From Cylindrotheca closterium (taxonomy: Eukaryota > Bacillariophyta > Bacillariophyceae > Bacillariales > Bacillariaceae), in assembly GCA_933822405.4 (NCBI GenBank), contig CAKOGP040001969.1, positions 1 through 64,000 on the forward strand: 64,000 bases of DNA. Reading direction: 5' to 3'. Made by a program: the position numbers and the translations under genes. The notes under the pieces are model-generated. The model was not told the origin of the DNA. It searched no databases and saw nothing but the letters and a program-made list of their open reading frames with translations. Shown piece after piece: positions 1-64,000 of this stretch. Within the stretch, counting starts at the first letter, position 1. Each line of letters starts with the position of its first letter.

Positions 1-23
1 GAAAGTTGTCTCAAATTGAAGTC

Positions 24-221
24 CTAGAGTTTCATCAGCACGCTGCTCCTTGTATCCTGTAAACAGGCTTTATAAATGGGACCATTGGCATCTAAGTCAC
101 GCAAATTGATGAGAAAAATTTGATAACGAAAGAATTTAGTTGTACAGGACCATCTCACAAGACTGCTCCACTGTTCATGCTCATTACTTTGATCCTTAAA
201 GGGTTGGGATTCCAGCTCCAT
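24..221 (-). CDS. possible first exon or small ORF, unknown
   Basis: This is a 65-codon ATG-initiated ORF read leftwards, with no recognised domain. The only point in its favour is that its start lies just downstream, in its own sense, of the CGAAACGATTCA array at 257-407, which could then be its promoter. It may equally be chance, or the 5' exon of a gene that continues outside the window. Function unknown. Confidence 0.2.
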   Translation of the reverse strand: MELESQPFKDQSNEHEQWSSLVRWSCTTKFFRYQIFLINLRDLDANGPIYKACLQDTRSSVLMKL

Positions 222-256
222 TTCCGGGGTTTGACCTGGATAAGTACTTTTTCACA

Positions 257-407
257 CGAAACGATTCAAAGATAGATCACACGAAACGATTCAGACGAAT
301 CGATTGATTCAAAGGACTTTGAAACTTCAAAGTAATCGAAACGATTCATTCAAGTGCGAAACGAAACGATTCATTCATTCATTCATTGCGACGGACGAAA
401 CGATTCA
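257..407. repeat. CGAAACGATTCA direct-repeat array
   Basis: Five exact copies of the 12-mer CGAAACGATTCA occur at 257-268, 282-293, 337-348, 362-373 and 396-407. Degenerate relatives lie between them, such as CGAATCGATTGATTC near 295 and a TTCA run at 370-386. Start-to-start spacings are 25, 55, 25 and 34 bp. The array lies in non-coding DNA between the small leftward ORF and the 3' side of the kinase gene. It could be a transcription-factor site cluster or a minisatellite. Confidence 0.8.
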
Positions 408-751
408 TAACGACTTTTTTGCTTCAGTAATGCCCCAGCTCAGGGGTGCGGGGAAAGCTGTTTAGTAGTCAAAGAAGTCGAGAATATCAATCCACAAAAC
501 GGTCGATTGACGGACGAGTTGCGGAGGGTCCAGGCTGAAAGCGAAGATCTGCATCAGATTGGATATTATACAATTATAAAGTACTCGTAGTAACAAAGTA
601 CAAAGGTATATATTTTAAATTCAGTTCTTATCAAGAATTTTATGAAGAAAAAGAAACAGGGAATTGAAAAATTGAATCGCCATGACGTTTCCAGAATGAC
701 ACATGGGGAAAGACAAAGAGTTTTCGAAGCTGGCAATGGTTCGCCGGCAGC
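408..751. other. intergenic, no gene seen
   Basis: AT-rich spacer between the 12-mer array and the microsatellites. The ORFs here run through simple repeat and resemble nothing known. Confidence 0.5.
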
Positions 752-850
752 AATGTATGTATGTATGTATGTAGGTATGCATGTATGCATGCATGCATGC
801 ATGTATGTAGATATGTAGGTACTGTAGGTACTGTAGGTACTGTAGGTACT
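752..850. repeat. compound microsatellite: (ATGT/ATGC)n then four GTAGGTACT units
   Basis: An ATGT/ATGC tetranucleotide tract covers about 752-810. It is followed by four exact 9-bp units GTAGGTACT at 815-823, 824-832, 833-841 and 842-850, just downstream of the 3' end of the kinase gene. Several ORFs through this tract are products of the repeat and are not genes. Confidence 0.85.
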
Positions 851-901
851 GTAGATAGTGCAAAAGATGTGCAAGAAATTGCCACAGGAACAGAGCATCA
901 A

Positions 902-2050
902 TCATGGAAGTCTTGACAAGTGCTCGTGGACTTGTTCTGCAGTCCAGCGCTGCTGAGGTGCAACCTGAAGCATCCCATCCAAGAGTTGCAAGTAGGCAGG
1001 ATTCAGACCCATGACAACTTGCGTTGCTCGTTGCAGGGTGAAGCTCTGTCCTTCATTGAGATCAGGATCCATGAGGACTTCCATCATACGCTCGTTGAAC
1101 GTAGTGGATGCAATTCCACGGGCAAGAACAAAGTAGCGGAATAGAATGCTGTTGAAGTGCGGATGCTCGTAGAGCACTTCGCCAGTCAAAAGGTTGAATA
1201 GGATCACAGCCGAAGACCACAAGTCGCATCCATAGGCACTGAATGGGAATTGCATAAAGACTTCGGGTGGGAGGTAGGCAGGTTTTCCAAAGGTACTGGA
1301 CCTTTGGACAATATCATTATCATGTGGAACACGGAAGGACATCGCAAGATCAGTCAAGACGACCCGACCTTGATGGAGCATACAGTTATCTGGTGAAAGG
1401 TCTCGGTGGCAAATTCCGTGAGATCGCAAGTAGAACAAGTTTTCCAAAATTTGTTCATAGTACTTGCGGACCTGACCTTCTTCCAATCCGGCTCCGCTCA
1501 TCCATGGAATACATTCCACCAGAGACTCTTCTTCACAGAATGGCATAACGATGTAAAGATAAGTTTCATCTTGAAGAGCATCAAAGCAGCCTAGGACGTG
1601 GATATTATCTCCTAGGGTTTGCATACGTAAAAGTTCCACATAAGGATTTTCTTTCTTTCCCTGTAGCAATGCTTCGTTGACTACTCGTTTGTTGAGACGT
1701 TTAATGGCCACGAATGAAACAGTCTCAGGAGAAGGTTCCTGATACATGCCATCGTCCACTTGAGGAAGGATGATACCAAAGTACACTCGTCCCCATCCGG
1801 GTGCATGGTGATCCAGATCCTTGTATGGTTTTGATGGGATTATATCATAAGCACAGGGGTGCTGAGGAGAAAGAATAGACAAGACTTGTCTTCTTGGAGG
1901 AGGTGCAGGATCGGAAGATGATTCCACAAATGGCAAGACATATACTTCCTGATCTGTTTGGCAACTCAAGATGCGAGGAATCTCTGGCTCTTCAGATGGG
2001 ATATGTATCCGATAAGCGGTGTCTTCTAGAGGGATATTGACAGCTTGCAT
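902..2050 (-). CDS. Ser/Thr protein kinase with variant catalytic motifs
   Basis: Single-exon 382-residue protein kinase. Seen: the VAIK lysine at about K117, the catalytic loop HRDLSPDN (D217), the magnesium segment reading DLA at D234 in place of DFG, GKPAYLPPEV in place of the APE segment, and a DLWSSAVILFNLLTGE helix-F region. The glycine-rich loop is poorly formed (GWGRVYFG near residue 85). About 80 residues with several prolines precede the domain and there is no transmembrane segment. The usual Lys of HRDLK is Ser, and the Gly of DFG is Ala. All primary catalytic residues (K, D, N, D) remain, so activity is plausible but altered. The ATG at 2048-2050 is the first in frame. Family assignment is firm; subfamily and substrate are unknown. 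Confidence 0.88.
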   Translation of the reverse strand: MQAVNIPLEDTAYRIHIPSEEPEIPRILSCQTDQEVYVLPFVESSSDPAPPPRRQVLSILSPQHPCAYDIIPSKPYKDLDHHAPGWGRVYFGIILPQVDDGMYQEPSPETVSFVAIKRLNKRVVNEALLQGKKENPYVELLRMQTLGDNIHVLGCFDALQDETYLYIVMPFCEEESLVECIPWMSGAGLEEGQVRKYYEQILENLFYLRSHGICHRDLSPDNCMLHQGRVVLTDLAMSFRVPHDNDIVQRSSTFGKPAYLPPEVFMQFPFSAYGCDLWSSAVILFNLLTGEVLYEHPHFNSILFRYFVLARGIASTTFNERMMEVLMDPDLNEGQSFTLQRATQVVMGLNPAYLQLLDGMLQVAPQQRWTAEQVHEHLSRLP

Positions 2051-3107
2051 GTTTGAATGAAAGTAACGAGCGTTTGGAAGTTGCTGGAGGGAAAAATGGA
2101 CAAAATCGAATTCATTTTGTTTGCGAGTGAAGCAAAAAGGAAAGGAAAGAGTGAAGAGAGAGTCGTGGTTAGTTGATGCGATGATTGCAAAAGCTGATAA
2201 CGTCAGGAAACCATGGGGTTATGTCTCTTACCTGTCTGGTGTTACCTTGCATACGGTCGATTGAAGTGTATGTTTCAATTGTGACGGTGGGTTTCAGGTT
2301 TCCACATATTGCTGATGATGATAGTATTTTGTCTGAGAGTCAGCCAAGCTTATTTTAACTCGGTCCACGTTTCAACATGTCATATGGTAGAATTTCTACA
2401 GGAATTCGTACTGAAGAATATGAAAGCAGCACTCTCGCATGATTTCAGTTGATTCATTCGATTGATTGAATTTTTGTAAATCTGTCGACATCATCATCAT
2501 CATGCAAACCGGTACCTGGTACCGCAGATATTCATTTTCATATCTCATCTTTGATTTGGTTGATTTCCGATACAACCGACCAAGACTATCTGGATTGATT
2601 ACCCAATATACTCACTGCTACAAGCAGTCACTGATGGATGATATACTGAAATTTTGTTCCATCAGAAAGTCAGAAGGATTGATTCCTTGGTTTCTACCAT
2701 TTGATCCGAGCTGCGAGTCGATGCTCTGTATGAGAGCGCTGATGTTTCATCCAAGATTGATTACTAGAAGTAGGTAATATTATGAATGAAATCACATATA
2801 TTTGCTTCATTTTACCACTACTGAAGCTGATTGACAAAGCATAGGATGCACAATCTGATGATACGCCCAGAAATTCAGTTTGGAAGGATGGATGTAAGGA
2901 CTATATGCCGATATGACATAGAGCACCGGAATAGACCAGAAAGGACCTGCCGTACGAATACAAGGAATCCCACAAATAAGTGCCTTGCAACACAGAATAC
3001 TCAGTCGAAACAGAAGGTATTCATGGCACAGCATTTTTCGTATACTACATCCTAGAAAGTTACCGAGCAATAGCATTCAATGCCGCCATCCAATAAGGCT
3101 GCTAGCC
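2051..3107. other. intergenic, about 1.06 kb
   Basis: No supported gene. It holds the kinase 5' flank and an ACCGGTACCTGGTACCGC palindromic element at 2508-2525. The short ORFs here lack family features or begin with non-ATG codons. Confidence 0.5.
2508..2525. repeat. GGTACC-type imperfect palindrome
   Basis: ACCGGTACCTGGTACCGC, one member of a dispersed intergenic family built on GGTACC and ACCGGT. Other members are listed in the findings. Confidence 0.6.
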
Positions 3108-4786
3108 CTACCACATCGACTCGAAATCATTGCCCGTTCCATCACTCTTCTTCATCATCTTTTTACGAGTTCGGAAGACCTGCTTCACTTTTTTCTCCAC
3201 TTCCGCAAAGTCGCTCTCTACCCAACCACCATCGGCCTTCTTTAAGAATCTCATACCATCCTGCAGCAAGATACGAGTAAGTTCTGTGGGAGTATTTACT
3301 CGTTTGTACCTCTGGGCATTATTGTAGTCGTCTTGATACACCTTTAGAAACTCGCGAAATCGGACGTTGCCTGGATGCCTCTGCGAGCCACGTCCCCTCC
3401 CCAACAACACATCATTTGGACTCGGTTCGATGATCAAGCCGTTGGTAGCGCTTGCACTATTGGAGCGGGCCGCATTATGAGTTGTCGTACTAGACTCGAC
3501 AATCTGTGCCTCCGTCTGCTGTGCGCTCAAAGAGGAGCCCACGTCACTCAGCAGTATGGCCCAATTGTCAACAGCGTGGTCGTTTCCCGTGGCCATCATT
3601 TCCTTTGAATCATCCCGTTCAGACAATGAAAGTGTGCTTTGACTGGCAGAAGCAAACTTGCTTCTGTTATATTGACCAACATACTTGTCGACCCAGACAT
3701 TCAGAATGTCCCGCCGAAGATTCCCGGCAGTGTCCACTGGAAAAGTTTCTAGCTTCAGGCCGTAACTCCTAAGCGAATATTGGAGCTCAATATCGGATCC
3801 ATAATGCAGCCGAGCTCTGGTACTTGCAGACCGTTGAAGATTTCTAAATATACTCTCGAGAATAAGGTTTGTAGCTGCAAGACGTCCAGGAAAGGCTTTG
3901 AGACAAAAGTGCATAGCAGAGCGACGAACAGGAATATTTTTCACAAAATCCATTGTCTTGAGTACGCGATCCAGTGAAGGCAATGGCACTTGTCTATCTG
4001 GTGTTGAGAAGTCGTAGTAACAAAAAACAAACCCTTTCGCTTGGACCGATGGCATTGAACTCAATATATTGAAATAAATGAAATACACCACGCGTATCTG
4101 TAAGGAGATGAAAGAGGCAGGCGGTTTTCAGAGTGAATACATAACATTGTGAGCTTCGAAACGATGGCATTACTTACAACTGAGTTTGTATTCATTCGCT
4201 CCAACGTGTGTTTCATAAGGTGTACCACCAATCTACCGTTTCGGTCTGTGTCGTCTTGAATATGGTATAGACCAGATAACATCACTTCAACATCCTCCTT
4301 ATCCAAGTCATTCAAGGTAATGTCGCGAGCAACCTTCTCTCTGCCAAAATATGTCTCTTTGCAACTCAAAAAGCCAATCATTTGATTGACAGACTGATTT
4401 GCATTGTGATCATTTACCCTTAGAAATCGCAATCGGAACTCGGGATCTTCCACGTAAGATCGATTTTGGCTTTCAGCCAAGTTGTAAATTGCTTCATCTC
4501 TTTCTCGCAGAACTCGATCGAACTCCTCGAGGGATCCCCGAACCATTTCGGGAGTTTCCTTCAACTCTTCCCCAACACAGTGTAACTCATCCAGAGCCTT
4601 GGATCGTTCCTGAGCTGATAATTTGTTCATTTCCGAAGCGAGAAAGTCTTCCGTTGATTTCATCTCGGGTCGAGTATCATACTGGGGGATACGGGGCGGA
4701 GAACCATGCTTATCACAACCAAAGCAGCTCTGAAAGCCCCCCGTATTTCGCATGCCAATGTTCGGATAAGATGGTGAAGATGCCAT
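3108..4786 (-). CDS. CRAL-TRIO-like / DUF6824 fusion protein
   Basis: Two exons, 4178-4786 and 3108-4097, joined in phase 0 across an 80-bp intron (GTAAGT donor at 4177, TACAG acceptor at 4098) give 532 residues. The N-terminal part (about 60-380) resembles diatom CRAL-TRIO/SEC14-like lipid-binding proteins: an alpha-helical lead, then DRNGRLVV, a YYDFS segment, IPVRRSAMHFC, and GSDIELQYSLRSYG. The C-terminal part (about 425-510) has the DUF6824 signature NDVLLGRGRGSQRHPGN followed by FRFL-type helices and a basic tail. CRAL-TRIO domains bind small lipids; the DUF6824 role is not established. The combination suggests a lipid-responsive or membrane-linked regulator, which is inference. The splice restores the conserved core, so I trust the join. 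Confidence 0.8.
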
Positions 4787-5482
4787 CTTAAATTAGGCAA
4801 CAAGAGGATCAATGGCATATACCATTCAGCAAAGATGCTTTCTTCGAGAATCCACAAGAATTCTTACTTTGCGATGGGTCCCGATACGCGGGTACAGCTG
4901 TGTGCCCACCTTCATGCATGAAAGACTGCCAAGAACACACCGGGAGTCCGTAAACGATTGCATGAGCGAAAATTCAAAATGAGCCGGCAATGAACACTTA
5001 TTGCACTCATGCGCCACTGGAAATTTTACGTTAGATGAAATGAGAACGTACCTAATCCTTTCTATAACGAATTCATATGACCACCCAAGATGCTCTTGTA
5101 TTTATTTTTTTTAATTTTAAAAGACTTTGAACATATATAAAATAACACAAGGGTTGCGAACGCAAAGTCTGTTTATTATCAAATTTTCTCTCACAAACAA
5201 TTATGCGCCACTGCTATATAGATATTTTAGGACTGGTAGGACTACCGGTACCGGTAGGACTACGGCAAATATATTTGTGTATATTTGCAGTATTTACCGT
5301 CTGTACACTTGTACATCCTGAAGAATCAATTCGACGTAGTCGATTACTTTCCTACCAAAATAAAAAATAAAAACGTTGGACCTGCGTACCGGTATATTAT
5401 TCGTTCCACATCATCCAACCCGCAAACTCGCACATTGCACTTATAGTATTGCCCATCTACTTCCAATTGGTATTAACCCAAG
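4787..5482. other. divergent intergenic region
   Basis: Shared 5' region of the leftward CRAL-TRIO/DUF6824 gene and the rightward SLC10A7-like gene, about 0.7 kb. It contains an AT-rich stretch near 5098-5145 and the palindrome TACCGGTACCGGTA at 5243-5256. No gene seen. Confidence 0.5.
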
Positions 5483-6778
5483 ATGATCACTACAGCAAAC
5501 CGACGGTGTATAATCTCTCTTGTCATAATTCTGGTGAAACTTTCATCTGCCTGTCTAGATGCCTTTACCATCTCTTCTGCAGTCAAGGCACATCATTGTT
5601 CACATCCATCCATTGAATCCAAACCGTCCATCCAATCTCTGAAACAAGGAGAGAACCAATACACTTCCCATCTCTACAACGCACGATTATCCTATCTGAC
5701 TCTACGAGCTGGCGCTGTGGACAACAATGCTGACAGTGAAGACCGAGACCGATTGTCCGTTTCCAAAATCGCTCAAGGCGTGAACACTTGGACCCAAAAG
5801 AATTTCTTCCTGGCAGGACTCGTTGTGGTGCTTGGCATGGCCAAGCTGTTTCCATCATGGGGTGTCAACGGATCATTCTTACGCCCCGAGCTAACCGTCG
5901 GCAAGTATGGAGTTGGTCTAATTTTCCTACTTTCAGGCCTTTCCTTGCAAGGATCCGAGCTGACCAAGGCCGTAGCCAATGTCAAGCTGAACGGATTGAT
6001 TCAAGCGGCAATATTTCTTGCTTGGCCCTTTTTGGTGGGATCACCGCTCAAGAAAGTGCTAAATGTCTTTCAGGTGTTACCTCCGGGACTTGTCGACGGC
6101 TTGCTCATCCTGACGTGCTTGCCCACTACGGTAAACATGTGCATCATGCTCACGACGGCTAGTGGTGGAAACGTTGCAACATCAATTTGCAATGCTGTCA
6201 TCAGCAATATGGCTGGGATACTAGTCACTCCCGCACTGTTGCTTCATTTTTTTGGGACCAGCATTCAATTGCCCTTTGTTCAAATGGTAGGAAAACTTTG
6301 CCAAAAGGTTCTTCTTCCAGTTGCCATTGGTCAAGCACTGCGAGCGACCAAGGCAAAGGAAGTCTATGAAAAGAATTCCAAGGCATTCAAAAGACTGCAA
6401 GAAGTCATCTTGTTGGGAATCGTTTGGAACGCCTTTTGCACCGCTTTCACAAGTGGACTCGGATTGAAATTCCATCATACTTTGATTCTATTGACTCTCC
6501 TACCAGCTTTGCACCTCGGATCACTTGTATTCCTATTCAAGTTCTTTTCCATCAAGACTTTGGGATTCTCACGAGATGAAATCGTGGCAGCCATCTTTTG
6601 CGCCTCGCAAAAGACACTGGCCTTTGGTTTGCCCCTGATCAACACCATTTTTGAAGGAAATCCAAACTTGGCTTCCTTTGTGGCACCGCTCATGTTTATC
6701 CATCCCCTGCAAATGACGCTAGGATCGATTCTAGTACCAAGGATATCAAAGTATACCAGTGGGGATAAGAAAATATAA
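5483..6778 (+). CDS. SLC10A7-like (bile acid:sodium symporter superfamily) membrane protein
   Basis: Single-exon 431-residue protein. An N-terminal hydrophobic segment (about 8-30) and an 80-residue Ser-rich lead resemble a targeting peptide. From about residue 110 there are some ten hydrophobic segments matching the SBF-like/SLC10A7 type, with [56 protein letters not shown] and [14 protein letters not shown]. Characterised SLC10A7/Rch1 relatives act at the plasma membrane or Golgi and limit calcium entry rather than carry bile acids. The long N-terminal lead could mean plastid or secretory routing, which cannot be decided here. The ATG at 5483 is the first in frame. Confidence 0.85.
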
Positions 6779-6935
6779 TAAGTAGGGTGTTATAGTTACG
6801 TCCGACATACGGTACCTATATATACCGACAGTTTTGCATTTGGATTGATGGCGGAAAGTCTGCTCATCTCCCGTCCCCTACCAAATAATAATACCATCAC
6901 ATCCATCAAATTATTTTCATTCCCCTATATTTCAC

Positions 6936-8201
6936 ATGCAACAACACAGAGAAGTGCCGTATCCGGTCATGACAACAATCAAGACTGCAACCGCACAGGA
7001 TCTTTGCACCCAAGCACGTTCAATCTGGCTCGAAGCATCTTCTATTGAAGAACTTGATCAAGTAGAGCAACTTTATCGACAAGCCCTTAATTCCAAACAA
7101 CAATCAAATAAAACTACCCATGATGGTCGTCCACTCAAGAAAAAGAAGAAAAGGACAGCCATTGCAGAGCTGAGCGCTGTGGAATATCGAAAGGCAGGAG
7201 AACGACTATCGCTGCTATACTGCCAATCGGGAAGGGCGCAAAAGGCGAAAAAAGGACTCGAGTATCTCGGGTTCACATGCCGGCTTTCCCAGCAGGTTCT
7301 GGATTACCCTCTGCCCTCCAAACACAATGGAAAGAGTCGAAAACGTACAGCCACGAAGCAAAGCCACTCAAAATCTGCACCGCCGTGCGTCATATACGAC
7401 AATTTCTTGTACGACGAAGAGCTGGAGCACTTGAAGGCAATATTTGGCGACCCCAAGGCGAGTTACTGGTCATCACACAGCTACCAAGTGGAGCCACCTA
7501 GTCCTTACTTTTCCTATGTACTACCATTATTGCCGAAGAGCAACCGTCGCTCCAAGAGTTTTATTGATCAGCTGGTCCGAAAGGTATGGAGGCTTCCACA
7601 ACTAAACAGTAAATTTCCAGACCTGTCTCATGCAACACATGTTGAGATGTGGGCTCATAATCGACCCCATGCGTCTGGCCACCAAATGCATTTCGATAGC
7701 GACGATGAAGGACGGGGAGGAGTCCGCAATCCAATCATCTCCACTATATTATACATTTCTGCTGATGGTGGTGGACCTAGTCTTGTGACGAACCAACGAT
7801 TGGACTCGTCAAATTTGGCACACAAAGGATGGCTTGCCCATCCAAAAACGAAACGACTGGTGGCTTTTGATGGTCGTGTTTTGCATGGTGTCGTACCAGG
7901 AAAGGGCTTCTCTCGGCAGAAAGGTGGCAGAAGAGTAACTCTAATGTTTGCCTTTTGGAAGCACATCAAGGTCCGGGACGAAGCAACGCCTGGTTCGTCA
8001 AGACCTTTTCCAATCGAGTCCGAGGATCAATGGGCAGCAGGCTTGCTTGATGACTCCCTCACGCTCAAGACCGGGGCAAGTGCGGACATGAAAGATCAAG
8101 ATCCGATTGAAATCGATGCGGTATACGAAAATTTGGACGGTCGACATTGGACCCGACATAATGACATGCCAGACTACGAACAAGTCTTTCAGGGATTCTG
8201 A
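6936..8201 (+). CDS. 2-oxoglutarate/Fe(II)-dependent oxygenase, prolyl 4-hydroxylase-like
   Basis: 421-residue ORF; a second in-frame ATG 33 bases downstream is an alternative start. The C-terminal half has the double-stranded beta-helix signature: HxD in GHQMHFDSDDE (H252, D254), the distal His in FDGRVLHGVVPG (H317) and arginines in GGRRVTLMFAFW (R332/R333) placed to bind 2-oxoglutarate. The N-terminal 130 residues carry a basic run (KKKKKRTAIAEL) and a helical region. These enzymes hydroxylate protein or small-molecule substrates using O2, Fe(II) and 2-oxoglutarate. Substrate unknown. There is no signal peptide, so it is probably nuclear or cytosolic. Confidence 0.85.
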   Translation: MQQHREVPYPVMTTIKTATAQDLCTQARSIWLEASSIEELDQVEQLYRQALNSKQQSNKTTHDGRPLKKKKKRTAIAELSAVEYRKAGERLSLLYCQSGRAQKAKKGLEYLGFTCRLSQQVLDYPLPSKHNGKSRKRTATKQSHSKSAPPCVIYDNFLYDEELEHLKAIFGDPKASYWSSHSYQVEPPSPYFSYVLPLLPKSNRRSKSFIDQLVRKVWRLPQLNSKFPDLSHATHVEMWAHNRPHASGHQMHFDSDDEGRGGVRNPIISTILYISADGGGPSLVTNQRLDSSNLAHKGWLAHPKTKRLVAFDGRVLHGVVPGKGFSRQKGGRRVTLMFAFWKHIKVRDEATPGSSRPFPIESEDQWAAGLLDDSLTLKTGASADMKDQDPIEIDAVYENLDGRHWTRHNDMPDYEQVFQGF

Positions 8202-9039
8202 GCAAAGCTGGCATCCTCCTTGATGCTGACAGTCTACCGGTACACTATACTTTACCAGGCATGAGCTGCTGTACCACCAGGATTTTAGTAAAGGTACCAG
8301 GTACGGATCTACCGCAGCTGAATTGTACTGTATGGTACTTCTGTAATACTGGTATCGGTGCAGTAAATCGATCCATAAAGGCCTTACACTACTGGGCTAT
8401 TTGTTGGGGTCAAGAATGTCTCATTTTTAAAAGCTGTGGGTTCGGCTGAGCATGAACGTTAACGCTTCTTCCTGATTAGGATACCCGAAGCGCCCTCTTC
8501 TTCTCTTAAATCATTTAAAGTGTAATCGGATTCCCCACTTCGAATTTCTTATTCCTTCGTCAGATCTCAGAAATACGGAATGTCGCGGATTCTAAACGTC
8601 TGACTTTTTACTTAATGCTATTATTTTCTATTTCGGATGCTAATGATGCAACTCAACCATTTACTTAGCGTTAACACAACATTGATTTTCGTTTTGATGC
8701 GGTCGAACTCCCTTTGAGGAACCGGTACCGGAGCTACGTGCTAATAATTCGTCAGCTCATTCAAAATTCCCATTCGACCCTTGAAATGTGATACCGCCCG
8801 GCCGGATTCCAAAATCAAGAGTTCATGCACAAGTGATCAACAAGTGATCAAAATGTTCGACTAATTCGACAAAATATTCATTAAGTAATTTTAGACATTC
8901 TTCAAATCCGGTTCTGACCCAAAACCGTTTGGGGAAGTTTAGTACCAGAAGGGGGAAGACCTCATAATTTTTTGCTCACATACTAATTCAAGCACATTAT
9001 TATTCCAAGGAAAGCTCATTACAATCGACGATAGCCAAT
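8202..9039. other. intergenic, about 0.84 kb
   Basis: No gene seen. It holds the oxygenase 3' flank, two GGTACC-type elements (8293-8306 and 8721-8732), a doubled CAAGTGATCA near 8830, and the promoter region of the HSF gene. Confidence 0.5.
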
Positions 9040-9705
9040 ATGAATAAGCAGATTCCAGAACGTAGCTGTATCAAGAATGAATTTCAAACAATGAAGAGCA
9101 ATTTCTTCACGAAAAGAGCGGAAAGCCCAACTGCTTCTGGAATTCAATTTCCATGGAAGCTTCACAACATGCTCGACAATGCGGAAACGGAAGGGTACAA
9201 CGCTGTTGTATCGTGGGATGGAAAGAACGGCTTCAAAGTACATGACAAGGACGCTTTCGTTGCGGATATTGTTCCAAAGTACTTCAGTCAAACAAAATAC
9301 CGTTCCTTTCAACGAATGCTAAACATGTGGGGATTTCAACGAGTCCGTGAAGGTGCACGAAAAGGAGCCTACATTCACGAAAACTTTCGAAGAGGTGAAC
9401 CAGATCTTTGCAACCGAATGAAGTGTGAAAAGATCAAGCGAAGACACACCATCCCCAAGACGACCAGCATGAATAAGAACATCGACATGAACACGCTACA
9501 AGGGAGCACACCCAAGAATAAGGCCGATGTGGACCTATTCGAAGGAATGACCTTCCACGCTGTCGAAGGTGTACAAGAAGCTAACCTACAAGACTTGAGA
9601 AAGATTCCAGATCCTTCATCACGGAAGTTCTCGTCTATGGACTACCTTTTCTTGGACGAAATGCTGAATGTCTTCGACTCGGGAGACGAGGCCCCAGTAT
9701 TTTGA
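9040..9705 (+). CDS. HSF-type DNA-binding protein (short)
   Basis: 221 residues with one HSF-type winged-helix domain at about 36-135: FPWKLHNMLDNAE, VVSWDGKNGFKVHDKDAF and the recognition-helix region FSQTKYRSFQRMLNMWGFQR, ending in GAYIHENFRRG and a basic stretch KCEKIKRR. There is no clear HR-A/B coiled coil, as is common in the expanded diatom HSF set. Expected to be a nuclear transcription regulator. It is convergent with the longer paralogue at 10289-11239, which has the same domain order. Confidence 0.88.
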   Translation: MNKQIPERSCIKNEFQTMKSNFFTKRAESPTASGIQFPWKLHNMLDNAETEGYNAVVSWDGKNGFKVHDKDAFVADIVPKYFSQTKYRSFQRMLNMWGFQRVREGARKGAYIHENFRRGEPDLCNRMKCEKIKRRHTIPKTTSMNKNIDMNTLQGSTPKNKADVDLFEGMTFHAVEGVQEANLQDLRKIPDPSSRKFSSMDYLFLDEMLNVFDSGDEAPVF

Positions 9706-10288
9706 ACCGCTTCTTCATTCCCCCCAGCACTTTCGTTCATTCATAGACACAGCAAGCAATACGCTGCATGTACACTAGCATAATCATAGAGATTCACTTC
9801 ATTCGTTGCAATCTTTTTCTATCCGCGATCATGGTCGCTTTCTTTTCTACCATGTACGAGTACCCATCAGTGTAAATCCCAATATCATGTACGGTAAGTC
9901 ATATTATTATGATTGAAATTCTTCGACGTAAAAAAGAGAAAATTGCGCATCCACGCAAAAGGGGGGATCGGAAATGGTGGCGCGTGCACAAAAAAATACT
10001 ATCTTACTAAGGTACTAATATTACAAGCATCATTTCATCTGTCGTAGTACCTTCAAAGAACGAGACAATGAATATTCAAAATCGGGCTAGATGGTGAAAC
10101 CATCGTTACTGTATAGCTGCTATGAAATCGGTGTGCATATGGTATTTGTCAGTAGTAGCTACAACCAAGGATACAACGACAAGTCGATCTCAAGCCAACC
10201 AGGCGCCAAGCCAGCCATTCATGGGATGTGAAATGGTGGCAGGTGATGAAAATGTATATGTCATATACATTGCATGGTGCCCGCTACT
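9706..10288. other. convergent intergenic region between HSF paralogues
   Basis: 3' flanks of two facing HSF genes, about 0.58 kb. The ORF at 10122-10352 has no family match and overlaps the end of the leftward gene. Nothing else seen. Confidence 0.5.
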
Positions 10289-11239
10289 CTATTTTTTTCC
10301 TTCACCAGGCCCATACACTCTCGCTATTTTGTCACCCTTCGATACCTCGTGAAACTGTAGATCTTCAAACAAGTCCGAGTACGTCGGCAAAGGCGCCGAT
10401 TGATTGCTTTGTTGTTTATTCGGATCAAAGGTGTCTGCATGTGGATGATCAACCTTGGCAGTAGTCTTCCTCTTTCCCACCGGTATTATCTGCTTGATTT
10501 CACCAAAGGTATCCTCAAAGGATGGCAGAGGTGCTGCTGCGTCTAATACTTTTGCAGCTGGCTTGGTTGCTTTGTCGAATGTCACGACCTTCTTTTCCGC
10601 AATCTTGGACGGTGCCGGTTCCACTTCATTGGATGATTCCAAGGCCAGTACGTTGGCCTTGTATTGCTTTGGTTCCTTGGATTTTGCATTGGCATTAGCA
10701 TTAACATTACCGTTGGCATTAGCACCACCAGGTGTTGGTTTCTTTTTGATTTTTTCGCATTTCATTTTCCCACAGAGCGAGGAATTGCCCCGTTGAAATT
10801 GTTCATGATAATAAGCCCCCTTCCTTGGTCCCTCTCGTAATCGCTGAAAGCCCCACATGTTCAGCAATCTTTGAAAGGATCGATATTTGGTTTGACTGAA
10901 GTACTTTGGAATAATGGCCTCCACAAAGGCATCCTTGTCGTGCACCAGGAACCCATTGTCTCCGGACCATGACACAATGGTTTCGTAATTTCCTTCTGCA
11001 GCATTATCCAGCATAGCATGTAGTTTGAAAGGGAATGGCAATCCTGATGATATTCTCATGCCCACAAAGGAGTTATTCCCTTCAGGTAATGCTACTATCG
11101 GCACGACACCTTCCGTTTCCATTCCCGCATTTTGGGGTCGGTTCATTGTTTGAATGCTGAAGTTATGATTGAGATTGATGCTTGGTGATGATGTATTGGC
11201 AGCAGGGTCAGAACTAGTCTTTGAGTGGTTGCTCTGCAT
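10289..11239 (-). CDS. HSF-type DNA-binding protein (long)
   Basis: 316 residues. The HSF domain at about 65-170 closely matches the neighbour at 9040-9705 (PFKLHAMLDNA, SWSGDNGFLVHDKDAF, FSQTKYRSFQRLLNMWGFQR, GAYYHEQFQRG, KMKCEKIKKK). A 60-residue Ser/Asn-rich N-terminus precedes it. After the basic tail comes an Asn-Ala repeat (about 180-195) and a longer C-terminal region with the acidic/aromatic box PLPTYSDLFEDLQF, which could be an activation segment. Expected to be a nuclear transcription factor. The pair probably arose by an inverted local duplication. Confidence 0.88.
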   Translation of the reverse strand: MQSNHSKTSSDPAANTSSPSINLNHNFSIQTMNRPQNAGMETEGVVPIVALPEGNNSFVGMRISSGLPFPFKLHAMLDNAAEGNYETIVSWSGDNGFLVHDKDAFVEAIIPKYFSQTKYRSFQRLLNMWGFQRLREGPRKGAYYHEQFQRGNSSLCGKMKCEKIKKKPTPGGANANGNVNANANAKSKEPKQYKANVLALESSNEVEPAPSKIAEKKVVTFDKATKPAAKVLDAAAPLPSFEDTFGEIKQIIPVGKRKTTAKVDHPHADTFDPNKQQSNQSAPLPTYSDLFEDLQFHEVSKGDKIARVYGPGEGKK

Positions 11240-11762
11240 GATTTATGACGTGGTGTTTATCGTGCTTTTGACAGCGCTCGCATCTATACGGTACCGTTGC
11301 CCTTGATTCTTGAGATTATTGTTGCATGCATCCGTGAATGCGATGAGACTACTCTAGCACGTTTTGGCGAAACAATTAAAGTCGGGATCGCAACCAAACC
11401 CGAAAAGAGAGTTGAGGTCTTATATATTTGTTAAATTTGGTACCCGGTTATTAAAAAATAGCGAATGGCGAAGAGATATATATAAATATGGATCGGACAT
11501 TTCGGATCACCTCTGTAAAAGTTCGATCACCAATACCGGGAGTGACAATTCCCTCCTAGGGTGTGACGAGTCAATGAACCAAAAGGAAGCTCGAAAGTTC
11601 CAGAACCGCGATTGTTGGTACCGGTACGTAGACGAGGTCTCTGCTCAAGCGAAAAATACCAAGAGAGACAATTTTTCCAAAATTTCTGATCGAAACCAAA
11701 ACTCTCACATATCAAAAAAAAAATAAGTACTGCTGTGCAAAACAACCACAACCGCAACAACA
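11240..11762. other. divergent intergenic region
   Basis: 5' flanks of the leftward HSF gene and the rightward DUF6824-like gene. It contains GGTACCGGTAC at 11617-11627 and an A-run near 11717. The ORF at 11364-11726 has no recognisable features. Confidence 0.5.
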
Positions 11763-12197
11763 ATGACTACATCTCCCGACACATCTTCCCCAATCAATAC
11801 TATCACTGCCTTGAACTATGCGGATGTTCAAGTGGACAATGTCTTCAGCATGATCAATACCGTTCACCAACATCCTGGCAATCGTATTTTTGCTAGAATT
11901 GTCAACAAGAACCGTCCCATCTTTTTGGAGTCCAAAAACCAACAACAAAAGAAACTTTTGGTCCTATCCATGATCATTGCCGTACAAAAGAACGGCGGAC
12001 GCTTTGTCCAAAAGAATGATGCTCAAGAATGGGTTGCCCTCGGCAACAAGGAGGCCTTCGGATTGATCATTGAAGCCTTGAAGCTTGTCGGAATGCCACT
12101 TCGGCCATCCATTCTCTTGAACCGAAAGAGAGGATCCATCTTCAAGGCATCCATGTCCAAAACTGCATCATCCAAGAAGGTGACCATCAGCTGCTGA
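11763..12197 (+). CDS. small DUF6824-like protein
   Basis: 144 residues. It matches the second part of the DUF6824 fold: HPGNRIFARIVNKN, then helices ending in IIAVQKNGGRFVQKND and WVALGNKEAFGLI. The NDVLxGRG box seen in the CRAL-TRIO fusion at 3.1-4.8 kb is missing here, replaced by a divergent ALNYADVQVDN lead. The C-terminus is basic and Ser/Lys-rich. The role of the family is unknown; small basic versions may be nuclear, which is inference. The ATG at 11763 follows an ACAACAACA leader. Confidence 0.7.
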   Translation: MTTSPDTSSPINTITALNYADVQVDNVFSMINTVHQHPGNRIFARIVNKNRPIFLESKNQQQKKLLVLSMIIAVQKNGGRFVQKNDAQEWVALGNKEAFGLIIEALKLVGMPLRPSILLNRKRGSIFKASMSKTASSKKVTISC

Positions 12198-12592
12198 TGA
12201 CAGCGATGATGACACGATTGCCACCCACACAAACTGCTTGAAAAAGGAAGAAAAATGTACCAAAAGTGACCAACAAAGCTAGGTCACTACAACAGCCATG
12301 ATTTTGAATAGAGAAACAATAAAAACAATAATAGAATACTAGAGACAAAATGCAACAGAAAGTATTTGTATCATTATAGCATTGAAGCTGTCCGTATTCA
12401 AAAACTTCTTATTTGGAGACTGGAGACTGACTCCCTGTGTCCCAGTGGGATTTCTATGGCTGTGACGTCACAGACAGAATGTCCATGAAAAAAAGGAAAC
12501 ACGCGACATTTCTCAGACAAACAAATAAAAAACGGTTCCGCCAGAATGTTTTTTATGCGATGCTCTCATATCGCATCACTCTCACATTTGTC
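12198..12592. other. intergenic, about 0.4 kb
   Basis: 3' flank of the DUF6824-like gene and 5' flank of the HTH gene. A usable in-frame ATG at 12479 would extend the HTH protein by 38 residues. Confidence 0.4.
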
Positions 12593-13591
12593 ATGAGTAC
12601 TCATCGTATCAAAAGGGGGCGTCATCAGCCAGTCGAAACACCAAAAGCCACTAACACTAACAACAACAAAGTCAAAAGACTGACCTTGACTGATTGGTAC
12701 GAACTCTGTGAAAAGTTTGTAGCTGCCAAAGAAGAGGCTCCCAGCCTGTCACGAAATGCCTTTTTGAGATCCAAAGCCAGTGGCCCCAACTTCGAAGATA
12801 ACCAGACCATGCGAAATGGTTTTCACAGAAGTCTCAAGAAATACAATAGTGGAGAACTAAAGCCATGCAATCGCCTCCGAATGAGAAGCAGAAAGTATCA
12901 TGCCATTGAAGAAAAACTGCTCCAATACATGCAACAACAACAACAACAGCAATCCAAGAGGCATCACTATCATCCTGCACAAGACATCATCAATAATACG
13001 ATGATGTTACCCTACCCCGAAATCAAAAAGCGTTGTTTGACATGGGCCAAGGAATTGGGTTTGGATGGTTTCAAATGTTCCAACAAGTGGATTTCCGATG
13101 TCTTGAGTCGGCGTGCCGAGATTGCCACTGTGACAAACCGCAAAGAAGGTAGTGGTGATCGAACCACTATTACTAAGGTTGATAATGATGCGACTGCTAC
13201 TGCTTCTGCTTCTGCTGGTACGAATGAACAACAACGACAACAAGACCATACTGCAAGCCCGGTAATTGGAAATAAGGCATCGGAGAAGGATGCTGCTACT
13301 GCTACAGTTGAAAAGCAAGTCCCGCCTGCCAAAGCTTCGGTGGAAGCAAGCAAGATCAGCAGAACGCAAACACCAGTAGTAGTAGTAGCAGCAGCAGCAG
13401 CAACAACAACAACAAGCGGCAAAGACTTTTTGGAACAAGGCGACAATAGGAGTTCGGACGACGAGGACATTTCTCTGGAACGGGTCTTGACAGGTTTGAA
13501 AGATGTCCAAACCTATTGCAAAAAGAGAAAACTGGACGACGCGTCCTCCTTGTTGCAGATTGTCAAGAAATTCATTAACGAGAAGTCATGA
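12593..13591 (+). CDS. CENP-B/Tc5-transposase-type HTH protein, probably domesticated
   Basis: 332 residues from the ATG at 12593; an upstream in-frame ATG at 12479 adds a basic 38-residue lead, and the frame itself opens with a GTG. The N-terminal region LTDWYELCEKFVAAK with FHRSLKKYNSG resembles a Psq-like HTH. It is followed by a CENP-B-type HTH: YHAIEEKLLQYM, YPEIKKRCLTWAKELGLDG and KCSNKWISDVLSRR. Such pairs bind DNA in CENP-B and pogo/Tc5 transposases. The catalytic DDE part is absent, replaced by a low-complexity Ala/Thr/Gln tail (a GTA/GCA/ACA trinucleotide run at 13376-13412) and an acidic segment DDEDISLERVLTGL. I infer a host DNA-binding protein derived from a transposase. A truncated transposon relic is the alternative. 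Confidence 0.7.
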   Translation: MSTHRIKRGRHQPVETPKATNTNNNKVKRLTLTDWYELCEKFVAAKEEAPSLSRNAFLRSKASGPNFEDNQTMRNGFHRSLKKYNSGELKPCNRLRMRSRKYHAIEEKLLQYMQQQQQQQSKRHHYHPAQDIINNTMMLPYPEIKKRCLTWAKELGLDGFKCSNKWISDVLSRRAEIATVTNRKEGSGDRTTITKVDNDATATASASAGTNEQQRQQDHTASPVIGNKASEKDAATATVEKQVPPAKASVEASKISRTQTPVVVVAAAAATTTTSGKDFLEQGDNRSSDDEDISLERVLTGLKDVQTYCKKRKLDDASSLLQIVKKFINEKS

Positions 13592-14355
13592 AGTGATAAA
13601 GCATTCCACATAGTATTTAATGAACGCTGCCAATGGATGCTGGGAGTGGGTTCTTTGGGCGTTTCCGAAAATTTGATTTGAGCAAATCGGTGGCATATCA
13701 GGTTCCTTCTAACTTTCTTCCTCGACACACGGGACCGATTATGCTCGTCCCCCATATATGACGCATCCAATTCATAGCATGGGTCCAACACCTGATCAAT
13801 CCGCTGGACTGCGCAGCAAGAAGCCCCAACTGTATGATGCTAGCAGGATGATCATTCCATATTATGATAGTGGTATCAATTCAAATACGTCTATCGCTGA
13901 AGCCATACTTATTGTAGTATATACGATATTTGCCAAACCTTTTGCTATAATAACGGAAGCACAAACAACGTATTCATTCGTCTACTGTACGAACTGTAGT
14001 GTGCTGGACATGCATCTCTGACCTACTTCCTCCTATCGGTACCTGGTACCGGTATTATATGTACTCTTTTTGTCGCGTCTGCTCGTCCCACCATCCATCA
14101 TTGGTTGCGCACGCCATCCTTCGGCCGGACGCGAGCGTTGAAAGGTTTCCTATGGCAAATAAATCGATGATCTACGCCAGACATGCATTTTGGTGGCTGT
14201 TGGTGATGGAGGTACGCTTTGGCGCCCAACCGTAATTATTTTTTCAAATCTTTAGGAGAAAGCTTCAGGTGTGGAATACGTAATCATCATCTAAGACTCA
14301 TATCGTTCAGGTTAACTCTTTTCATTCGATAGGATAAGTTACTCTCAATAACACA
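13592..14355. other. intergenic, about 0.76 kb
   Basis: No supported gene. It contains the GGTACC-type palindrome at 14037-14054 and the promoter region of the PrsW-like gene. Confidence 0.5.
14037..14054. repeat. GGTACC-type imperfect palindrome
   Basis: CGGTACCTGGTACCGGTA. It matches the element at 2508-2525 over its CGGTACCTGGTACCG core. Confidence 0.6.
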
Positions 14356-17300
14356 ATGGGACGACGAAAGAAAAAATCTAGCGAAGTCGAGGACTCTGCC
14401 AATTATGTGGACATGGGAGGTACGTAGCGAAAAGGATTGATTGATTCCGTTCGGAGTAGTTATCAATTTGAGAAACACTCCTCTCACGATGATGCATAAC
14501 TTCTGAAACACTTTAGCCGGCGAATCTCCGCTGAGTCCTGGTGAGTCTTCCCCACGGCGCAGCACACCATCGCGAGGTGATAATAGTGACAGCGAAAGCA
14601 TGGAACGTCGAAGACGCATCTTTGAACAAGAATACAAAAGCGATGGGGAAGAGACCGATGCGGACGGCGACACCTACTATACGGCCGGTGTCACCACTAT
14701 TTTGCGTTATCGCGGGTTCTCGACTTCCATTAAAGATTTCTTCTTGGACGAGTCTCTCGTGTGTGCCAGCATTGGTTGCTTTGGATTGTTCTTGAGTAAC
14801 CGCACCGAACACTTGCTCCAGCTACGAAATGATCGACGAGGGGTTCGATGGGGACGATCTTCCTCCAAAAACTCGTTGCCATCTCGTATCATTGCGTACG
14901 CTTTGTTGTTGACACTCGCTTTGATTGGTATCACTTTTGTTGTTTGGGGATTTGGTACTGGAAATGCGTCTCCCATGGCACAAAATTGGTATGATGGATA
15001 TGATGTCTTTGTCGAGACGGACGATGCTTGGAAATGGGAAAACAAAAACAAACAAGCTCAGATTGATGATGATCAGTACCGATACTGGTTTGCCGATGAT
15101 GATGGCAATAATGCTACCGATGATCAGTACTCTACCAACGATGATGGCAGTAGTTCCAGCAACAGCAAATGGTACAACAGTTGGTACAACAAGAACAAGA
15201 ACAGCAACTACAACAATGATGATGGCGGCAGCAGCAGTGGAAACTACACAACGGATGACCAATACAACAATGACGATTACAATCGTCAATTGGAGATTTC
15301 GCCCACTGGCAATGTTGTCCAGCAACAGCAACAGCATCCGGTTCAGGGTATCTTCAAGTTACGAGATATGGATGAATCGCTATGGAAACCTGCCATTGCT
15401 TTTTTAAAGGATGAATGGAACCGACCTGATAGCTACAATGGCAATTATCATCATAATGATCATCACGAACGCCGCCTCTACGATTCCATGTACGGTGGAG
15501 AGACTGACGAACGAGACCTGGCGTCGGATGTAAGACTTTCATTAATGTTTGCCTTTTTGATTGTCTTGGGCATCTTTGGACGTCGTCGCCGCATGCGCAC
15601 TCGGTACTACTTGGTGCGGGCTCGGGCTCAAGAAGATCACCTATATTATGCGTCGGCTGCCGCTGGACTCAAAAAGGTTACCTTTCAAGATTCAAGAGAA
15701 GATCAATACGAGGGGGCTTGTAGTCACACACTCTGTGGTTGTTACCCTATTGATCCCCCGGCGGAAGGCGAAGAAGTGGTGGACGATGAGATTCATGTCG
15801 ATGAGCTCGGAGTCACGGGACAAAAAAAGAAGCGACGTGTAGGAGATGTCATGTCTAGGATGTTCTCTTGTCTCATGAGCTTGTGCTGTGGTGCTGTCTG
15901 CAAGTTTTGGTGTCAATGCCTCAGTATTTGCGCCTTGGCCCAAGAGGCCCGCGAAATACGATTGTTGGTCCCCACACGATACCAACGACTCGATTACTTT
16001 ACCCATCAGCCCTTTGTGGAATACGCCAAGGAGATTAATGAACTCCGTCGCGGATGGCTGGGCAAGGATCGCAAAAGGAATGGCGTTATGCCACACTTTA
16101 ATGCGCTCTCCAAGTTGAGTCGGTACATTTTGATCTTTTTTGCATCGGCGGTCGTCATCATGACAGTCACTCTAGTCTTTAATCCACGCGCCAAGTTCTC
16201 GTGGCCCGATATGGTCATCTTGGCGGCTACTTTTGGACAATCGTTCATTGTCCTCCTCATTGTCCACTCGATCTTCCATTACAGTGATCTCAGTTTGGAT
16301 GCCGTCATCAAGTTCTTTGCGGCTGGATTCCTGGTTGCCGTCCCAGCAGCCTTTGTATTTGAAGGAATCTTGGTCAATGTTTCACTCTTGCTCGGCTACC
16401 TCTGTTACGCGCTTGGAGAAAAAATTGCAGGAGATAATTTCACTTACTTTGTCATTGGGAACATTAAGATCTTTTGGTTCGTTGGAGAATTGTTCAGTGC
16501 CTACTTGGTGGCTGCGTTGGTCGAAGAAATTTGCAAGTACTACACATTCCGAACGGTCGAACACCCCGACTTGGTATTTCTCACTGGACTCCAACGATCT
16601 TCACAAGACGAGCGTGTCATTGAAGGTGGGATTGTCAAGTATCCCTTTGGATCCCATCAAATTGAGAATACCAACCGCAAGGGAGGGACTTCCTACGACG
16701 ATGACGATGCCGACCGTGATACCAAGTACAAGGGCAACTCTCATCGCAAGAATACCACCGATGACAAGTTTGACCTTACCAAGCACTTTGGAGAAGATGG
16801 TTTTATGGAGGAAGAAGAACCAGATGTCCGAACCTTTCGCCAAAAGGCTTCTGCTGTCACTACTGGAATGATCAGTGTTGCAGTCGGTCTTGCTTGCGCC
16901 GAGAACTTTGTGTATGTCTTCCTGTTGGGTGGTACCGCTGCCAACAGTGGTGACGCCGAATCTGGAGGAATCTTGGAAGAATGGCTCGTTCTCCTGTTCC
17001 GATCTTGCTTCCCTGTCCACGCTCTTGCCGCTGCCATGCAAAGTGTCAACGTCATTCGCAAGTTCATTGAGACCAGAACCGACAATGATAACCACCGAAT
17101 TGGAATTGGAAGAATTGTCTTTCCTGCCATTTTGATGCACGGAACCTTTGACGCTGTCCTATTGTCAGTCAATGTGTACATTGAGACCGTCTGGGAGAAT
17201 TACTTGGCCAAGTACGGTGGAAAGATCGATCCCGACGACCCTCCCTACGATGCCATGACACTGAACATTGTGGCATTTACAAGTATCGCCTGGGTCATGT

Positions 17301-17452
17301 TGGTAGGATTGATCTGGTACTGGCGCGAGTTCCGCAGCCAGAGACAACGATTGATTGTCTTGGAAGAAAAGGAAAAGGCCAACAGTGACAGTCTTCCAGC
17401 TTACACGAGTCCATCAGATGCAAAACCAGCAGGGGACATTGAACTAGTCTAG
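14356..17452 (+). CDS. PrsW-like intramembrane metalloprotease, large multi-pass
   Basis: Two exons, 14356-14419 and 14517-17452, split by a 97-bp intron (GTACGT/TTTAG, phase 1), give 999 residues. PrsW-family signatures are all present: EExxK in VEEICKYY (E691, E692, K695), the ENFVY segment (E817, N818), His in PVHALAAAMQS (H856), and HGTFD (H896, D900). These residues are thought to hold the metal in this CPBP-related family. There are about ten membrane segments; the first lies near residue 150. Between the first two is a roughly 190-residue hydrophilic, presumably lumenal insert rich in Asp, Asn, Tyr and Ser. A second acidic loop sits between the EExxK and ENxxY helices. Bacterial PrsW proteins are far shorter. 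Substrate unknown. Confidence 0.82.
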
Positions 17453-17917
17453 TATTCTAGTAGAATGCTACATTGTTGGCCATGCATGTGATACCGTAAT
17501 GAAGGAATACAGTATAACTAGTTAATGATATGATCTATATACAACTTGTTGCATGGCCCGAGCTGCTTCTATCTGTTCTGTATCACTGTATCACTTTAGT
17601 CCACGAAGCTTACAGTGAAAATGTGATGAAACCAAAAATCTATAGTGCCTAACTACAATAAATTGGTCAAGGTATTTTTAATTCACACATTATCGTTACT
17701 TGTAACTACCTTCTTGGTGCACTATACAATACAAATGCTCCCAGGGATTATTGATGCACATATTCGAGTGATGCTTAGATCAACAGAACGAACATGGAAG
17801 AATGAATGAATGAATCAGTCAATTTCACACCACGATGAAACGTAACCTTTATTGTCTAACTTTTAAATGGCATTGTAGCCGTACATATATACATATTTCA
17901 CAACGTCCATCGTTTTG
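17453..17917. other. intergenic (convergent), about 0.46 kb
   Basis: 3' flanks of the PrsW-like gene and the zinc-finger gene. It contains an ATGA tetranucleotide run near 17800-17815. No gene seen. Confidence 0.5.
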
Positions 17918-18308
17918 TTACATGACAACACACCAAGGGCATTGATCAGGAGTTGTAGAGTTGAATGTATGGCAATTGGCACATCTCCAAGAGGTGGAAC
18001 CATTGGGCAAGTCATAGGGCTGTAGTAATGATGATAACGATGATAACAAGATAACAAGAAAGCAATCAATCAATCAATCAAACAACAATTAGTGTGAGCG
18101 GCAGGTTTAGAATCACGACATGATTTCAATATTCGTCCGTAGGACTTACTGTGCGGCAGCTGGAACAATAAAACCGAGTGTGTTGAGGAGGAATGGGTTG
18201 GCCGCTCCCATCGCCCCCACCGCCAGTAGGTGGTTTGTATTCCGAATCTCCTGCTGGAACAGCGGCAACAATGACATCCGGTTCCACAGTCTTCTTTTCG
18301 GGATCCAT
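17918..18308 (-). CDS. LSD1-type zinc-finger microprotein (spliced)
   Basis: Two short exons, 18150-18308 and 17918-18019, joined in phase 0 over a 130-bp intron (GTAAGT/CTACAG), give an 86-residue protein that no single ORF shows. The N-terminal half is Pro/Gly-rich. The C-terminal half is a zinc finger with YCSSCRTPYDLPNGS, then WRCANC and CPWC. The spacing C-x2-C-R-x3-L-P-x-G-S-x3-R-C-x2-C fits the plant LSD1 zinc finger, a protein-binding module in cell-death and stress regulators. The splice falls inside the finger, between Cys-Arg-Thr and Pro-Tyr, and restoring the motif supports it. An upstream in-frame ATG at 18356 would add 16 residues. Confidence 0.72.
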
Positions 18309-18922
18309 TCTTATTGTTCTTTCTTCTTTTGATGGTGGTGGCGGCGAAAACAACAAAACGAGAGGAGGTTTTTGAGAAAGGAAGGGAAAGAAACACTTCG
18401 AAGAAAACTCCAGTTGACACTATACGATGATTGATGCCTTCTGATTTTCAACGCAGCAATATCTCGAGGCTTACTCACATTTCTTGCAATCAAATCGATT
18501 GGATGAGTATTCTATTCTACGACGAGCTGAAACTAATGGCTTCAAGAGTCTGAATGGTTGGTTTATGTTGGAAGATACGGACTTCGATAAATTCCAAAGT
18601 AGGTCTTGTTTGATGATACAGTTCTCGTGTTGTCCGTACTTTTTCTACGAGGCTTCTACGGAGAAACGATTCAAAAACTGTCGAGATGGAAACTGGCAAG
18701 GAGAGATGAACATGACAAAGACTGAATTACGAATTAAACCATGCTTTTGCTACCGTATTACATCGATTACATAACACTTTTTCATTTCTCATGTACAAAA
18801 GGGGTGTCCCAGCCAAATAAATTGCTTGGCTGAACTCAGAATTAGGCACCTAACTACTATCAAAACCCTCATCTGCACTGCATATCCATTGCGTCCTTCT
18901 CCAGTTTTGCCATCTATGCTTG
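18309..18922. other. intergenic, about 0.6 kb
   Basis: No supported gene between the zinc-finger 5' end and the 3' end of the next leftward gene. The ORF at 18484-18774 begins with TTG and lacks features. Confidence 0.4.
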
Positions 18923-19987
18923 TCAGCACGACAACACAACGTCTTCCAGACAAAGAGCAGATTCCAAGGATTGTTTTGAAACTTGCAAGGTGGTGATGGC
19001 ATCCTCCATGACTTGCGGAGGGACGGCATAAAAGGGTGCGGACTCCAAATCTCCTAGAACTTTGCACAGCAAAGATTCTGTTTGATCAAAGGCCTTGAGC
19101 GCCCGCGTCATGCTACTGTCATCATTGGCTCTTTTCTCTGATGGTTGCGTAGGCGAAGAAGTTGAAGATGGAACAGAGGCGGTCGCGGCATCAGGTTTTG
19201 CTTCTGCTCCTGCTTCTGTACTCGTCGTTGCTGTAGCAGGTGGCGAATTATTTTCGGATCCAGTCGCTGTTATTGATGGCGGTGACGCGGCTGATGGTGG
19301 CGACACTACTCTTGGAGAAACCGCCGCAGCCTTGGCAGGAGGAGTTGTTTGTTTTGGAGGTTCTATCGTAGATAGAGGAGGTGCACCAGCGTTCCGTCGT
19401 TGCCCAACTTTTCGCTTCGGACTTCGTTTGGGTGGAGAATAAACGTCATCGTCGCTGCTGAAACCATCGGATGCTGATGACAAGGATAAATTGTCGGAAT
19501 CTACTGGATCTGGCAACATGCCAAAGACACCTCCAAACACAGAAACGGTGCGGTATTTTCCTCCATCACCAGTTGGTAATGCCATGCTGTTCTTCAGCAT
19601 TAAATCTTCCGCTTGTAGTCCATAAGCACTGTGAAGTGGGACATTCATAAAGTCTTCGTCCTTATGATCACTGACTTCGTGGTCCTCTTCTTCCACTTTG
19701 TTGCTGTGACTGTTGTTCATGACGGAATTTTGTTTGTGTCCTCTTTCATCTTCCTTCCTATCATCCACCTTGTTCTCTTCCTTCCCTTCTCCTCCATATT
19801 CAGTGCCGTGAGTACGACTATGATGCGAAATTTCTTGGGAAGAATCTTCACAAACTTCGGCAATACTCATGAGTGGACCACGCAGCCGCAGATGCTTGTT
19901 TTCATCTTCATTATCAGAGTCGGAGTGGTGCCGCCAGTCATCATAGACATCCCGACGACCCCAATGTCGCATCATATCCGAATCCAT
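18923..19987 (-). CDS. RHWGRRD/GKYRTVS family protein, copy 1 (unknown function)
   Basis: 354 residues from the ATG at 19985-19987; the frame extends upstream only to a TTG. I do not recognise the family. It opens MDSDMMRHWGRRD, followed by an acidic, His-rich stretch. A second box, GKYRTVSVFGGVFGM, lies near residue 142, followed by an acidic/Ser segment DGFSSDDD and a basic patch. The middle is a Pro/Ala/Thr-rich disordered region, and the C-terminal 60 residues (FDQTESLLCKVLGDLESAPF onward) look helical. Both boxes recur at the same places in the protein at 20726-21733, so this is a tandem pair. The leader contains an AAGC/AAAC tetranucleotide run, and a (GA)n tract in the sense direction lies about 95-120 bp upstream. 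Confidence 0.72.
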   Translation of the reverse strand: MDSDMMRHWGRRDVYDDWRHHSDSDNEDENKHLRLRGPLMSIAEVCEDSSQEISHHSRTHGTEYGGEGKEENKVDDRKEDERGHKQNSVMNNSHSNKVEEEDHEVSDHKDEDFMNVPLHSAYGLQAEDLMLKNSMALPTGDGGKYRTVSVFGGVFGMLPDPVDSDNLSLSSASDGFSSDDDVYSPPKRSPKRKVGQRRNAGAPPLSTIEPPKQTTPPAKAAAVSPRVVSPPSAASPPSITATGSENNSPPATATTSTEAGAEAKPDAATASVPSSTSSPTQPSEKRANDDSSMTRALKAFDQTESLLCKVLGDLESAPFYAVPPQVMEDAITTLQVSKQSLESALCLEDVVLSC

Positions 19988-20725
19988 TATATTTGTTTGT
20001 TTGTTTGCTTGCTTGCTTGCCTTTTGAAACAAGTTATCGGCTATGGATGTTAGTGTTTGTCCAGTGTGTTTGCTTTCTAACTCTCTCTCTCTCTCTCTCT
20101 CTCTCTCCTTCTAACTGATGCAATGGTGACCTGGAAGTTGAATGATGACATTTTCACAAGTGTACGCCGATTTTCCACGTGTGTCAAGTACCAGCACGTC
20201 ACGTGTTCGAAATAGTCGGCAGAAAAAGAAGAGATCGCGAGGTGCCAGAATGGACATCCTCCTTCAACTACAATTCATGACGATGAAAGTGGGTTCCAGG
20301 TGCCTGATGAAAAAGCTACAGTAAGATGATACTTGGACTTGATATCTTAAAATTGATTCTTACAGTAGGATACTAAAAACTTACAAAAATAAGATTTCAG
20401 ATGAATCAATCAATCAATCTCTCAGGTGGCCAATACCGATTCAGTATCGAAACAAGGTCCTTCCAAGACATGCTCTCATACCCCTTGAGAACAGTCCCCT
20501 ACTCCCTTCCCTTTCTGATCTGAATGAACTTGATTCATTCATTCTTCCAGAGCCCCCTGTTGAATCTCGCATCCAGACTGTATCACTCCACAGTGTGTGC
20601 GAGGCAGTCTGATTTGGTATATGTCTTTTAGGCACACCATTTGGTTGCGGAGATCAAATAGAGGCCAGCCAAAATGATTGACCTCCACAGTTTTTGTGAA
20701 CTGATTGAATTGAAAACTCTTCGTT
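19988..20725. other. intergenic with a (CT)n tract
   Basis: Upstream region of copy 1 and downstream region of copy 2. It contains a tetranucleotide run at about 19993-20021 and a 27-nt (CT)n tract at 20081-20107. No gene seen. Confidence 0.6.
20081..20107. repeat. (CT)n microsatellite in the promoter region of copy 1
   Basis: 27 nt of pure CT on the + strand, or GA relative to the leftward gene whose ATG is at 19987. It may be regulatory or simply a microsatellite. Confidence 0.85.
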
Positions 20726-21733
20726 TTAGGAGACAGGCAAGAAGAAAAGCTCATTGAGAAAACAGCGTTGCAACTGTCGCCGTTCTTCCAGAGATTTATC
20801 CAAGAATAACGACAAATCGATACTCTTGGGAATGTCATCAGGAGTGACAACACTCTCGTCAATTTCAGAAGCTGCGTCCTGTTCAAAGCCATTGGCATCT
20901 TGCAGAAGATTTGTTGTTTCGGTTGTTGTCGTTGCTGGCACTGACTCTGTAACTTTGGATGTCAAAATTTTCTTCACCGGCGGTTCCGAGCTCTTTTCTT
21001 GTTCACGATAGCGGTCATTGTGTTCTTTGTCTTCGGCACGAACTTCAGACTTCTCGATTGGTTCATCTTGCTGTTGCGCGTCTGACTTCAGTTCACTGTG
21101 GACCTCATCATCTCTGGCCTGTTCGGATTTGAATTCAATTCGTTCTGTCGGAGCCTGCCTCAATGGTTTGGCCTTTCGCGGTTTTCTCTGAGGCTGCACC
21201 TCTTCTTCGACGGACCAGTCGTCGCTGAAGCCATCCGACGAAATTGAATCACCGTCGCCGTCAGTGGGATCGGCTAAATCTAAGATACCCCCAAAGATGG
21301 ATACAGTGCGGTACTTGCCGTTTGCACTTGACGCAGTGGCAGACGCTGGAATGTAATTATGACTTCCCATTCTATGACTTGGTTGAGAAACCTGAAGCAG
21401 GGAACTGTTGGTCATGTTTGTCATGGTGGTTGTGCTGTTGGCCGTGGAATCGTGAACTGTTGTCTCTGTATCTGAATCCCCATACAGATTCTTGACATTG
21501 TCATCTTGCAAGTCTTCATCCTCATCAATATCTTCATTCTCGTTTCCATATTCTTCATCGTATACTTCTCCATCGTCTTCTTCGTCCACCACTCGTTCGT
21601 CCTGCGAGTCTTCATCCTCGGATCCTTCCTGAATGGTAAACAGAGGACCATTGCCAAAATCACTTTCCGAATCTGATACTTCCTCCACATAGTCCCGGCG
21701 TCCCCAGTGACGCATTAGATCTATGTCTGACAT
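20726..21733 (-). CDS. RHWGRRD/GKYRTVS family protein, copy 2 (unknown function)
   Basis: 335 residues, starting MSDIDLMRHWGRRD. It carries the same two boxes as its neighbour: the N-terminal RHWGRRD and GKYRTVSIFGGILDL near residue 138, followed by SDGFSDDW and a basic patch KPRKAKPLRQ. A strongly acidic Glu/Asp region lies between the boxes. The C-terminal region differs from copy 1 and ends in a helical LEERRQLQRCFLNELFFL. No domain, signal peptide or membrane segment is visible. The composition suggests a mostly disordered nuclear or cytosolic protein in which the two boxes are protein-binding motifs (inference). Confidence 0.72.
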   Translation of the reverse strand: MSDIDLMRHWGRRDYVEEVSDSESDFGNGPLFTIQEGSEDEDSQDERVVDEEDDGEVYDEEYGNENEDIDEDEDLQDDNVKNLYGDSDTETTVHDSTANSTTTMTNMTNSSLLQVSQPSHRMGSHNYIPASATASSANGKYRTVSIFGGILDLADPTDGDGDSISSDGFSDDWSVEEEVQPQRKPRKAKPLRQAPTERIEFKSEQARDDEVHSELKSDAQQQDEPIEKSEVRAEDKEHNDRYREQEKSSEPPVKKILTSKVTESVPATTTTETTNLLQDANGFEQDAASEIDESVVTPDDIPKSIDLSLFLDKSLEERRQLQRCFLNELFFLPVS

Positions 21734-22355
21734 GGCCTATTTTCGTTATTGTTTTTTAAAACTTGATGATGCTGCTACAGGAGGAAAGTCAAGGGAAGGC
21801 TGGCTATCTCTGCTGTATTTGATGGGATTGATCGTCTGCCTTTCAGCGTTCTTTCCAGAACGCGCCACCTCCTGCGTGAAACTGGTACTGTACGTGAGTC
21901 TCCTAGCGATTTTCGCACCGGTATTCAATTCGTTTTATATATATGTAATGAAGGCGTTTCACGTCCAATAATTGAATGGGCTGGTACATTAGCTGTCGTA
22001 CAGCTACAGTATCCGTTCGTTGAGACAAAAAAGTCGACGCAACGACACGCGTCATGGGAGGTGCTCGATAATATATGTGTTGCAAGCTTCACCCAATAAA
22101 GCTGCGTTTCAAATACACCTGATACCGCTGCACCTACTGTGTACTCTTCCAATACACTCACTTGTTCTCACGTGAGTTGGTTCTAATGATGATGACGATG
22201 ACGCCCCCCATCTATCGTCTAAAAATGATTATAAAATGTTTTAGTGATATTAATAATGTACATTGTCAGCAGATCCCTTGAATCTCGAAGACAGAAAAAA
22301 CACACACAATTGAATTGAACATGAGAATAGCTGTAATAGTTGTCCCTTTTTTGCT
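21734..22355. other. intergenic, about 0.62 kb
   Basis: 5' flank of RHWGRRD copy 2 and 3' flank of the coiled-coil gene. The ORFs seen here lack features. Confidence 0.5.
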
Positions 22356-24351
22356 TCAACAAGAAATCATTTCTTCTTCTCCCTTTTTGGTGCTTGATTT
22401 CTTGAACCGTTTGGAGAAAAAGCCACTTTTCTTTTTGCTTCCGCTTGATTTCTTTCCGTCTCCTTTCTGTTGTTTCTTGGATTTCGATTTGCTGTCCTTC
22501 CACAATGATTTGAATATACTGCTGCTCTTCTTCTTCTTCCCCTTGGACCGTTCGTGGACCACATCAAGGTCTTCTTTCGACTGTTCTTGTTGATCCATTG
22601 GTGGAGGAGATGGGGGTGCGTTTGCCCGAACTTGCTTCTCGTACTCTTCCAAGGTTATTTCATTGTCATTCCCGCCATTCGGGTTATACATGTGAGTCAA
22701 CACCTTCCTCAAGTTGCCAAATGCCCTTTGGCTGTCATTCTCCTCTACAAATTCTTCATCGTCTCCATATTCATCGTCCTGCAACAATACATGAAAGAAA
22801 AATGTTAATGTCATGCCTTTCACATCATGATAATCCACCTAAATCCTTTTATCCTCGCACTTTTTCACTTACAAACATGTGATTGATCTTTCTCACTTCC
22901 TGGGCATGTTTCTCGTCCTTTTCTTTCTTTGCCTTGGCTTCTGCTTCCGCAGCCTCCAGCTGTATTCTCGTTTGCTCCTTCTTTCGAAGAAACGAAATGC
23001 CCTGAACGACATTTTCAGGTGCCTTGGTTCCTTTCCGTAAAGCATCAATGGCAGCTCGTTCCTTTTCCAGTCGGGCGTCTTCGGCTTGCATTTGCTTCAA
23101 TATGACTTTGGAGACCTTTCGTTCCAAGGGTGACATTTGCTGCAATGGGTCCTTTTGTTTTGATTCAGGTGCTCGCTCTGGAGTTGCAGCAACAGGAGGC
23201 ATCATTGGACCCTTTGCTGCTGGTGCAGGCTCGTCTTGGTCGTGATGATAATCGTGCTGCGAATAGAATGACGGCGGGTGACCTCTTCTTCCGGCATTCT
23301 CCTCCTCTAGCTTTTCCAGTTCTGAGACTTGAGTGTCAATGGCCGATTGATTTCCCCCTGATTCATCTTCGTGTTGCATGGGAATGGCAATTTCCATTGG
23401 GATTTCACCACTTTTTTTTGTGGATGCCGCTGCTGCTGGTGATAACATTTGCAGACTATCTCGAAGTCCTGAAGTAATTCTTCCCAACAGTGCATTCTCC
23501 TCATATACGCCATTTTGGTTCTTGCGGTTCTTATTATGTCCTGCTCCTCCACCATCATCAATCCCATGCAAGGCTTCATCCCCCACACAATTCAGAATTC
23601 TAGATTCCTTGACATCCTGAAAGATCCCCTTGACATCTTCCAAGCTCAAGAATTTTTGGTCCGAGCTTTGCGTTGTATCAATCGTCTCGTCCACATCCAA
23701 CATGGACTTTTCCATCTGAGCATTGTGTTTTGCTTTAGAATTTTCAAAGGCTTCTTGTTCCATTGCTAGTTGACGCCGTTCCTCTTCTATATTGTTGTTG
23801 TTGTTGTTGTTGTTGTTATTGCTAGAACGGTTGACTCGCATGGTATTCTCGGGCATGTTGTAGGCGGACAAGTCGACAGCTGTAGTTTTCTTGGCACTCT
23901 TTTGGCTTCGAGTGATACTATTCGTGCGATTCTTTTGAAAGGATTTGATGTCAATGTAATTCATATCCTCATGACTCGATCCCGCATAGTGACGAGGCTT
24001 AGGTGAATCATCGCCAGTCCCAGTCCCAGCTAGTAACCGAAGACCGATGGGAGTATCGTCTCCTTCAGAAGCAGGATTCAGGCTATCTTGTCTCCTTGAG
24101 CCTTGCGAAGTGTTAGATAATCTTCGTACTGGATCGTTTGCTGCTGAAGCGTGTCCAGAGGAAGTTTTGAGGGCTCTCTGAGGTTGAGAATTATTGATCG
24201 TTGCCTTGTTTCCATCACCACCGTTAAGTTTGTACAAGGTTGAAGTCCCTTCATCGCCAGGAAACTCCTCTTCTTCCTCTGATCGATAGTGACGATTGTG
24301 TTGCAGTTGCCTTGATGGCAACATTGCCGGTATTATAGGATCTGCCTCCAT
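22356..24351 (-). CDS. coiled-coil, low-complexity protein with basic C-terminus (unknown)
   Basis: Two exons, 22873-24351 and 22356-22778, joined in phase 0 over a 94-bp intron (GTAAGT/TTGCAG), give 633 residues. No family recognised. The N-terminal half is disordered and includes an Asn run encoded by a GTT repeat near 23790-23818. Residues about 410-493 form a charged coiled coil (EAEAKAKKEKDEKHAQEVRK). After the splice comes an acidic segment and a degenerate EF-hand-like loop NGGNDNEITLEE, then a Lys/Ser-rich tail (KGKKKKSSS and similar). The tail could be a nuclear or nucleic-acid-binding signal. The splice is supported by the GT/AG sites and by frame continuity. Confidence 0.7.
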
Positions 24352-25168
24352 GCTGATGGTTATGCCTTATGTTTGTGATGAATGTATCTTTGTTTTGCAG
24401 TGAGCAATGTCAAGCGACGGGAGCTTCTGCTCTACAGCAGGCGATCGATTGATGGACGTATCGTATTAAAGGCTACTACAGTATTTCCTAAGAATCACCT
24501 TCGCGTCGGCTCGTCTCGTTCCTAAAGTTTTTGGTTTTCGGCACCTATTTCGGACCGTTTGTCCTGAACACGTGCGTAAGTTGAACATTCCAGATATACA
24601 GATACGTAGATAAAAATTTCTCATTACTCAAAATGAGAGGGCGACGTGTGCCGCGAATTTTCATTTGCTAGACAGAACACCATTTTGTCATTGGCCAAAA
24701 TAAGACTCCCATAAGTCGAGTCAAATGAAACAAAAGGTGGCCCCAAATCAGATGTAAACAGTTCTATTGTTCACCAAATATACCTACAGTACAAACAAAC
24801 ACCTTGCCAAAACGCTAATTTGCCTAAAAGGATGTATTTTGATATTCAAAGTTATACACTAGCAGTATGCATGTTGATAGAACATCAAAACAAACCCATA
24901 CGACATTCATCATTGGACCCTACCACTGGAACAAGGAAGCAGTATGTTCCGCAGTTTGATCCATAATAAAATGACGCTGGGGAAGTATAGTAGAATAAAA
25001 TGGAAAAACAGATCCGGCATGATGAAATCTCGCAATATCTCCTCCCACGTATCCAGTATGGGACGATATTTGCAAAAAAAGGCATCCATGCGAGAATTGA
25101 ATCAAACGCGCATTGATTCATCCAATCCTTGGGTCTGTTTGGTCTTCGAGCCTCTCGTTTTTTCATTA
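24352..25168. other. intergenic, about 0.8 kb
   Basis: 5' flank of the coiled-coil gene and 3' flank of the KH gene. No gene seen. Confidence 0.5.
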
Positions 25169-28100
25169 CTAGCCCATGGAACTCCAATCAAAACGAGACT
25201 CTGGAGGGTGTTGAAGTGCCGGTCCACCACGTTGCAAGAAAGACTCCGTAAGGCCTGGCAGGGCTGCTGCGGATGGTGGTGCCTCCTCTTGCTGCTGTGG
25301 TTGTTGTTGATGAAGATTGTTCTTTGAGGACGATTCGGCGGTAGCGTCGGCTGGATCAGAAGAACCAACCAGCTCCGTCAACGACGACGGGCCCCATAAT
25401 CCTCCCAACTCACCAGTCGCCGCACTATTGTTGTCATCAATGGATAGCGCACTCAATCCAAAAAGGGCATCAATCTGGGCATCATCAGCCTTGGACTTGT
25501 CCGCAGGACCAAAGAGGCTGTCGATCAAATCTGAATCCTGCTGCCGCACAGGAAGTGCTGATTCCGGTCCAGGACCAGGTACAAAGAGTGACTTACTGGC
25601 AGCAGCAGCGGGGGCGGCATTTCGACCAGCATTCAATCCATCGCCGTTCATGTAGGAAGAACTTGGCGGGTTCCACAGTCCTTGTGATTGGGGCGCACCA
25701 GGACGTCCGCCAGCAGCATCCATTGCTACGGCGAACTGAGGGAATTGCTGATGCTGTTGCTGTGATGGTGGCGCCATGGGTACTACTGGCTTTTGTGGCA
25801 AGCCAGCAGAAGAAGGAGGAACACCTCTCATTCCACCACCCATCATAAAGTCACCTGGCGGTTGCACTTGACCAATACCACCATCTCTTTGACCATAGAA
25901 TTGAGGTGGTGGACCTTGCAATAACTGCGGAGGCATACCAATGCCTGTAATACTTGGTGGAGGACCCATGAGGAATGGTGGGCCCGCGCTTAATCCTGGA
26001 TGGACAGGACGAGCACCAGTGCGATTCATTGACATCTGTTGGTGGTGAATAGAAGGTGGAATCATCTGGCCGGGTGGCATGGAGTAGGGTGGCTGTGCAG
26101 TCCTCATCACATGTTCTGGGGTAGCCGAATGAGAAGAAGACGCCGACAAAAGCCCATTCGCATCTGGAATCAAGTGTGATGGATGTGCCTGGGAGCCTTC
26201 TGTATCGGCTGGCTGTTGAAGTTGGGCATGAGGATAACTCAAGACATCTCGAACCATCCGAATGGCAATTTCCACGTTTGCTTTGGAACCAGATACTCTG
26301 ATCTGACGGGGAGTTACCGCTTGGTCAATGTCGACACGTGCTCCGCTTTCGTCTTGAATGTTCTTTATGGTCCAGCCACGTTTTCCAATCAGTAGTGGGA
26401 CAAAGCAGGCCTCACATGTCAGCATCTGCTGGAACGCTGGTTTCTGATCCATTTCGGATGAATCGTGAGCAGGTTCGGGCAGGTGGATAGGATTCTCGAC
26501 AGAGTTCACAGCTGGTGTCGCATCGACTAATCTGGCCGGTTCATTGGCAATAGCTCCTGGCTCAGCTTGCTTCTGTACGGTTGCGACTGGAGGTTTCGAT
26601 GGCTCTTGAATTGAGTGCTTTTGAGTAGGAATTGGAGAAGGCTTGTTTGTCTGCGGCAGATGCTCTGTTTGCTGCTGATGCTGCCCAATTGGTGCTTTGT
26701 TAACTAGCTCGTGGACCATCTTTACAGCTTTCTCAACACACTTTCTTTCTCCGCTGACATACACGTTGCGACAATCAGGTGCCTTGGCCTTCTCCTGATC
26801 AATCCAAATTTTTGCCCCACTCTCCTCCATCATGTCACGAATTCTCTGACCACCTTTTCCAATCACCCAGCCTACAAGCGTAGACGACATTTGCATTACA
26901 CACTCGTCGCGATTGGATTTGGATGCATGCGTACCAGAAACAACCTTCAAACGAGTACCCGTCGTATTCGTAGTAGCAATTTTTGGCGGATTCTTCGGTG
27001 GGACGGATGGCGGTGTCTTCATACTCTTTGATGAGATGCTTTCGGTGGTTTTGATTGGCAATTTGTTCTGGAAGACTTCTTCAGCTTCATCAGGTGCATC
27101 TTTCGCTCGAAGACGTTTCAATGCCTTCTTTGCATTCTTTCGAAGTGCTGCTCGGCCTGGAACTCCTTTCAGTGCAAACAATATCTCATCAATACCTTCG
27201 CAATCACCATTTTCGATAAGCTGACATAGCTTCACTTCGATTTCATCAAATTGCGATCCCAACTCCGCAGACTGCTTGGGTGCCAATGATGCCGCTTGAT
27301 CGGATGGAGACGCAGACATTGACGATGCATCCTTCTTTCTAGACTTGGCTTCCTGCTTCTTTTGAAATTTCCTGGCTTGCTCCGCTGCTTTCTTTGCCTT
27401 GGCTTCGTCCTCATGACGTTTCTTTTCTTCTTCCTCTCGTTTGATTGCTTGTTGGCGCTCTTTCTTTTTCTTCTTCTTAGATTTCTTGGACTTGGCAGCC
27501 TCTTCTTCTTCTTCCAACTCGGCTAACAGTGCTTCTGCCGCGGCATCTGCTTTTTGCTTTTCTTGTATGTAGTTTTCAACAAGAGCATGCTCCAGATCCA
27601 TTTCTCTAGCGGCATAATGTAAAGCCGACGTCGTTGGATCCGACATGTGACCACTTGCTGCTTTTGCGGCCATGAGTATACTCGAGTCGGGTTCATAGTC
27701 TTCACCGTCATAATCTTCTAGCTCTTCAATGGTGGTTGTATTCCTTCCGGCATGTCCGGCATGTCCACCATACGGACCCATTTTACCTGATGGGTTGGAA
27801 CTGGACTGCTTAAAGGCCTTGTATATGCTTTTCAGCCTTAGATGGACCAGCTGCTCCATTCTTTTGCTTGGACGATGCCCACATCTAACGCATGGGTCTT
27901 TGGATCCGGAAGCGAGACAGACTAAGCAATAGCTCAGCCGACACGTGTCGCATTCTACCGCAAACTTGGCATCTCTGCTGCACAGAACAATCCCACATCG
28001 TCCACAGGCAGTGGCGCACTCTTCACAAAGCCCACCTCCACAGAATTTACAGCTCAAAAGGGTTGAACACGATGCGCACACGACCTCCCCACAATCCTCG

Positions 28101-28597
28101 CACTGATCCATTTCATCACATCCTCGACAGTAGAACGCATCACACCGATCACAGACTCGGATTTCATGGTTCGCTTGGTATTCGTGACACCAATGACATT
28201 CTTCGCAGACATAGGCTTGACATTCATCACAGTGGACTTGGATGTCGTTGGACATACTATGGCAGTGCAAACAGCCTTCGTCGTCCTCTTCATCTTCAAC
28301 ATCCTCGTCCTCCTCATCTTCAGATATGTAGTCTTCACCCCTTGAATCGTAATCACCATCTGTTATTTTATCGTCGTTGTGATCCAGCAAATCTGGGACA
28401 TCTTCATCGTCGTCGTTTTCATGGTGCACTGAAGTCTTTTTGTCCGGAATAGGAACACATTGATTCATTTTGGGATTGGGGAATCGGCAGTTGTTCATGA
28501 ACGTATTTTGAACAGTTTCGTCTCCTTGTCGTTTTCTCACAGCTCTTATGGCCGCTGATCGGGCAGAGTTGGCTTTATTACGCCGCCGGGGAGGCAT
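25169..28597 (-). CDS. Cys-rich / double KH-domain RNA-binding protein
   Basis: Single 1142-residue ORF. An acidic N-terminus leads to a Cys-rich region at 109-240 with at least ten CxxC pairs (CDECQAYVCEECHWC, CDRCDAFYCRGC, CGRCGIVLC), probably several zinc-binding folds. A Lys/Glu-rich coiled coil follows at about 365-420. Two KH domains come next, KH1 near 563-630 with loop IGKGG and KH2 near 725-790 with loop IGKRG; both GxxG loops are intact, so both should bind single-stranded RNA or DNA. The C-terminal 300 residues are Pro/Gln/Met-rich and disordered. The architecture suggests a cytoplasmic RNA regulator. The ubiquitin-ligase or adaptor role that the Cys-rich part might have cannot be shown from sequence. 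Confidence 0.85.
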   Translation of the reverse strand: MPPRRRNKANSARSAAIRAVRKRQGDETVQNTFMNNCRFPNPKMNQCVPIPDKKTSVHHENDDDEDVPDLLDHNDDKITDGDYDSRGEDYISEDEEDEDVEDEEDDEGCLHCHSMSNDIQVHCDECQAYVCEECHWCHEYQANHEIRVCDRCDAFYCRGCDEMDQCEDCGEVVCASCSTLLSCKFCGGGLCEECATACGRCGIVLCSRDAKFAVECDTCRLSYCLVCLASGSKDPCVRCGHRPSKRMEQLVHLRLKSIYKAFKQSSSNPSGKMGPYGGHAGHAGRNTTTIEELEDYDGEDYEPDSSILMAAKAASGHMSDPTTSALHYAAREMDLEHALVENYIQEKQKADAAAEALLAELEEEEEAAKSKKSKKKKKKERQQAIKREEEEKKRHEDEAKAKKAAEQARKFQKKQEAKSRKKDASSMSASPSDQAASLAPKQSAELGSQFDEIEVKLCQLIENGDCEGIDEILFALKGVPGRAALRKNAKKALKRLRAKDAPDEAEEVFQNKLPIKTTESISSKSMKTPPSVPPKNPPKIATTNTTGTRLKVVSGTHASKSNRDECVMQMSSTLVGWVIGKGGQRIRDMMEESGAKIWIDQEKAKAPDCRNVYVSGERKCVEKAVKMVHELVNKAPIGQHQQQTEHLPQTNKPSPIPTQKHSIQEPSKPPVATVQKQAEPGAIANEPARLVDATPAVNSVENPIHLPEPAHDSSEMDQKPAFQQMLTCEACFVPLLIGKRGWTIKNIQDESGARVDIDQAVTPRQIRVSGSKANVEIAIRMVRDVLSYPHAQLQQPADTEGSQAHPSHLIPDANGLLSASSSHSATPEHVMRTAQPPYSMPPGQMIPPSIHHQQMSMNRTGARPVHPGLSAGPPFLMGPPPSITGIGMPPQLLQGPPPQFYGQRDGGIGQVQPPGDFMMGGGMRGVPPSSAGLPQKPVVPMAPPSQQQHQQFPQFAVAMDAAGGRPGAPQSQGLWNPPSSSYMNGDGLNAGRNAAPAAAASKSLFVPGPGPESALPVRQQDSDLIDSLFGPADKSKADDAQIDALFGLSALSIDDNNSAATGELGGLWGPSSLTELVGSSDPADATAESSSKNNLHQQQPQQQEEAPPSAAALPGLTESFLQRGGPALQHPPESRFDWSSMG

Positions 28598-29500
28598 ATT
28601 GCTCGATCACTTGGTCTTTAAAGGAGACTTTCTGATCTGAACTAAAGTCGTGAGCTTCTCGTGGCCTTATAGTTTTCAGGAGTACCTTTCAACACCTTTT
28701 GGCTCGCGATTCCACCCCAAACTTTCAGGCAACTTCAGTTTCTTGTTGTTGTGTTGCTTTTGTGCTTCTTATAACAGACTCATAGGCTTCTTATGGTCAA
28801 TTCAATGCTCTTTCTATGCGATACCCCTGAGGCCTCAAGCTTCCTCTTCTGTCTGGCTGTCAGCGATGCTTGCAGGCTGGACCAACTCAGGAGGGGGAAT
28901 CGGACGAATCAATCATATTTTTCGTTGGGACAATAAACGGCTTTGAAAGTACCTTGAGAAGTGTTCGATTGAAACTTCACGGGCAACAAGAAGTCAGAGT
29001 TCAAAGTGTCCGGAACAAACTTGTTAAATTCAGCGCATGCCATGCGGAGAAGCTCGGAAGAGAACCAAAGAAGTACTGGAAGATCGATCAGAACACTCCC
29101 AGTATCTGGTATCCTCGGCACGAGAAGACGACCAATCTCGAAGATAGCAACATAGCACTGACAGTAGGTATTGGTCGTACTCGTAAAGTATATCTGCAAC
29201 CACCAGCTATCTGTGATTTTAAAATGAAAGAAGTTGCTTCTATCACGAATGAAGTAGCACTCACAATACAGGTATATATAGTGGGAAGAATATGCGATTG
29301 AGAATATATCTTATAGAGTCCATAATCTTAAAAAGAGCTGAGAGCTCGTTACAGTATGTTGCTTGTGCGTGCCTTGACCACCACTTCAAAGTAGTATTAC
29401 CTCTTGGAATGGTTGAAGACATGTGTCTTTTTGTGATCCTACTGGTGTGTGTGTGTTGAGTGTAGATATGTGTGGTTGTCAGTGGTGCGATTGTTCGCTT
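28598..29500. other. intergenic before the small-gene array
   Basis: 5' flank of the KH gene and 3' flank of array copy 1. The ATG-type ORF at 28870-29301 (143 codons) has no recognisable features and I do not call it. The segment 29330-29500 is related to the 3' flanks of the other array copies. Confidence 0.5.
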
Positions 29501-29929
29501 TTAATCTTCCAATGATAGAATGGGGATTTTGCTTGGAGATGAGATGCTGTAGCTGTCAGCAATGCGAAGATCATCATTTCGAGGGCGGAAACCAAGGTCA
29601 ATGCATCGAGTACCAAGTCTGACAGGAGTGCTTGGGCTGGACTCGTCAAGAAGTGCCGAGACACTGGTTGGAGATGACTTGAAAGAGACTCGTCGCATTT
29701 TGTTGGTGACCTGAAAGTCATCCACAAGTGATCGTGGAGTAAGATCGAGGACAATCTCGGCTGCATTCTCCTTCTTCTCAACTTCACGTCTTTGCTTCGC
29801 TTCAGAATCGATGTCTGAAATCAAAGAATCTATGTTTCCCTGCCCCCTTCTGTGAGCCATCGGTGTGCGCAGGAGTAGCTCATCTTGTTTTGCGCTCATT
29901 GTGGTTGTAGTCGTAATTGTACGCTTCAT
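29501..29929 (-). CDS. small array protein copy 1 (unknown family, SLVDDFQ/STPVR motifs)
   Basis: 142 residues from the ATG at 29929, or 132 from the second ATG at 29899 (MSAKQDELLLRTP). The second start is the one kept in all copies. Family not recognised. Conserved features: LLRTP near the start, an acidic/basic helix ending in DSEAKQRREVEKK, the box SLVDDFQ, a basic patch that reads KMRR here and KRRR in others, then STPVRLGTRC, LGFRPRN and a Ser/Pro tail ending KIPILSLED. The Ser/Thr-Pro sites next to a basic patch look like a phosphorylated nuclear protein, which is inference. This is the leftmost member of a five-copy leftward tandem array. Confidence 0.68.
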   Translation of the reverse strand: MKRTITTTTTMSAKQDELLLRTPMAHRRGQGNIDSLISDIDSEAKQRREVEKKENAAEIVLDLTPRSLVDDFQVTNKMRRVSFKSSPTSVSALLDESSPSTPVRLGTRCIDLGFRPRNDDLRIADSYSISSPSKIPILSLED

Positions 29930-30693
29930 AGTTCGAGATGATTGTGAAGGAGGATGGAAATTTACTCGTCACTGGATTGTGAGCTATGCGAATTTTTACA
30001 TCACGAAAAACCCGCATGACCAACAGTGCAGCGGCGTCGTTTCGAAGAAACAAAATATCAACACCACGTGTATATATATGAATTATCCCTTCAGACATAC
30101 ATTATATTCTGATCAAGCTGCAGATGGCCTTCTCTCCTAGCTTTGCGGATGAAAAAAATGCCGCGCATTTCAACTCAACACGAGGCTTTGTAAGTACCTG
30201 TTCTACGCTACTTGCCAGAACGCTGACAGTAAATGGTTCCCGGTGCCAGTATAACGATCGCACCGGAAGTAGTTGAACACTGACACTGCCTGGTACCTTC
30301 ATCCATTTTCCTCAAGGAGACGAAGCAACCTCAAAGAAGATTGCAATCGAACATCGACAGTACCATGTACTCGAAAACACCTCTATCCTTCTCTCCAAAG
30401 AAACAATTTCCTTTGGCCCACATTGAATCGAAGGGCTGATTCAAGTTGCTTGTTTCCATTGCTAAGTAAGGATGTATCAACTACAAATGGACGTTTGGGG
30501 AGTACATGCAACTGTTGAAAATGTATCTTGTCTAGTACCGAACCTTTTAAGAGCTGATTGCTCGGTGACATAAAATTTGATTTGTGTATGCCGTGACCTT
30601 TGCACGGATTGCAAATGCTGCAAATGTTTGTGATCGTGTGTGTTGAGTGTGGATATGTGTAGTCCTGAGTGGTCCGATTGCGATTGTTCGCTT
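29930..30693. promoter_or_regulatory. array spacer 1 with conserved upstream blocks
   Basis: This spacer between copies 1 and 2 shares blocks with the spacer upstream of copy 2. CTGATCAAGCnGCAGATGGC occurs at 30109-30128 and 31270-31289, and GAAAAAAATGCCGCG at 30151-30165 and 31305-31319. They lie about 155-235 bp upstream of the respective ATGs. Conservation may mark promoter elements or just recent duplication. Confidence 0.5.
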
Positions 30694-31116
30694 TCAGTCT
30701 TCCAATGATAAAAGGGGAATCCTGCTTGGAGACGAGATGCTGTAGCTGTCAGCAATGCGAAGATCATTTCGATGGCGGAAACCAAGTTTGATGCATCGGA
30801 TACCAAGTCTGACGGGAGTGCTTGGGCTGGACTCGTCAAGAAGTGCGGAGACACTGATTGGATAGGATTCGAAAGAGACTCGTCGCCTTTTGTTGGTGAG
30901 CTGAAAGTCATCCACAAGTGATCGCGGTGAAAGATCGAGCACAATCTTGGCAGCATTCTTCTTTTCAACCTTACTTCTTTGTTTAGCATCAGAATCGATG
31001 TCTGAAATCATAGCATTAATGTCTGTTTGCCTCGTTCTTTCAGCCATCGGTGTTCGTAGCAGTAGCTCATCTTGTTTTGCGCTCATTTCGGTTGTAGTTG
31101 TGATTGTACGCTTCAT
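30694..31116 (-). CDS. small array protein copy 2
   Basis: 140 residues from the ATG at 31116, or 130 from the ATG at 31086. This is the closest relative of copy 1: DSDAKQRSKVEKK, SLVDDFQLTNKRRRVSF, SSPSTPVRLGIRC and ADSYSISSPSRIPLLSLED. It differs from copy 1 by in-frame single-codon changes. The 3' flank (30541-30693) also aligns with that of copy 1, so the duplicated unit includes untranslated sequence. Function unknown. Confidence 0.68.
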   Translation of the reverse strand: MKRTITTTTEMSAKQDELLLRTPMAERTRQTDINAMISDIDSDAKQRSKVEKKNAAKIVLDLSPRSLVDDFQLTNKRRRVSFESYPISVSALLDESSPSTPVRLGIRCIKLGFRHRNDLRIADSYSISSPSRIPLLSLED

Positions 31117-31789
31117 GGTTCAGGGGGATGGAAATTTACTGCTTACTGGATTGTGACCTTCGAAAAGAAGCTTTATTACCGGTACGTAAAACCCGCAGGA
31201 CCTACAGCAGCTTTGTTTGTCAGATAAAAAATATCAATATCCTGTCGGACATAATCAAACAACCCCTTTCTGATCAAGCAGCAGATGGCACCCATTTCAT
31301 GCCTGAAAAAAATGCCGCGATCTTTTGTATTCAGTATTATTGTACCACATTGTTGCTCCCGCCCGCCGGACATGGAACGCGATGTTTTTGAGCGCGCTTT
31401 CTGAAAGTTCAACCATAATCTCAACACCTGCACGAGGCCTCTTAGAAGTATGTACCGGTACCTTTTGTTTGGTCCTGATCCCTCGGATTCAGCTACTGGA
31501 AGATCGCATCAGAACGCTGAAGGTCCTAGTGGTTACCAGTACCCTCAACAATCGCACTGGAAGCACTTGAACACTGACATTATCTTACTCCGTTTGGCAG
31601 TCGTGATCTTCAACAAGAAGAAAAAAATCCGTGAGATCAGAACAGAACAACATCAATCTCAACACCCAGGAAGTACTAGAAGGCCCACTTTGAATGGAAG
31701 AATTGATTCAAGTTGCTTGCTTCCATCGCTAAGCATAGCAGCATCCAATGCAAAAAATCGCTGTTGAAAATGTATCTTGTCTATACAGA

Positions 31790-32031
31790 ATCTGCTAAGA
31801 ACTCCTGATTGCTCGGTATTACATACACTATAATTTGTTTGTGCATGCCGTGACCATCACTTCAAGCAACTATTTTATTCATTGGGACATTTGGAAAAAT
31901 GTGCCTTTTGTGATCCTGGTCTGTGCGCTAAGTGTGGATATGTGAAGCCGTGAGTGGTGTGATAGAGATTGATAGAAGGGGGTTTGTACGCTCATTGTGG
32001 TTCTAGTTGTGATTGCACGCTTCACAGCTCA
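31790..32031 (-). pseudogene. internally deleted relic of the array gene
   Basis: The segment 31790-31975 aligns with the 3' flanks of copies 1-3 (TGATTGCTCGG, GCCGTGACC, AAGTGTGGATATGTG). It runs straight into 31982-32031, which matches the first roughly 45 coding bases of the other copies (GCTCATTGTGGTT, TGATTGCACGCTTCA on the + strand). Almost all of the coding body is missing, and the first ATG is changed. This is a deletion derivative of an array unit, not a gene. Confidence 0.65.
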
Positions 32032-32192
32032 GAAATTTGCATGGTGATTTGGAATTGTTATCATCCAGAGAAACTACATGTGTCGATGACATCTTGGTGT
32101 TAGTTGAAATAAGTAGCAATGGAATAATACGTGGTGAGAAATGTGGCGAAAAGCTTATTGATCAAATTTGGTTTTGATGTTTTAGAATCATG

Positions 32193-32203
32193 TTTTTGGC
32201 GCG
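32193..32203. promoter_or_regulatory. E2F-like motif upstream of the relic
   Basis: TTTTTGGCGCG fits the E2F/DP consensus TTTSSCGC. A related TTTTTGAGCGCGC lies at 31385-31397 upstream of copy 2, and two copies at 34406-34416 and 34424-34434 lie upstream of copy 3. Binding is not shown. Confidence 0.35.
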
Positions 32204-32744
32204 TTTTTTGAAAGTTCAATCAAGACAACCTCACTCAATTGAATTTGTTGGGTTTATCCGTTGGCACAGTACGCCACGTTTATAAGATCAGAAGGAGAGC
32301 ATCAGCAGTGTGTTACCCGTTGATACCTTATTACCAAGATCAGATAAGAAGTTACAAGAACTCCTGAGTTGATCAGTGGCGGTCGGCGGGTTGAGTCTCG
32401 GGACGCATTGCCATTATCATTGCCATGAGCAGAATTTGTTAGTAGTGTCGGTGTCAGTGTTAGCTTCAAGACATGCATCATTCTGTCTTAATCATCCAGG
32501 CAGTCAGAGAACCTTCCTCCTATCTACCCTCTCTGGCTGTAAGAGATGTTGGACGGACTGGTAGCTCGGGGAGAATCAACAAGAATCGGAAGAATACTTT
32601 TCAATCCTTTGTTGCCGGATGGAAGCGATTCACTGACAAAATGATACTTATTGGAATTGGCTACCCTACGTGAAGAAAACATGTGATGGTTCCAAAATAA
32701 ACCGGGACGGAGCCATAAATAAAGCAGACATTCAGTGTCTAGGT
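32204..32744. other. array spacer with diverged repeats
   Basis: No gene. The stretch around 32400-32470 (AGCAG, TTTGTTAGTAG, GTCAGTGTTAGC) recurs in weaker form near 34715-34750 and 36875-36910, so it is part of the duplicated unit. Confidence 0.5.
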
Positions 32745-32960
32745 CACAGGCAGACAGATTACTGCCGATCGCAAGGAAGGGGATGGATAGTACCAGTATC
32801 GTCTCATCGGCTTGTCAGTAGTAAACTGCGATTGTCAGCATTGGCAGCATACTGAGTGACTACACAGTGTAGCCACCAGTAGCAGCCAAACGAGAAATTG
32901 GCCTACAGGCCAATGAGAATAGAAACAACAATAATGCACCGCAATTGATTGAGGCAAATC
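32745..32960 (-). pseudogene. decayed copy of the putative secreted protein at 35971-36381
   Basis: Read leftwards, this matches the 36.2-36.4 kb gene in several blocks: GCTGACAATCG (Ala-Asp-Asn-Arg), CCATCCCCT, TTGCGATC and GCAATCTG/GTAATCTG. It carries in-frame stops and length changes. It shows that a second gene was duplicated with the array. Confidence 0.5.
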
Positions 32961-33630
32961 AAACTATTTCATAGCTTCAGCAACTTGTCGTTCGTGTGTG
33001 ATCCAAACGCTAGAGAGAGAGGGGATTCTCCAGCCTTTGGGGCTATCTGTTGACTATATTCTATCTGCTAATCCAGTACTCGCCCTTCTCCCACAATTTG
33101 GGACATTAAAGGGCTTTTTTTTAAATGCGCCTCTTGGTCGTAGAAAACTTCTTGGTTATTCATATTTTCTCTTGGCCGTGTATCGAATCTTACACCTTTT
33201 CCGAGGGTGCAGGCCATTCTCCCACTCGAAGAAAACCGACAGTTCCTGGGTGCCCGGTACCAGGTACCGGTACCGCAGGTACCCAAAAAGACTGCAAACT
33301 GACGCTGGGAATAGACACTCGTCTCCATGCTCCAAAAGATCGCACTGGAAAACCTAGGAATACCAAAAACCGCATTGATTTCAAGCAACGAGATAGACGC
33401 ATCCAGCAATACAATTAGGATGATGGGGCCCGTTTAAAATATATATTAGCTAGAGTCCTCAGTGCTGATTGCTCGTTTTTCTTATTTTTACTGTATTTGT
33501 GTGTGCCGTAGTGACCTTCGTTTCTTCAAGCAAGTGTAATTGGAATGGTTTGCGAAATGGAATTGTTTGTGATCGTGTGTTGAGTGTGGATAAATGCAAT
33601 GGTGAGTGTTGACATACCGATCGCTCGCTT
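32961..33630. other. array spacer with a GGTACC element
   Basis: 3' flank of copy 3 (33460-33630), which aligns with the flanks of copies 1 and 2, and the 30-bp GGTACC-rich element at 33254-33283. No gene. Confidence 0.5.
33254..33283. repeat. GGTACC-rich compound palindrome
   Basis: Four GGTACC cores in 30 bp, the longest member of the dispersed family in this window. Smaller relatives at the equivalent place in the array lie at 31452-31462 and, degenerate, near 30240. Confidence 0.65.
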
Positions 33631-34047
33631 TCAGTCGTCGAATGATAGAAGGGGAATTTTATGTGGAGAAGAGAGGCTGTAGCTGTCTTTACCAACATAT
33701 TCATTTCGAGGGCGGAAGCCAATGTCGATGCATCGGATACCAAGTCTGACTGGAGTGCTTGACTTGCCATTATGTGCCGAGACACTGGTTGAAGAGGATT
33801 CGAAAGTGATCCGTCGCTTTTTGGTGGGGTGCTGGAAGTCATCCACAAGTGATCGAGATGAAAGATCGAAAATCTTGGCAACAGCCTTCTTCTTTTCAAC
33901 CTCACGTTTTTGCCTGGCATCAGAATCGATCTCTGAAATCAGAGAATCGACGTCTGTTTGCCTCCTTCTTTCAGCAATTGGTGTTGGCAGGACCAGTTCT
34001 TCTTGTTTTGCGCTCATTGCGATTGTAGTTGCGATTGTACGTTTCAT
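33631..34047 (-). CDS. small array protein copy 3
   Basis: 138 residues from the ATG at 34047, or 128 from the ATG at 34017. Same order of motifs: TPIAERRRQTDVDSLISE, DSDARQKREVEKKK, SLVDDFQHPTKKRRITF, SSTPVRLGIRCIDIGFRPRN and SPHKIPLLSFDD. It is more diverged from copies 1 and 2 than they are from each other. Upstream at 34406-34434 lie two TTTTGGCGCG motifs. Function unknown. Confidence 0.68.
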   Translation of the reverse strand: MKRTIATTIAMSAKQEELVLPTPIAERRRQTDVDSLISEIDSDARQKREVEKKKAVAKIFDLSSRSLVDDFQHPTKKRRITFESSSTSVSAHNGKSSTPVRLGIRCIDIGFRPRNEYVGKDSYSLSSPHKIPLLSFDD

Positions 34048-35369
34048 AGTTCAGATTGTGGAGGGGAAGGAAATTTTCTCGATTCTGAAATGTGACGGCG
34101 AAACTTTCATAGGGTTGCGAAACATGCAATCTTGTTTCCAGAGAAAGATATTTGAAATTAGTAGCACGACCGTTATGAAATAGGAAAATGGAAAGATGAC
34201 ACGACACTTTCTCCGTGAAATGAATTGTCAAGTTGAGGGAAGGTTGGGTTGCGTCTCCTTGATCAGAAAAAGGTGGTTTTGTGATTTCTAAAAGGTAATC
34301 TGATTGTTCTGATCAGATGTAACAGCGGTTCCCACTTAACGGCAGTCTAAAACGACGACGAGTCGTCTGAAATTGTAGGCGGCCAAAACAGGTGAAAACC
34401 CATCCTTTTTGGCGCGCCTTGCATTTTGGCGCGCTCCCGATGTGTCTTCAAACAGCATACTGTACAGTATTTCAACACCTACTGCCACATTGATATTGTT
34501 GGGTTTAGCCGTTGGCAGTGTAAGGTTCCACAGAGCAGAGGATACAGCATATCCAGTACCGATTGATATTATTGCTTTTGTCAGACCAGAAGTAACAAGT
34601 GCTAGAGTAACATTTTTAAAAAATACGCATAGTAAGATCAGATGCAACAGATAAATAGCGTCAAGCGGTTGGGGCCTCGCCATTTCTCTCGCCATACATC
34701 AACATCGCCATAAGCAGATTTTTTTCATTTCGTTGCTGTCAGTGTTAGCCGAAAAATCCATGAATAGTTTAGTCTTGAGCCTCAAGCATACTAGTCAGTA
34801 GCTTTTTACTACACAAAGAATGGACTTTCATGTGATGGCATTGGGTTCAGCGTGTACCGGTAGCCATTCCTTACTGTATGATCGATTGCGGAGCCTTGGC
34901 TCATTCCGCGAGATACAGTACGAGTACGTACTGTATATTTATGCTTTTCCATGATACGAACTGATGACAAGTAAGGGCTTAAAAAGTACCACGGGTTTGA
35001 CGGGATCAAATCCAAAGAAAGTTCTAATCACGCTCCTACAACCAATCAATCAGTATTCCTTTGACGCATTGCGATCAGAGGATTTGGTTTCAAGTAAGTG
35101 GTTTCCAATAATGCTAAAGAAGTATTCAGTATCGTATCGTACAAGTGCAAATGTTGGGCAAAAAATCGGGCTGCTACTGTCGTTATTTTTAGAAATACTA
35201 GAAGCGTCTTCAGATTGCTCTTTATTGCTTGAGTGTGCAGTGACCGTCGCTTCAATCGAATATGCCATGTTTTGATGGGTTCGCAACATGCAACGTTTGT
35301 CTATTGTCGTGTTTGTTGGGTATGGCAGATAGTAGTTTCGATTGTTGGTGTGCAAGAGATTGCTCGCTT
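34048..35369. other. array spacer 3, about 1.3 kb
   Basis: No supported gene. It contains the paired TTTTGGCGCG motifs, a TGTTGGGTTTAGCCGTTGGCA block shared with 32247-32268, and the copy-4 3' flank. Confidence 0.5.
34406..34434. promoter_or_regulatory. paired E2F-like motifs upstream of copy 3
   Basis: TTTTTGGCGCG at 34406-34416 and TTTTGGCGCGC at 34424-34434, about 360 bp upstream of the copy-3 ATG. They fit the E2F/DP consensus. Function is inferred only. Confidence 0.35.
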
Positions 35370-35744
35370 TCACCAGTCTTCGAAGAGTGATAGGAGAGAA
35401 ATCTTGCGTGGTGGAAATGAGATACCGCAGCTGTCATTGCTGAGATCATGATTTCGCAGACGGAAACCAATGTTGTTGCACCGGGCCCGAATCCTGATAG
35501 GAGTGCTCTGGTTGGTTTCGAAACTGTTTGGGGAGGAGATTCTTCGCCGTTTGTTGGTGTGCTGGAAATCGTCCACAAGTGATCGTGGTGAAACATGGAT
35601 CGTCTTGCTAGGAGCGTTTTTCTTCGCTCTTTGACGTCTCTGTTTGGCATCAGAATCGATCTGCGAAATCACAGAATCGATGTTTAGCGATCTTCTTGGA
35701 ACCAGTGGTGTTCGTAGGATTGCATCTTCTTTGTCTGACCTCAT
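35370..35744 (-). CDS. small array protein copy 4
   Basis: 124 residues, starting MRSDKEDAILRTP. The upstream ATG used by copies 1-3 has been lost here (the equivalent codon reads GTA with a shifted frame), which argues that the inner ATG is the true start throughout the family. Conserved: DSDAKQRRQRAKK, SLVDDFQHTNKRRRIS, QSTPIRIRARCNNIGFRLRN and PRKISLLSLFEDW. The Ser-rich linker between KRRR and STPIR is shorter. Function unknown. Confidence 0.65.
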   Translation of the reverse strand: MRSDKEDAILRTPLVPRRSLNIDSVISQIDSDAKQRRQRAKKNAPSKTIHVSPRSLVDDFQHTNKRRRISSPNSFETNQSTPIRIRARCNNIGFRLRNHDLSNDSCGISFPPRKISLLSLFEDW

Positions 35745-35970
35745 TGCGATCGTGCCAGTTGTGGTTGATCGTTCCTCTTACAGATTGTCGTAGGAGATTG
35801 AACTTTGTTCATGAAATGGGAGCAACAGATGGAATCGACCAATCTTGATACGACGACGAGCAATCTTGCCTGTCGTCTTGTATTCAGGGTTCGCAACCGT
35901 TAAGATCATCAAAGATGGGGGTTTTATTTCAATGCACTGGAGTTATTTAAGCCTCTTGGGTGGCATTTGA
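35745..35970. other. array spacer 4
   Basis: Short 5' flank of copy 4. Nothing distinct seen. Confidence 0.4.
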
Positions 35971-36381
35971 TCAGAAACGGGAGGTATTTTCACTTCCGAC
36001 CGGAAATTGCGAGGACTTAGGGAAAGCATGGAATTGTCGACGAAGCATAATGACATAGGGGATCATCCTACGCGCAAAATGGTTCTTCTTTGACGGGTTC
36101 AATCTTGTGTCACATCCTCGACACCTATGTATTGGGATTATTCTGGAAATGCTACTTCCAATGGACATGGTATCCTGAATGAAATTATGCGATGCTGGTG
36201 AAAGATCAGAGGGGGTGCCACAGATTGCTGCAGCAGCCAGATCGCAAATAGGTAGGGGATGGCCATCTCGCGTCAGTTGAGGAAGTAGACTACGATTGTC
36301 AGCATTTGCAAGATTCCAAGTGACTCTAGTAACCACAGTCAGCCAAGCAATAGCAATCTTAGAAACAAGCAATTGCATCAT
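35971..36381 (-). CDS. putative small secreted protein (unknown)
   Basis: 136 residues from the ATG at 36381; the frame upstream opens only with GTG. Residues 1-27 look like a signal peptide: MMQLLVSKIAIAW core and a possible cleavage after ANA (before DNRSLL). The remainder has two CxxC-like cysteines (HRCRGCDTR) and a basic C-terminal third, with no known family. A broken relative lies at 32745-32960, so this gene duplicated together with the array. Coding status is moderate: one long ATG frame with a plausible signal peptide. Confidence 0.4.
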   Translation of the reverse strand: MMQLLVSKIAIAWLTVVTRVTWNLANADNRSLLPQLTRDGHPLPICDLAAAAICGTPSDLSPASHNFIQDTMSIGSSISRIIPIHRCRGCDTRLNPSKKNHFARRMIPYVIMLRRQFHAFPKSSQFPVGSENTSRF

Positions 36382-37515
36382 GCTTTGTTGTGAAATCCTC
36401 GTCCACACTATCTGGCTGATTGCTTCAGCAACAAATCGTCTCCTCTTTCTATCTTAGGCTATATAGAGGACTGAAGTCTGGTTGCCGTTGACATTACCAC
36501 CCCATATGATCAGCATCCACAATGAGATCATGTATGTAAGACGGGGGATGACGCCAAGCAAATCCATTCCCTATCATTGCCGAGTAGTACAGTAGGCCAG
36601 AATCTGTGTTAGTGGCGTTGTTGTTGCCGGGCTATTGGAAATAAATCCCTTTTTTGCCTTTTTCCTTGATCGGATATGAGGGATTGCATTGCATTTGATA
36701 GCGTTGGTCTAGAGCCATGTTTAACAATTGCCTGCCTTGTTCTTGTAGAGCAGAATTTGATAATAGCGTTGCAAATATAAGTCCCTTATTAAACGTTAGC
36801 TTGATCGGATATGAGGGATTGCAATGCATTTGATAGCGTTGCGGTTAGCGTCTAGCCATGCATAAATTGCCTTGAGCAGACTTTTGTTAGTAGCGCTATT
36901 GTCAGTGTTAGTTGTCGTATTACACTAGATACGCTCATTCTGACTAGTCAATTTGAAAAAAGCGTTCAAACTGAAGTTGATCAGATCGGTTGGATTGACC
37001 TGTTTTTGTTAGCGTTGGAGATAGCGTCTAGTCTTTGATATGGTCCTTCTCATCAATCGCTTTGGATTTCGCAGGCTCCAATTGGGCCTAAAAGAGTATC
37101 AACGATGTTTTTTGGGCTGACAGTAACTAGCTGTTGGCCTGGCTGAAGGAACACATGGGCATGGTGCCATTTCCGGGCGCGCTTTGATCAGACGGCATTG
37201 TTGGTAATTCCAAGTGATTCAGTTCTGCAAGCCGAGAACCATCAACAAGGGACCACATCTATTGCATGGTTACGTGTACTGGCAAACAGTTGTGATGGAT
37301 TGTATTCAATTTCTTTTTCTAAAATTGCCTTAGCTATGAAATCTTAAGGGCGATTTTCTCGCTATTGTTTTTGTTTGACGAACCGTCGCATCAAGGGAAT
37401 ATGGTGCAAGGATCTGCGAGAATGTATCTTTCTATCGTGTTTCTTGGGTCGTGGATATTTGTATAAATCTGTAGTAGTATGCTTGGTGCAAAAGCGATCG
37501 TTCGCTTGCACAGCC
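36382..37515. other. array spacer 5 with direct repeats
   Basis: No supported gene. It contains the 42-bp direct repeat at 36665-36706 and 36800-36841, and blocks shared with earlier spacers. Confidence 0.5.
36665..36841. repeat. 42-bp direct repeat, two copies 135 bp apart
   Basis: CTTGATCGGATATGAGGGAT and the next 22 bases occur at 36665-36706 and 36800-36841 with one mismatch. The preceding bases are also similar, so this is a local duplication of about 135 bp. Confidence 0.8.
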
Positions 37516-37926
37516 TTAGAATGGCATGTAGGGGATTTTGCGTGGTGATAGGACGATTTCACTTTCATTGTAAAGCTCATTGCCAAGGTATCTTGGACGA
37601 AGGCGGAAACCAATATTGTTGTCCAAGTTGGACCTTCTAAATGGGAATGTGCTTGGGCTGGCATCGTCAAATGCCAAAACTCTGGTTGGAGAGTACTCCA
37701 AAGAGGTTCTTCGCCGTTTGTTGGGTTGCTGAAAGTCATTGACCAATGATGGAAGTGGATGATCGAATCTCTTGCCAGCACTAGAATTCACTGCTGGATT
37801 CTTCTTTTCGTCTTCACGTCTCAGCCTGGCATCAGAATCGATCTGTGAAATCATAGAATCGATGCTAATTGTTCTCCTTTTGATGATTGGGGTTAGTAAG
37901 ATTGCTTCTTCTCTTTGAATGCTCAT
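37516..37926 (-). CDS. small array protein copy 5 (most diverged)
   Basis: 136 residues from the ATG at 37926 (MSIQREEAILLTP), the position of the inner ATG in the other copies. The frame is open further upstream, but that part does not match the family. Conserved: DSMISQIDSDARLRRE, SLVNDFQQPNKRRRTSL, then a diverged half with NNIGFRLRPR and SPRKIPYMPF. The STPVR box is degraded to PSTFPFRR. Function unknown. Confidence 0.6.
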   Translation of the reverse strand: MSIQREEAILLTPIIKRRTISIDSMISQIDSDARLRREDEKKNPAVNSSAGKRFDHPLPSLVNDFQQPNKRRRTSLEYSPTRVLAFDDASPSTFPFRRSNLDNNIGFRLRPRYLGNELYNESEIVLSPRKIPYMPF

Positions 37927-38799
37927 TGTGAATTCTGAATGATGATAGGAATTGTGTTTGGATGATGCACGATCAGATTGTGGAAGCAGATAGAAAACTT
38001 TTGAATTGTGAGCTGAGAAGAAAACTCGATACGACACTTTTCTATCGAGTGTCGGAATCGTGTTTCTCAGAGCATGCTTTCGATTACTATGGTGAAATTA
38101 ATCGCAGCCGTTACGGAACTGGGCCCACGATTCGCAGCGCGTCGTTTTTGGCAGTAACATTTAGCAGAATTTACTTACGTCAGTACCGTCAGTATGGAAG
38201 CGAAACGCGTGCCCATCTTGATGGGATCTTTGTTTATTTTCTTAGTCACTCTTTGACTTCAAACAGTAGGCCGATGCATTGGATATTATCAATACCGGTT
38301 TGGATCAAGGAACCGCGATCTGGTCATGCACTTTTTAATAATACCACTGTGAAACAATGAAGCTATCAGTGTGGCAAACCATGATGGGTCATTGTATCAG
38401 CATGAATAATGAATCATCAATCTTTCAATGCCCACAACTCATAGAAACAACAACAAGTTTCACATGACTTCCAAATCCTTAAGACTAAAAGTTTGCGGAC
38501 AATGGAACATTCTTGGTTGCTGTACCAGTCAAATCCGGGACAAGATCATCGGAGTGGCCCATCAAAGCAGAAGCATAGCACGAATCGATCACGAATAAAT
38601 CATATGGTATCCATGTCGTACACGGGACCATGGGTCTTGCCTTCTGTTTCGCAAAAGATCCTACCGTATGCTTTTATATGTATATACCAAAATAATGATG
38701 CTGATGTCGAACTTCCTATTAAAATTGCTGCTAACATTGCATGTATGTTCCTGCCTCGCCTAGTGAACCGAAATATTACAATGGCTTCAGATGATGATA
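37927..38799. other. 5' flank of array copy 5
   Basis: No supported gene. The ORF at 38493-38885 begins with TTG and has no features. Confidence 0.4.
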
Positions 38800-39195
38800 T
38801 TATCCATATGAATATCTTAGATAGTCGTTCGTACAAACTACCTGATACCAACCATTATTTGACAGATCCGGGACTAGTGAAGTGAATCCAAGTGCTTCTG
38901 CTCGTGACAATTCACGCGCTGCAGCATATTGACCCTTGGTAATCGACACTTCACACTCTTTTGACATAGCTAATGATGTAAGCTGAAAGACTGTTGCACA
39001 ATAGTATGCTGCCGATTGATTCATTTCTTTGCCTGGATAGGACTGGTGCATGAAGGGACAGTTCGTCGTGAAACTTTCACTTGCGCCGATTTGGAGTACA
39101 AGAAACAAAACAGAGCTTCCTTTTCCACTGCCTCTTGATTCTAGACATATCAGCCACTTCATCCTTTCTTGCTGATCGATGATGGAATTAATCAT
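38800..39195 (-). CDS. hypothetical ORF, weak
   Basis: 131-codon ORF from an ATG at 39195, lying 45 bp beyond the stop of the glycosyltransferase gene and on the same strand. No recognised domain; one hydrophobic stretch (SSVLFLVLQIG). It may be non-coding. Confidence 0.2.
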   Translation of the reverse strand: MINSIIDQQERMKWLICLESRGSGKGSSVLFLVLQIGASESFTTNCPFMHQSYPGKEMNQSAAYYCATVFQLTSLAMSKECEVSITKGQYAAARELSRAEALGFTSLVPDLSNNGWYQVVCTNDYLRYSYG

Positions 39196-39240
39196 TCAGA
39201 GAGTCTCAGAAGAAGTTCTTAGGTAAAGCCACCATTCCCT

Positions 39241-40227
39241 TCAGAAGACATTGTGACTTCTGACATCTTCTTCGGATTGGTATTCGTGATTGTTGTGCCC
39301 ATGTTCGTTTGGAGGCTTCTTCTTGAATAGCTTCCACCATGAAATGGGGAATACTTTGGGAGCCACTTTATGACGACGTAGCATGAACGCCCACAAGGGT
39401 TGATCTCTCCAGGAATCCAATTCCAAGGAATATCTGCTCCACATGGAAGTCGTAATTTCTTGAAATATTTTCGACCGAGGATTGTAACCGATGCATTGGT
39501 TCAAGAATATGTTTGTCGTATCATTGAAATCTGGCTGAGCTTTCATCCAGTTGATCGACTTTTCAATATTCGCGGCGTAGTCCTTCTTGGCCATGGCAAT
39601 GCCTTCGAACTCCTGCATCAGGCTCTTTCGTTTTCTTGGATGTCGGAATTGCATAAATCCAGGCTCATACGCTTCAATCATCTCTGCAAGCTCTACAAAG
39701 GTTGTCTCATTCGCTCTAGGTTCTAGCACTGGATCCATAAAATAGACGACCCGGCAATGGTTCCGAATCTTGTCGTACTTCCATGCCAGAAACTTGCCGT
39801 ACCGTGAGTGTGTTATTCGTCGTCGAAATGTGAAATCCGTGATAATCTTTTCCCAGCCAGGAGTCTCCCATTCTTGATCCTTTAGATTGGTGAATATGAA
39901 AAATTTGAAATCCGGATACCGGTCGTGAACATCACTCAAGGGGTCCAATTGCGCAGCGGTATCAGAATATCCGCACGAAACAAAGCATATAGGCTGATCC
40001 TTTGGATCAATAGCAGCAGTGCTACCACTTTTCACCTTCCATTCAGATTGATTGAAGGCTGTTGGATCTGACGTGATTGCTGGTCGTCGTCCTCCTCGTT
40101 GGTCGTCATCCACCACTTGGATAAAGATTGTCAGTTTGTAGGCTGACCAACATACCACACCCATTATACACATAAAAAGCAATGCATTTGTATTTGTTCT
40201 CTTTGGTTTTATTTTGACCGGTACCAT
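39241..40227 (-). CDS. DUF616-type (TOD1/MUCI70-like) glycosyltransferase
   Basis: 328 residues from the ATG at 40225-40227; the frame upstream has only a GTG. The N-terminus is short, basic and cytosolic (KIKPKRTN), followed by a single signal-anchor at about 12-35 (ALLFMCIMGVVCWSAYKL), typical of a type II Golgi enzyme. The lumenal part (70-300) shows DUF616 features: VSCGYSD, FFIFTNLKDQEWETPGWE, RYGKFLAWKY, VVYFMDPVLEP, FRHPRKRKSLMQEFE and WRDQPLWAFMLRRH. Plant relatives act in pectin or xylan assembly and in calcium-related signalling; the donor and acceptor here are unknown. The leader carries ACCGGTACC immediately before the ATG. Confidence 0.8.
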   Translation of the reverse strand: MVPVKIKPKRTNTNALLFMCIMGVVCWSAYKLTIFIQVVDDDQRGGRRPAITSDPTAFNQSEWKVKSGSTAAIDPKDQPICFVSCGYSDTAAQLDPLSDVHDRYPDFKFFIFTNLKDQEWETPGWEKIITDFTFRRRITHSRYGKFLAWKYDKIRNHCRVVYFMDPVLEPRANETTFVELAEMIEAYEPGFMQFRHPRKRKSLMQEFEGIAMAKKDYAANIEKSINWMKAQPDFNDTTNIFLNQCIGYNPRSKIFQEITTSMWSRYSLELDSWRDQPLWAFMLRRHKVAPKVFPISWWKLFKKKPPNEHGHNNHEYQSEEDVRSHNVF

Positions 40228-40987
40228 TGTGAGTAGTTGCACAGGTACTGGTACTGAGAGTCAGAGTATTTATAATAAAGGTATGTTTTGGAAGAATGCA
40301 CGCTGCTGAAATTTAGGAAAAGCATTGGTTGATGATTTTACAAATCAATACAGTTGTTGTGACGAAGCACTAATGAAGTACACCTTTCAAAACTGTCTGT
40401 CATTATCCGGGTTATATTTGGCGAGCCAGCACGGTTCCTGTTGTCGCCCAAATCGCGTGACACATAGGGTTTGCTTCGCCAATTCTTTCAAAAATACCGT
40501 TTCCTGCGAATTTTATTGGTAATGTACGCGTATCACGTAGCCAAATGTACTGCCCCAAATTTAATTGACCGCAGTTCTGTATGTGTTGGAAACGCACGCC
40601 CGGATAAGAAGTGTTCCCTAATGATTCTACTGAAGTCCCTTATCAACATCAACCTTACTGCCTTCCCACGTCTCAACACGAAAGCAACAACTCGATTACA
40701 CGGAGCCTCATCTATACACTCTTGTGATCAGTCGTTGTTTATCTTAGCTAAGAGGGGTTGTGATAAGAATATCTCGTAGGAACATTCTCTCTTACTTTGA
40801 AATTGTGAGCCAGAGAGGTCTTAGTCTTATTGTTCGCTTCCATATAGAAAGTCTTATAGAAGCACACAATCCACTTCCTCATTCCACGTTGACAAATAAG
40901 GACAAATCAACTGCAAGGTGAATCAGCAAAGATCAATAAAAGCTACGTAAAGGTTCTGCTGTTGGTATTTGTTCACTCCACGATTGA
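40228..40987. other. divergent intergenic region
   Basis: 5' flanks of the leftward glycosyltransferase and the rightward DYRK kinase, about 0.76 kb. No gene seen. Confidence 0.5.
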
Positions 40988-43086
<2,099 letters not shown>

Positions 43087-43488
43087 GGCAAGCACAGTGA
43101 CGGACCTCACGAGGATCCAGGTTGGATTGGACCCAATTCGGAGCCTCCGCATGTTCCAAAATTGACTCTTGTTGTCAAGGCAACTCCCACTGCGACTATG
43201 CCTATCAAACTGTCGATCATGCAACTGTGTGCTAAGCGAAAAAGTGTAAAATAATGAAAAGATCTAATGCTAGGACACAAAATGCTACACAAATGCTCCG
43301 CCTCCGAAAGAAGTAGTGAACTCATCATCAGGGCATTACGAGGTTTCGACTAAATCGACCAAATCTTCACGCACGTCCGCCAAGACTCATTCCAACAACA
43401 CATTAGTATACTCCTGACACTATAATACAGTACTGTAGCATCAACGAATATGGATAAAATGCAGGTCTAGATAATGGTTCAGAATGTA
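43087..43488. other. convergent intergenic region; in-frame extension after the kinase stop
   Basis: 3' flanks of the DYRK and transporter genes. Directly after the TGA of the kinase the same frame stays open for 55 codons (to TAA near 43254). Part of it (43109-43230) resembles DNA at 48834-48970. See findings. Confidence 0.5.
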
Positions 43489-46400
43489 CTATGCTGCCCA
43501 GACATAAACAACCATCATGTACAAGTTTGCAACTGCAGTGGTTGCAATCATTACAACGATCCCAGGATAAAAGAAATTCAAAAACGAAATCTCATAACCC
43601 TTGTTGGTCGCAATACCAGCCGTAACAATATTTGCAGAGGCCCCAAGCAGAGTTCCATTACCCCCCAGACAAGCTCCGAAACTCAAAGCCTACAGTAAAG
43701 TGAAAATGGCATGATTAGGCGGAGGGTCCAAACAGAATTTCATACTCTTGTTGGCACACATCTATGGTGACTTACCCAGGCTAGAGTCTTAATCGGCAAA
43801 GTTTCTTGAAGCTCTTCACCCAAGATCTTAATGACTGGAATCATTGTAGCAGTGTACTGTTGGTTTGATAAAGCAAAAATGAATGAGCAAGTTGTGAGAA
43901 ATCATATAAGCAAGGATTGCTGGAAAGCTTTCCTACTACTACTCACCGGGATATTATCAAGGAATGCGGATGTAATTGCGCTGACCCAGAGAATGAGCGT
44001 AATTGCTACTCCCAGCTGGTCCTCTTCTTCCTGTCCTTCGATTAGGTCTGCGAGAGCATTGCCAACCAAACGAAGCAAACCAAGAGCAGCGCACACTTCC
44101 ACCAGGACAAATAGTCCTGCAAAGAAAAGCAGGGTGTCCCATTCGACATGATTGCGCAGCGCTTCTTGAACATCATGTGGATTTGTGAACGTCATAGTGA
44201 TAAAGGCTCCAAGAAGTGCTACCCATGCTGTATCTTTGTGATGCACTGGATGTAGGAAGAAAATTAAGATCACAAAGAAGGAAACAGTGCCAGCAATAAG
44301 AAGTCTTGGCTCATCGTATACTTGATAGGTTCTGTAGAGCTTGTCCTTGTCGAGCTCCGGCATCTTATCGATATTCATATAGTGGCGATATAGATAAAGG
44401 ACAAGCACGAGCGACACAGGGATGCAGAGCAAGAAAATACATGGCATGATGTGGATGATAAAGTCAACAAAACCCTACAATTTCAAAAGGATGCGGTCAG
44501 TACATTATTCGATCCAGTAGTGAAAACATTCGAGTCTTTGTGAATGTGATACTTACAATTTCCTCAAAGGAACTACCAATGATGATATTCGGAGGATCAC
44601 CGATCAAAGTTGCAGTTCCACCAACGTTGCTCAGCAATACTTCACCAATCAAATATGGCCTTGGATCAACATTCAAAATGCTGCACATATCAATAGTGAC
44701 AGGAGCAATTAATAGCATGGTAGTGACGTTATCGAGGAACGCACTGGCCACGGCAGTCAAAAGGCATAAAAGAGTCATCAATCGATTGTAGGATCCCTTG
44801 GATGCCACTAGAATGCGGACCGCTACCCATTCAAAGATTCCAGTATGAGATAGTTCACCGACGATCAACATCATTCCAAATAAAAGCCCGAGGGTGGACC
44901 ATTCCATATGCAACATTACAGTGGTGATGCTTTCACTCTCTCCCTATAACAACAGTAAGAAAGAAACGTGTGTCAGATCCGGATCCGCAGTGGCCACAGT
45001 GTTGAATATTCAACTTACCTCATGGATGATAAAGAAAAAGAGAATTGCAATCAAAGAGCCATAGATGGCAACCAGTGTTCTGTGAATGACCTCCAGCAAG
45101 ATGAATAGGTATACAAATACCATGATGAGTGCTGCAATCAGCTCACTGTGCTTTGCAAGAGAACTGAGTGGGGTGGCATGTAGTTTGTAAGTCAATACCA
45201 CATCCGACTCCGTGTCACTGGTGGCATTCCAACTTGTCACATTGATAATGTGTTCTTCGTGAGGGTTCTCAAAGGTGACTTCCATCTTGCTTGTAAACTG
45301 AAGTGGGATTTCTGGTGACGGAGGCCCCACCATCTCGGTAACCTTGACTTGTCCTGACTCTTTGCCGACAATCTGAACAGCGACATGCATCTCCACATTC
45401 GGATTAGGATCCAATTCCAAAATCAGCTGAATGTATTGACCCTCTTCAAAAGTGTTCTTGCCACGAAAGTAATCGTGTGTTTCCAGGTGACCCGTACAAG
45501 GCGTGGAGCAAGCCAATCCGACAGGACCAAAGGTACTGAAGGCTTCGTCCAAATGCGTGCGCCAGCCAATAACGATTCCAGTAAAGGCAATCATGACACA
45601 GAGAAGGATTCCTGTCCATAGATAATCGCTTCTTGTGGCTCGAATGATTCCATCTTCTTTGATTTCTTCTTCTGCTTCTTCGTCTTCAGGAGTCTCATCG
45701 CCCTCGGGAATTCCTTCGTCACCAAACACCTTAGCACGAGCTTGGTCCAAGTCGGACTGCAAACGAAGCTGGGTTTCCCGAATATCGTGCAAGAGCTTTT
45801 CATTTTCCGTTTCTTGCATTTTGTCTTCGAATTGATCCGTGAGCATGTCCACCTGCACTTTCAGCTCACGGTTGTGGTCGCGTTGCAAGTCAAACATCTT
45901 TCGGAGATGTTCATCCGGAACTGCCGATTGTGCCGGCGCACCACCTCCACCATGGCCATGACCGCCGCCGCCCGAAGGTTTGACTTTGAGGGGCTTGGAG
46001 AAGCGAAGAGGGCGAAAGATTTGGACCTCCTCTTCTTCCACTACGTCTGTAGTAGCAGGTGCTTCGAGCCTTTCATTGTCTTCTTCGACAGTTTCAATCA
46101 ATTTTTCTTCTTCTTCGTCAACATCCTCATCCACATGTCCAAAGAAGTCAGCCTGCTCCGCTCCGTAAAGATCCAGGGAAACTTGTTTTCGTTTCAAAAT
46201 GTTGCCAATCCCAAGGGTTCGCTTTTGAAGGTCACCAAAGCTAAGTTCCTTCTTTCTTCTGGCTGGTGTGGGAGACCCGGCCGGAGATTGGTGGTTGGAA
46301 GATGCCGGTGGATCGAAAAAGGCATTGCCTGCGGCACCACCGATAGGAACCGAAACCACCTTCTTGCGACGCAAAATGGGGCCCATCATGTCTTCGTCCG

Positions 46401-46542
46401 GAGACCGGTACATGGTTTGCCGAATTCTCTGGACTGCCGCATGTTGGACACGAGGATCCAGTGAGGTCTGTTTGCGTCGTCGACGAACTCCTCCCTCAGG
46501 AAGCTCCGGAAGCTTTTCAGAGCCAAAGTTATCTTCTGCCAT
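43489..46542 (-). CDS. OCA2 (P protein)/ArsB-type ion transporter, five exons
   Basis: Exons 45019-46542, 44557-44943, 43947-44474, 43776-43856 and 43489-43689, all joined in phase 0 with GT/AG introns of 73-90 bp, give 906 residues from the ATG at 46542. The first 310 residues are cytosolic, basic then acidic, with a coiled coil. One membrane segment (YLWTGILLCVMIAF) is followed by an exoplasmic loop of about 130 residues, then the transporter: TLGLLFGMMLIVGEL, FLDNVTTMLLIAP, LLSNVGGTATLIGDPPN, EWDTLLFFAGLFVLVE, FLDNIP and GACLGGNGTLLGASANI. The doubled FLDN and GG-T-GDPPN/GGNGTLLGAS motifs mark the two inverted repeats of the ArsB/NhaD/P-protein group. The loop before the first repeat is the P-protein pattern. 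Such proteins move anions or sodium/protons across organelle membranes. The exact ion is unknown. Confidence 0.88.
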
Positions 46543-46887
46543 TGCTGCTGCTTCCAATCAATACTGTAATATCGATGATATTTATTCGGATTACCCGAAT
46601 CTTTTGCAAAAACAGAATTCTTGTTTTTTGTGGTGGACAGAAATGTGGGAGAAGATGTTTCGAGAACTGGAACTTCCGCCAACACTGCACTACCGGTATG
46701 TTACTGAGGCTCTTCAGATTGCAATGCGAACCCGAAATCATGCATTCGTTCGGCTATTTTTCACCTGTTTTAACTGCACATGAGAACTTTTGATTGCGCC
46801 CTTCGTTACCGTTATTTATATTACGAGGATATATATTATTTTTAGGCGGGATAGATCGTGACTGTCCACGATAGCTGAGGACAATAA
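46543..46887. other. 5' flank of the transporter gene
   Basis: No gene seen. The ORFs here are short or share the transporter's upstream DNA. Confidence 0.4.
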
Positions 46888-46970
46888 TTGAGCGTGCGAT
46901 AATGCGCATTATTGATTGATTCAAGATAGGTTGAGTCAATCAATAATGGCCATTATAATTGATTGCTCAA
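46888..46970. repeat. nested palindromes forming an 83-bp imperfect inverted repeat
   Basis: Two perfect 14-bp palindromes, ATAATGCGCATTAT (46899-46912) and ATAATGGCCATTAT (46943-46956), flank arms ATTGATTGA (46911-46919) and TCAATCAAT (46936-46944). Outer ends are TTGAGC (46888-46893) and GCTCAA (46965-46970). The whole can fold as a long hairpin or cruciform. It could be a small MITE-like element or a regulatory site about 350 bp upstream of the transporter ATG. Confidence 0.7.
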
Positions 46971-49050
46971 CACGTCATTTACTTAATGGCTAAAACGGAT
47001 GGATCATCATGGTTGCTATCTCCAGATTCAAATTTGGGGAAAACCCCACAAGCATTTTTCAAATTTCGCGTCTTATTGTTTTCCAACATGTTCAATGTCG
47101 TATCTATGCATGTAAAAATTGTAGTCGTTGCAGCAGACCTCCGCCTCACAAAGGAAAACTAACTCTTGATCGTAACAATCATGAGTCTAATGAGGTTATC
47201 GCTTGGCAAAATCAGGCCGTCAGTGTTCTAAGGTAGATACAAAAAGGAGAACACAAAAAAGCATAGTCCTACGATAAAAAATCGAAGAGTGTTGAGCAAT
47301 AGTGTTGTAATACTGTTCATAGGTATCTTCGTTGCTCTCGTGAAATTATTTAGCTCCAAATGATGAAGTCTATGACAGACTTCATGTGCCATGTGGTTTT
47401 CCGTCCAAAGAAAATGGTTTGCGAAAGTGACGCTTCAACCATGAGGAATATTAGAACGGCATAATAGAAAGACATGTTGGCCCCTCTTACGTCTTGGACA
47501 AAGCATCTATTCTTGAGATAGCCATAGGCAGTATCTGTTCTCATGCGATGAATACTTACGAAGCAATAATCAACATTTTCAGAAAACAAGATCGTGCCCG
47601 ATCAACAAGCGACAAGCCTGTCTTGGTCTCAAATTTGGCAAAGAAACGGTGAGAACTTGATGAATCTCGTCAACGCTTGGAAGAACGTAATAGCCAAACA
47701 TAAGTGTGAAGGAAAAATGGATACTCACTTCACCTTTTTCAAAGCACACGACAAAGACAAGGTCATCGTCGAGGATAAGGTGAAGAAAAATTGGAGTGCA
47801 ACATGCTCAAGATTATTGGCATTTCCAACAATTAGGTAAATATATATATGACGCGAATTGTTTGTACACGTCGCACAAAGATCTCTTTTATTTATAGGCC
47901 CTAGACTTTTTCACGGTGAAACTATTTCTTGATCTCGCGGTGAAACATTTTTGTCTGGGGTTTCGTGATTTCATACAAATTGCACAAGACAACCAGCATC
48001 CTTTGCCTTCCAAGTCTATCAACGGCCAGGACGAATCGGCAATCAACCATCTAGTCACAAGCACACAAGGGAATGTACGATGTATCGATTATGACTGATT
48101 TGGTCATTAGGATTGTGATCGTTTTCCAATCCCTGGAGGGACAGCTGAAGAATGGGTGAGAAGAAGTTTGGATCAAAGTGGAGGAGCAAGAACTCGACGT
48201 AATGTTTTCAAGCCAGAGCAGCGTATACAGCACGGTGCAGAAGGAGATCGATGGAAGGAATGTTCTGGGCAATGTCTGTCGTGAGTGGGACGAGGCCTAT
48301 ATCAACGATTGTGGAAACATCAACGACTATGGAAAGCACCGTCTTCAAGTCAAGGGTTTCATCCCAATAATGCAAATCGCGGAAGGAGATCCAATTGAAC
48401 GGCAAAAATGGTTACATGCCCTATTAGCACATATTTTTATCTATTAAAATCTACGTTTTCAGCCAATTTCATTATCGATATGGTAGCCGAATCTGCACTC
48501 TTGTGCCATTGTCGTTTGTTTTCGTGAAAGTCTTTGTTTCAAAAGGACGAGTGCATTTTCGCAATCCCCTTTTTATTTATTTGGAATGCCCCTCCTTGTC
48601 TATCTGCTCTTTACATGCGTAAGTACTGGTCCCTACCAGGATGTGCCGTTATTGATGGCTCAACATGACGGATACAGTAGATGTAGACAGATTGCGCACA
48701 AGCAGCGCCGTAGGCGCCGTGGAAATGTACGGACCCCCAGACATTCCTGGATATACACGAGACTTATATATCTTCTCGAAGACGTGACCTACAATATCGT
48801 GTGGATATACACCATTACGCCGGTACGGTACGTTGGATTGCGGTCCCGAAATTGACTCCAACCAATCCAGCTGCGACTACCGGCCGGTACATGCCCATCA
48901 ATGTCACCTTTTGGAATGTATTGTAAGGATGAGGCACCGCTGATGATGCTAATTTGTGCCAAGCGCAACACAAGCGCAAATAGCACACAACATTCTATTA
49001 TCGAGTAATGCAAATGCTTTTGGTCTGTTGAATGTGCGCAAGAACATGAA
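46971..49050. other. gene-poor region, possible gene remnants
   Basis: About 2.1 kb with only fragmentary rightward ORFs (47594-47839, 47916-48098, 48178-48447, 48586-48855). Three of the four begin with GTG, none shows a known domain, and no splice plan joins them convincingly. The segment 48834-48970 resembles the DNA just after the DYRK stop codon. It may be a decayed gene. Confidence 0.4.
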
Positions 49051-51908
49051 CTAGGTCTTGAATTTGATCAAATACTCTAAGAGTTGGAATCAAGAAAAGT
49101 GAACAGTGAGAATTGGCGGCCAATTTGTTGCGACACCGATAATGTCAGGAACAATAGTTGCTTACCAGGATAGGCTTGCGAATCATGATAGGTAACATAG
49201 ATAGAGGGATTGGCCATGGAATCGCCACTCAAAAGGCCAATGGTAGAATCGTACAACGTATGGGTCTTGGCATCACGAAGGTCTGGAGTCAATGCATTCG
49301 AAACTCCAGGACAGTACTCTCCAACTGCGACTCGACAAGCCATTACATACTGGTATCCTTTGGGATCTTTGACCGCATAGGTTGGACTGGCCGAATAAGA
49401 TGTATCAGGTGCGAAATAAACTCCCTTGCCGTACACTGTCGCATTCTTCCCGCAGAAACTACGATTGAATCCTTGCTGAAGAATCTTACCCATCACTTCC
49501 ACGTTGGTACCATGCCACAGCCAGCATCGTTCCAGCCGTTTGCGTTGGAGACTGGTATCGGCAGCGGGATCGTCACCAAGTTCCCGAGACAGGATCGTTT
49601 GGCGCTTGACCACAAAACTCTGCCACATGGCCAGATTCTCGATTCGCTGAATGCTGGAAATCTTGGCGCTGCGGCCGAGGGAGGACTTGAAAGCCCTTTC
49701 TATTTTCTGGTACTCTGAATCTTCTTTCTTTAGCTCTTGAACTTGGACCACGGAAGGATCGGCAACGTCGTTCCAGTGAGATGGAGCATTCAGAGCATCA
49801 GTGTCACCCACATTCCGCTTTAAAGCCTGAAGATCCTCTGTAGTTGGAACACGAGTGGCCACCATTTGGAACCAGCCCGTGTCAGCAAAAATGTTTGCAT
49901 CATCTTCATCACTGCTGACGGTAGCAGTGTCACTTGTCATTCCAGATACGATAGACCTAGCAACATTTTCGTCATGATGGTACAACTTAGTTCCAAAAGC
50001 CCAATCAGTATCCTTCTTCTGCTTTGAAATCTGGATCACATCTCCGGGGACCAGCACCATTTGCGGCTCATTCTTGATATCGTCCGGTAGCTCTTCGCCA
50101 AACTTGACATTATCGGTTGCGATATCATATAGTTCGGAAGCGGGGAGGAAGGCAAGTGGATCATTCGATCCACCCGTTGAAGAATTTGAAGTATCTACCA
50201 AACGTTGTACCTCGCGAGTAAATCCAGTTTGTTGTTTTGTCTGTGTCATTGAGCTGAAATCCACCAAATAGCCAGACAGTGGCGATACGCTGCCTTTCCA
50301 ACCTTGTTGTTGAAAGGCAGCTTCAAGAACTGCGTTGGCTTCATCCGAATACTTGATCCAGCAGTCCTTTACATCACCGACGACTTGATCTGGATGGTGC
50401 CGATCCATGGCAAAGCTAGTTTCCTTCCAGCACCACTGGACAGTGATAGACTTGGTGTCACGTTTGATTCCTTCTTTTGGCCGATCGCCAATCGACGGGA
50501 GATACACCGCGTTGGCAGTTCTCATACCAACAACAGAATCTCGAAAGGTTTCCAGCTCTTGCTTGATCATTCGCTTTGATCTACGACTCCTCCAATACTT
50601 GACCGCGACGGCAATGAGAAGGATAATCACAACAACTAGCACGGCAATGATCCATACCGGAAGTTTCGGAGGAGGGACGGGATAGGAATCCGATGGGACA
50701 GTAGTCAGCGAGCAACCAAGGGTTGCCCAGCACATTCGAGACAAATCAGCAGTTGCTGCTCCTTCCACGGTCCCAGATTCTCCTACATTTAACCACTCAA
50801 GGTTCCCTCTCTCGTTTCGACGTAGGTGGAGGATCGAGTACAAGGGGTCTTTTCGATCACCCACCTTGGTGAATTGGACACGGCCCGAAGCGCCCTCCAT
50901 GTCGGTTGCCAAGAGTCGCTGGCGGATTTCATCGCCATTACGACGGTCGCTCAAAGGAACTTGATAAATCGCTCGCACAAGAGACGTGACAGCATCGATC
51001 ATTTCGGCTGCAAAGGATGGCATCTGTTCGAGGGATCCGGCTCCATTAAACCTTGCCCAATTGTTGAATTCATTCAGATATCCTTCTGCATTCGGATGTT
51101 GAATTGGACCGACTCCTATATATCCCGGTTGGTCTCGTTTTACAAAAGAGTCTAACTTGACATCGCGTGGTCCCGCCCAAGAGGATGTGCCGACCCAAAC
51201 TGTATCTGGCTGAAAGCCAGTCTCTTCGGCACGTTTCAAAAGGGGATAGGCATGTTGGTTTTGAGCAACCAGAAGTATGATTCTGGAGTTATTGGCTGGG
51301 TCGTCGGTTGGCACCCCTCGCAGTGCAGTATCCAAGGAATCAATATCCAGTGTTCCATCGGCACCCAATCGAATCACATTGGAATATGTGACCTCGCCAC
51401 TAATGTCGTTTCCTTCCCAAAGCCTTCGAAACTCGCTGACATAATCCTTGGCATAGATCGTATCTGTAGACAAAATAGAGACACGCTTCCAACCAAACCA
51501 CTTGAGAGTCTCCACTACAGCCCCGACTTCGCCTCGACTGTCATCTGGAGCGACTAGGCGAGTAAAGTAGGGAAATTCTTCCGCATCACTCAGAATAGAA
51601 GAAGTCGCACTGGGAGACACCATGTTCACCTTCTCTAGACCTGCAATTCGTGCCAAAGACACGGACGCACCAGAGCATCGAGCTCCAACAATCCCATGTA
51701 CGGGAACATCGAAATTTTCGGTGCGTAGCTTCCAGTAGGCTCGTACGGCTGTGGTTTCGTCACATGCAGCGTCCACTACGGTGCTGTTCAAGTTTTGGTA
51801 AGCAGCGTTCTGGTTCTTGATCCTGGTGACCGCAAAATTGAAGATGTCTTCTCCCCAGGAGAACGACGAAGTATCAAAGATACCCGCAATCGATACAGCC
51901 GTAGACAT
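49051..51908 (-). CDS. putative receptor ADP-ribosyltransferase: Venus-flytrap, TM, WWE, SH3-like, PARP
   Basis: Exon 49166-51908 plus a 26-nt terminal exon 49051-49076 (89-bp intron, GTAAGC/CTTAG) give 922 residues from the ATG at 51908. Residues about 5-380 match the ANF-receptor ligand-binding fold (GIFDTSSFSWG, NMVSPSATSS, FPYFTRLVAPDD, LKWFGWKRVSIL). A single membrane helix spans 418-437, followed by SRRSKR. A WWE domain lies at about 487-570 (QWCWKE, WIKY), an SH3-like segment at 620-685 (PGDVIQISKQ, DTGWFQM), and a PARP catalytic domain at 720-922: H799 in WHGTN, Y831 in GKGVYFA, I903 where polymerases have Glu, and QAYPEYLI completed by the last exon. An H-Y-I triad predicts mono-ADP-ribosylation. 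The frame is open for 61 codons upstream without an ATG, and no signal peptide is seen, so the 5' end is uncertain. Confidence 0.82.
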
Positions 51909-52409
51909 TGTGTTTCTGGAACAATGCGGGTTTCCAAGTTCTATTTCTGTGATGTCGTGTTTGTGAGACGATGAATCAAATAGTATTTTCTGAATCAATC
52001 TACAGTACTGGCAGTCTACTTTTTGTTTTCTGGACCTCTCGGAGACGTCTTGGAAGGCCACGGTGGATGCGGCTGTAGCTGTGCGGGACACGGAGTCAAG
52101 AAGAATACGAGGTGCACCTTATTCGCCTGTAATGAAATAAGATTTCTCCTTTCAAATCCTGACGGCAGGTGTCATCTTCCTGTTTGAAACCAGTACGCAG
52201 CCAAAAGCTTGGTTCCGAAGGGAACCAACACAGGGGCGTTTCTGACAAACATACAACCGATTAGCTCGACTAGATGAAAGCGTACATGATTTTTTTCAAA
52301 CTATGATACAGTGAATCTACCATAGATAGCCACGCAGCGTGTTCTATATTTTACTTAATTAAATGTATTATATTCTGGATTGATCATATCTTCAGCTGTA
52401 AGCCGCCGT
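51909..52409. other. convergent/upstream spacer
   Basis: The 51909-52091 part is open in frame with the receptor gene but opens with GTG; an acceptor-like TTTCATTACAG precedes it near 52130. It may be 5' leader or contain an unrecognised upstream exon bearing the signal peptide. The rest (52092-52409) shows no gene. Confidence 0.4.
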
Positions 52410-52850
52410 CTAGTTCTTCATTGTCAAGAAATCCAGGTCTTCAGGGTTCTTGAGCTTCCAAGTTCGGCGACGAGACGACGGCGTGCCATCCTCGCCACTG
52501 ACAGGAGTGCTGCCAAGCCAATCTTGGTTTCGGAGGCTGCGGTCCACACAACCTGGACTTTTCTCCTGAAGTGTCTTCATATTATGCTCGCCATGATATT
52601 TGCTCGATCGCTTTGTTCTAGAGCGGATGGGAGACAATCTTGGACTCGTCTCCGTCATCATCATTTGTGCTAGGAGGTCACTAGAACCACTAGTGGTGAT
52701 GCTGCGAGTGGAGGATGAAATCCACGAGGCACCGTCGTCATAGTGTTCGGAATGCGTACTCTCATCAACAGCACTGTATCTTTTGTTGAAGTCTCGGACC
52801 TTGCGGTAGTGAGCAAGTGCTTCTTTGTTGTTGCTGGGAACTTGGGACAT
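52410..52850 (-). CDS. small hypothetical protein, Ser/Arg-rich
   Basis: 146 residues from the ATG at 52850. Not recognised. A short helical start (NKEALAHYRKVRDFNKRYSA) is followed by a Ser/Thr-rich region with SPRLSPIRSRTKRSS and a C-terminal TPSSRRRTWKLKNPEDLDF. There is no membrane segment. The clustered Ser-Pro and Arg-x-x-Ser sites suggest a phosphorylated regulatory protein, which is inference. Confidence 0.5.
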   Translation of the reverse strand: MSQVPSNNKEALAHYRKVRDFNKRYSAVDESTHSEHYDDGASWISSSTRSITTSGSSDLLAQMMMTETSPRLSPIRSRTKRSSKYHGEHNMKTLQEKSPGCVDRSLRNQDWLGSTPVSGEDGTPSSRRRTWKLKNPEDLDFLTMKN

Positions 52851-53366
52851 TTTGTTCTTAGTAGTAGTACTTGCTGGTTTTGGTTTGGAAGTTGTTGCTG
52901 CTTCTAATTTGTTTGCGTTGGGATTTTGTGAGAAGAGATTTCTTTCATCTCATGATGAGGAGATGATGTGTGTGATTGAATGGATCAATCATGGTAGGTG
53001 ATTTGATTTGACGAAATGTGAACCGGTTGAGCGTCAAGTTGATAACGTCGTCAGTGTAAACTGTGAATCATTACATCCTATCGCGGTAGCCCCTAAGTAA
53101 ACAAATACTGCGTGGACGGTGGAAAGACGATTCGGTGCCTTTTTCACATACTGTATGATATATACGGTATGAATGGGACTCAAATGAGCGAACAAATATT
53201 CAATATACTCAATTTTACCAAAAAATCTGTGTGGTCTTGTCACAAGACTCTTGTGTGTCCATCAAGCCTGCATGCCGAAAAATTCAACCCATCCAAATCT
53301 TTTCAGCAACCTCTCACAATTCGCAAAAACAGATTTCCTGTACAATCCATACTTTACAAAATCAAA
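52851..53366. other. intergenic, about 0.5 kb
   Basis: 5' flanks of two divergent small genes. No gene seen; the frame open upstream of 53367 starts with GTG and does not match the family. Confidence 0.5.
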
Positions 53367-53750
53367 ATGGAAATTTCAAACCTTTCTTTGAGCGAACAAG
53401 AGAATGGGCTTGCATGCATTTGGATCTACTGCATGGGAGACGACGAAGAAGATGTGGCCATGTGGGACGAAGCATCTATATCCTCGCCATCCTTCACGAC
53501 AGAAGACGAGGAATGCAGCTCCCCAGCTCGAAGGTCCGCCTCCATCTACAACGAACAGCAAGTCGAAACTCATGTCAAGTCCTCTGTCTCTGCTGCCATG
53601 GAGCGAGCTCGCCAAAGGCACTCCCTTAATCTGGAACGAAAAGGCAGCCCTCGAAGCAGTCCACGAAGCAGCCCACAAAGCTTGAAGGACCGCAAAAGAG
53701 TGAGGCTATCCATGGTCACAGCATTGTCAAAACCGAACTTGGATCTATAA
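53367..53750 (+). CDS. small tandem family (GLxCxWxY...RARQRHS), copy 1
   Basis: 127 residues from the ATG at 53367 (MEISNLSLSEQENGLACIWIY). Family not recognised. Shared with copy 2: a start box GLxCxWxYxxGD, an acidic middle with Trp and SSPSF, then the helix ASIYNEQQVETHVKSSVSAA-MERARQRHS and a basic Ser-Pro-Arg tail. A short, probably disordered, charged protein without signal peptide or membrane segment. The three copies run in the same direction 0.5-0.7 kb apart, suggesting local duplication. Confidence 0.65.
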   Translation: MEISNLSLSEQENGLACIWIYCMGDDEEDVAMWDEASISSPSFTTEDEECSSPARRSASIYNEQQVETHVKSSVSAAMERARQRHSLNLERKGSPRSSPRSSPQSLKDRKRVRLSMVTALSKPNLDL

Positions 53751-54508
53751 AAACTCACACCAACACGGTCGTGATCATGATGGGGAGTCCTTTGGTTTCA
53801 CAACGACATATTGATGTAAATACCGATGTGGAACAAGAAGACAAACCACCAGTATGAATCGGCAACAGATGCCGAAACTACATACCGGAATGATTTATTC
53901 ACGAATACAGCACAGTCAAATGACAGTGCGTAGATAACGAAATAAATATATGCATTGGTTAAAAGAATTGCTTTTCAATGTATACACTTTGGACTTCAAC
54001 AAATTCGTTGGATCATTCATTCAGCCTACCGGGGTACCGGTATGATGATCGTTGCAACAAGAGTATAGGTTGCAACAGGATTAATTCATGAATCTGGTCC
54101 CATGGCATGCAGTTTTAGTTTGCCGGGTACGTACCGGTACATGAAGTTCGTCGTTTTTCTGGTGTGAGCGCGACTATTTACACAAGTAAAAGATCCTTTA
54201 ATTCGCAAATTGCGTCTATGAGGACTTCTTGTCGGACATTCGCCAAACGATAATCCCTCTAAATCCAATTCTAGCAATGAAAGCGCATCTAATGTCATTT
54301 CTCCGCAAACAGATGATTGACGTTGCGGCCTTACGGGCCCATGCGTGAAAAGGACATGTGAAATACACAAGACTACACACTAAACATCTATTACAACGTT
54401 CGAATCTTTGATCTGTCGAACTCACAATTTCCACATCCAAAAAGGAAACAGATCATCAATTGAGATCATCTCAAAGCACTTTTCTCAATAACCCAAGGAA
54501 ACACAAAC
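53751..54508. other. intergenic, about 0.76 kb
   Basis: 3' flank of copy 1 and 5' flank of copy 2. It contains GGTACC-type elements at 54027-54042 and 54124-54141. No gene seen. Confidence 0.5.
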
Positions 54509-54967
54509 ATGAGTTGGAGTGCATTCAATCAATACATCAGTGAAGAAGAAAAAGGATTAAAATGCGTTTGGACCTACAACAGTGGAGACCTATCTGAGTC
54601 TGAGGCCGCTGAAGAGGCTGAGGAGGAAGAACTGTGGAACTCTTCTAGATCCTCATTTGCAGAAGAAAGAAGAGAACAAGAGGAAATAAAGAATAGACCG
54701 GTAGAAAGCGAGAAGCGTGTTATCCCCAAACGAGGACTCGCCTCTTTCTACAGCGAACGCGATGTTGAGATTGCTGTCAACTCTGCCGTCTCATCAGCTC
54801 TTCAACGTGCTCGTCAAAGACATTCAGATGGTCAACAAGCAGAAAGCCCAGGAACCCGCCGTCGTTTTGTCAGGTCGAGCGTACCGTCCTTACCACAGCG
54901 TCATTTTGACATTCCCTCATCCTCATCCTCATCCAACGCAAGGACGCTCAATCAGGACTCGTGCTGA
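54509..54967 (+). CDS. small tandem family, copy 2
   Basis: 152 residues (MSWSAFNQYISEEEKGLKC). It carries the whole family pattern: EKGLKCVWTYNSGD, a long Glu-rich segment, LASFYSERDVEIAVNSAV, LQRARQRHSDGQQAESPGT, RRRFVRSSVPSLPQRHFDI and a Ser run. It is longer than copy 1 through the Glu-rich part and the C-terminal box, which copy 3 also has. Function unknown. Confidence 0.68.
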   Translation: MSWSAFNQYISEEEKGLKCVWTYNSGDLSESEAAEEAEEEELWNSSRSSFAEERREQEEIKNRPVESEKRVIPKRGLASFYSERDVEIAVNSAVSSALQRARQRHSDGQQAESPGTRRRFVRSSVPSLPQRHFDIPSSSSSSNARTLNQDSC

Positions 54968-55435
54968 GGATAAGAAGGAGGAATTTGTTGAAGGCACAAG
55001 TTCTGATTGCTACAATACTGCATGTGATGGGAATAGTGGCAACATGTCTGTCCTCTGACGATCGGACGCCCAATCTTTCATACAGATAAAAAAAGCAACC
55101 ATAGTAGGTGGCTGGCAACTTCCATCGATAATTTTGTTAGGTACATTTGTTTACATTTGGTTGGATTTAAGCTTTACTACACAAACAAGTTTTAGGCTTG
55201 TCGAGGTAAGAGCCTCTCTTCTCTGATGGCTCAAGCTGGAAATCTTGCCTGCACTCCTTGCTCCGTGAAGGGTTTTGATGACGTGGCAGGCGAAAGGACT
55301 GCTTTAGTGCTGTTTGGCACCTCACAATAAACCTTTGACAAGAACATCGTCACGAAGAATTTATTCGTATCATCATCATCATCATAAATTCGATTCTGCT
55401 CAAAACATTTCTCAACACTCCAACAAAATATTACC
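54968..55435. other. intergenic, about 0.47 kb
   Basis: 3' flank of copy 2 and 5' flank of copy 3. No gene seen. No DNA matching the missing N-terminal half of copy 3 is visible. Confidence 0.5.
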
Positions 55436-55642
55436 ATGACTGAGCCTGCTGTTATCACTATCGACCAATCCGCTGTGAAACGAGCCCGTCAAAGACGCTC
55501 GGATGCTCAACAAGAAAGAGAAAGCCCAGTGACCCAACGATCTTTTGTCAGGTCGAATGCGCTTTCCTTGTCACAGCGCCACTTGGACATTGACTCCTCG
55601 TCCGACCAGGATGTCAGTACAAAGCATCCGAATCGGGACTGA
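55436..55642 (+). CDS. small tandem family, copy 3, N-terminally truncated
   Basis: 68 residues from the ATG at 55436 (MTEPAVITIDQSAV). Only the second half of the family is present: VKRARQRRSDAQQERESPVT, QRSFVRSNALSLSQRHLDI and a Ser/Asp tail, closely matching the end of copy 2. The GLxCxWxY box and the acidic region are missing. It has its own ATG and a clean frame, so it may be a working microprotein. A decaying fragment is the alternative. Confidence 0.55.
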   Translation: MTEPAVITIDQSAVKRARQRRSDAQQERESPVTQRSFVRSNALSLSQRHLDIDSSSDQDVSTKHPNRD

Positions 55643-56554
55643 GGATACGAAGGGATGATTAGGTTGAAAGCATTCGAAAATGATGCTCCTTCTTCCCTCC
55701 TCTACTGATAACCGCAGCAGACATGAGAGCAACCATGGCTTGTGGTCACCTTCTTTGATTCTAGAATAATAGAGCTAACGAAAAGTAGCCTATACATACT
55801 GTCAAGAACTCGATGGCTTTGGAACTACTTCTATAGCTAGCACTCACTATTAAGAGGAGAGGCCAACAAATAGAGGAGTGGAGAATTTGCTGATCGGAAG
55901 CAAGGCAACAGTCGTGTTTACACCAAGGCTCGTGCTTCTGGGCTTGGAATAAGCTTGATTGAACCAATCAGATTTCCAATAGACTACGCTCGGAAAAGGT
56001 TCTAGCCCAATGAATAATGGAATAACGAAGATTGATGACGACAAGCTACATTTTGTTCAGGTATCAACTTATCGGCTCTGACACTTGAAGACTACCCGGA
56101 ACTGTTTGTTATTTTTTTTCCCTTCGAAATATTTTTATGTATTTTTAGATCCACAGAGCCTACAGACGAGTATGGTGCATAAGAGCATGAAAATGGATGA
56201 CCAGAGGGAAAATTTTTGGTTTGGATTCCGACCCCTTTGACTTTGAAAAAACCAGCTGCTTGAACTGTGATTTCAAACGTGTTTCGTTCCGAGTTCTCTG
56301 CTCGTGAACATCCGGTATTGCCTACGAAATCTACACAACATTCGGAACAGCTATATTGGTCGACTGATTCAAACACCTAGTCAAAACCCCGTGGGATTCA
56401 CTGCGACACGACATGATAAGTAACATCGAGCAAGTTCATCAATTCCAAATCACTCGGATGCTGCACTATCTCCCGAAATCACAATCCTTCAAACATCAGG
56501 TTTCCTCATAATTTTCCACAATCGCAAGTTGCAAACCAACAACACAAAATTATC
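55643..56554. other. intergenic, about 0.9 kb
   Basis: 3' flank of copy 3 and promoter region of hydrolase A. The ORFs in it begin with non-ATG codons or lack features. Confidence 0.5.
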
Positions 56555-58388
56555 ATGACTTTCATGCGATCTACTACACTTGCTCTCTGGCTTGCAACCA
56601 TCACTTCTGCTGCCGCTATCAGCACACCCATTCGAGATTTATCTCAAGAAACGATCACCGAATCCCAATGCGACTGGCCAAACTTCCAAGAAGATGATGA
56701 TCTCAATGGTGCCATGGTTCTCTACAAAGGTCACAAGCTTGCCGAGTGGAGAAACCCAAACGGGCAGAACAATGACTGGTTTGGCCAAAACTACGTCGAC
56801 GGAACAACCCAACATGCTCAGTATTCTGTCACCAAAACATGGGTCTCGGTATTGGTTGGTATGTTGTACCGTGACGGTTTCATGGACTGGGAAACTGAAC
56901 ACCCCGACAAGATCACTCTTGGTGAGATCTTTCCGGATAAGGTCTGGGAAGATATCTGGGACGTTCCATTCTTAATCAGTGGTAAGTGGCACTATCTACG
57001 AAAACTCCATCTTTATTGATTCGTTCGGCAACAGTGTCTAACAAACATTGTTTGCTCCCTTTTTCATCTCAGGAGGATCAAAGGTTCCCGAGCTCAAGGC
57101 CATCACTCTTGGACAGCTCATGTCCATGAGGACCGGATACGCTGAAAACGGAATCAGCTCTCCCTTCGATAGTACCTTGGTCCGCGACTTGGATCGCCTC
57201 GTCGCTTGGTGGCACCCATTCTACCGCACCGGAAAGATCGAGTCCCAAACATGCTTCGAATGTGGTGACTACTTGTCGTCTTCTGGTATTGTCAATTACA
57301 TCATCAAGGAGAAGACCAAGACCGATGCCAACCCAAGAGGATGGGACCCCCTTGACTATGCCCGTCAAACCTCCGAATCATTGCCAGATGGCAACGTCGG
57401 ACTCTTCGAGGCCCTTGGTATGGAAGAAGGATCCTACACCTGGGATCGTGATCGTGATGACGTAGCTCGCGGTGCATTCGGTCTTTGGGCTGATCTCGAG
57501 GACATGGCCAAGTTCGGTCAGCTATTGTTGCAAGGAGGAACCGTCATGTTCGATGGCGTCGTCCGCGAGATCATTCCATCCTACTACTTCGAAGAGATGA
57601 CCAAGACCCAATCTCGAATGATCGGTATGGACCTTCCCTATGGCTGGCAAGTGTGGAACTGGGGCGAAGATGACGATGGTGATAGCGGCTTCTGTGCTGA
57701 AGGTCTCGGATGGCAATCCATCTGTGTATTCCCCAAGCACGATACTGTTGTCGCCATCCAGGCTCCAGTGTCATTTGGCGTAGAAACCTTTGCTGCGAAT
57801 CTCGAATTCCGCAATGATGCCATCAAGGCTATTCGTGATGGAATTGTGTGTGGGCCAACAGCTGCACCAAATACACCAGGAGGATCGTCCCCAACAAGCC
57901 CTCCTGTGTCATCGACCACTGCGCCTTCCGCTGGAGACAACTTGGTTGGGGACACAATCGAAGACCCAATTGACGGAAGCGGCTCTAACAACGGGGAAGA
58001 TCCCAACAATGTAAATGAAGATCTTGGTGGCACTAACGAAGACATTGAGGACACTGATCGCGAAAACGAGTCCGAGCAAGTCTTGATTGGATCCGCCAAC
58101 GGCGAGGATGATGCTGATGCTCCAGTCGGTATGATCATCGGTCTGGCCCTTTTGGCTGCTCTCATGTGTGTTCTATGTGCTTTGTTCTTCTGCTCCAAGC
58201 GCAGCAAGAAAGACCAAGGCGCCCCAAGATCTGTGGATTGCAAAGTTGTTCCCGCTGGATCCCAAGATGATGAGCTGAACAAAATGTATGAAGCCAAGCT
58301 GAATGCCGATGACCTCAGCGTTGACACCGATGACGAAAGCGGTGAAATCGCTTATGCTGTTGCCGATATTGAGCAACGATCATACTAA
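56555..58388 (+). CDS. membrane-anchored beta-lactamase-like serine hydrolase A
   Basis: Exons 56555-56981 and 57073-58388 (91-bp intron, phase 1) give 580 residues. A signal peptide covers about 1-22 (TTLALWLATITSAAA). The beta-lactamase/NylB-like fold follows, with the nucleophile motif SVTK (S91, K94) in HAQYSVTKTW, then MRTGYAENG, the Y-T-W segment in EEGSYTWDRD, GLWADLEDMAKFGQLLLQGG and YGWQVWNWG with GLGWQSICVFP. After the fold comes a Thr/Pro then acidic stalk, a membrane helix near 505-525 (GMIIGLALLAALMCVLCALFF) and a short basic/acidic cytosolic tail. It is thus a surface or endomembrane ectoenzyme. Family members hydrolyse esters, amides or D-peptides; the substrate is unknown. First of three tandem copies. 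Confidence 0.85.
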
Positions 58389-60196
58389 ACTCTCATTGAA
58401 GAGCAGGAACCCGAGTTAGACTGGTATATTGTAATGACAAAATAGTTGTACATCATATTTCGAATACCTTTCAGTACCCTTGACAGTTCTCGCCACCGCA
58501 TCCTTCCATAACCGCAACCACAACCATCTAGCTTTTATTCATATTCTTTGAAATATTTTTTTGTGTTGTAGACTGTATCTTGAACAGAGGTGTACGTGTC
58601 ATGCAAAAGACCTCAAGTTTGAATTGCGTGCAGCAAGGACTTGACGGAACGATAGATTTTCACTTTGCATGTCGTGTTGGCTCATGGTATCATCATTGTA
58701 CTGACAGACCAGTTCACTTCGTCTTCGAAGATTACCCTAGCAGCGATATCTTAGTAGGCAAAGCGGTCTTCTAAGCATCCACTTCACATCAACAATAATA
58801 TAACCGGATGGTTTGGCGCGCAATCTACAGTATATTAAAATAGTAATGTGCATAATAAAAAAGGTTCGTATACCGCGATATACCGGTATATTATTATTAT
58901 GCCCTACCGGTATACCGCCGGTGACATATTTTAATATAAAACATACTGTAAAAAATATGAGCGCGCACAGTCGAATGAGTCAGTCAGTCATTGTTGTTGT
59001 GTTATTTAGGAGAAGGAATTTGGGGAGGGGAATTATAAAAAAGGATACAAATAAATGTATGTACCGGCAGTATTAGTCCTACCACGGTATATATCACAGC
59101 ACATCAATATCATAAGCGCCCATAATAGGAAACAGGTATCGGATCGTTTTAAAAGCATGCTGAGATGCTCAGTGCCTTGCCGATGACTGCTGTTTGTTCT
59201 ATTTGCCTAGGGTATATCAAGTCATGGTACTTCTGGTATGTGATTTTTTGGTCAATGATCAGTCAACGTTGATCATAGTAAAAGAATCTCAAACCATTAA
59301 AAACGACTCGCACTGAGGCTCTGCTAGCAGAAAATTAATCAGGATCCCAGCTATATGATGACGAACAAAGGTTTCGCTAATCTATAACATGACCCGGTTT
59401 CAAGGAAGAAAGTTGTCGTTTCGGAATGAATTTTGATTGCTTCCAGTGTCAACTATACAAAGAGGAATCAACTATACATTAGCAGGAGAACAACTGAACC
59501 CGTCTGCACCATACAAACCGGTTTGAATATGAAGGCATCTGTGTAGTATAGGGTTGGATATTACTGAAGAGTTTAGTGAGATGTGAACAAACCGAAGATA
59601 TTCAGGCAGAACAAGCAGCCCAGATAAATTCGACAAGTCATGGGATCATCAAGCACGCGACGTCGTATTATTCTTATATATATAACTATGAAGTACAGTC
59701 TTACTACAAGGCTGCATATGTTATGGAAGGATTACTGGCCAAACAAGAGTCGATCGGAAGAATTTCCTATCCCAATTATGGCAGTTGCTTGCCCTATGGA
59801 TTGCAGCAAAGGTTACGAGATTTCAACTCACAATGAATCTGATAATGACAATCCAGAACATCCAAGGAACACGATCCTGAAAACCTGGCCTTTGGTTCTG
59901 CAAAACGGTCCCTCATCGCATAGTCTATGTACGTGGTGCCACCATAATGACAACCAACTTACCTACTACTCCACCAGTATTCACAAGCTCGGAACCCCAA
60001 CCCTGTTTCACGGAGACCTGCCAATCCTGGATTAAATTTCGAAGTCGGTGGGACTTCTTGCGAGATTTGGGCATAAGTGGGCCGGCGCGATGCAATAAGT
60101 CGCAATATTCCGAAACAAGTCGTGGTCACAAAAACCAAGTTTCTCTTCTTTGTCAAAAATCAACAAACCGATCACAAAATTCAAAAAGCAATCATC
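58389..60196. other. intergenic, about 1.8 kb
   Basis: No supported gene. It contains TACCGGTATA-type elements at about 58881-58921. An ATG ORF of 131 codons at 59640-60035 has no recognisable feature and is not called. Confidence 0.5.
58881..58921. repeat. TACCGGTATA palindromic cluster
   Basis: TACCGGTATA at 58881-58890 and TACCGGTATACCGCCGGT from about 58905, variants of the dispersed ACCGGT-centred palindromes, in AT-rich intergenic DNA. Confidence 0.5.
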
Positions 60197-61988
60197 ATGA
60201 CTCTGATGCGTTCCACTACACTTGCTCTATGGCTGGCTGGCATTGCCTCAGTAGTAGCCATCAATACTCCAATCAGAGACTTGTCTATAGATCCTGTCGA
60301 AGATTCCCATTGTAATTGGCCTACCTTCCAAGAAGACGATGATCTCGATGGTGTCATGGTTCTATACCGAGGCAACAAGCTTGCCGAGTGGAGAAACCCC
60401 AACAGCGAAAGCACCGATTGGCTTCAATTGAACTATGTTGAAGGGACCACACAACATGCTCAGTTCTCAGTGACAAAGACTTGGATTTCAGTGTTGATCG
60501 GAATGTTGTACCGTGATGGATTCTTGGAGTGGGAAACTGAGCATCCTGATAAGCTTACTTTGGGAGACATCTTTCCTGAAAAGATCTGGGATGATATCTG
60601 GGACATTCCATTCTTCTTTAGTGGTAGGTTACGATTGTTGGAATGGCATTGTGTGCTTTGCATCAGTACCTTTGTCTGACACTTGTTTGCAACATTTTAC
60701 AGGAGGATCTAAAGTTCCCGAGCTCAAAGCTATCAAATTGGGCGAGATTATGTCCATGAGAACAGGATACGCAGAAAACGGAATCAGTTCTCCCTTCGAT
60801 AGCACATTGGTCCGCGATCTGGATCGTCTCGTTGCTTGGTGGCACCCTCTTTACCGCAGCGGAGTGATTGATTCCCAAACATGCTTCAACTGCGGGAGCT
60901 ATCTAGCAACTGCTGGCATTGTAAATTATGTTATCAAGGAGAAGACAAAGACTGATACAAATCCTACCGGGTGGGATCCATTAGCTTATGCCCGTCAGAC
61001 ATCCGCTACCCTACCAGGTGGAAATCTTGGCCTCTTTGAAGCTCTTGGTATGGAAGAAGGTTCCTACACGTGGGATCGTGACGAAGAAGGGGTCGCTCGA
61101 GGTGCATTTGGTCTTTGGGCAGACCTTGAAGACATGGCCAAGTTTGGACAGCTTTTGCTGCAAGGCGGAACCGTCATGTTCGACGGAGTAGCTCGCGAGG
61201 TTGTTCCCTCATACTACTTTGAAGAAATGACCAAGACCCAATCTCGAATTGTCGGTGTTGATTTACCATACGGATGGCAAGTATGGAACTGGGGTGCAGA
61301 CGATAATGGTGACAGCGGGTTCTGCGCAGAAGGTCTCGGCTGGCAGTCCATTTGCGTATTCCCAAATCAAGAGACTGTGGTGGCCATTCAAGCTCCAGTG
61401 TCGTTTGGTGTCGAGACTTTTGCAGCTAATATTGGAATCCGCAATGATGCCATCAAAGCAATCCGTGATGGTATTGAATGCAGCCCAACAGCGGCACCAA
61501 GCTCGCCATCTCTTCCTATCACCACTTTGCCGCCTCCCACAGGAGACAACATGGTTGGTAACAGACCCAGAGATCCTATCGATGGAGGGAATTTCATTGG
61601 CGAGAATGACAATGAAGATGTCAATAACGGGTTTACCGAGGACATCAACCGTAGCGACGAGTCGGAGATCGTCGTTGGCGCATCAAACGAGAATGACGAT
61701 GACACGCCAGTTGGTTTGATCATCCTTTTTGTGTTGCTTTCTGTCATGGTTTGCATCATGATGACTTTATTTTTTCGATCGAAGCGCAATAATGCGACAA
61801 AGGATGCCCCAAGAAGGTCGACAGAAGCCATGTTCAAAGTTGCACCACACGGATACGATGATGATTTGAACAAAGTGTATGATGTCTCTCTTGATGATGA
61901 AGACAGCGTCGATACTGAGGAAAGCGATGTAGACGTAGTGACATTCATTGTTGCTGAAGATATCGAAGGGCGATTGGCAGCTCCCTAG
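60197..61988 (+). CDS. membrane-anchored beta-lactamase-like serine hydrolase B
   Basis: Exons 60197-60623 and 60703-61988 (79-bp intron with a GTAGGT donor, same phase and position as copy A) give 570 residues. Exon 1 has exactly the same length as in A. Same plan: signal peptide, SVTK nucleophile motif in HAQFSVTKTW, MRTGYAENG, GSYTWDRD, GLWADLEDMAKFGQLLLQGG, an acidic stalk, a membrane helix (GLIILFVLLSVMVCIMMTLFF) and an acidic tail. It is clearly diverged from A and C throughout, including the intron, so it is the older duplicate. Confidence 0.85.
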
Positions 61989-62407
61989 GATCCTTCACCA
62001 CGAAGGGGTAAGGGGTAGCAGAAGGGATGTAACAAGCTATAACATTTTTCATATCTTTCTTTTTCATTTTTTAAAAATGTATTCGATATTATTATATTGG
62101 AAAGATTTTAGATTTTTTTAAAAAAGATATTGCCGTGTGACCTAAAACTCGGAAGCAATGTGTCGTAGAATAAAATATAACATTTCCTCTGCTGAAAACA
62201 GCCAATATATAAAACAGTGGGACTGCGGGGGTGAAATATCCGAATACTGTCTCATGTGAAAAAAGTCACTAAGTAAAATATCGCAGTCGTGAAACGAAAC
62301 AGTCACTTCCGTGCCAGTTTATTTGTCAACATCATGTAAAACCTTCAAACTCTCACATCCATAGATCTCCAGACGGCGATTATTATTGCAATAGAAACGC
62401 ACCAACC
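61989..62407. other. intergenic, about 0.42 kb
   Basis: 3' flank of hydrolase B and 5' flank of C. It contains T- and A-rich runs near 62045-62130. This 5' region does not resemble the 5' region of A. Confidence 0.5.
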
Positions 62408-64000
62408 ATGAATTTCAAGAGATATACTACACTTGCTCTCTGGCTAGCAACCATCACTTCTGCTGCCGCTATCAGCACGCCCATTCGAGATTTATCTCAA
62501 GAAACGATCACCGAATCCCAATGCGACTGGCCAAACTTCCAAGAAGATGATGATCTCAATGGTGCCATGGTTCTCTACAAAGGTCACAAGCTTGCCGAGT
62601 GGAGAAACCCAAACGGGCAGAACAATGACTGGTTTGGCCAAAACTACGTCGACGGAACAACCCAACATGCTCAGTATTCTGTCACCAAAACATGGGTCTC
62701 GGTATTGGTTGGTATGTTGTACCGTGACGGTTTCATGGACTGGGAAACTGAACACCCCGACAAGATCACTCTTGGTGAGATCTTTCCGGATAAGGTCTGG
62801 GAAGATATCTGGGACGTTCCATTCTTAATCAGTGGTAAGTGGCACTATCTACGAAAACTCCATCTTTATTGATTCGTTCGGCAACAGTGTCTAACAAACA
62901 TTGTTTGCTCCCTTTTTCATCTCAGGAGGATCAAAGGTTCCCGAGCTCAAGGCCATCACTCTTGGACAGCTCATGTCCATGAGGACCGGATACGCTGAAA
63001 ACGGAATCAGCTCTCCCTTCGATAGTACCTTGGTCCGCGACTTGGATCGCCTCGTCGCTTGGTGGCACCCATTCTACCGCACCGGAAAGATCGAGTCCCA
63101 AACATGCTTCGAATGTGGTGACTACTTGTCGTCTTCTGGTATTGTCAATTACATCATCAAGGAGAAGACCAAGACCGATGCCAACCCAAGAGGATGGGAC
63201 CCCCTTGACTATGCCCGTCAAACCTCCGAATCATTGCCAGATGGCAACGTCGGACTCTTCGAGGCCCTTGGTATGGAAGAAGGATCCTACACCTGGGATC
63301 GTGATCGTGATGACGTAGCTCGCGGTGCATTCGGTCTTTGGGCTGATCTCGAGGACATGGCCAAGTTCGGTCAGCTATTGTTGCAAGGAGGAACCGTCAT
63401 GTTCGATGGCGTCGTCCGCGAGATCATTCCATCCTACTACTTCGAAGAGATGACCAAGACCCAATCTCGAATGATCGGTATGGACCTTCCCTATGGCTGG
63501 CAAGTGTGGAACTGGGGCGAAGATGACGATGGTGATAGCGGCTTCTGTGCTGAAGGTCTCGGATGGCAATCCATCTGTGTATTCCCCAAGCACGATACTG
63601 TTGTCGCCATCCAGGCTCCAGTGTCATTTGGCGTAGAAACCTTTGCTGCGAATCTCGAATTCCGCAATGATGCCATCAAGGCTATTCGTGATGGAATTGT
63701 GTGTGGGCCAACAGCTGCACCAAATACACCAGGAGGATCGTCCCCAACAAGCCCTCCTGTGTCATCGACCACTGCGCCTTCCGCTGGAGACAACTTGGTT
63801 GGGGACACAATCGAGGACCGGACCCAAAATCACATCGATGGTGATGACTTTAACAACGGGGGGGGTTCCCAGGCTGAAGACATCAATAATGAGAACGGGT
63901 CCAATTTGCATTTCGGAAAAGTTATGAAAAACACTGGGGTACCAATTGGCCTTCTCGTGTCGCTGGTTCTCGCATCAATTACTCTATGCTTGTTGCTTGC
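62408..64000 (+). CDS. membrane-anchored beta-lactamase-like serine hydrolase C (runs off the window)
   Basis: Exon 1 is 62408-62834; exon 2 starts at 62926 and is still open at the window end. Apart from the first 25 codons, which differ at a few sites (MNFKRYTTLALWL against MTFMRSTTLALWL), the sequence is the same as copy A through the catalytic domain and intron. It diverges abruptly at 63815. After that point the stalk is different (Asn/Gly/Asp-rich) and a membrane helix begins (GLLVSLVLASITLCLLL). All catalytic motifs match A. Incomplete at the right edge. Confidence 0.85.
62480..63814. repeat. 1335-bp direct repeat of 56627-57961
   Basis: By eye the two stretches match base for base, including the 91-bp intron, at a constant offset of 5853 bp. 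Differences resume sharply on both sides (first at 56626/62479 and 57962/63815). This points to recent gene conversion or partial duplication between hydrolases A and C. Confidence 0.85.

What the first reader, a model, noticed from the sequence alone, without database searches (positions are those of the whole stretch)
49051..51908. A putative single-pass receptor carrying its own ADP-ribosyltransferase
One reading frame joins an extracellular-type ANF-receptor (Venus-flytrap) domain, one membrane helix, a WWE domain, an SH3-like segment and a PARP catalytic domain with H799, Y831 and I903. Known PARPs are nuclear, cytosolic or tail-anchored, and known Venus-flytrap receptors signal through channels, G proteins, kinases or cyclases. 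A ligand-gated ADP-ribosyltransferase in one polypeptide is, to my knowledge, not described. The domain order is read directly from sequence; ligand gating is inference. The H-Y-I triad predicts mono-ADP-ribosylation, and the WWE could bind ADP-ribose chains.
Basis: partly seen in the sequence, partly recalled or inferred. Interest (0 to 1): 0.88.

Follow-up and report, generated by a model that had tools for sequence, protein, structure and literature searches.

The report
A diatom receptor that ADP-ribosylates
A diatom gene fuses a glutamate-receptor-like sensor, one membrane helix and an ADP-ribosyltransferase enzyme in a single protein, and it belongs to a family that puts the same enzyme half behind many different sensors, which looks like an undescribed class of cell receptor.

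Summary

It is not a one-off fusion. Relatives in diatoms, Aureococcus and other sources carry the same TM-WWE-PARP half behind at least six ectodomain classes (Venus flytrap, NMT1/CUB, PstS-like, Cache, Bmp, LRR). A tree of the catalytic region needs 16 sensor changes. Some relatives are complete transcriptome ORFs. Four of five glutamate-receptor backbone-contact letters are kept, suggesting an amino-acid-like ligand.

Most likely it is a single-pass, ligand-controlled mono-ADP-ribosyltransferase. Not shown: ligand, activity, gating, orientation. This protein and its five closest relatives lack a recognisable signal peptide, and the 'SH3-like' segment is not confirmed. Ten full-text searches listed no paper describing such receptors.

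The parts
49166..51908 (-). exon 1 of the receptor-PARP gene (start codon 51908-51906)
   Evidence: (spliced product equals P0001)
49077..49165 (-). 89-nt intron, GT...AG
49051..49076 (-). exon 2: last residues of the PARP fold and stop codon
50679..51908 (-). Venus-flytrap ectodomain, residues 1-410 (ANF_receptor profile match 23-363; first strand at residue 5)
51672..51674 (-). Ser79, aligned with a backbone-contact Ser of metabotropic glutamate receptors (role recalled); S in 63 of 63 rows with a letter, of 74 aligned
51603..51605 (-). Thr102, aligned with a ligand-contact Thr of metabotropic glutamate receptors (role recalled)
51543..51545 (-). Asp122, aligned with a ligand-contact Asp (role recalled)
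51453..51455 (-). Tyr152, aligned with a ligand-contact Tyr (role recalled)
50601..50657 (-). single membrane helix, residues 418-436; basic residues follow on the C-terminal side
50520..50600 (-). juxtamembrane stretch (residues 437-463): helix to 458 continuing the membrane helix, with the FRDSVVGMR motif (455-463)
50202..50369 (-). WWE domain, residues 514-569
49051..49796 (-). PARP catalytic domain, residues 705-922 (interrupted by the intron)
   Evidence: fold of the close relative P0004
49512..49514 (-). catalytic His799
49416..49418 (-). catalytic Tyr831
49200..49202 (-). Ile903 at the position that is Glu in chain-forming PARPs (role recalled)

Best explanation
This is a single-pass membrane receptor whose output is mono-ADP-ribosylation. 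A Venus-flytrap domain of the metabotropic-glutamate type, outside the cell or in a membrane lumen, binds a small, probably amino-acid-like ligand. As a dimer it passes the change through a continuous membrane/juxtamembrane helix to a cytosolic WWE-PARP half, which then transfers single ADP-ribose units from NAD+ to membrane-near proteins. SHOWN here: one gene; domain content and order; fold of both halves (prediction); intact catalytic His and Tyr; one membrane helix; a family with exchangeable sensors and a constant effector half. INFERRED: orientation, ligand class, dimerisation, gating, mono- rather than poly-transfer, substrates.
Against: No recognisable signal peptide in this protein or its five closest relatives, which all start with MS within 13 residues of the first flytrap strand. 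The fifth pocket residue (Asp in mGluR7) is Ser242. Relatives keep Thr102 in only 43 of 61, Asp122 in 38 of 64 and Tyr152 in 39 of 66 with a letter, so ligands probably differ or the clamp is not general. The FRxSVVGMR-type motif is found in 84 of 196 proteins, so the juxtamembrane link is not uniform. No activity, ligand or localisation data. Inter-domain geometry of the model is uncertain (pTM 0.55).
Confidence: 0.7

Rival explanations
1. A membrane-tethered mono-ADP-ribosyltransferase that is not ligand-gated: the flytrap only places the enzyme or captures solutes, and activity is constitutive or controlled from inside (for example through WWE).
For: No gating data exist. Flytrap pocket residues vary in the family. 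WWE is in 44 of 46 family members scanned and could give control from inside.
Against: Repeated exchange of sensor-type ectodomains (Venus flytrap, Cache, Bmp, PstS-like, LRR, NMT1/CUB) on one effector half is the usual signature of sensing; a mere anchor would not need them.
Confidence: 0.15
2. The output is NAD+ consumption (hydrolysis, stress or death signalling) rather than protein ADP-ribosylation.
For: Another protein joins a flytrap to a TIR domain (P0194), and TIR domains can cleave NAD+ (stated in a passage of PMC8195603).
Against: The catalytic domain is closest to PARP15/14/10, known mono-transferases (activity recalled), and WWE is a reader of ADP-ribose on proteins (recalled).
Confidence: 0.1
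3. In this clade the flytrap faces the cytosol, so the protein is an internal sensor anchored to a membrane.
For: 0 of 6 members of the window's clade have a hydrophobic stretch before the flytrap, while 35 of 60 flytrap relatives with a complete N-terminus pass the same crude threshold (not all 60 carry PARP, and this is no trained predictor).
Against: Basic residues sit on the C-terminal side of the helix. Ectodomain Cys49/Cys78 and Cys393/Cys399 are conserved (56 of 61, 57 of 63, 71 of 74, 70 of 74 rows with a letter). Two flytrap loci of the same genome followed by kinase and guanylate cyclase exons also start with MS, so signal-less flytrap receptors, or separate signal exons, may be normal here; a reverse signal-anchor, as in neuregulin-1 (recalled), would suffice.
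Confidence: 0.12
4. Artefact: two neighbouring genes fused by assembly or annotation.
For: The window alone cannot exclude it; no RNA reads of this gene were available here.
Against: Uninterrupted 943-codon ORF, no N, the same set of domains in several genera, transcriptomes and metagenome contigs.
Confidence: 0.01

Closest known systems
PARP15/PARP14/PARP10/PARP12 (clade 3 mono-ADP-ribosyltransferases)
   Different: Those are not receptors; here a membrane helix and a sensor ectodomain precede WWE-PARP
Natriuretic-peptide-type receptor guanylate cyclases
   Same: Flytrap ectodomain, one membrane helix, cytosolic enzyme; the diatom itself has two loci with flytrap and helix followed by kinase and guanylate cyclase exons (L025, L026)
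   Different: Output enzyme is an ADP-ribosyltransferase, with no kinase-like or cyclase domain
Class C GPCRs (metabotropic glutamate, calcium-sensing)
   Same: Ectodomain fold and four of five backbone-contact letters (contact roles recalled)
   Different: One helix instead of seven; no cysteine-rich domain in the Pfam scan; enzymatic output
Membrane PARPs: PARP16; sponge and rhizarian PARPs with a transmembrane segment (PMC4245714, passages read)
   Same: PARP catalytic domain with a membrane helix
   Different: PARP16 is tail-anchored with no sensor; in the passages read the sponge and rhizarian proteins are mentioned only as TM plus PARP or with H_lectin, not as receptors
Bacterial modular sensors (histidine kinases, chemoreceptors; recalled)
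   Same: Interchangeable Cache, periplasmic-binding-protein and Bmp-type ectodomains on a fixed effector half
   Different: Eukaryotic, ADP-ribosyltransferase output

Membership tests
PARP / diphtheria-toxin-like ADP-ribosyltransferase (PF00644), clade 3 type | PARP catalytic fold over its full length | tested here: met
PARP / diphtheria-toxin-like ADP-ribosyltransferase (PF00644), clade 3 type | Catalytic His and Tyr | tested here: met
   H799, Y831; 164 of 164 and 154 of 156 in relatives with a letter
PARP / diphtheria-toxin-like ADP-ribosyltransferase (PF00644), clade 3 type | Hydrophobic residue in place of the chain-forming Glu (mono-transfer) | tested here: met
   I903; I/L/M/V in 146 of 148 with a letter, Glu in none. 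That this means mono-transfer is recalled knowledge
PARP / diphtheria-toxin-like ADP-ribosyltransferase (PF00644), clade 3 type | NAD+-dependent transfer activity | not testable with these tools
   Needs an assay
WWE-containing PARPs | WWE domain above curated cut-off | tested here: met
   40.9 bits, cut-off 21.1; WWE in 44 of 46 relatives scanned at E<=0.1
WWE-containing PARPs | ADP-ribose-binding residues of WWE | not tested
   No residue-level comparison was made
Class C / ANF-type Venus-flytrap ligand-binding domain | Bilobed flytrap fold | tested here: met
   ANF_receptor E 3.7e-41; mGluR/CaSR fold matches
Class C / ANF-type Venus-flytrap ligand-binding domain | Amino-acid backbone clamp of mGluRs | tested here: inconclusive
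   S79, T102, D122, Y152 kept; Asp replaced by S242. Contact roles recalled
Single-pass enzyme-linked receptor | One membrane helix between sensor and enzyme | tested here: met
   One helix 418-436
Single-pass enzyme-linked receptor | Sensor outside, enzyme inside | tested here: inconclusive
   Basic flank on the C-terminal side, but no recognisable signal peptide in this clade
Single-pass enzyme-linked receptor | Ligand-dependent enzyme activity | not testable with these tools
   Needs an assay
Class C GPCR | Seven-helix 7tm_3 domain | tested here: not met
   No 7tm_3 match at E<=0.01 in the protein, while four other flytrap proteins of the genome have it
Receptor guanylate cyclase | Guanylate cyclase domain | tested here: not met
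   None at E<=0.01; present at L025 and L026

The most novel reading that the evidence does not exclude
Receptor ADP-ribosyltransferases are an undescribed class of enzyme-linked receptor, on a par with receptor kinases and receptor guanylate cyclases. They are spread through pennate diatoms, pelagophytes and other protists, with at least six interchangeable ectodomain classes on one membrane-WWE-ART effector half, and they write an external chemical signal straight into mono-ADP-ribosylation.
Probability: 0.68. Interest if true: 0.93.

Novelty: new variant of a known kind. Interest (0 to 1): 0.86.

Why it matters
Known single-pass receptors signal through kinases, phosphatases, cyclases or adaptors (recalled). 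A receptor that carries its own ADP-ribosyltransferase would be a new output for outside signals and would tie sensing to NAD+. [quoted passage not shown] Here one diatom genome has five PARP-profile loci, two of them receptor-type. The modular sensors make ligand discovery tractable, and the amino-acid-type pocket gives a first ligand guess.

Tried and rejected
Assembly or annotation fusion: rejected, because the same set of domains recurs in other genera, transcriptomes and independent contigs. One-off fusion: rejected for the same reason. Poly-ADP-ribose polymerase: not favoured (no Glu at the third triad position).

Signal peptide in an upstream exon: looked for within 1.2 kb; neither shown nor excluded. 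Two candidates exist. A weakly hydrophobic 26-codon ORF at 52252 (best 10-residue mean 1.6) could be spliced in frame by eye. A more hydrophobic 31-codon ORF at 52765 (2.52) overlaps the neighbouring ORF 52410-52850 in another frame. The frame before the start codon is open but has no ATG. L025 and L026 also have upstream hydrophobic ORFs (up to 2.06 and 2.46), so a signal exon is not excluded there either.

SH3-like segment: not confirmed; it was not folded alone. The single-domain rows cover residues 312-531 of P0004, so the WWE and beta-rich parts were barely tested by fold.

Trees: 168 of 196 proteins matched the catalytic query; only those to which I gave an ectodomain label and with 200 or more residues went in. 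First tree (quick): 106 rows, seven labels, 23 changes; it held six rows with extreme branches (P0176, P0178, P0184, P0186, P0187, P0188) and five long ones. Second: 93 rows, 18 changes; it dropped those eleven and P0050 and P0051 and merged two flytrap labels. Five of its labels (P0009, P0016, P0017, P0018, P0033) came from similarity or name and one (P0061) from neighbours. Third: 87 rows, Pfam-based labels only, without those six as well, 16 changes; its bootstrap had not settled. In the same call BLAST agreed with all six dropped labels. LRR and Bmp are so few (4 and 2 rows) that their clustering is hardly better than shuffled labels (25 and 500 of 500 shuffles as low). Labels come from precomputed Pfam columns, checked by fresh scans of 14 proteins. 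The classes are not all deeply unrelated: flytrap and Bmp, and NMT1 and PstS-like, share broad binding-protein folds (recalled); BLAST merely finds no match between classes.

Literature: ten searches of open-licence PubMed Central papers. Lists were capped (for example 20 of 118, 15 of 67, 10 of 24,272). No listed title or abstract start describes a receptor PARP. Subscription papers and bioRxiv preprints are mostly not held. Passages were read in PMC4245714, PMC2964712, PMC7335047, PMC8027222 and PMC8195603; none was read whole.

Full report
WHAT IS THERE. The window lies on a 249,451-base contig of a 47.6-Mb assembly. The gene product is identical to deposited Cylindrotheca closterium protein P0001, whose contig has the same length, so the genome is taken to be that diatom's. 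The gene is on the minus strand, 51908..49166 plus 49076..49051, with an 89-nt intron. The product is 922 aa with ANF_receptor 23-363, one helix 418-436, WWE 514-569 and PARP 731-922. G+C is even along the gene (0.47-0.50), with no sign of a join.

CATALYSIS. 168 of 196 proteins held matched the catalytic query. His is present in all 164 with a letter, Tyr in 154 of 156, and the third position is I 107, L 14, M 13, V 12, R 1 and T 1 of 148 with a letter; none has Glu. By general knowledge this predicts mono-ADP-ribosylation. Activity was not testable.

LIGAND SITE. In the HMMER alignment to mGluR7, S79, T102, D122 and Y152 face the same letters, and an mGluR7 Asp faces S242. That these residues hold the amino-acid backbone of glutamate is recalled, not from a call. 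Among the 74 aligned proteins (chosen from 196): S79 is Ser in 63 of 63 with a letter; T102 Thr 43 of 61, Asn 14; D122 Asp 38 of 64, Asn 14; Y152 Tyr 39 and Phe 26 of 66; position 242 Ser 40 and Asp 14 of 71. I infer an amino-acid-like ligand for this protein and different ligands across the family.

A FAMILY WITH EXCHANGEABLE SENSORS. Searching with the membrane-WWE-PARP half found 201 proteins (120 listed); the same half of a relative with another ectodomain found 178 (120 listed); the flytrap half found 54. In each search only the roughly 8,000 candidates sharing most words were scored. Named holders of the flytrap-WWE-PARP set are C. closterium, C. fusiformis, Bacillariaceae sp., Seminavis robusta, Nitzschia inconspicua, Fragilaria crotonensis and Stauroneis constricta. 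Aureococcus anophagefferens has WWE-PARP or PARP with CUB or NMT1 domains. Other hits are EukProt entries without a visible species name; some look like choanoflagellate data by naming style (recalled, not tested). Fresh Pfam scans find other ectodomains before PARP above cut-off: CUB (P0011, P0023; NMT1 in P0023 is below its cut-off), PBP_like_2 (P0063), Cache (P0132), Bmp (P0111, P0120), LRR (P0108, P0133, P0159; a hormone-receptor domain in the last two is below cut-off). P0009's CUB is weak and its NMT1_2 below cut-off, but its ectodomain is 75% identical to P0011's. On a tree of the catalytic region with Pfam-based labels (87 rows: VFT 52, NMT/CUB 16, Cache 10, LRR 4, PstS 3, Bmp 2) at least 16 label changes are needed; well-supported branches alone force 12 for VFT, 5 for NMT/CUB, 3 for Cache, 3 for LRR, 2 for Bmp and 1 for PstS. 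Ectodomains of different classes show no BLAST match at E 1e-5, although some share broad binding-protein folds (recalled). So different sensors were attached to, or exchanged on, one effector half many times. This is the strongest reason to read the protein as a receptor.

THE SAME GENOME AS CONTROL. The own genome has nine PF01094 matches. Besides the window gene, four are class C GPCRs in two tandem pairs (L023, L024), and two are flytrap-TM frames followed by frames with kinase and guanylate cyclase domains (L025, L026), the natriuretic-receptor layout; that these exons are joined was read from order and strand, not from transcripts. The other two (C223, C517) were not classified. The genome has five PF00644 loci: the window gene; C257, which holds the NMT1/CUB-type receptor P0011 (contig length 425,459); a WGR/WWE/PARP_reg protein (L029); an ankyrin-WGR-PARP protein (L030); and a short PARP with a C-terminal hydrophobic stretch (L032).

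TOPOLOGY PROBLEM. 35 of 60 flytrap relatives with a complete N-terminus pass a crude hydrophobic threshold (11-residue mean >= 2.0); the window protein and its five nearest relatives do not, and all six begin MS within 13 residues of the first strand. P0002, from a transcriptome, is listed as a complete ORF with that start. The flytrap frames of L025 and L026 also begin MS. An upstream signal exon is not excluded: hydrophobic short ORFs lie upstream in all three loci. Lys/Arg prefer the C-terminal side of the helix in 173 of 179 proteins (218 before, 1050 after), and the ectodomain cysteines are conserved. I therefore favour N-terminus out, by the helix acting as a reverse signal-anchor, or by an unseen exon. 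This is inference.

NOVELTY. [quoted passage not shown] PMC4245714 (passages) adds Thalassiosira oceanica with at least two, and mentions transmembrane PARPs in a sponge and in Rhizaria. The main text of the Seminavis genome paper PMC7335047 has no 'parp' or 'adp-ribos'; that of the pheromone paper PMC8027222 has no 'adp-ribos' or 'polymerase'. No search (capped lists) listed a paper on receptor PARPs. Public databases do carry automatic names that join the domains (for example P0049), so the sequences are public but, as far as searched, undescribed.

VERDICT. Gene and architecture: near certain. Receptor with ADP-ribosyltransferase output: likely (0.7). Ligand gating, mono-transfer, orientation and substrates remain to be shown.

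Noticed in passing
L025 and L026 (own genome C246:353000-359000 and C535:90000-96500): Two loci of natriuretic-receptor layout: flytrap and one helix, then frames with kinase and guanylate cyclase domains. Their flytrap frames start with MS and no signal peptide in the same frame.
   Followed up: partly
L023 and L024 (own genome C124:76000-84900 and C16:57000-66000): Four class C GPCR genes (flytrap plus 7tm_3) in two tandem pairs.
   Followed up: partly
P0194 (relative, 842 aa): A flytrap domain followed by a TIR domain, another possibly NAD+-using effector behind the same type of sensor.
   Followed up: no
L031 (own genome C257:327500-334500) and P0011: Second receptor-type PARP of this diatom, with an NMT1/CUB-like ectodomain of about 940 residues.
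   Followed up: partly
L030 (own genome C223:176500-185500): 2532-aa open frame with many ankyrin repeats, WGR, PARP_reg and PARP domains.
   Followed up: no
window 25169-28597, minus strand: 1142-aa multi-KH-domain protein; one weak match is to a KH profile named after PARP14, below its cut-off.
   Followed up: no
window 57120-58388 and 60516-61988, plus strand: Two nearby ORFs with weak beta-lactamase-family matches below the cut-off, possibly tandem copies.
   Followed up: no
P0118 (MMETSP0472, labelled Tiarina fusus): A ciliate-labelled transcriptome entry matches the diatom family at 50% identity over 47% of the query; algal prey contamination is likely but untested.
   Followed up: no
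P0079, P0086, P0092, P0117, P0125 (Aureococcus anophagefferens): Proteins of this family are deposited under the name platelet-activating factor acetyltransferase, which looks like a misannotation.
   Followed up: no
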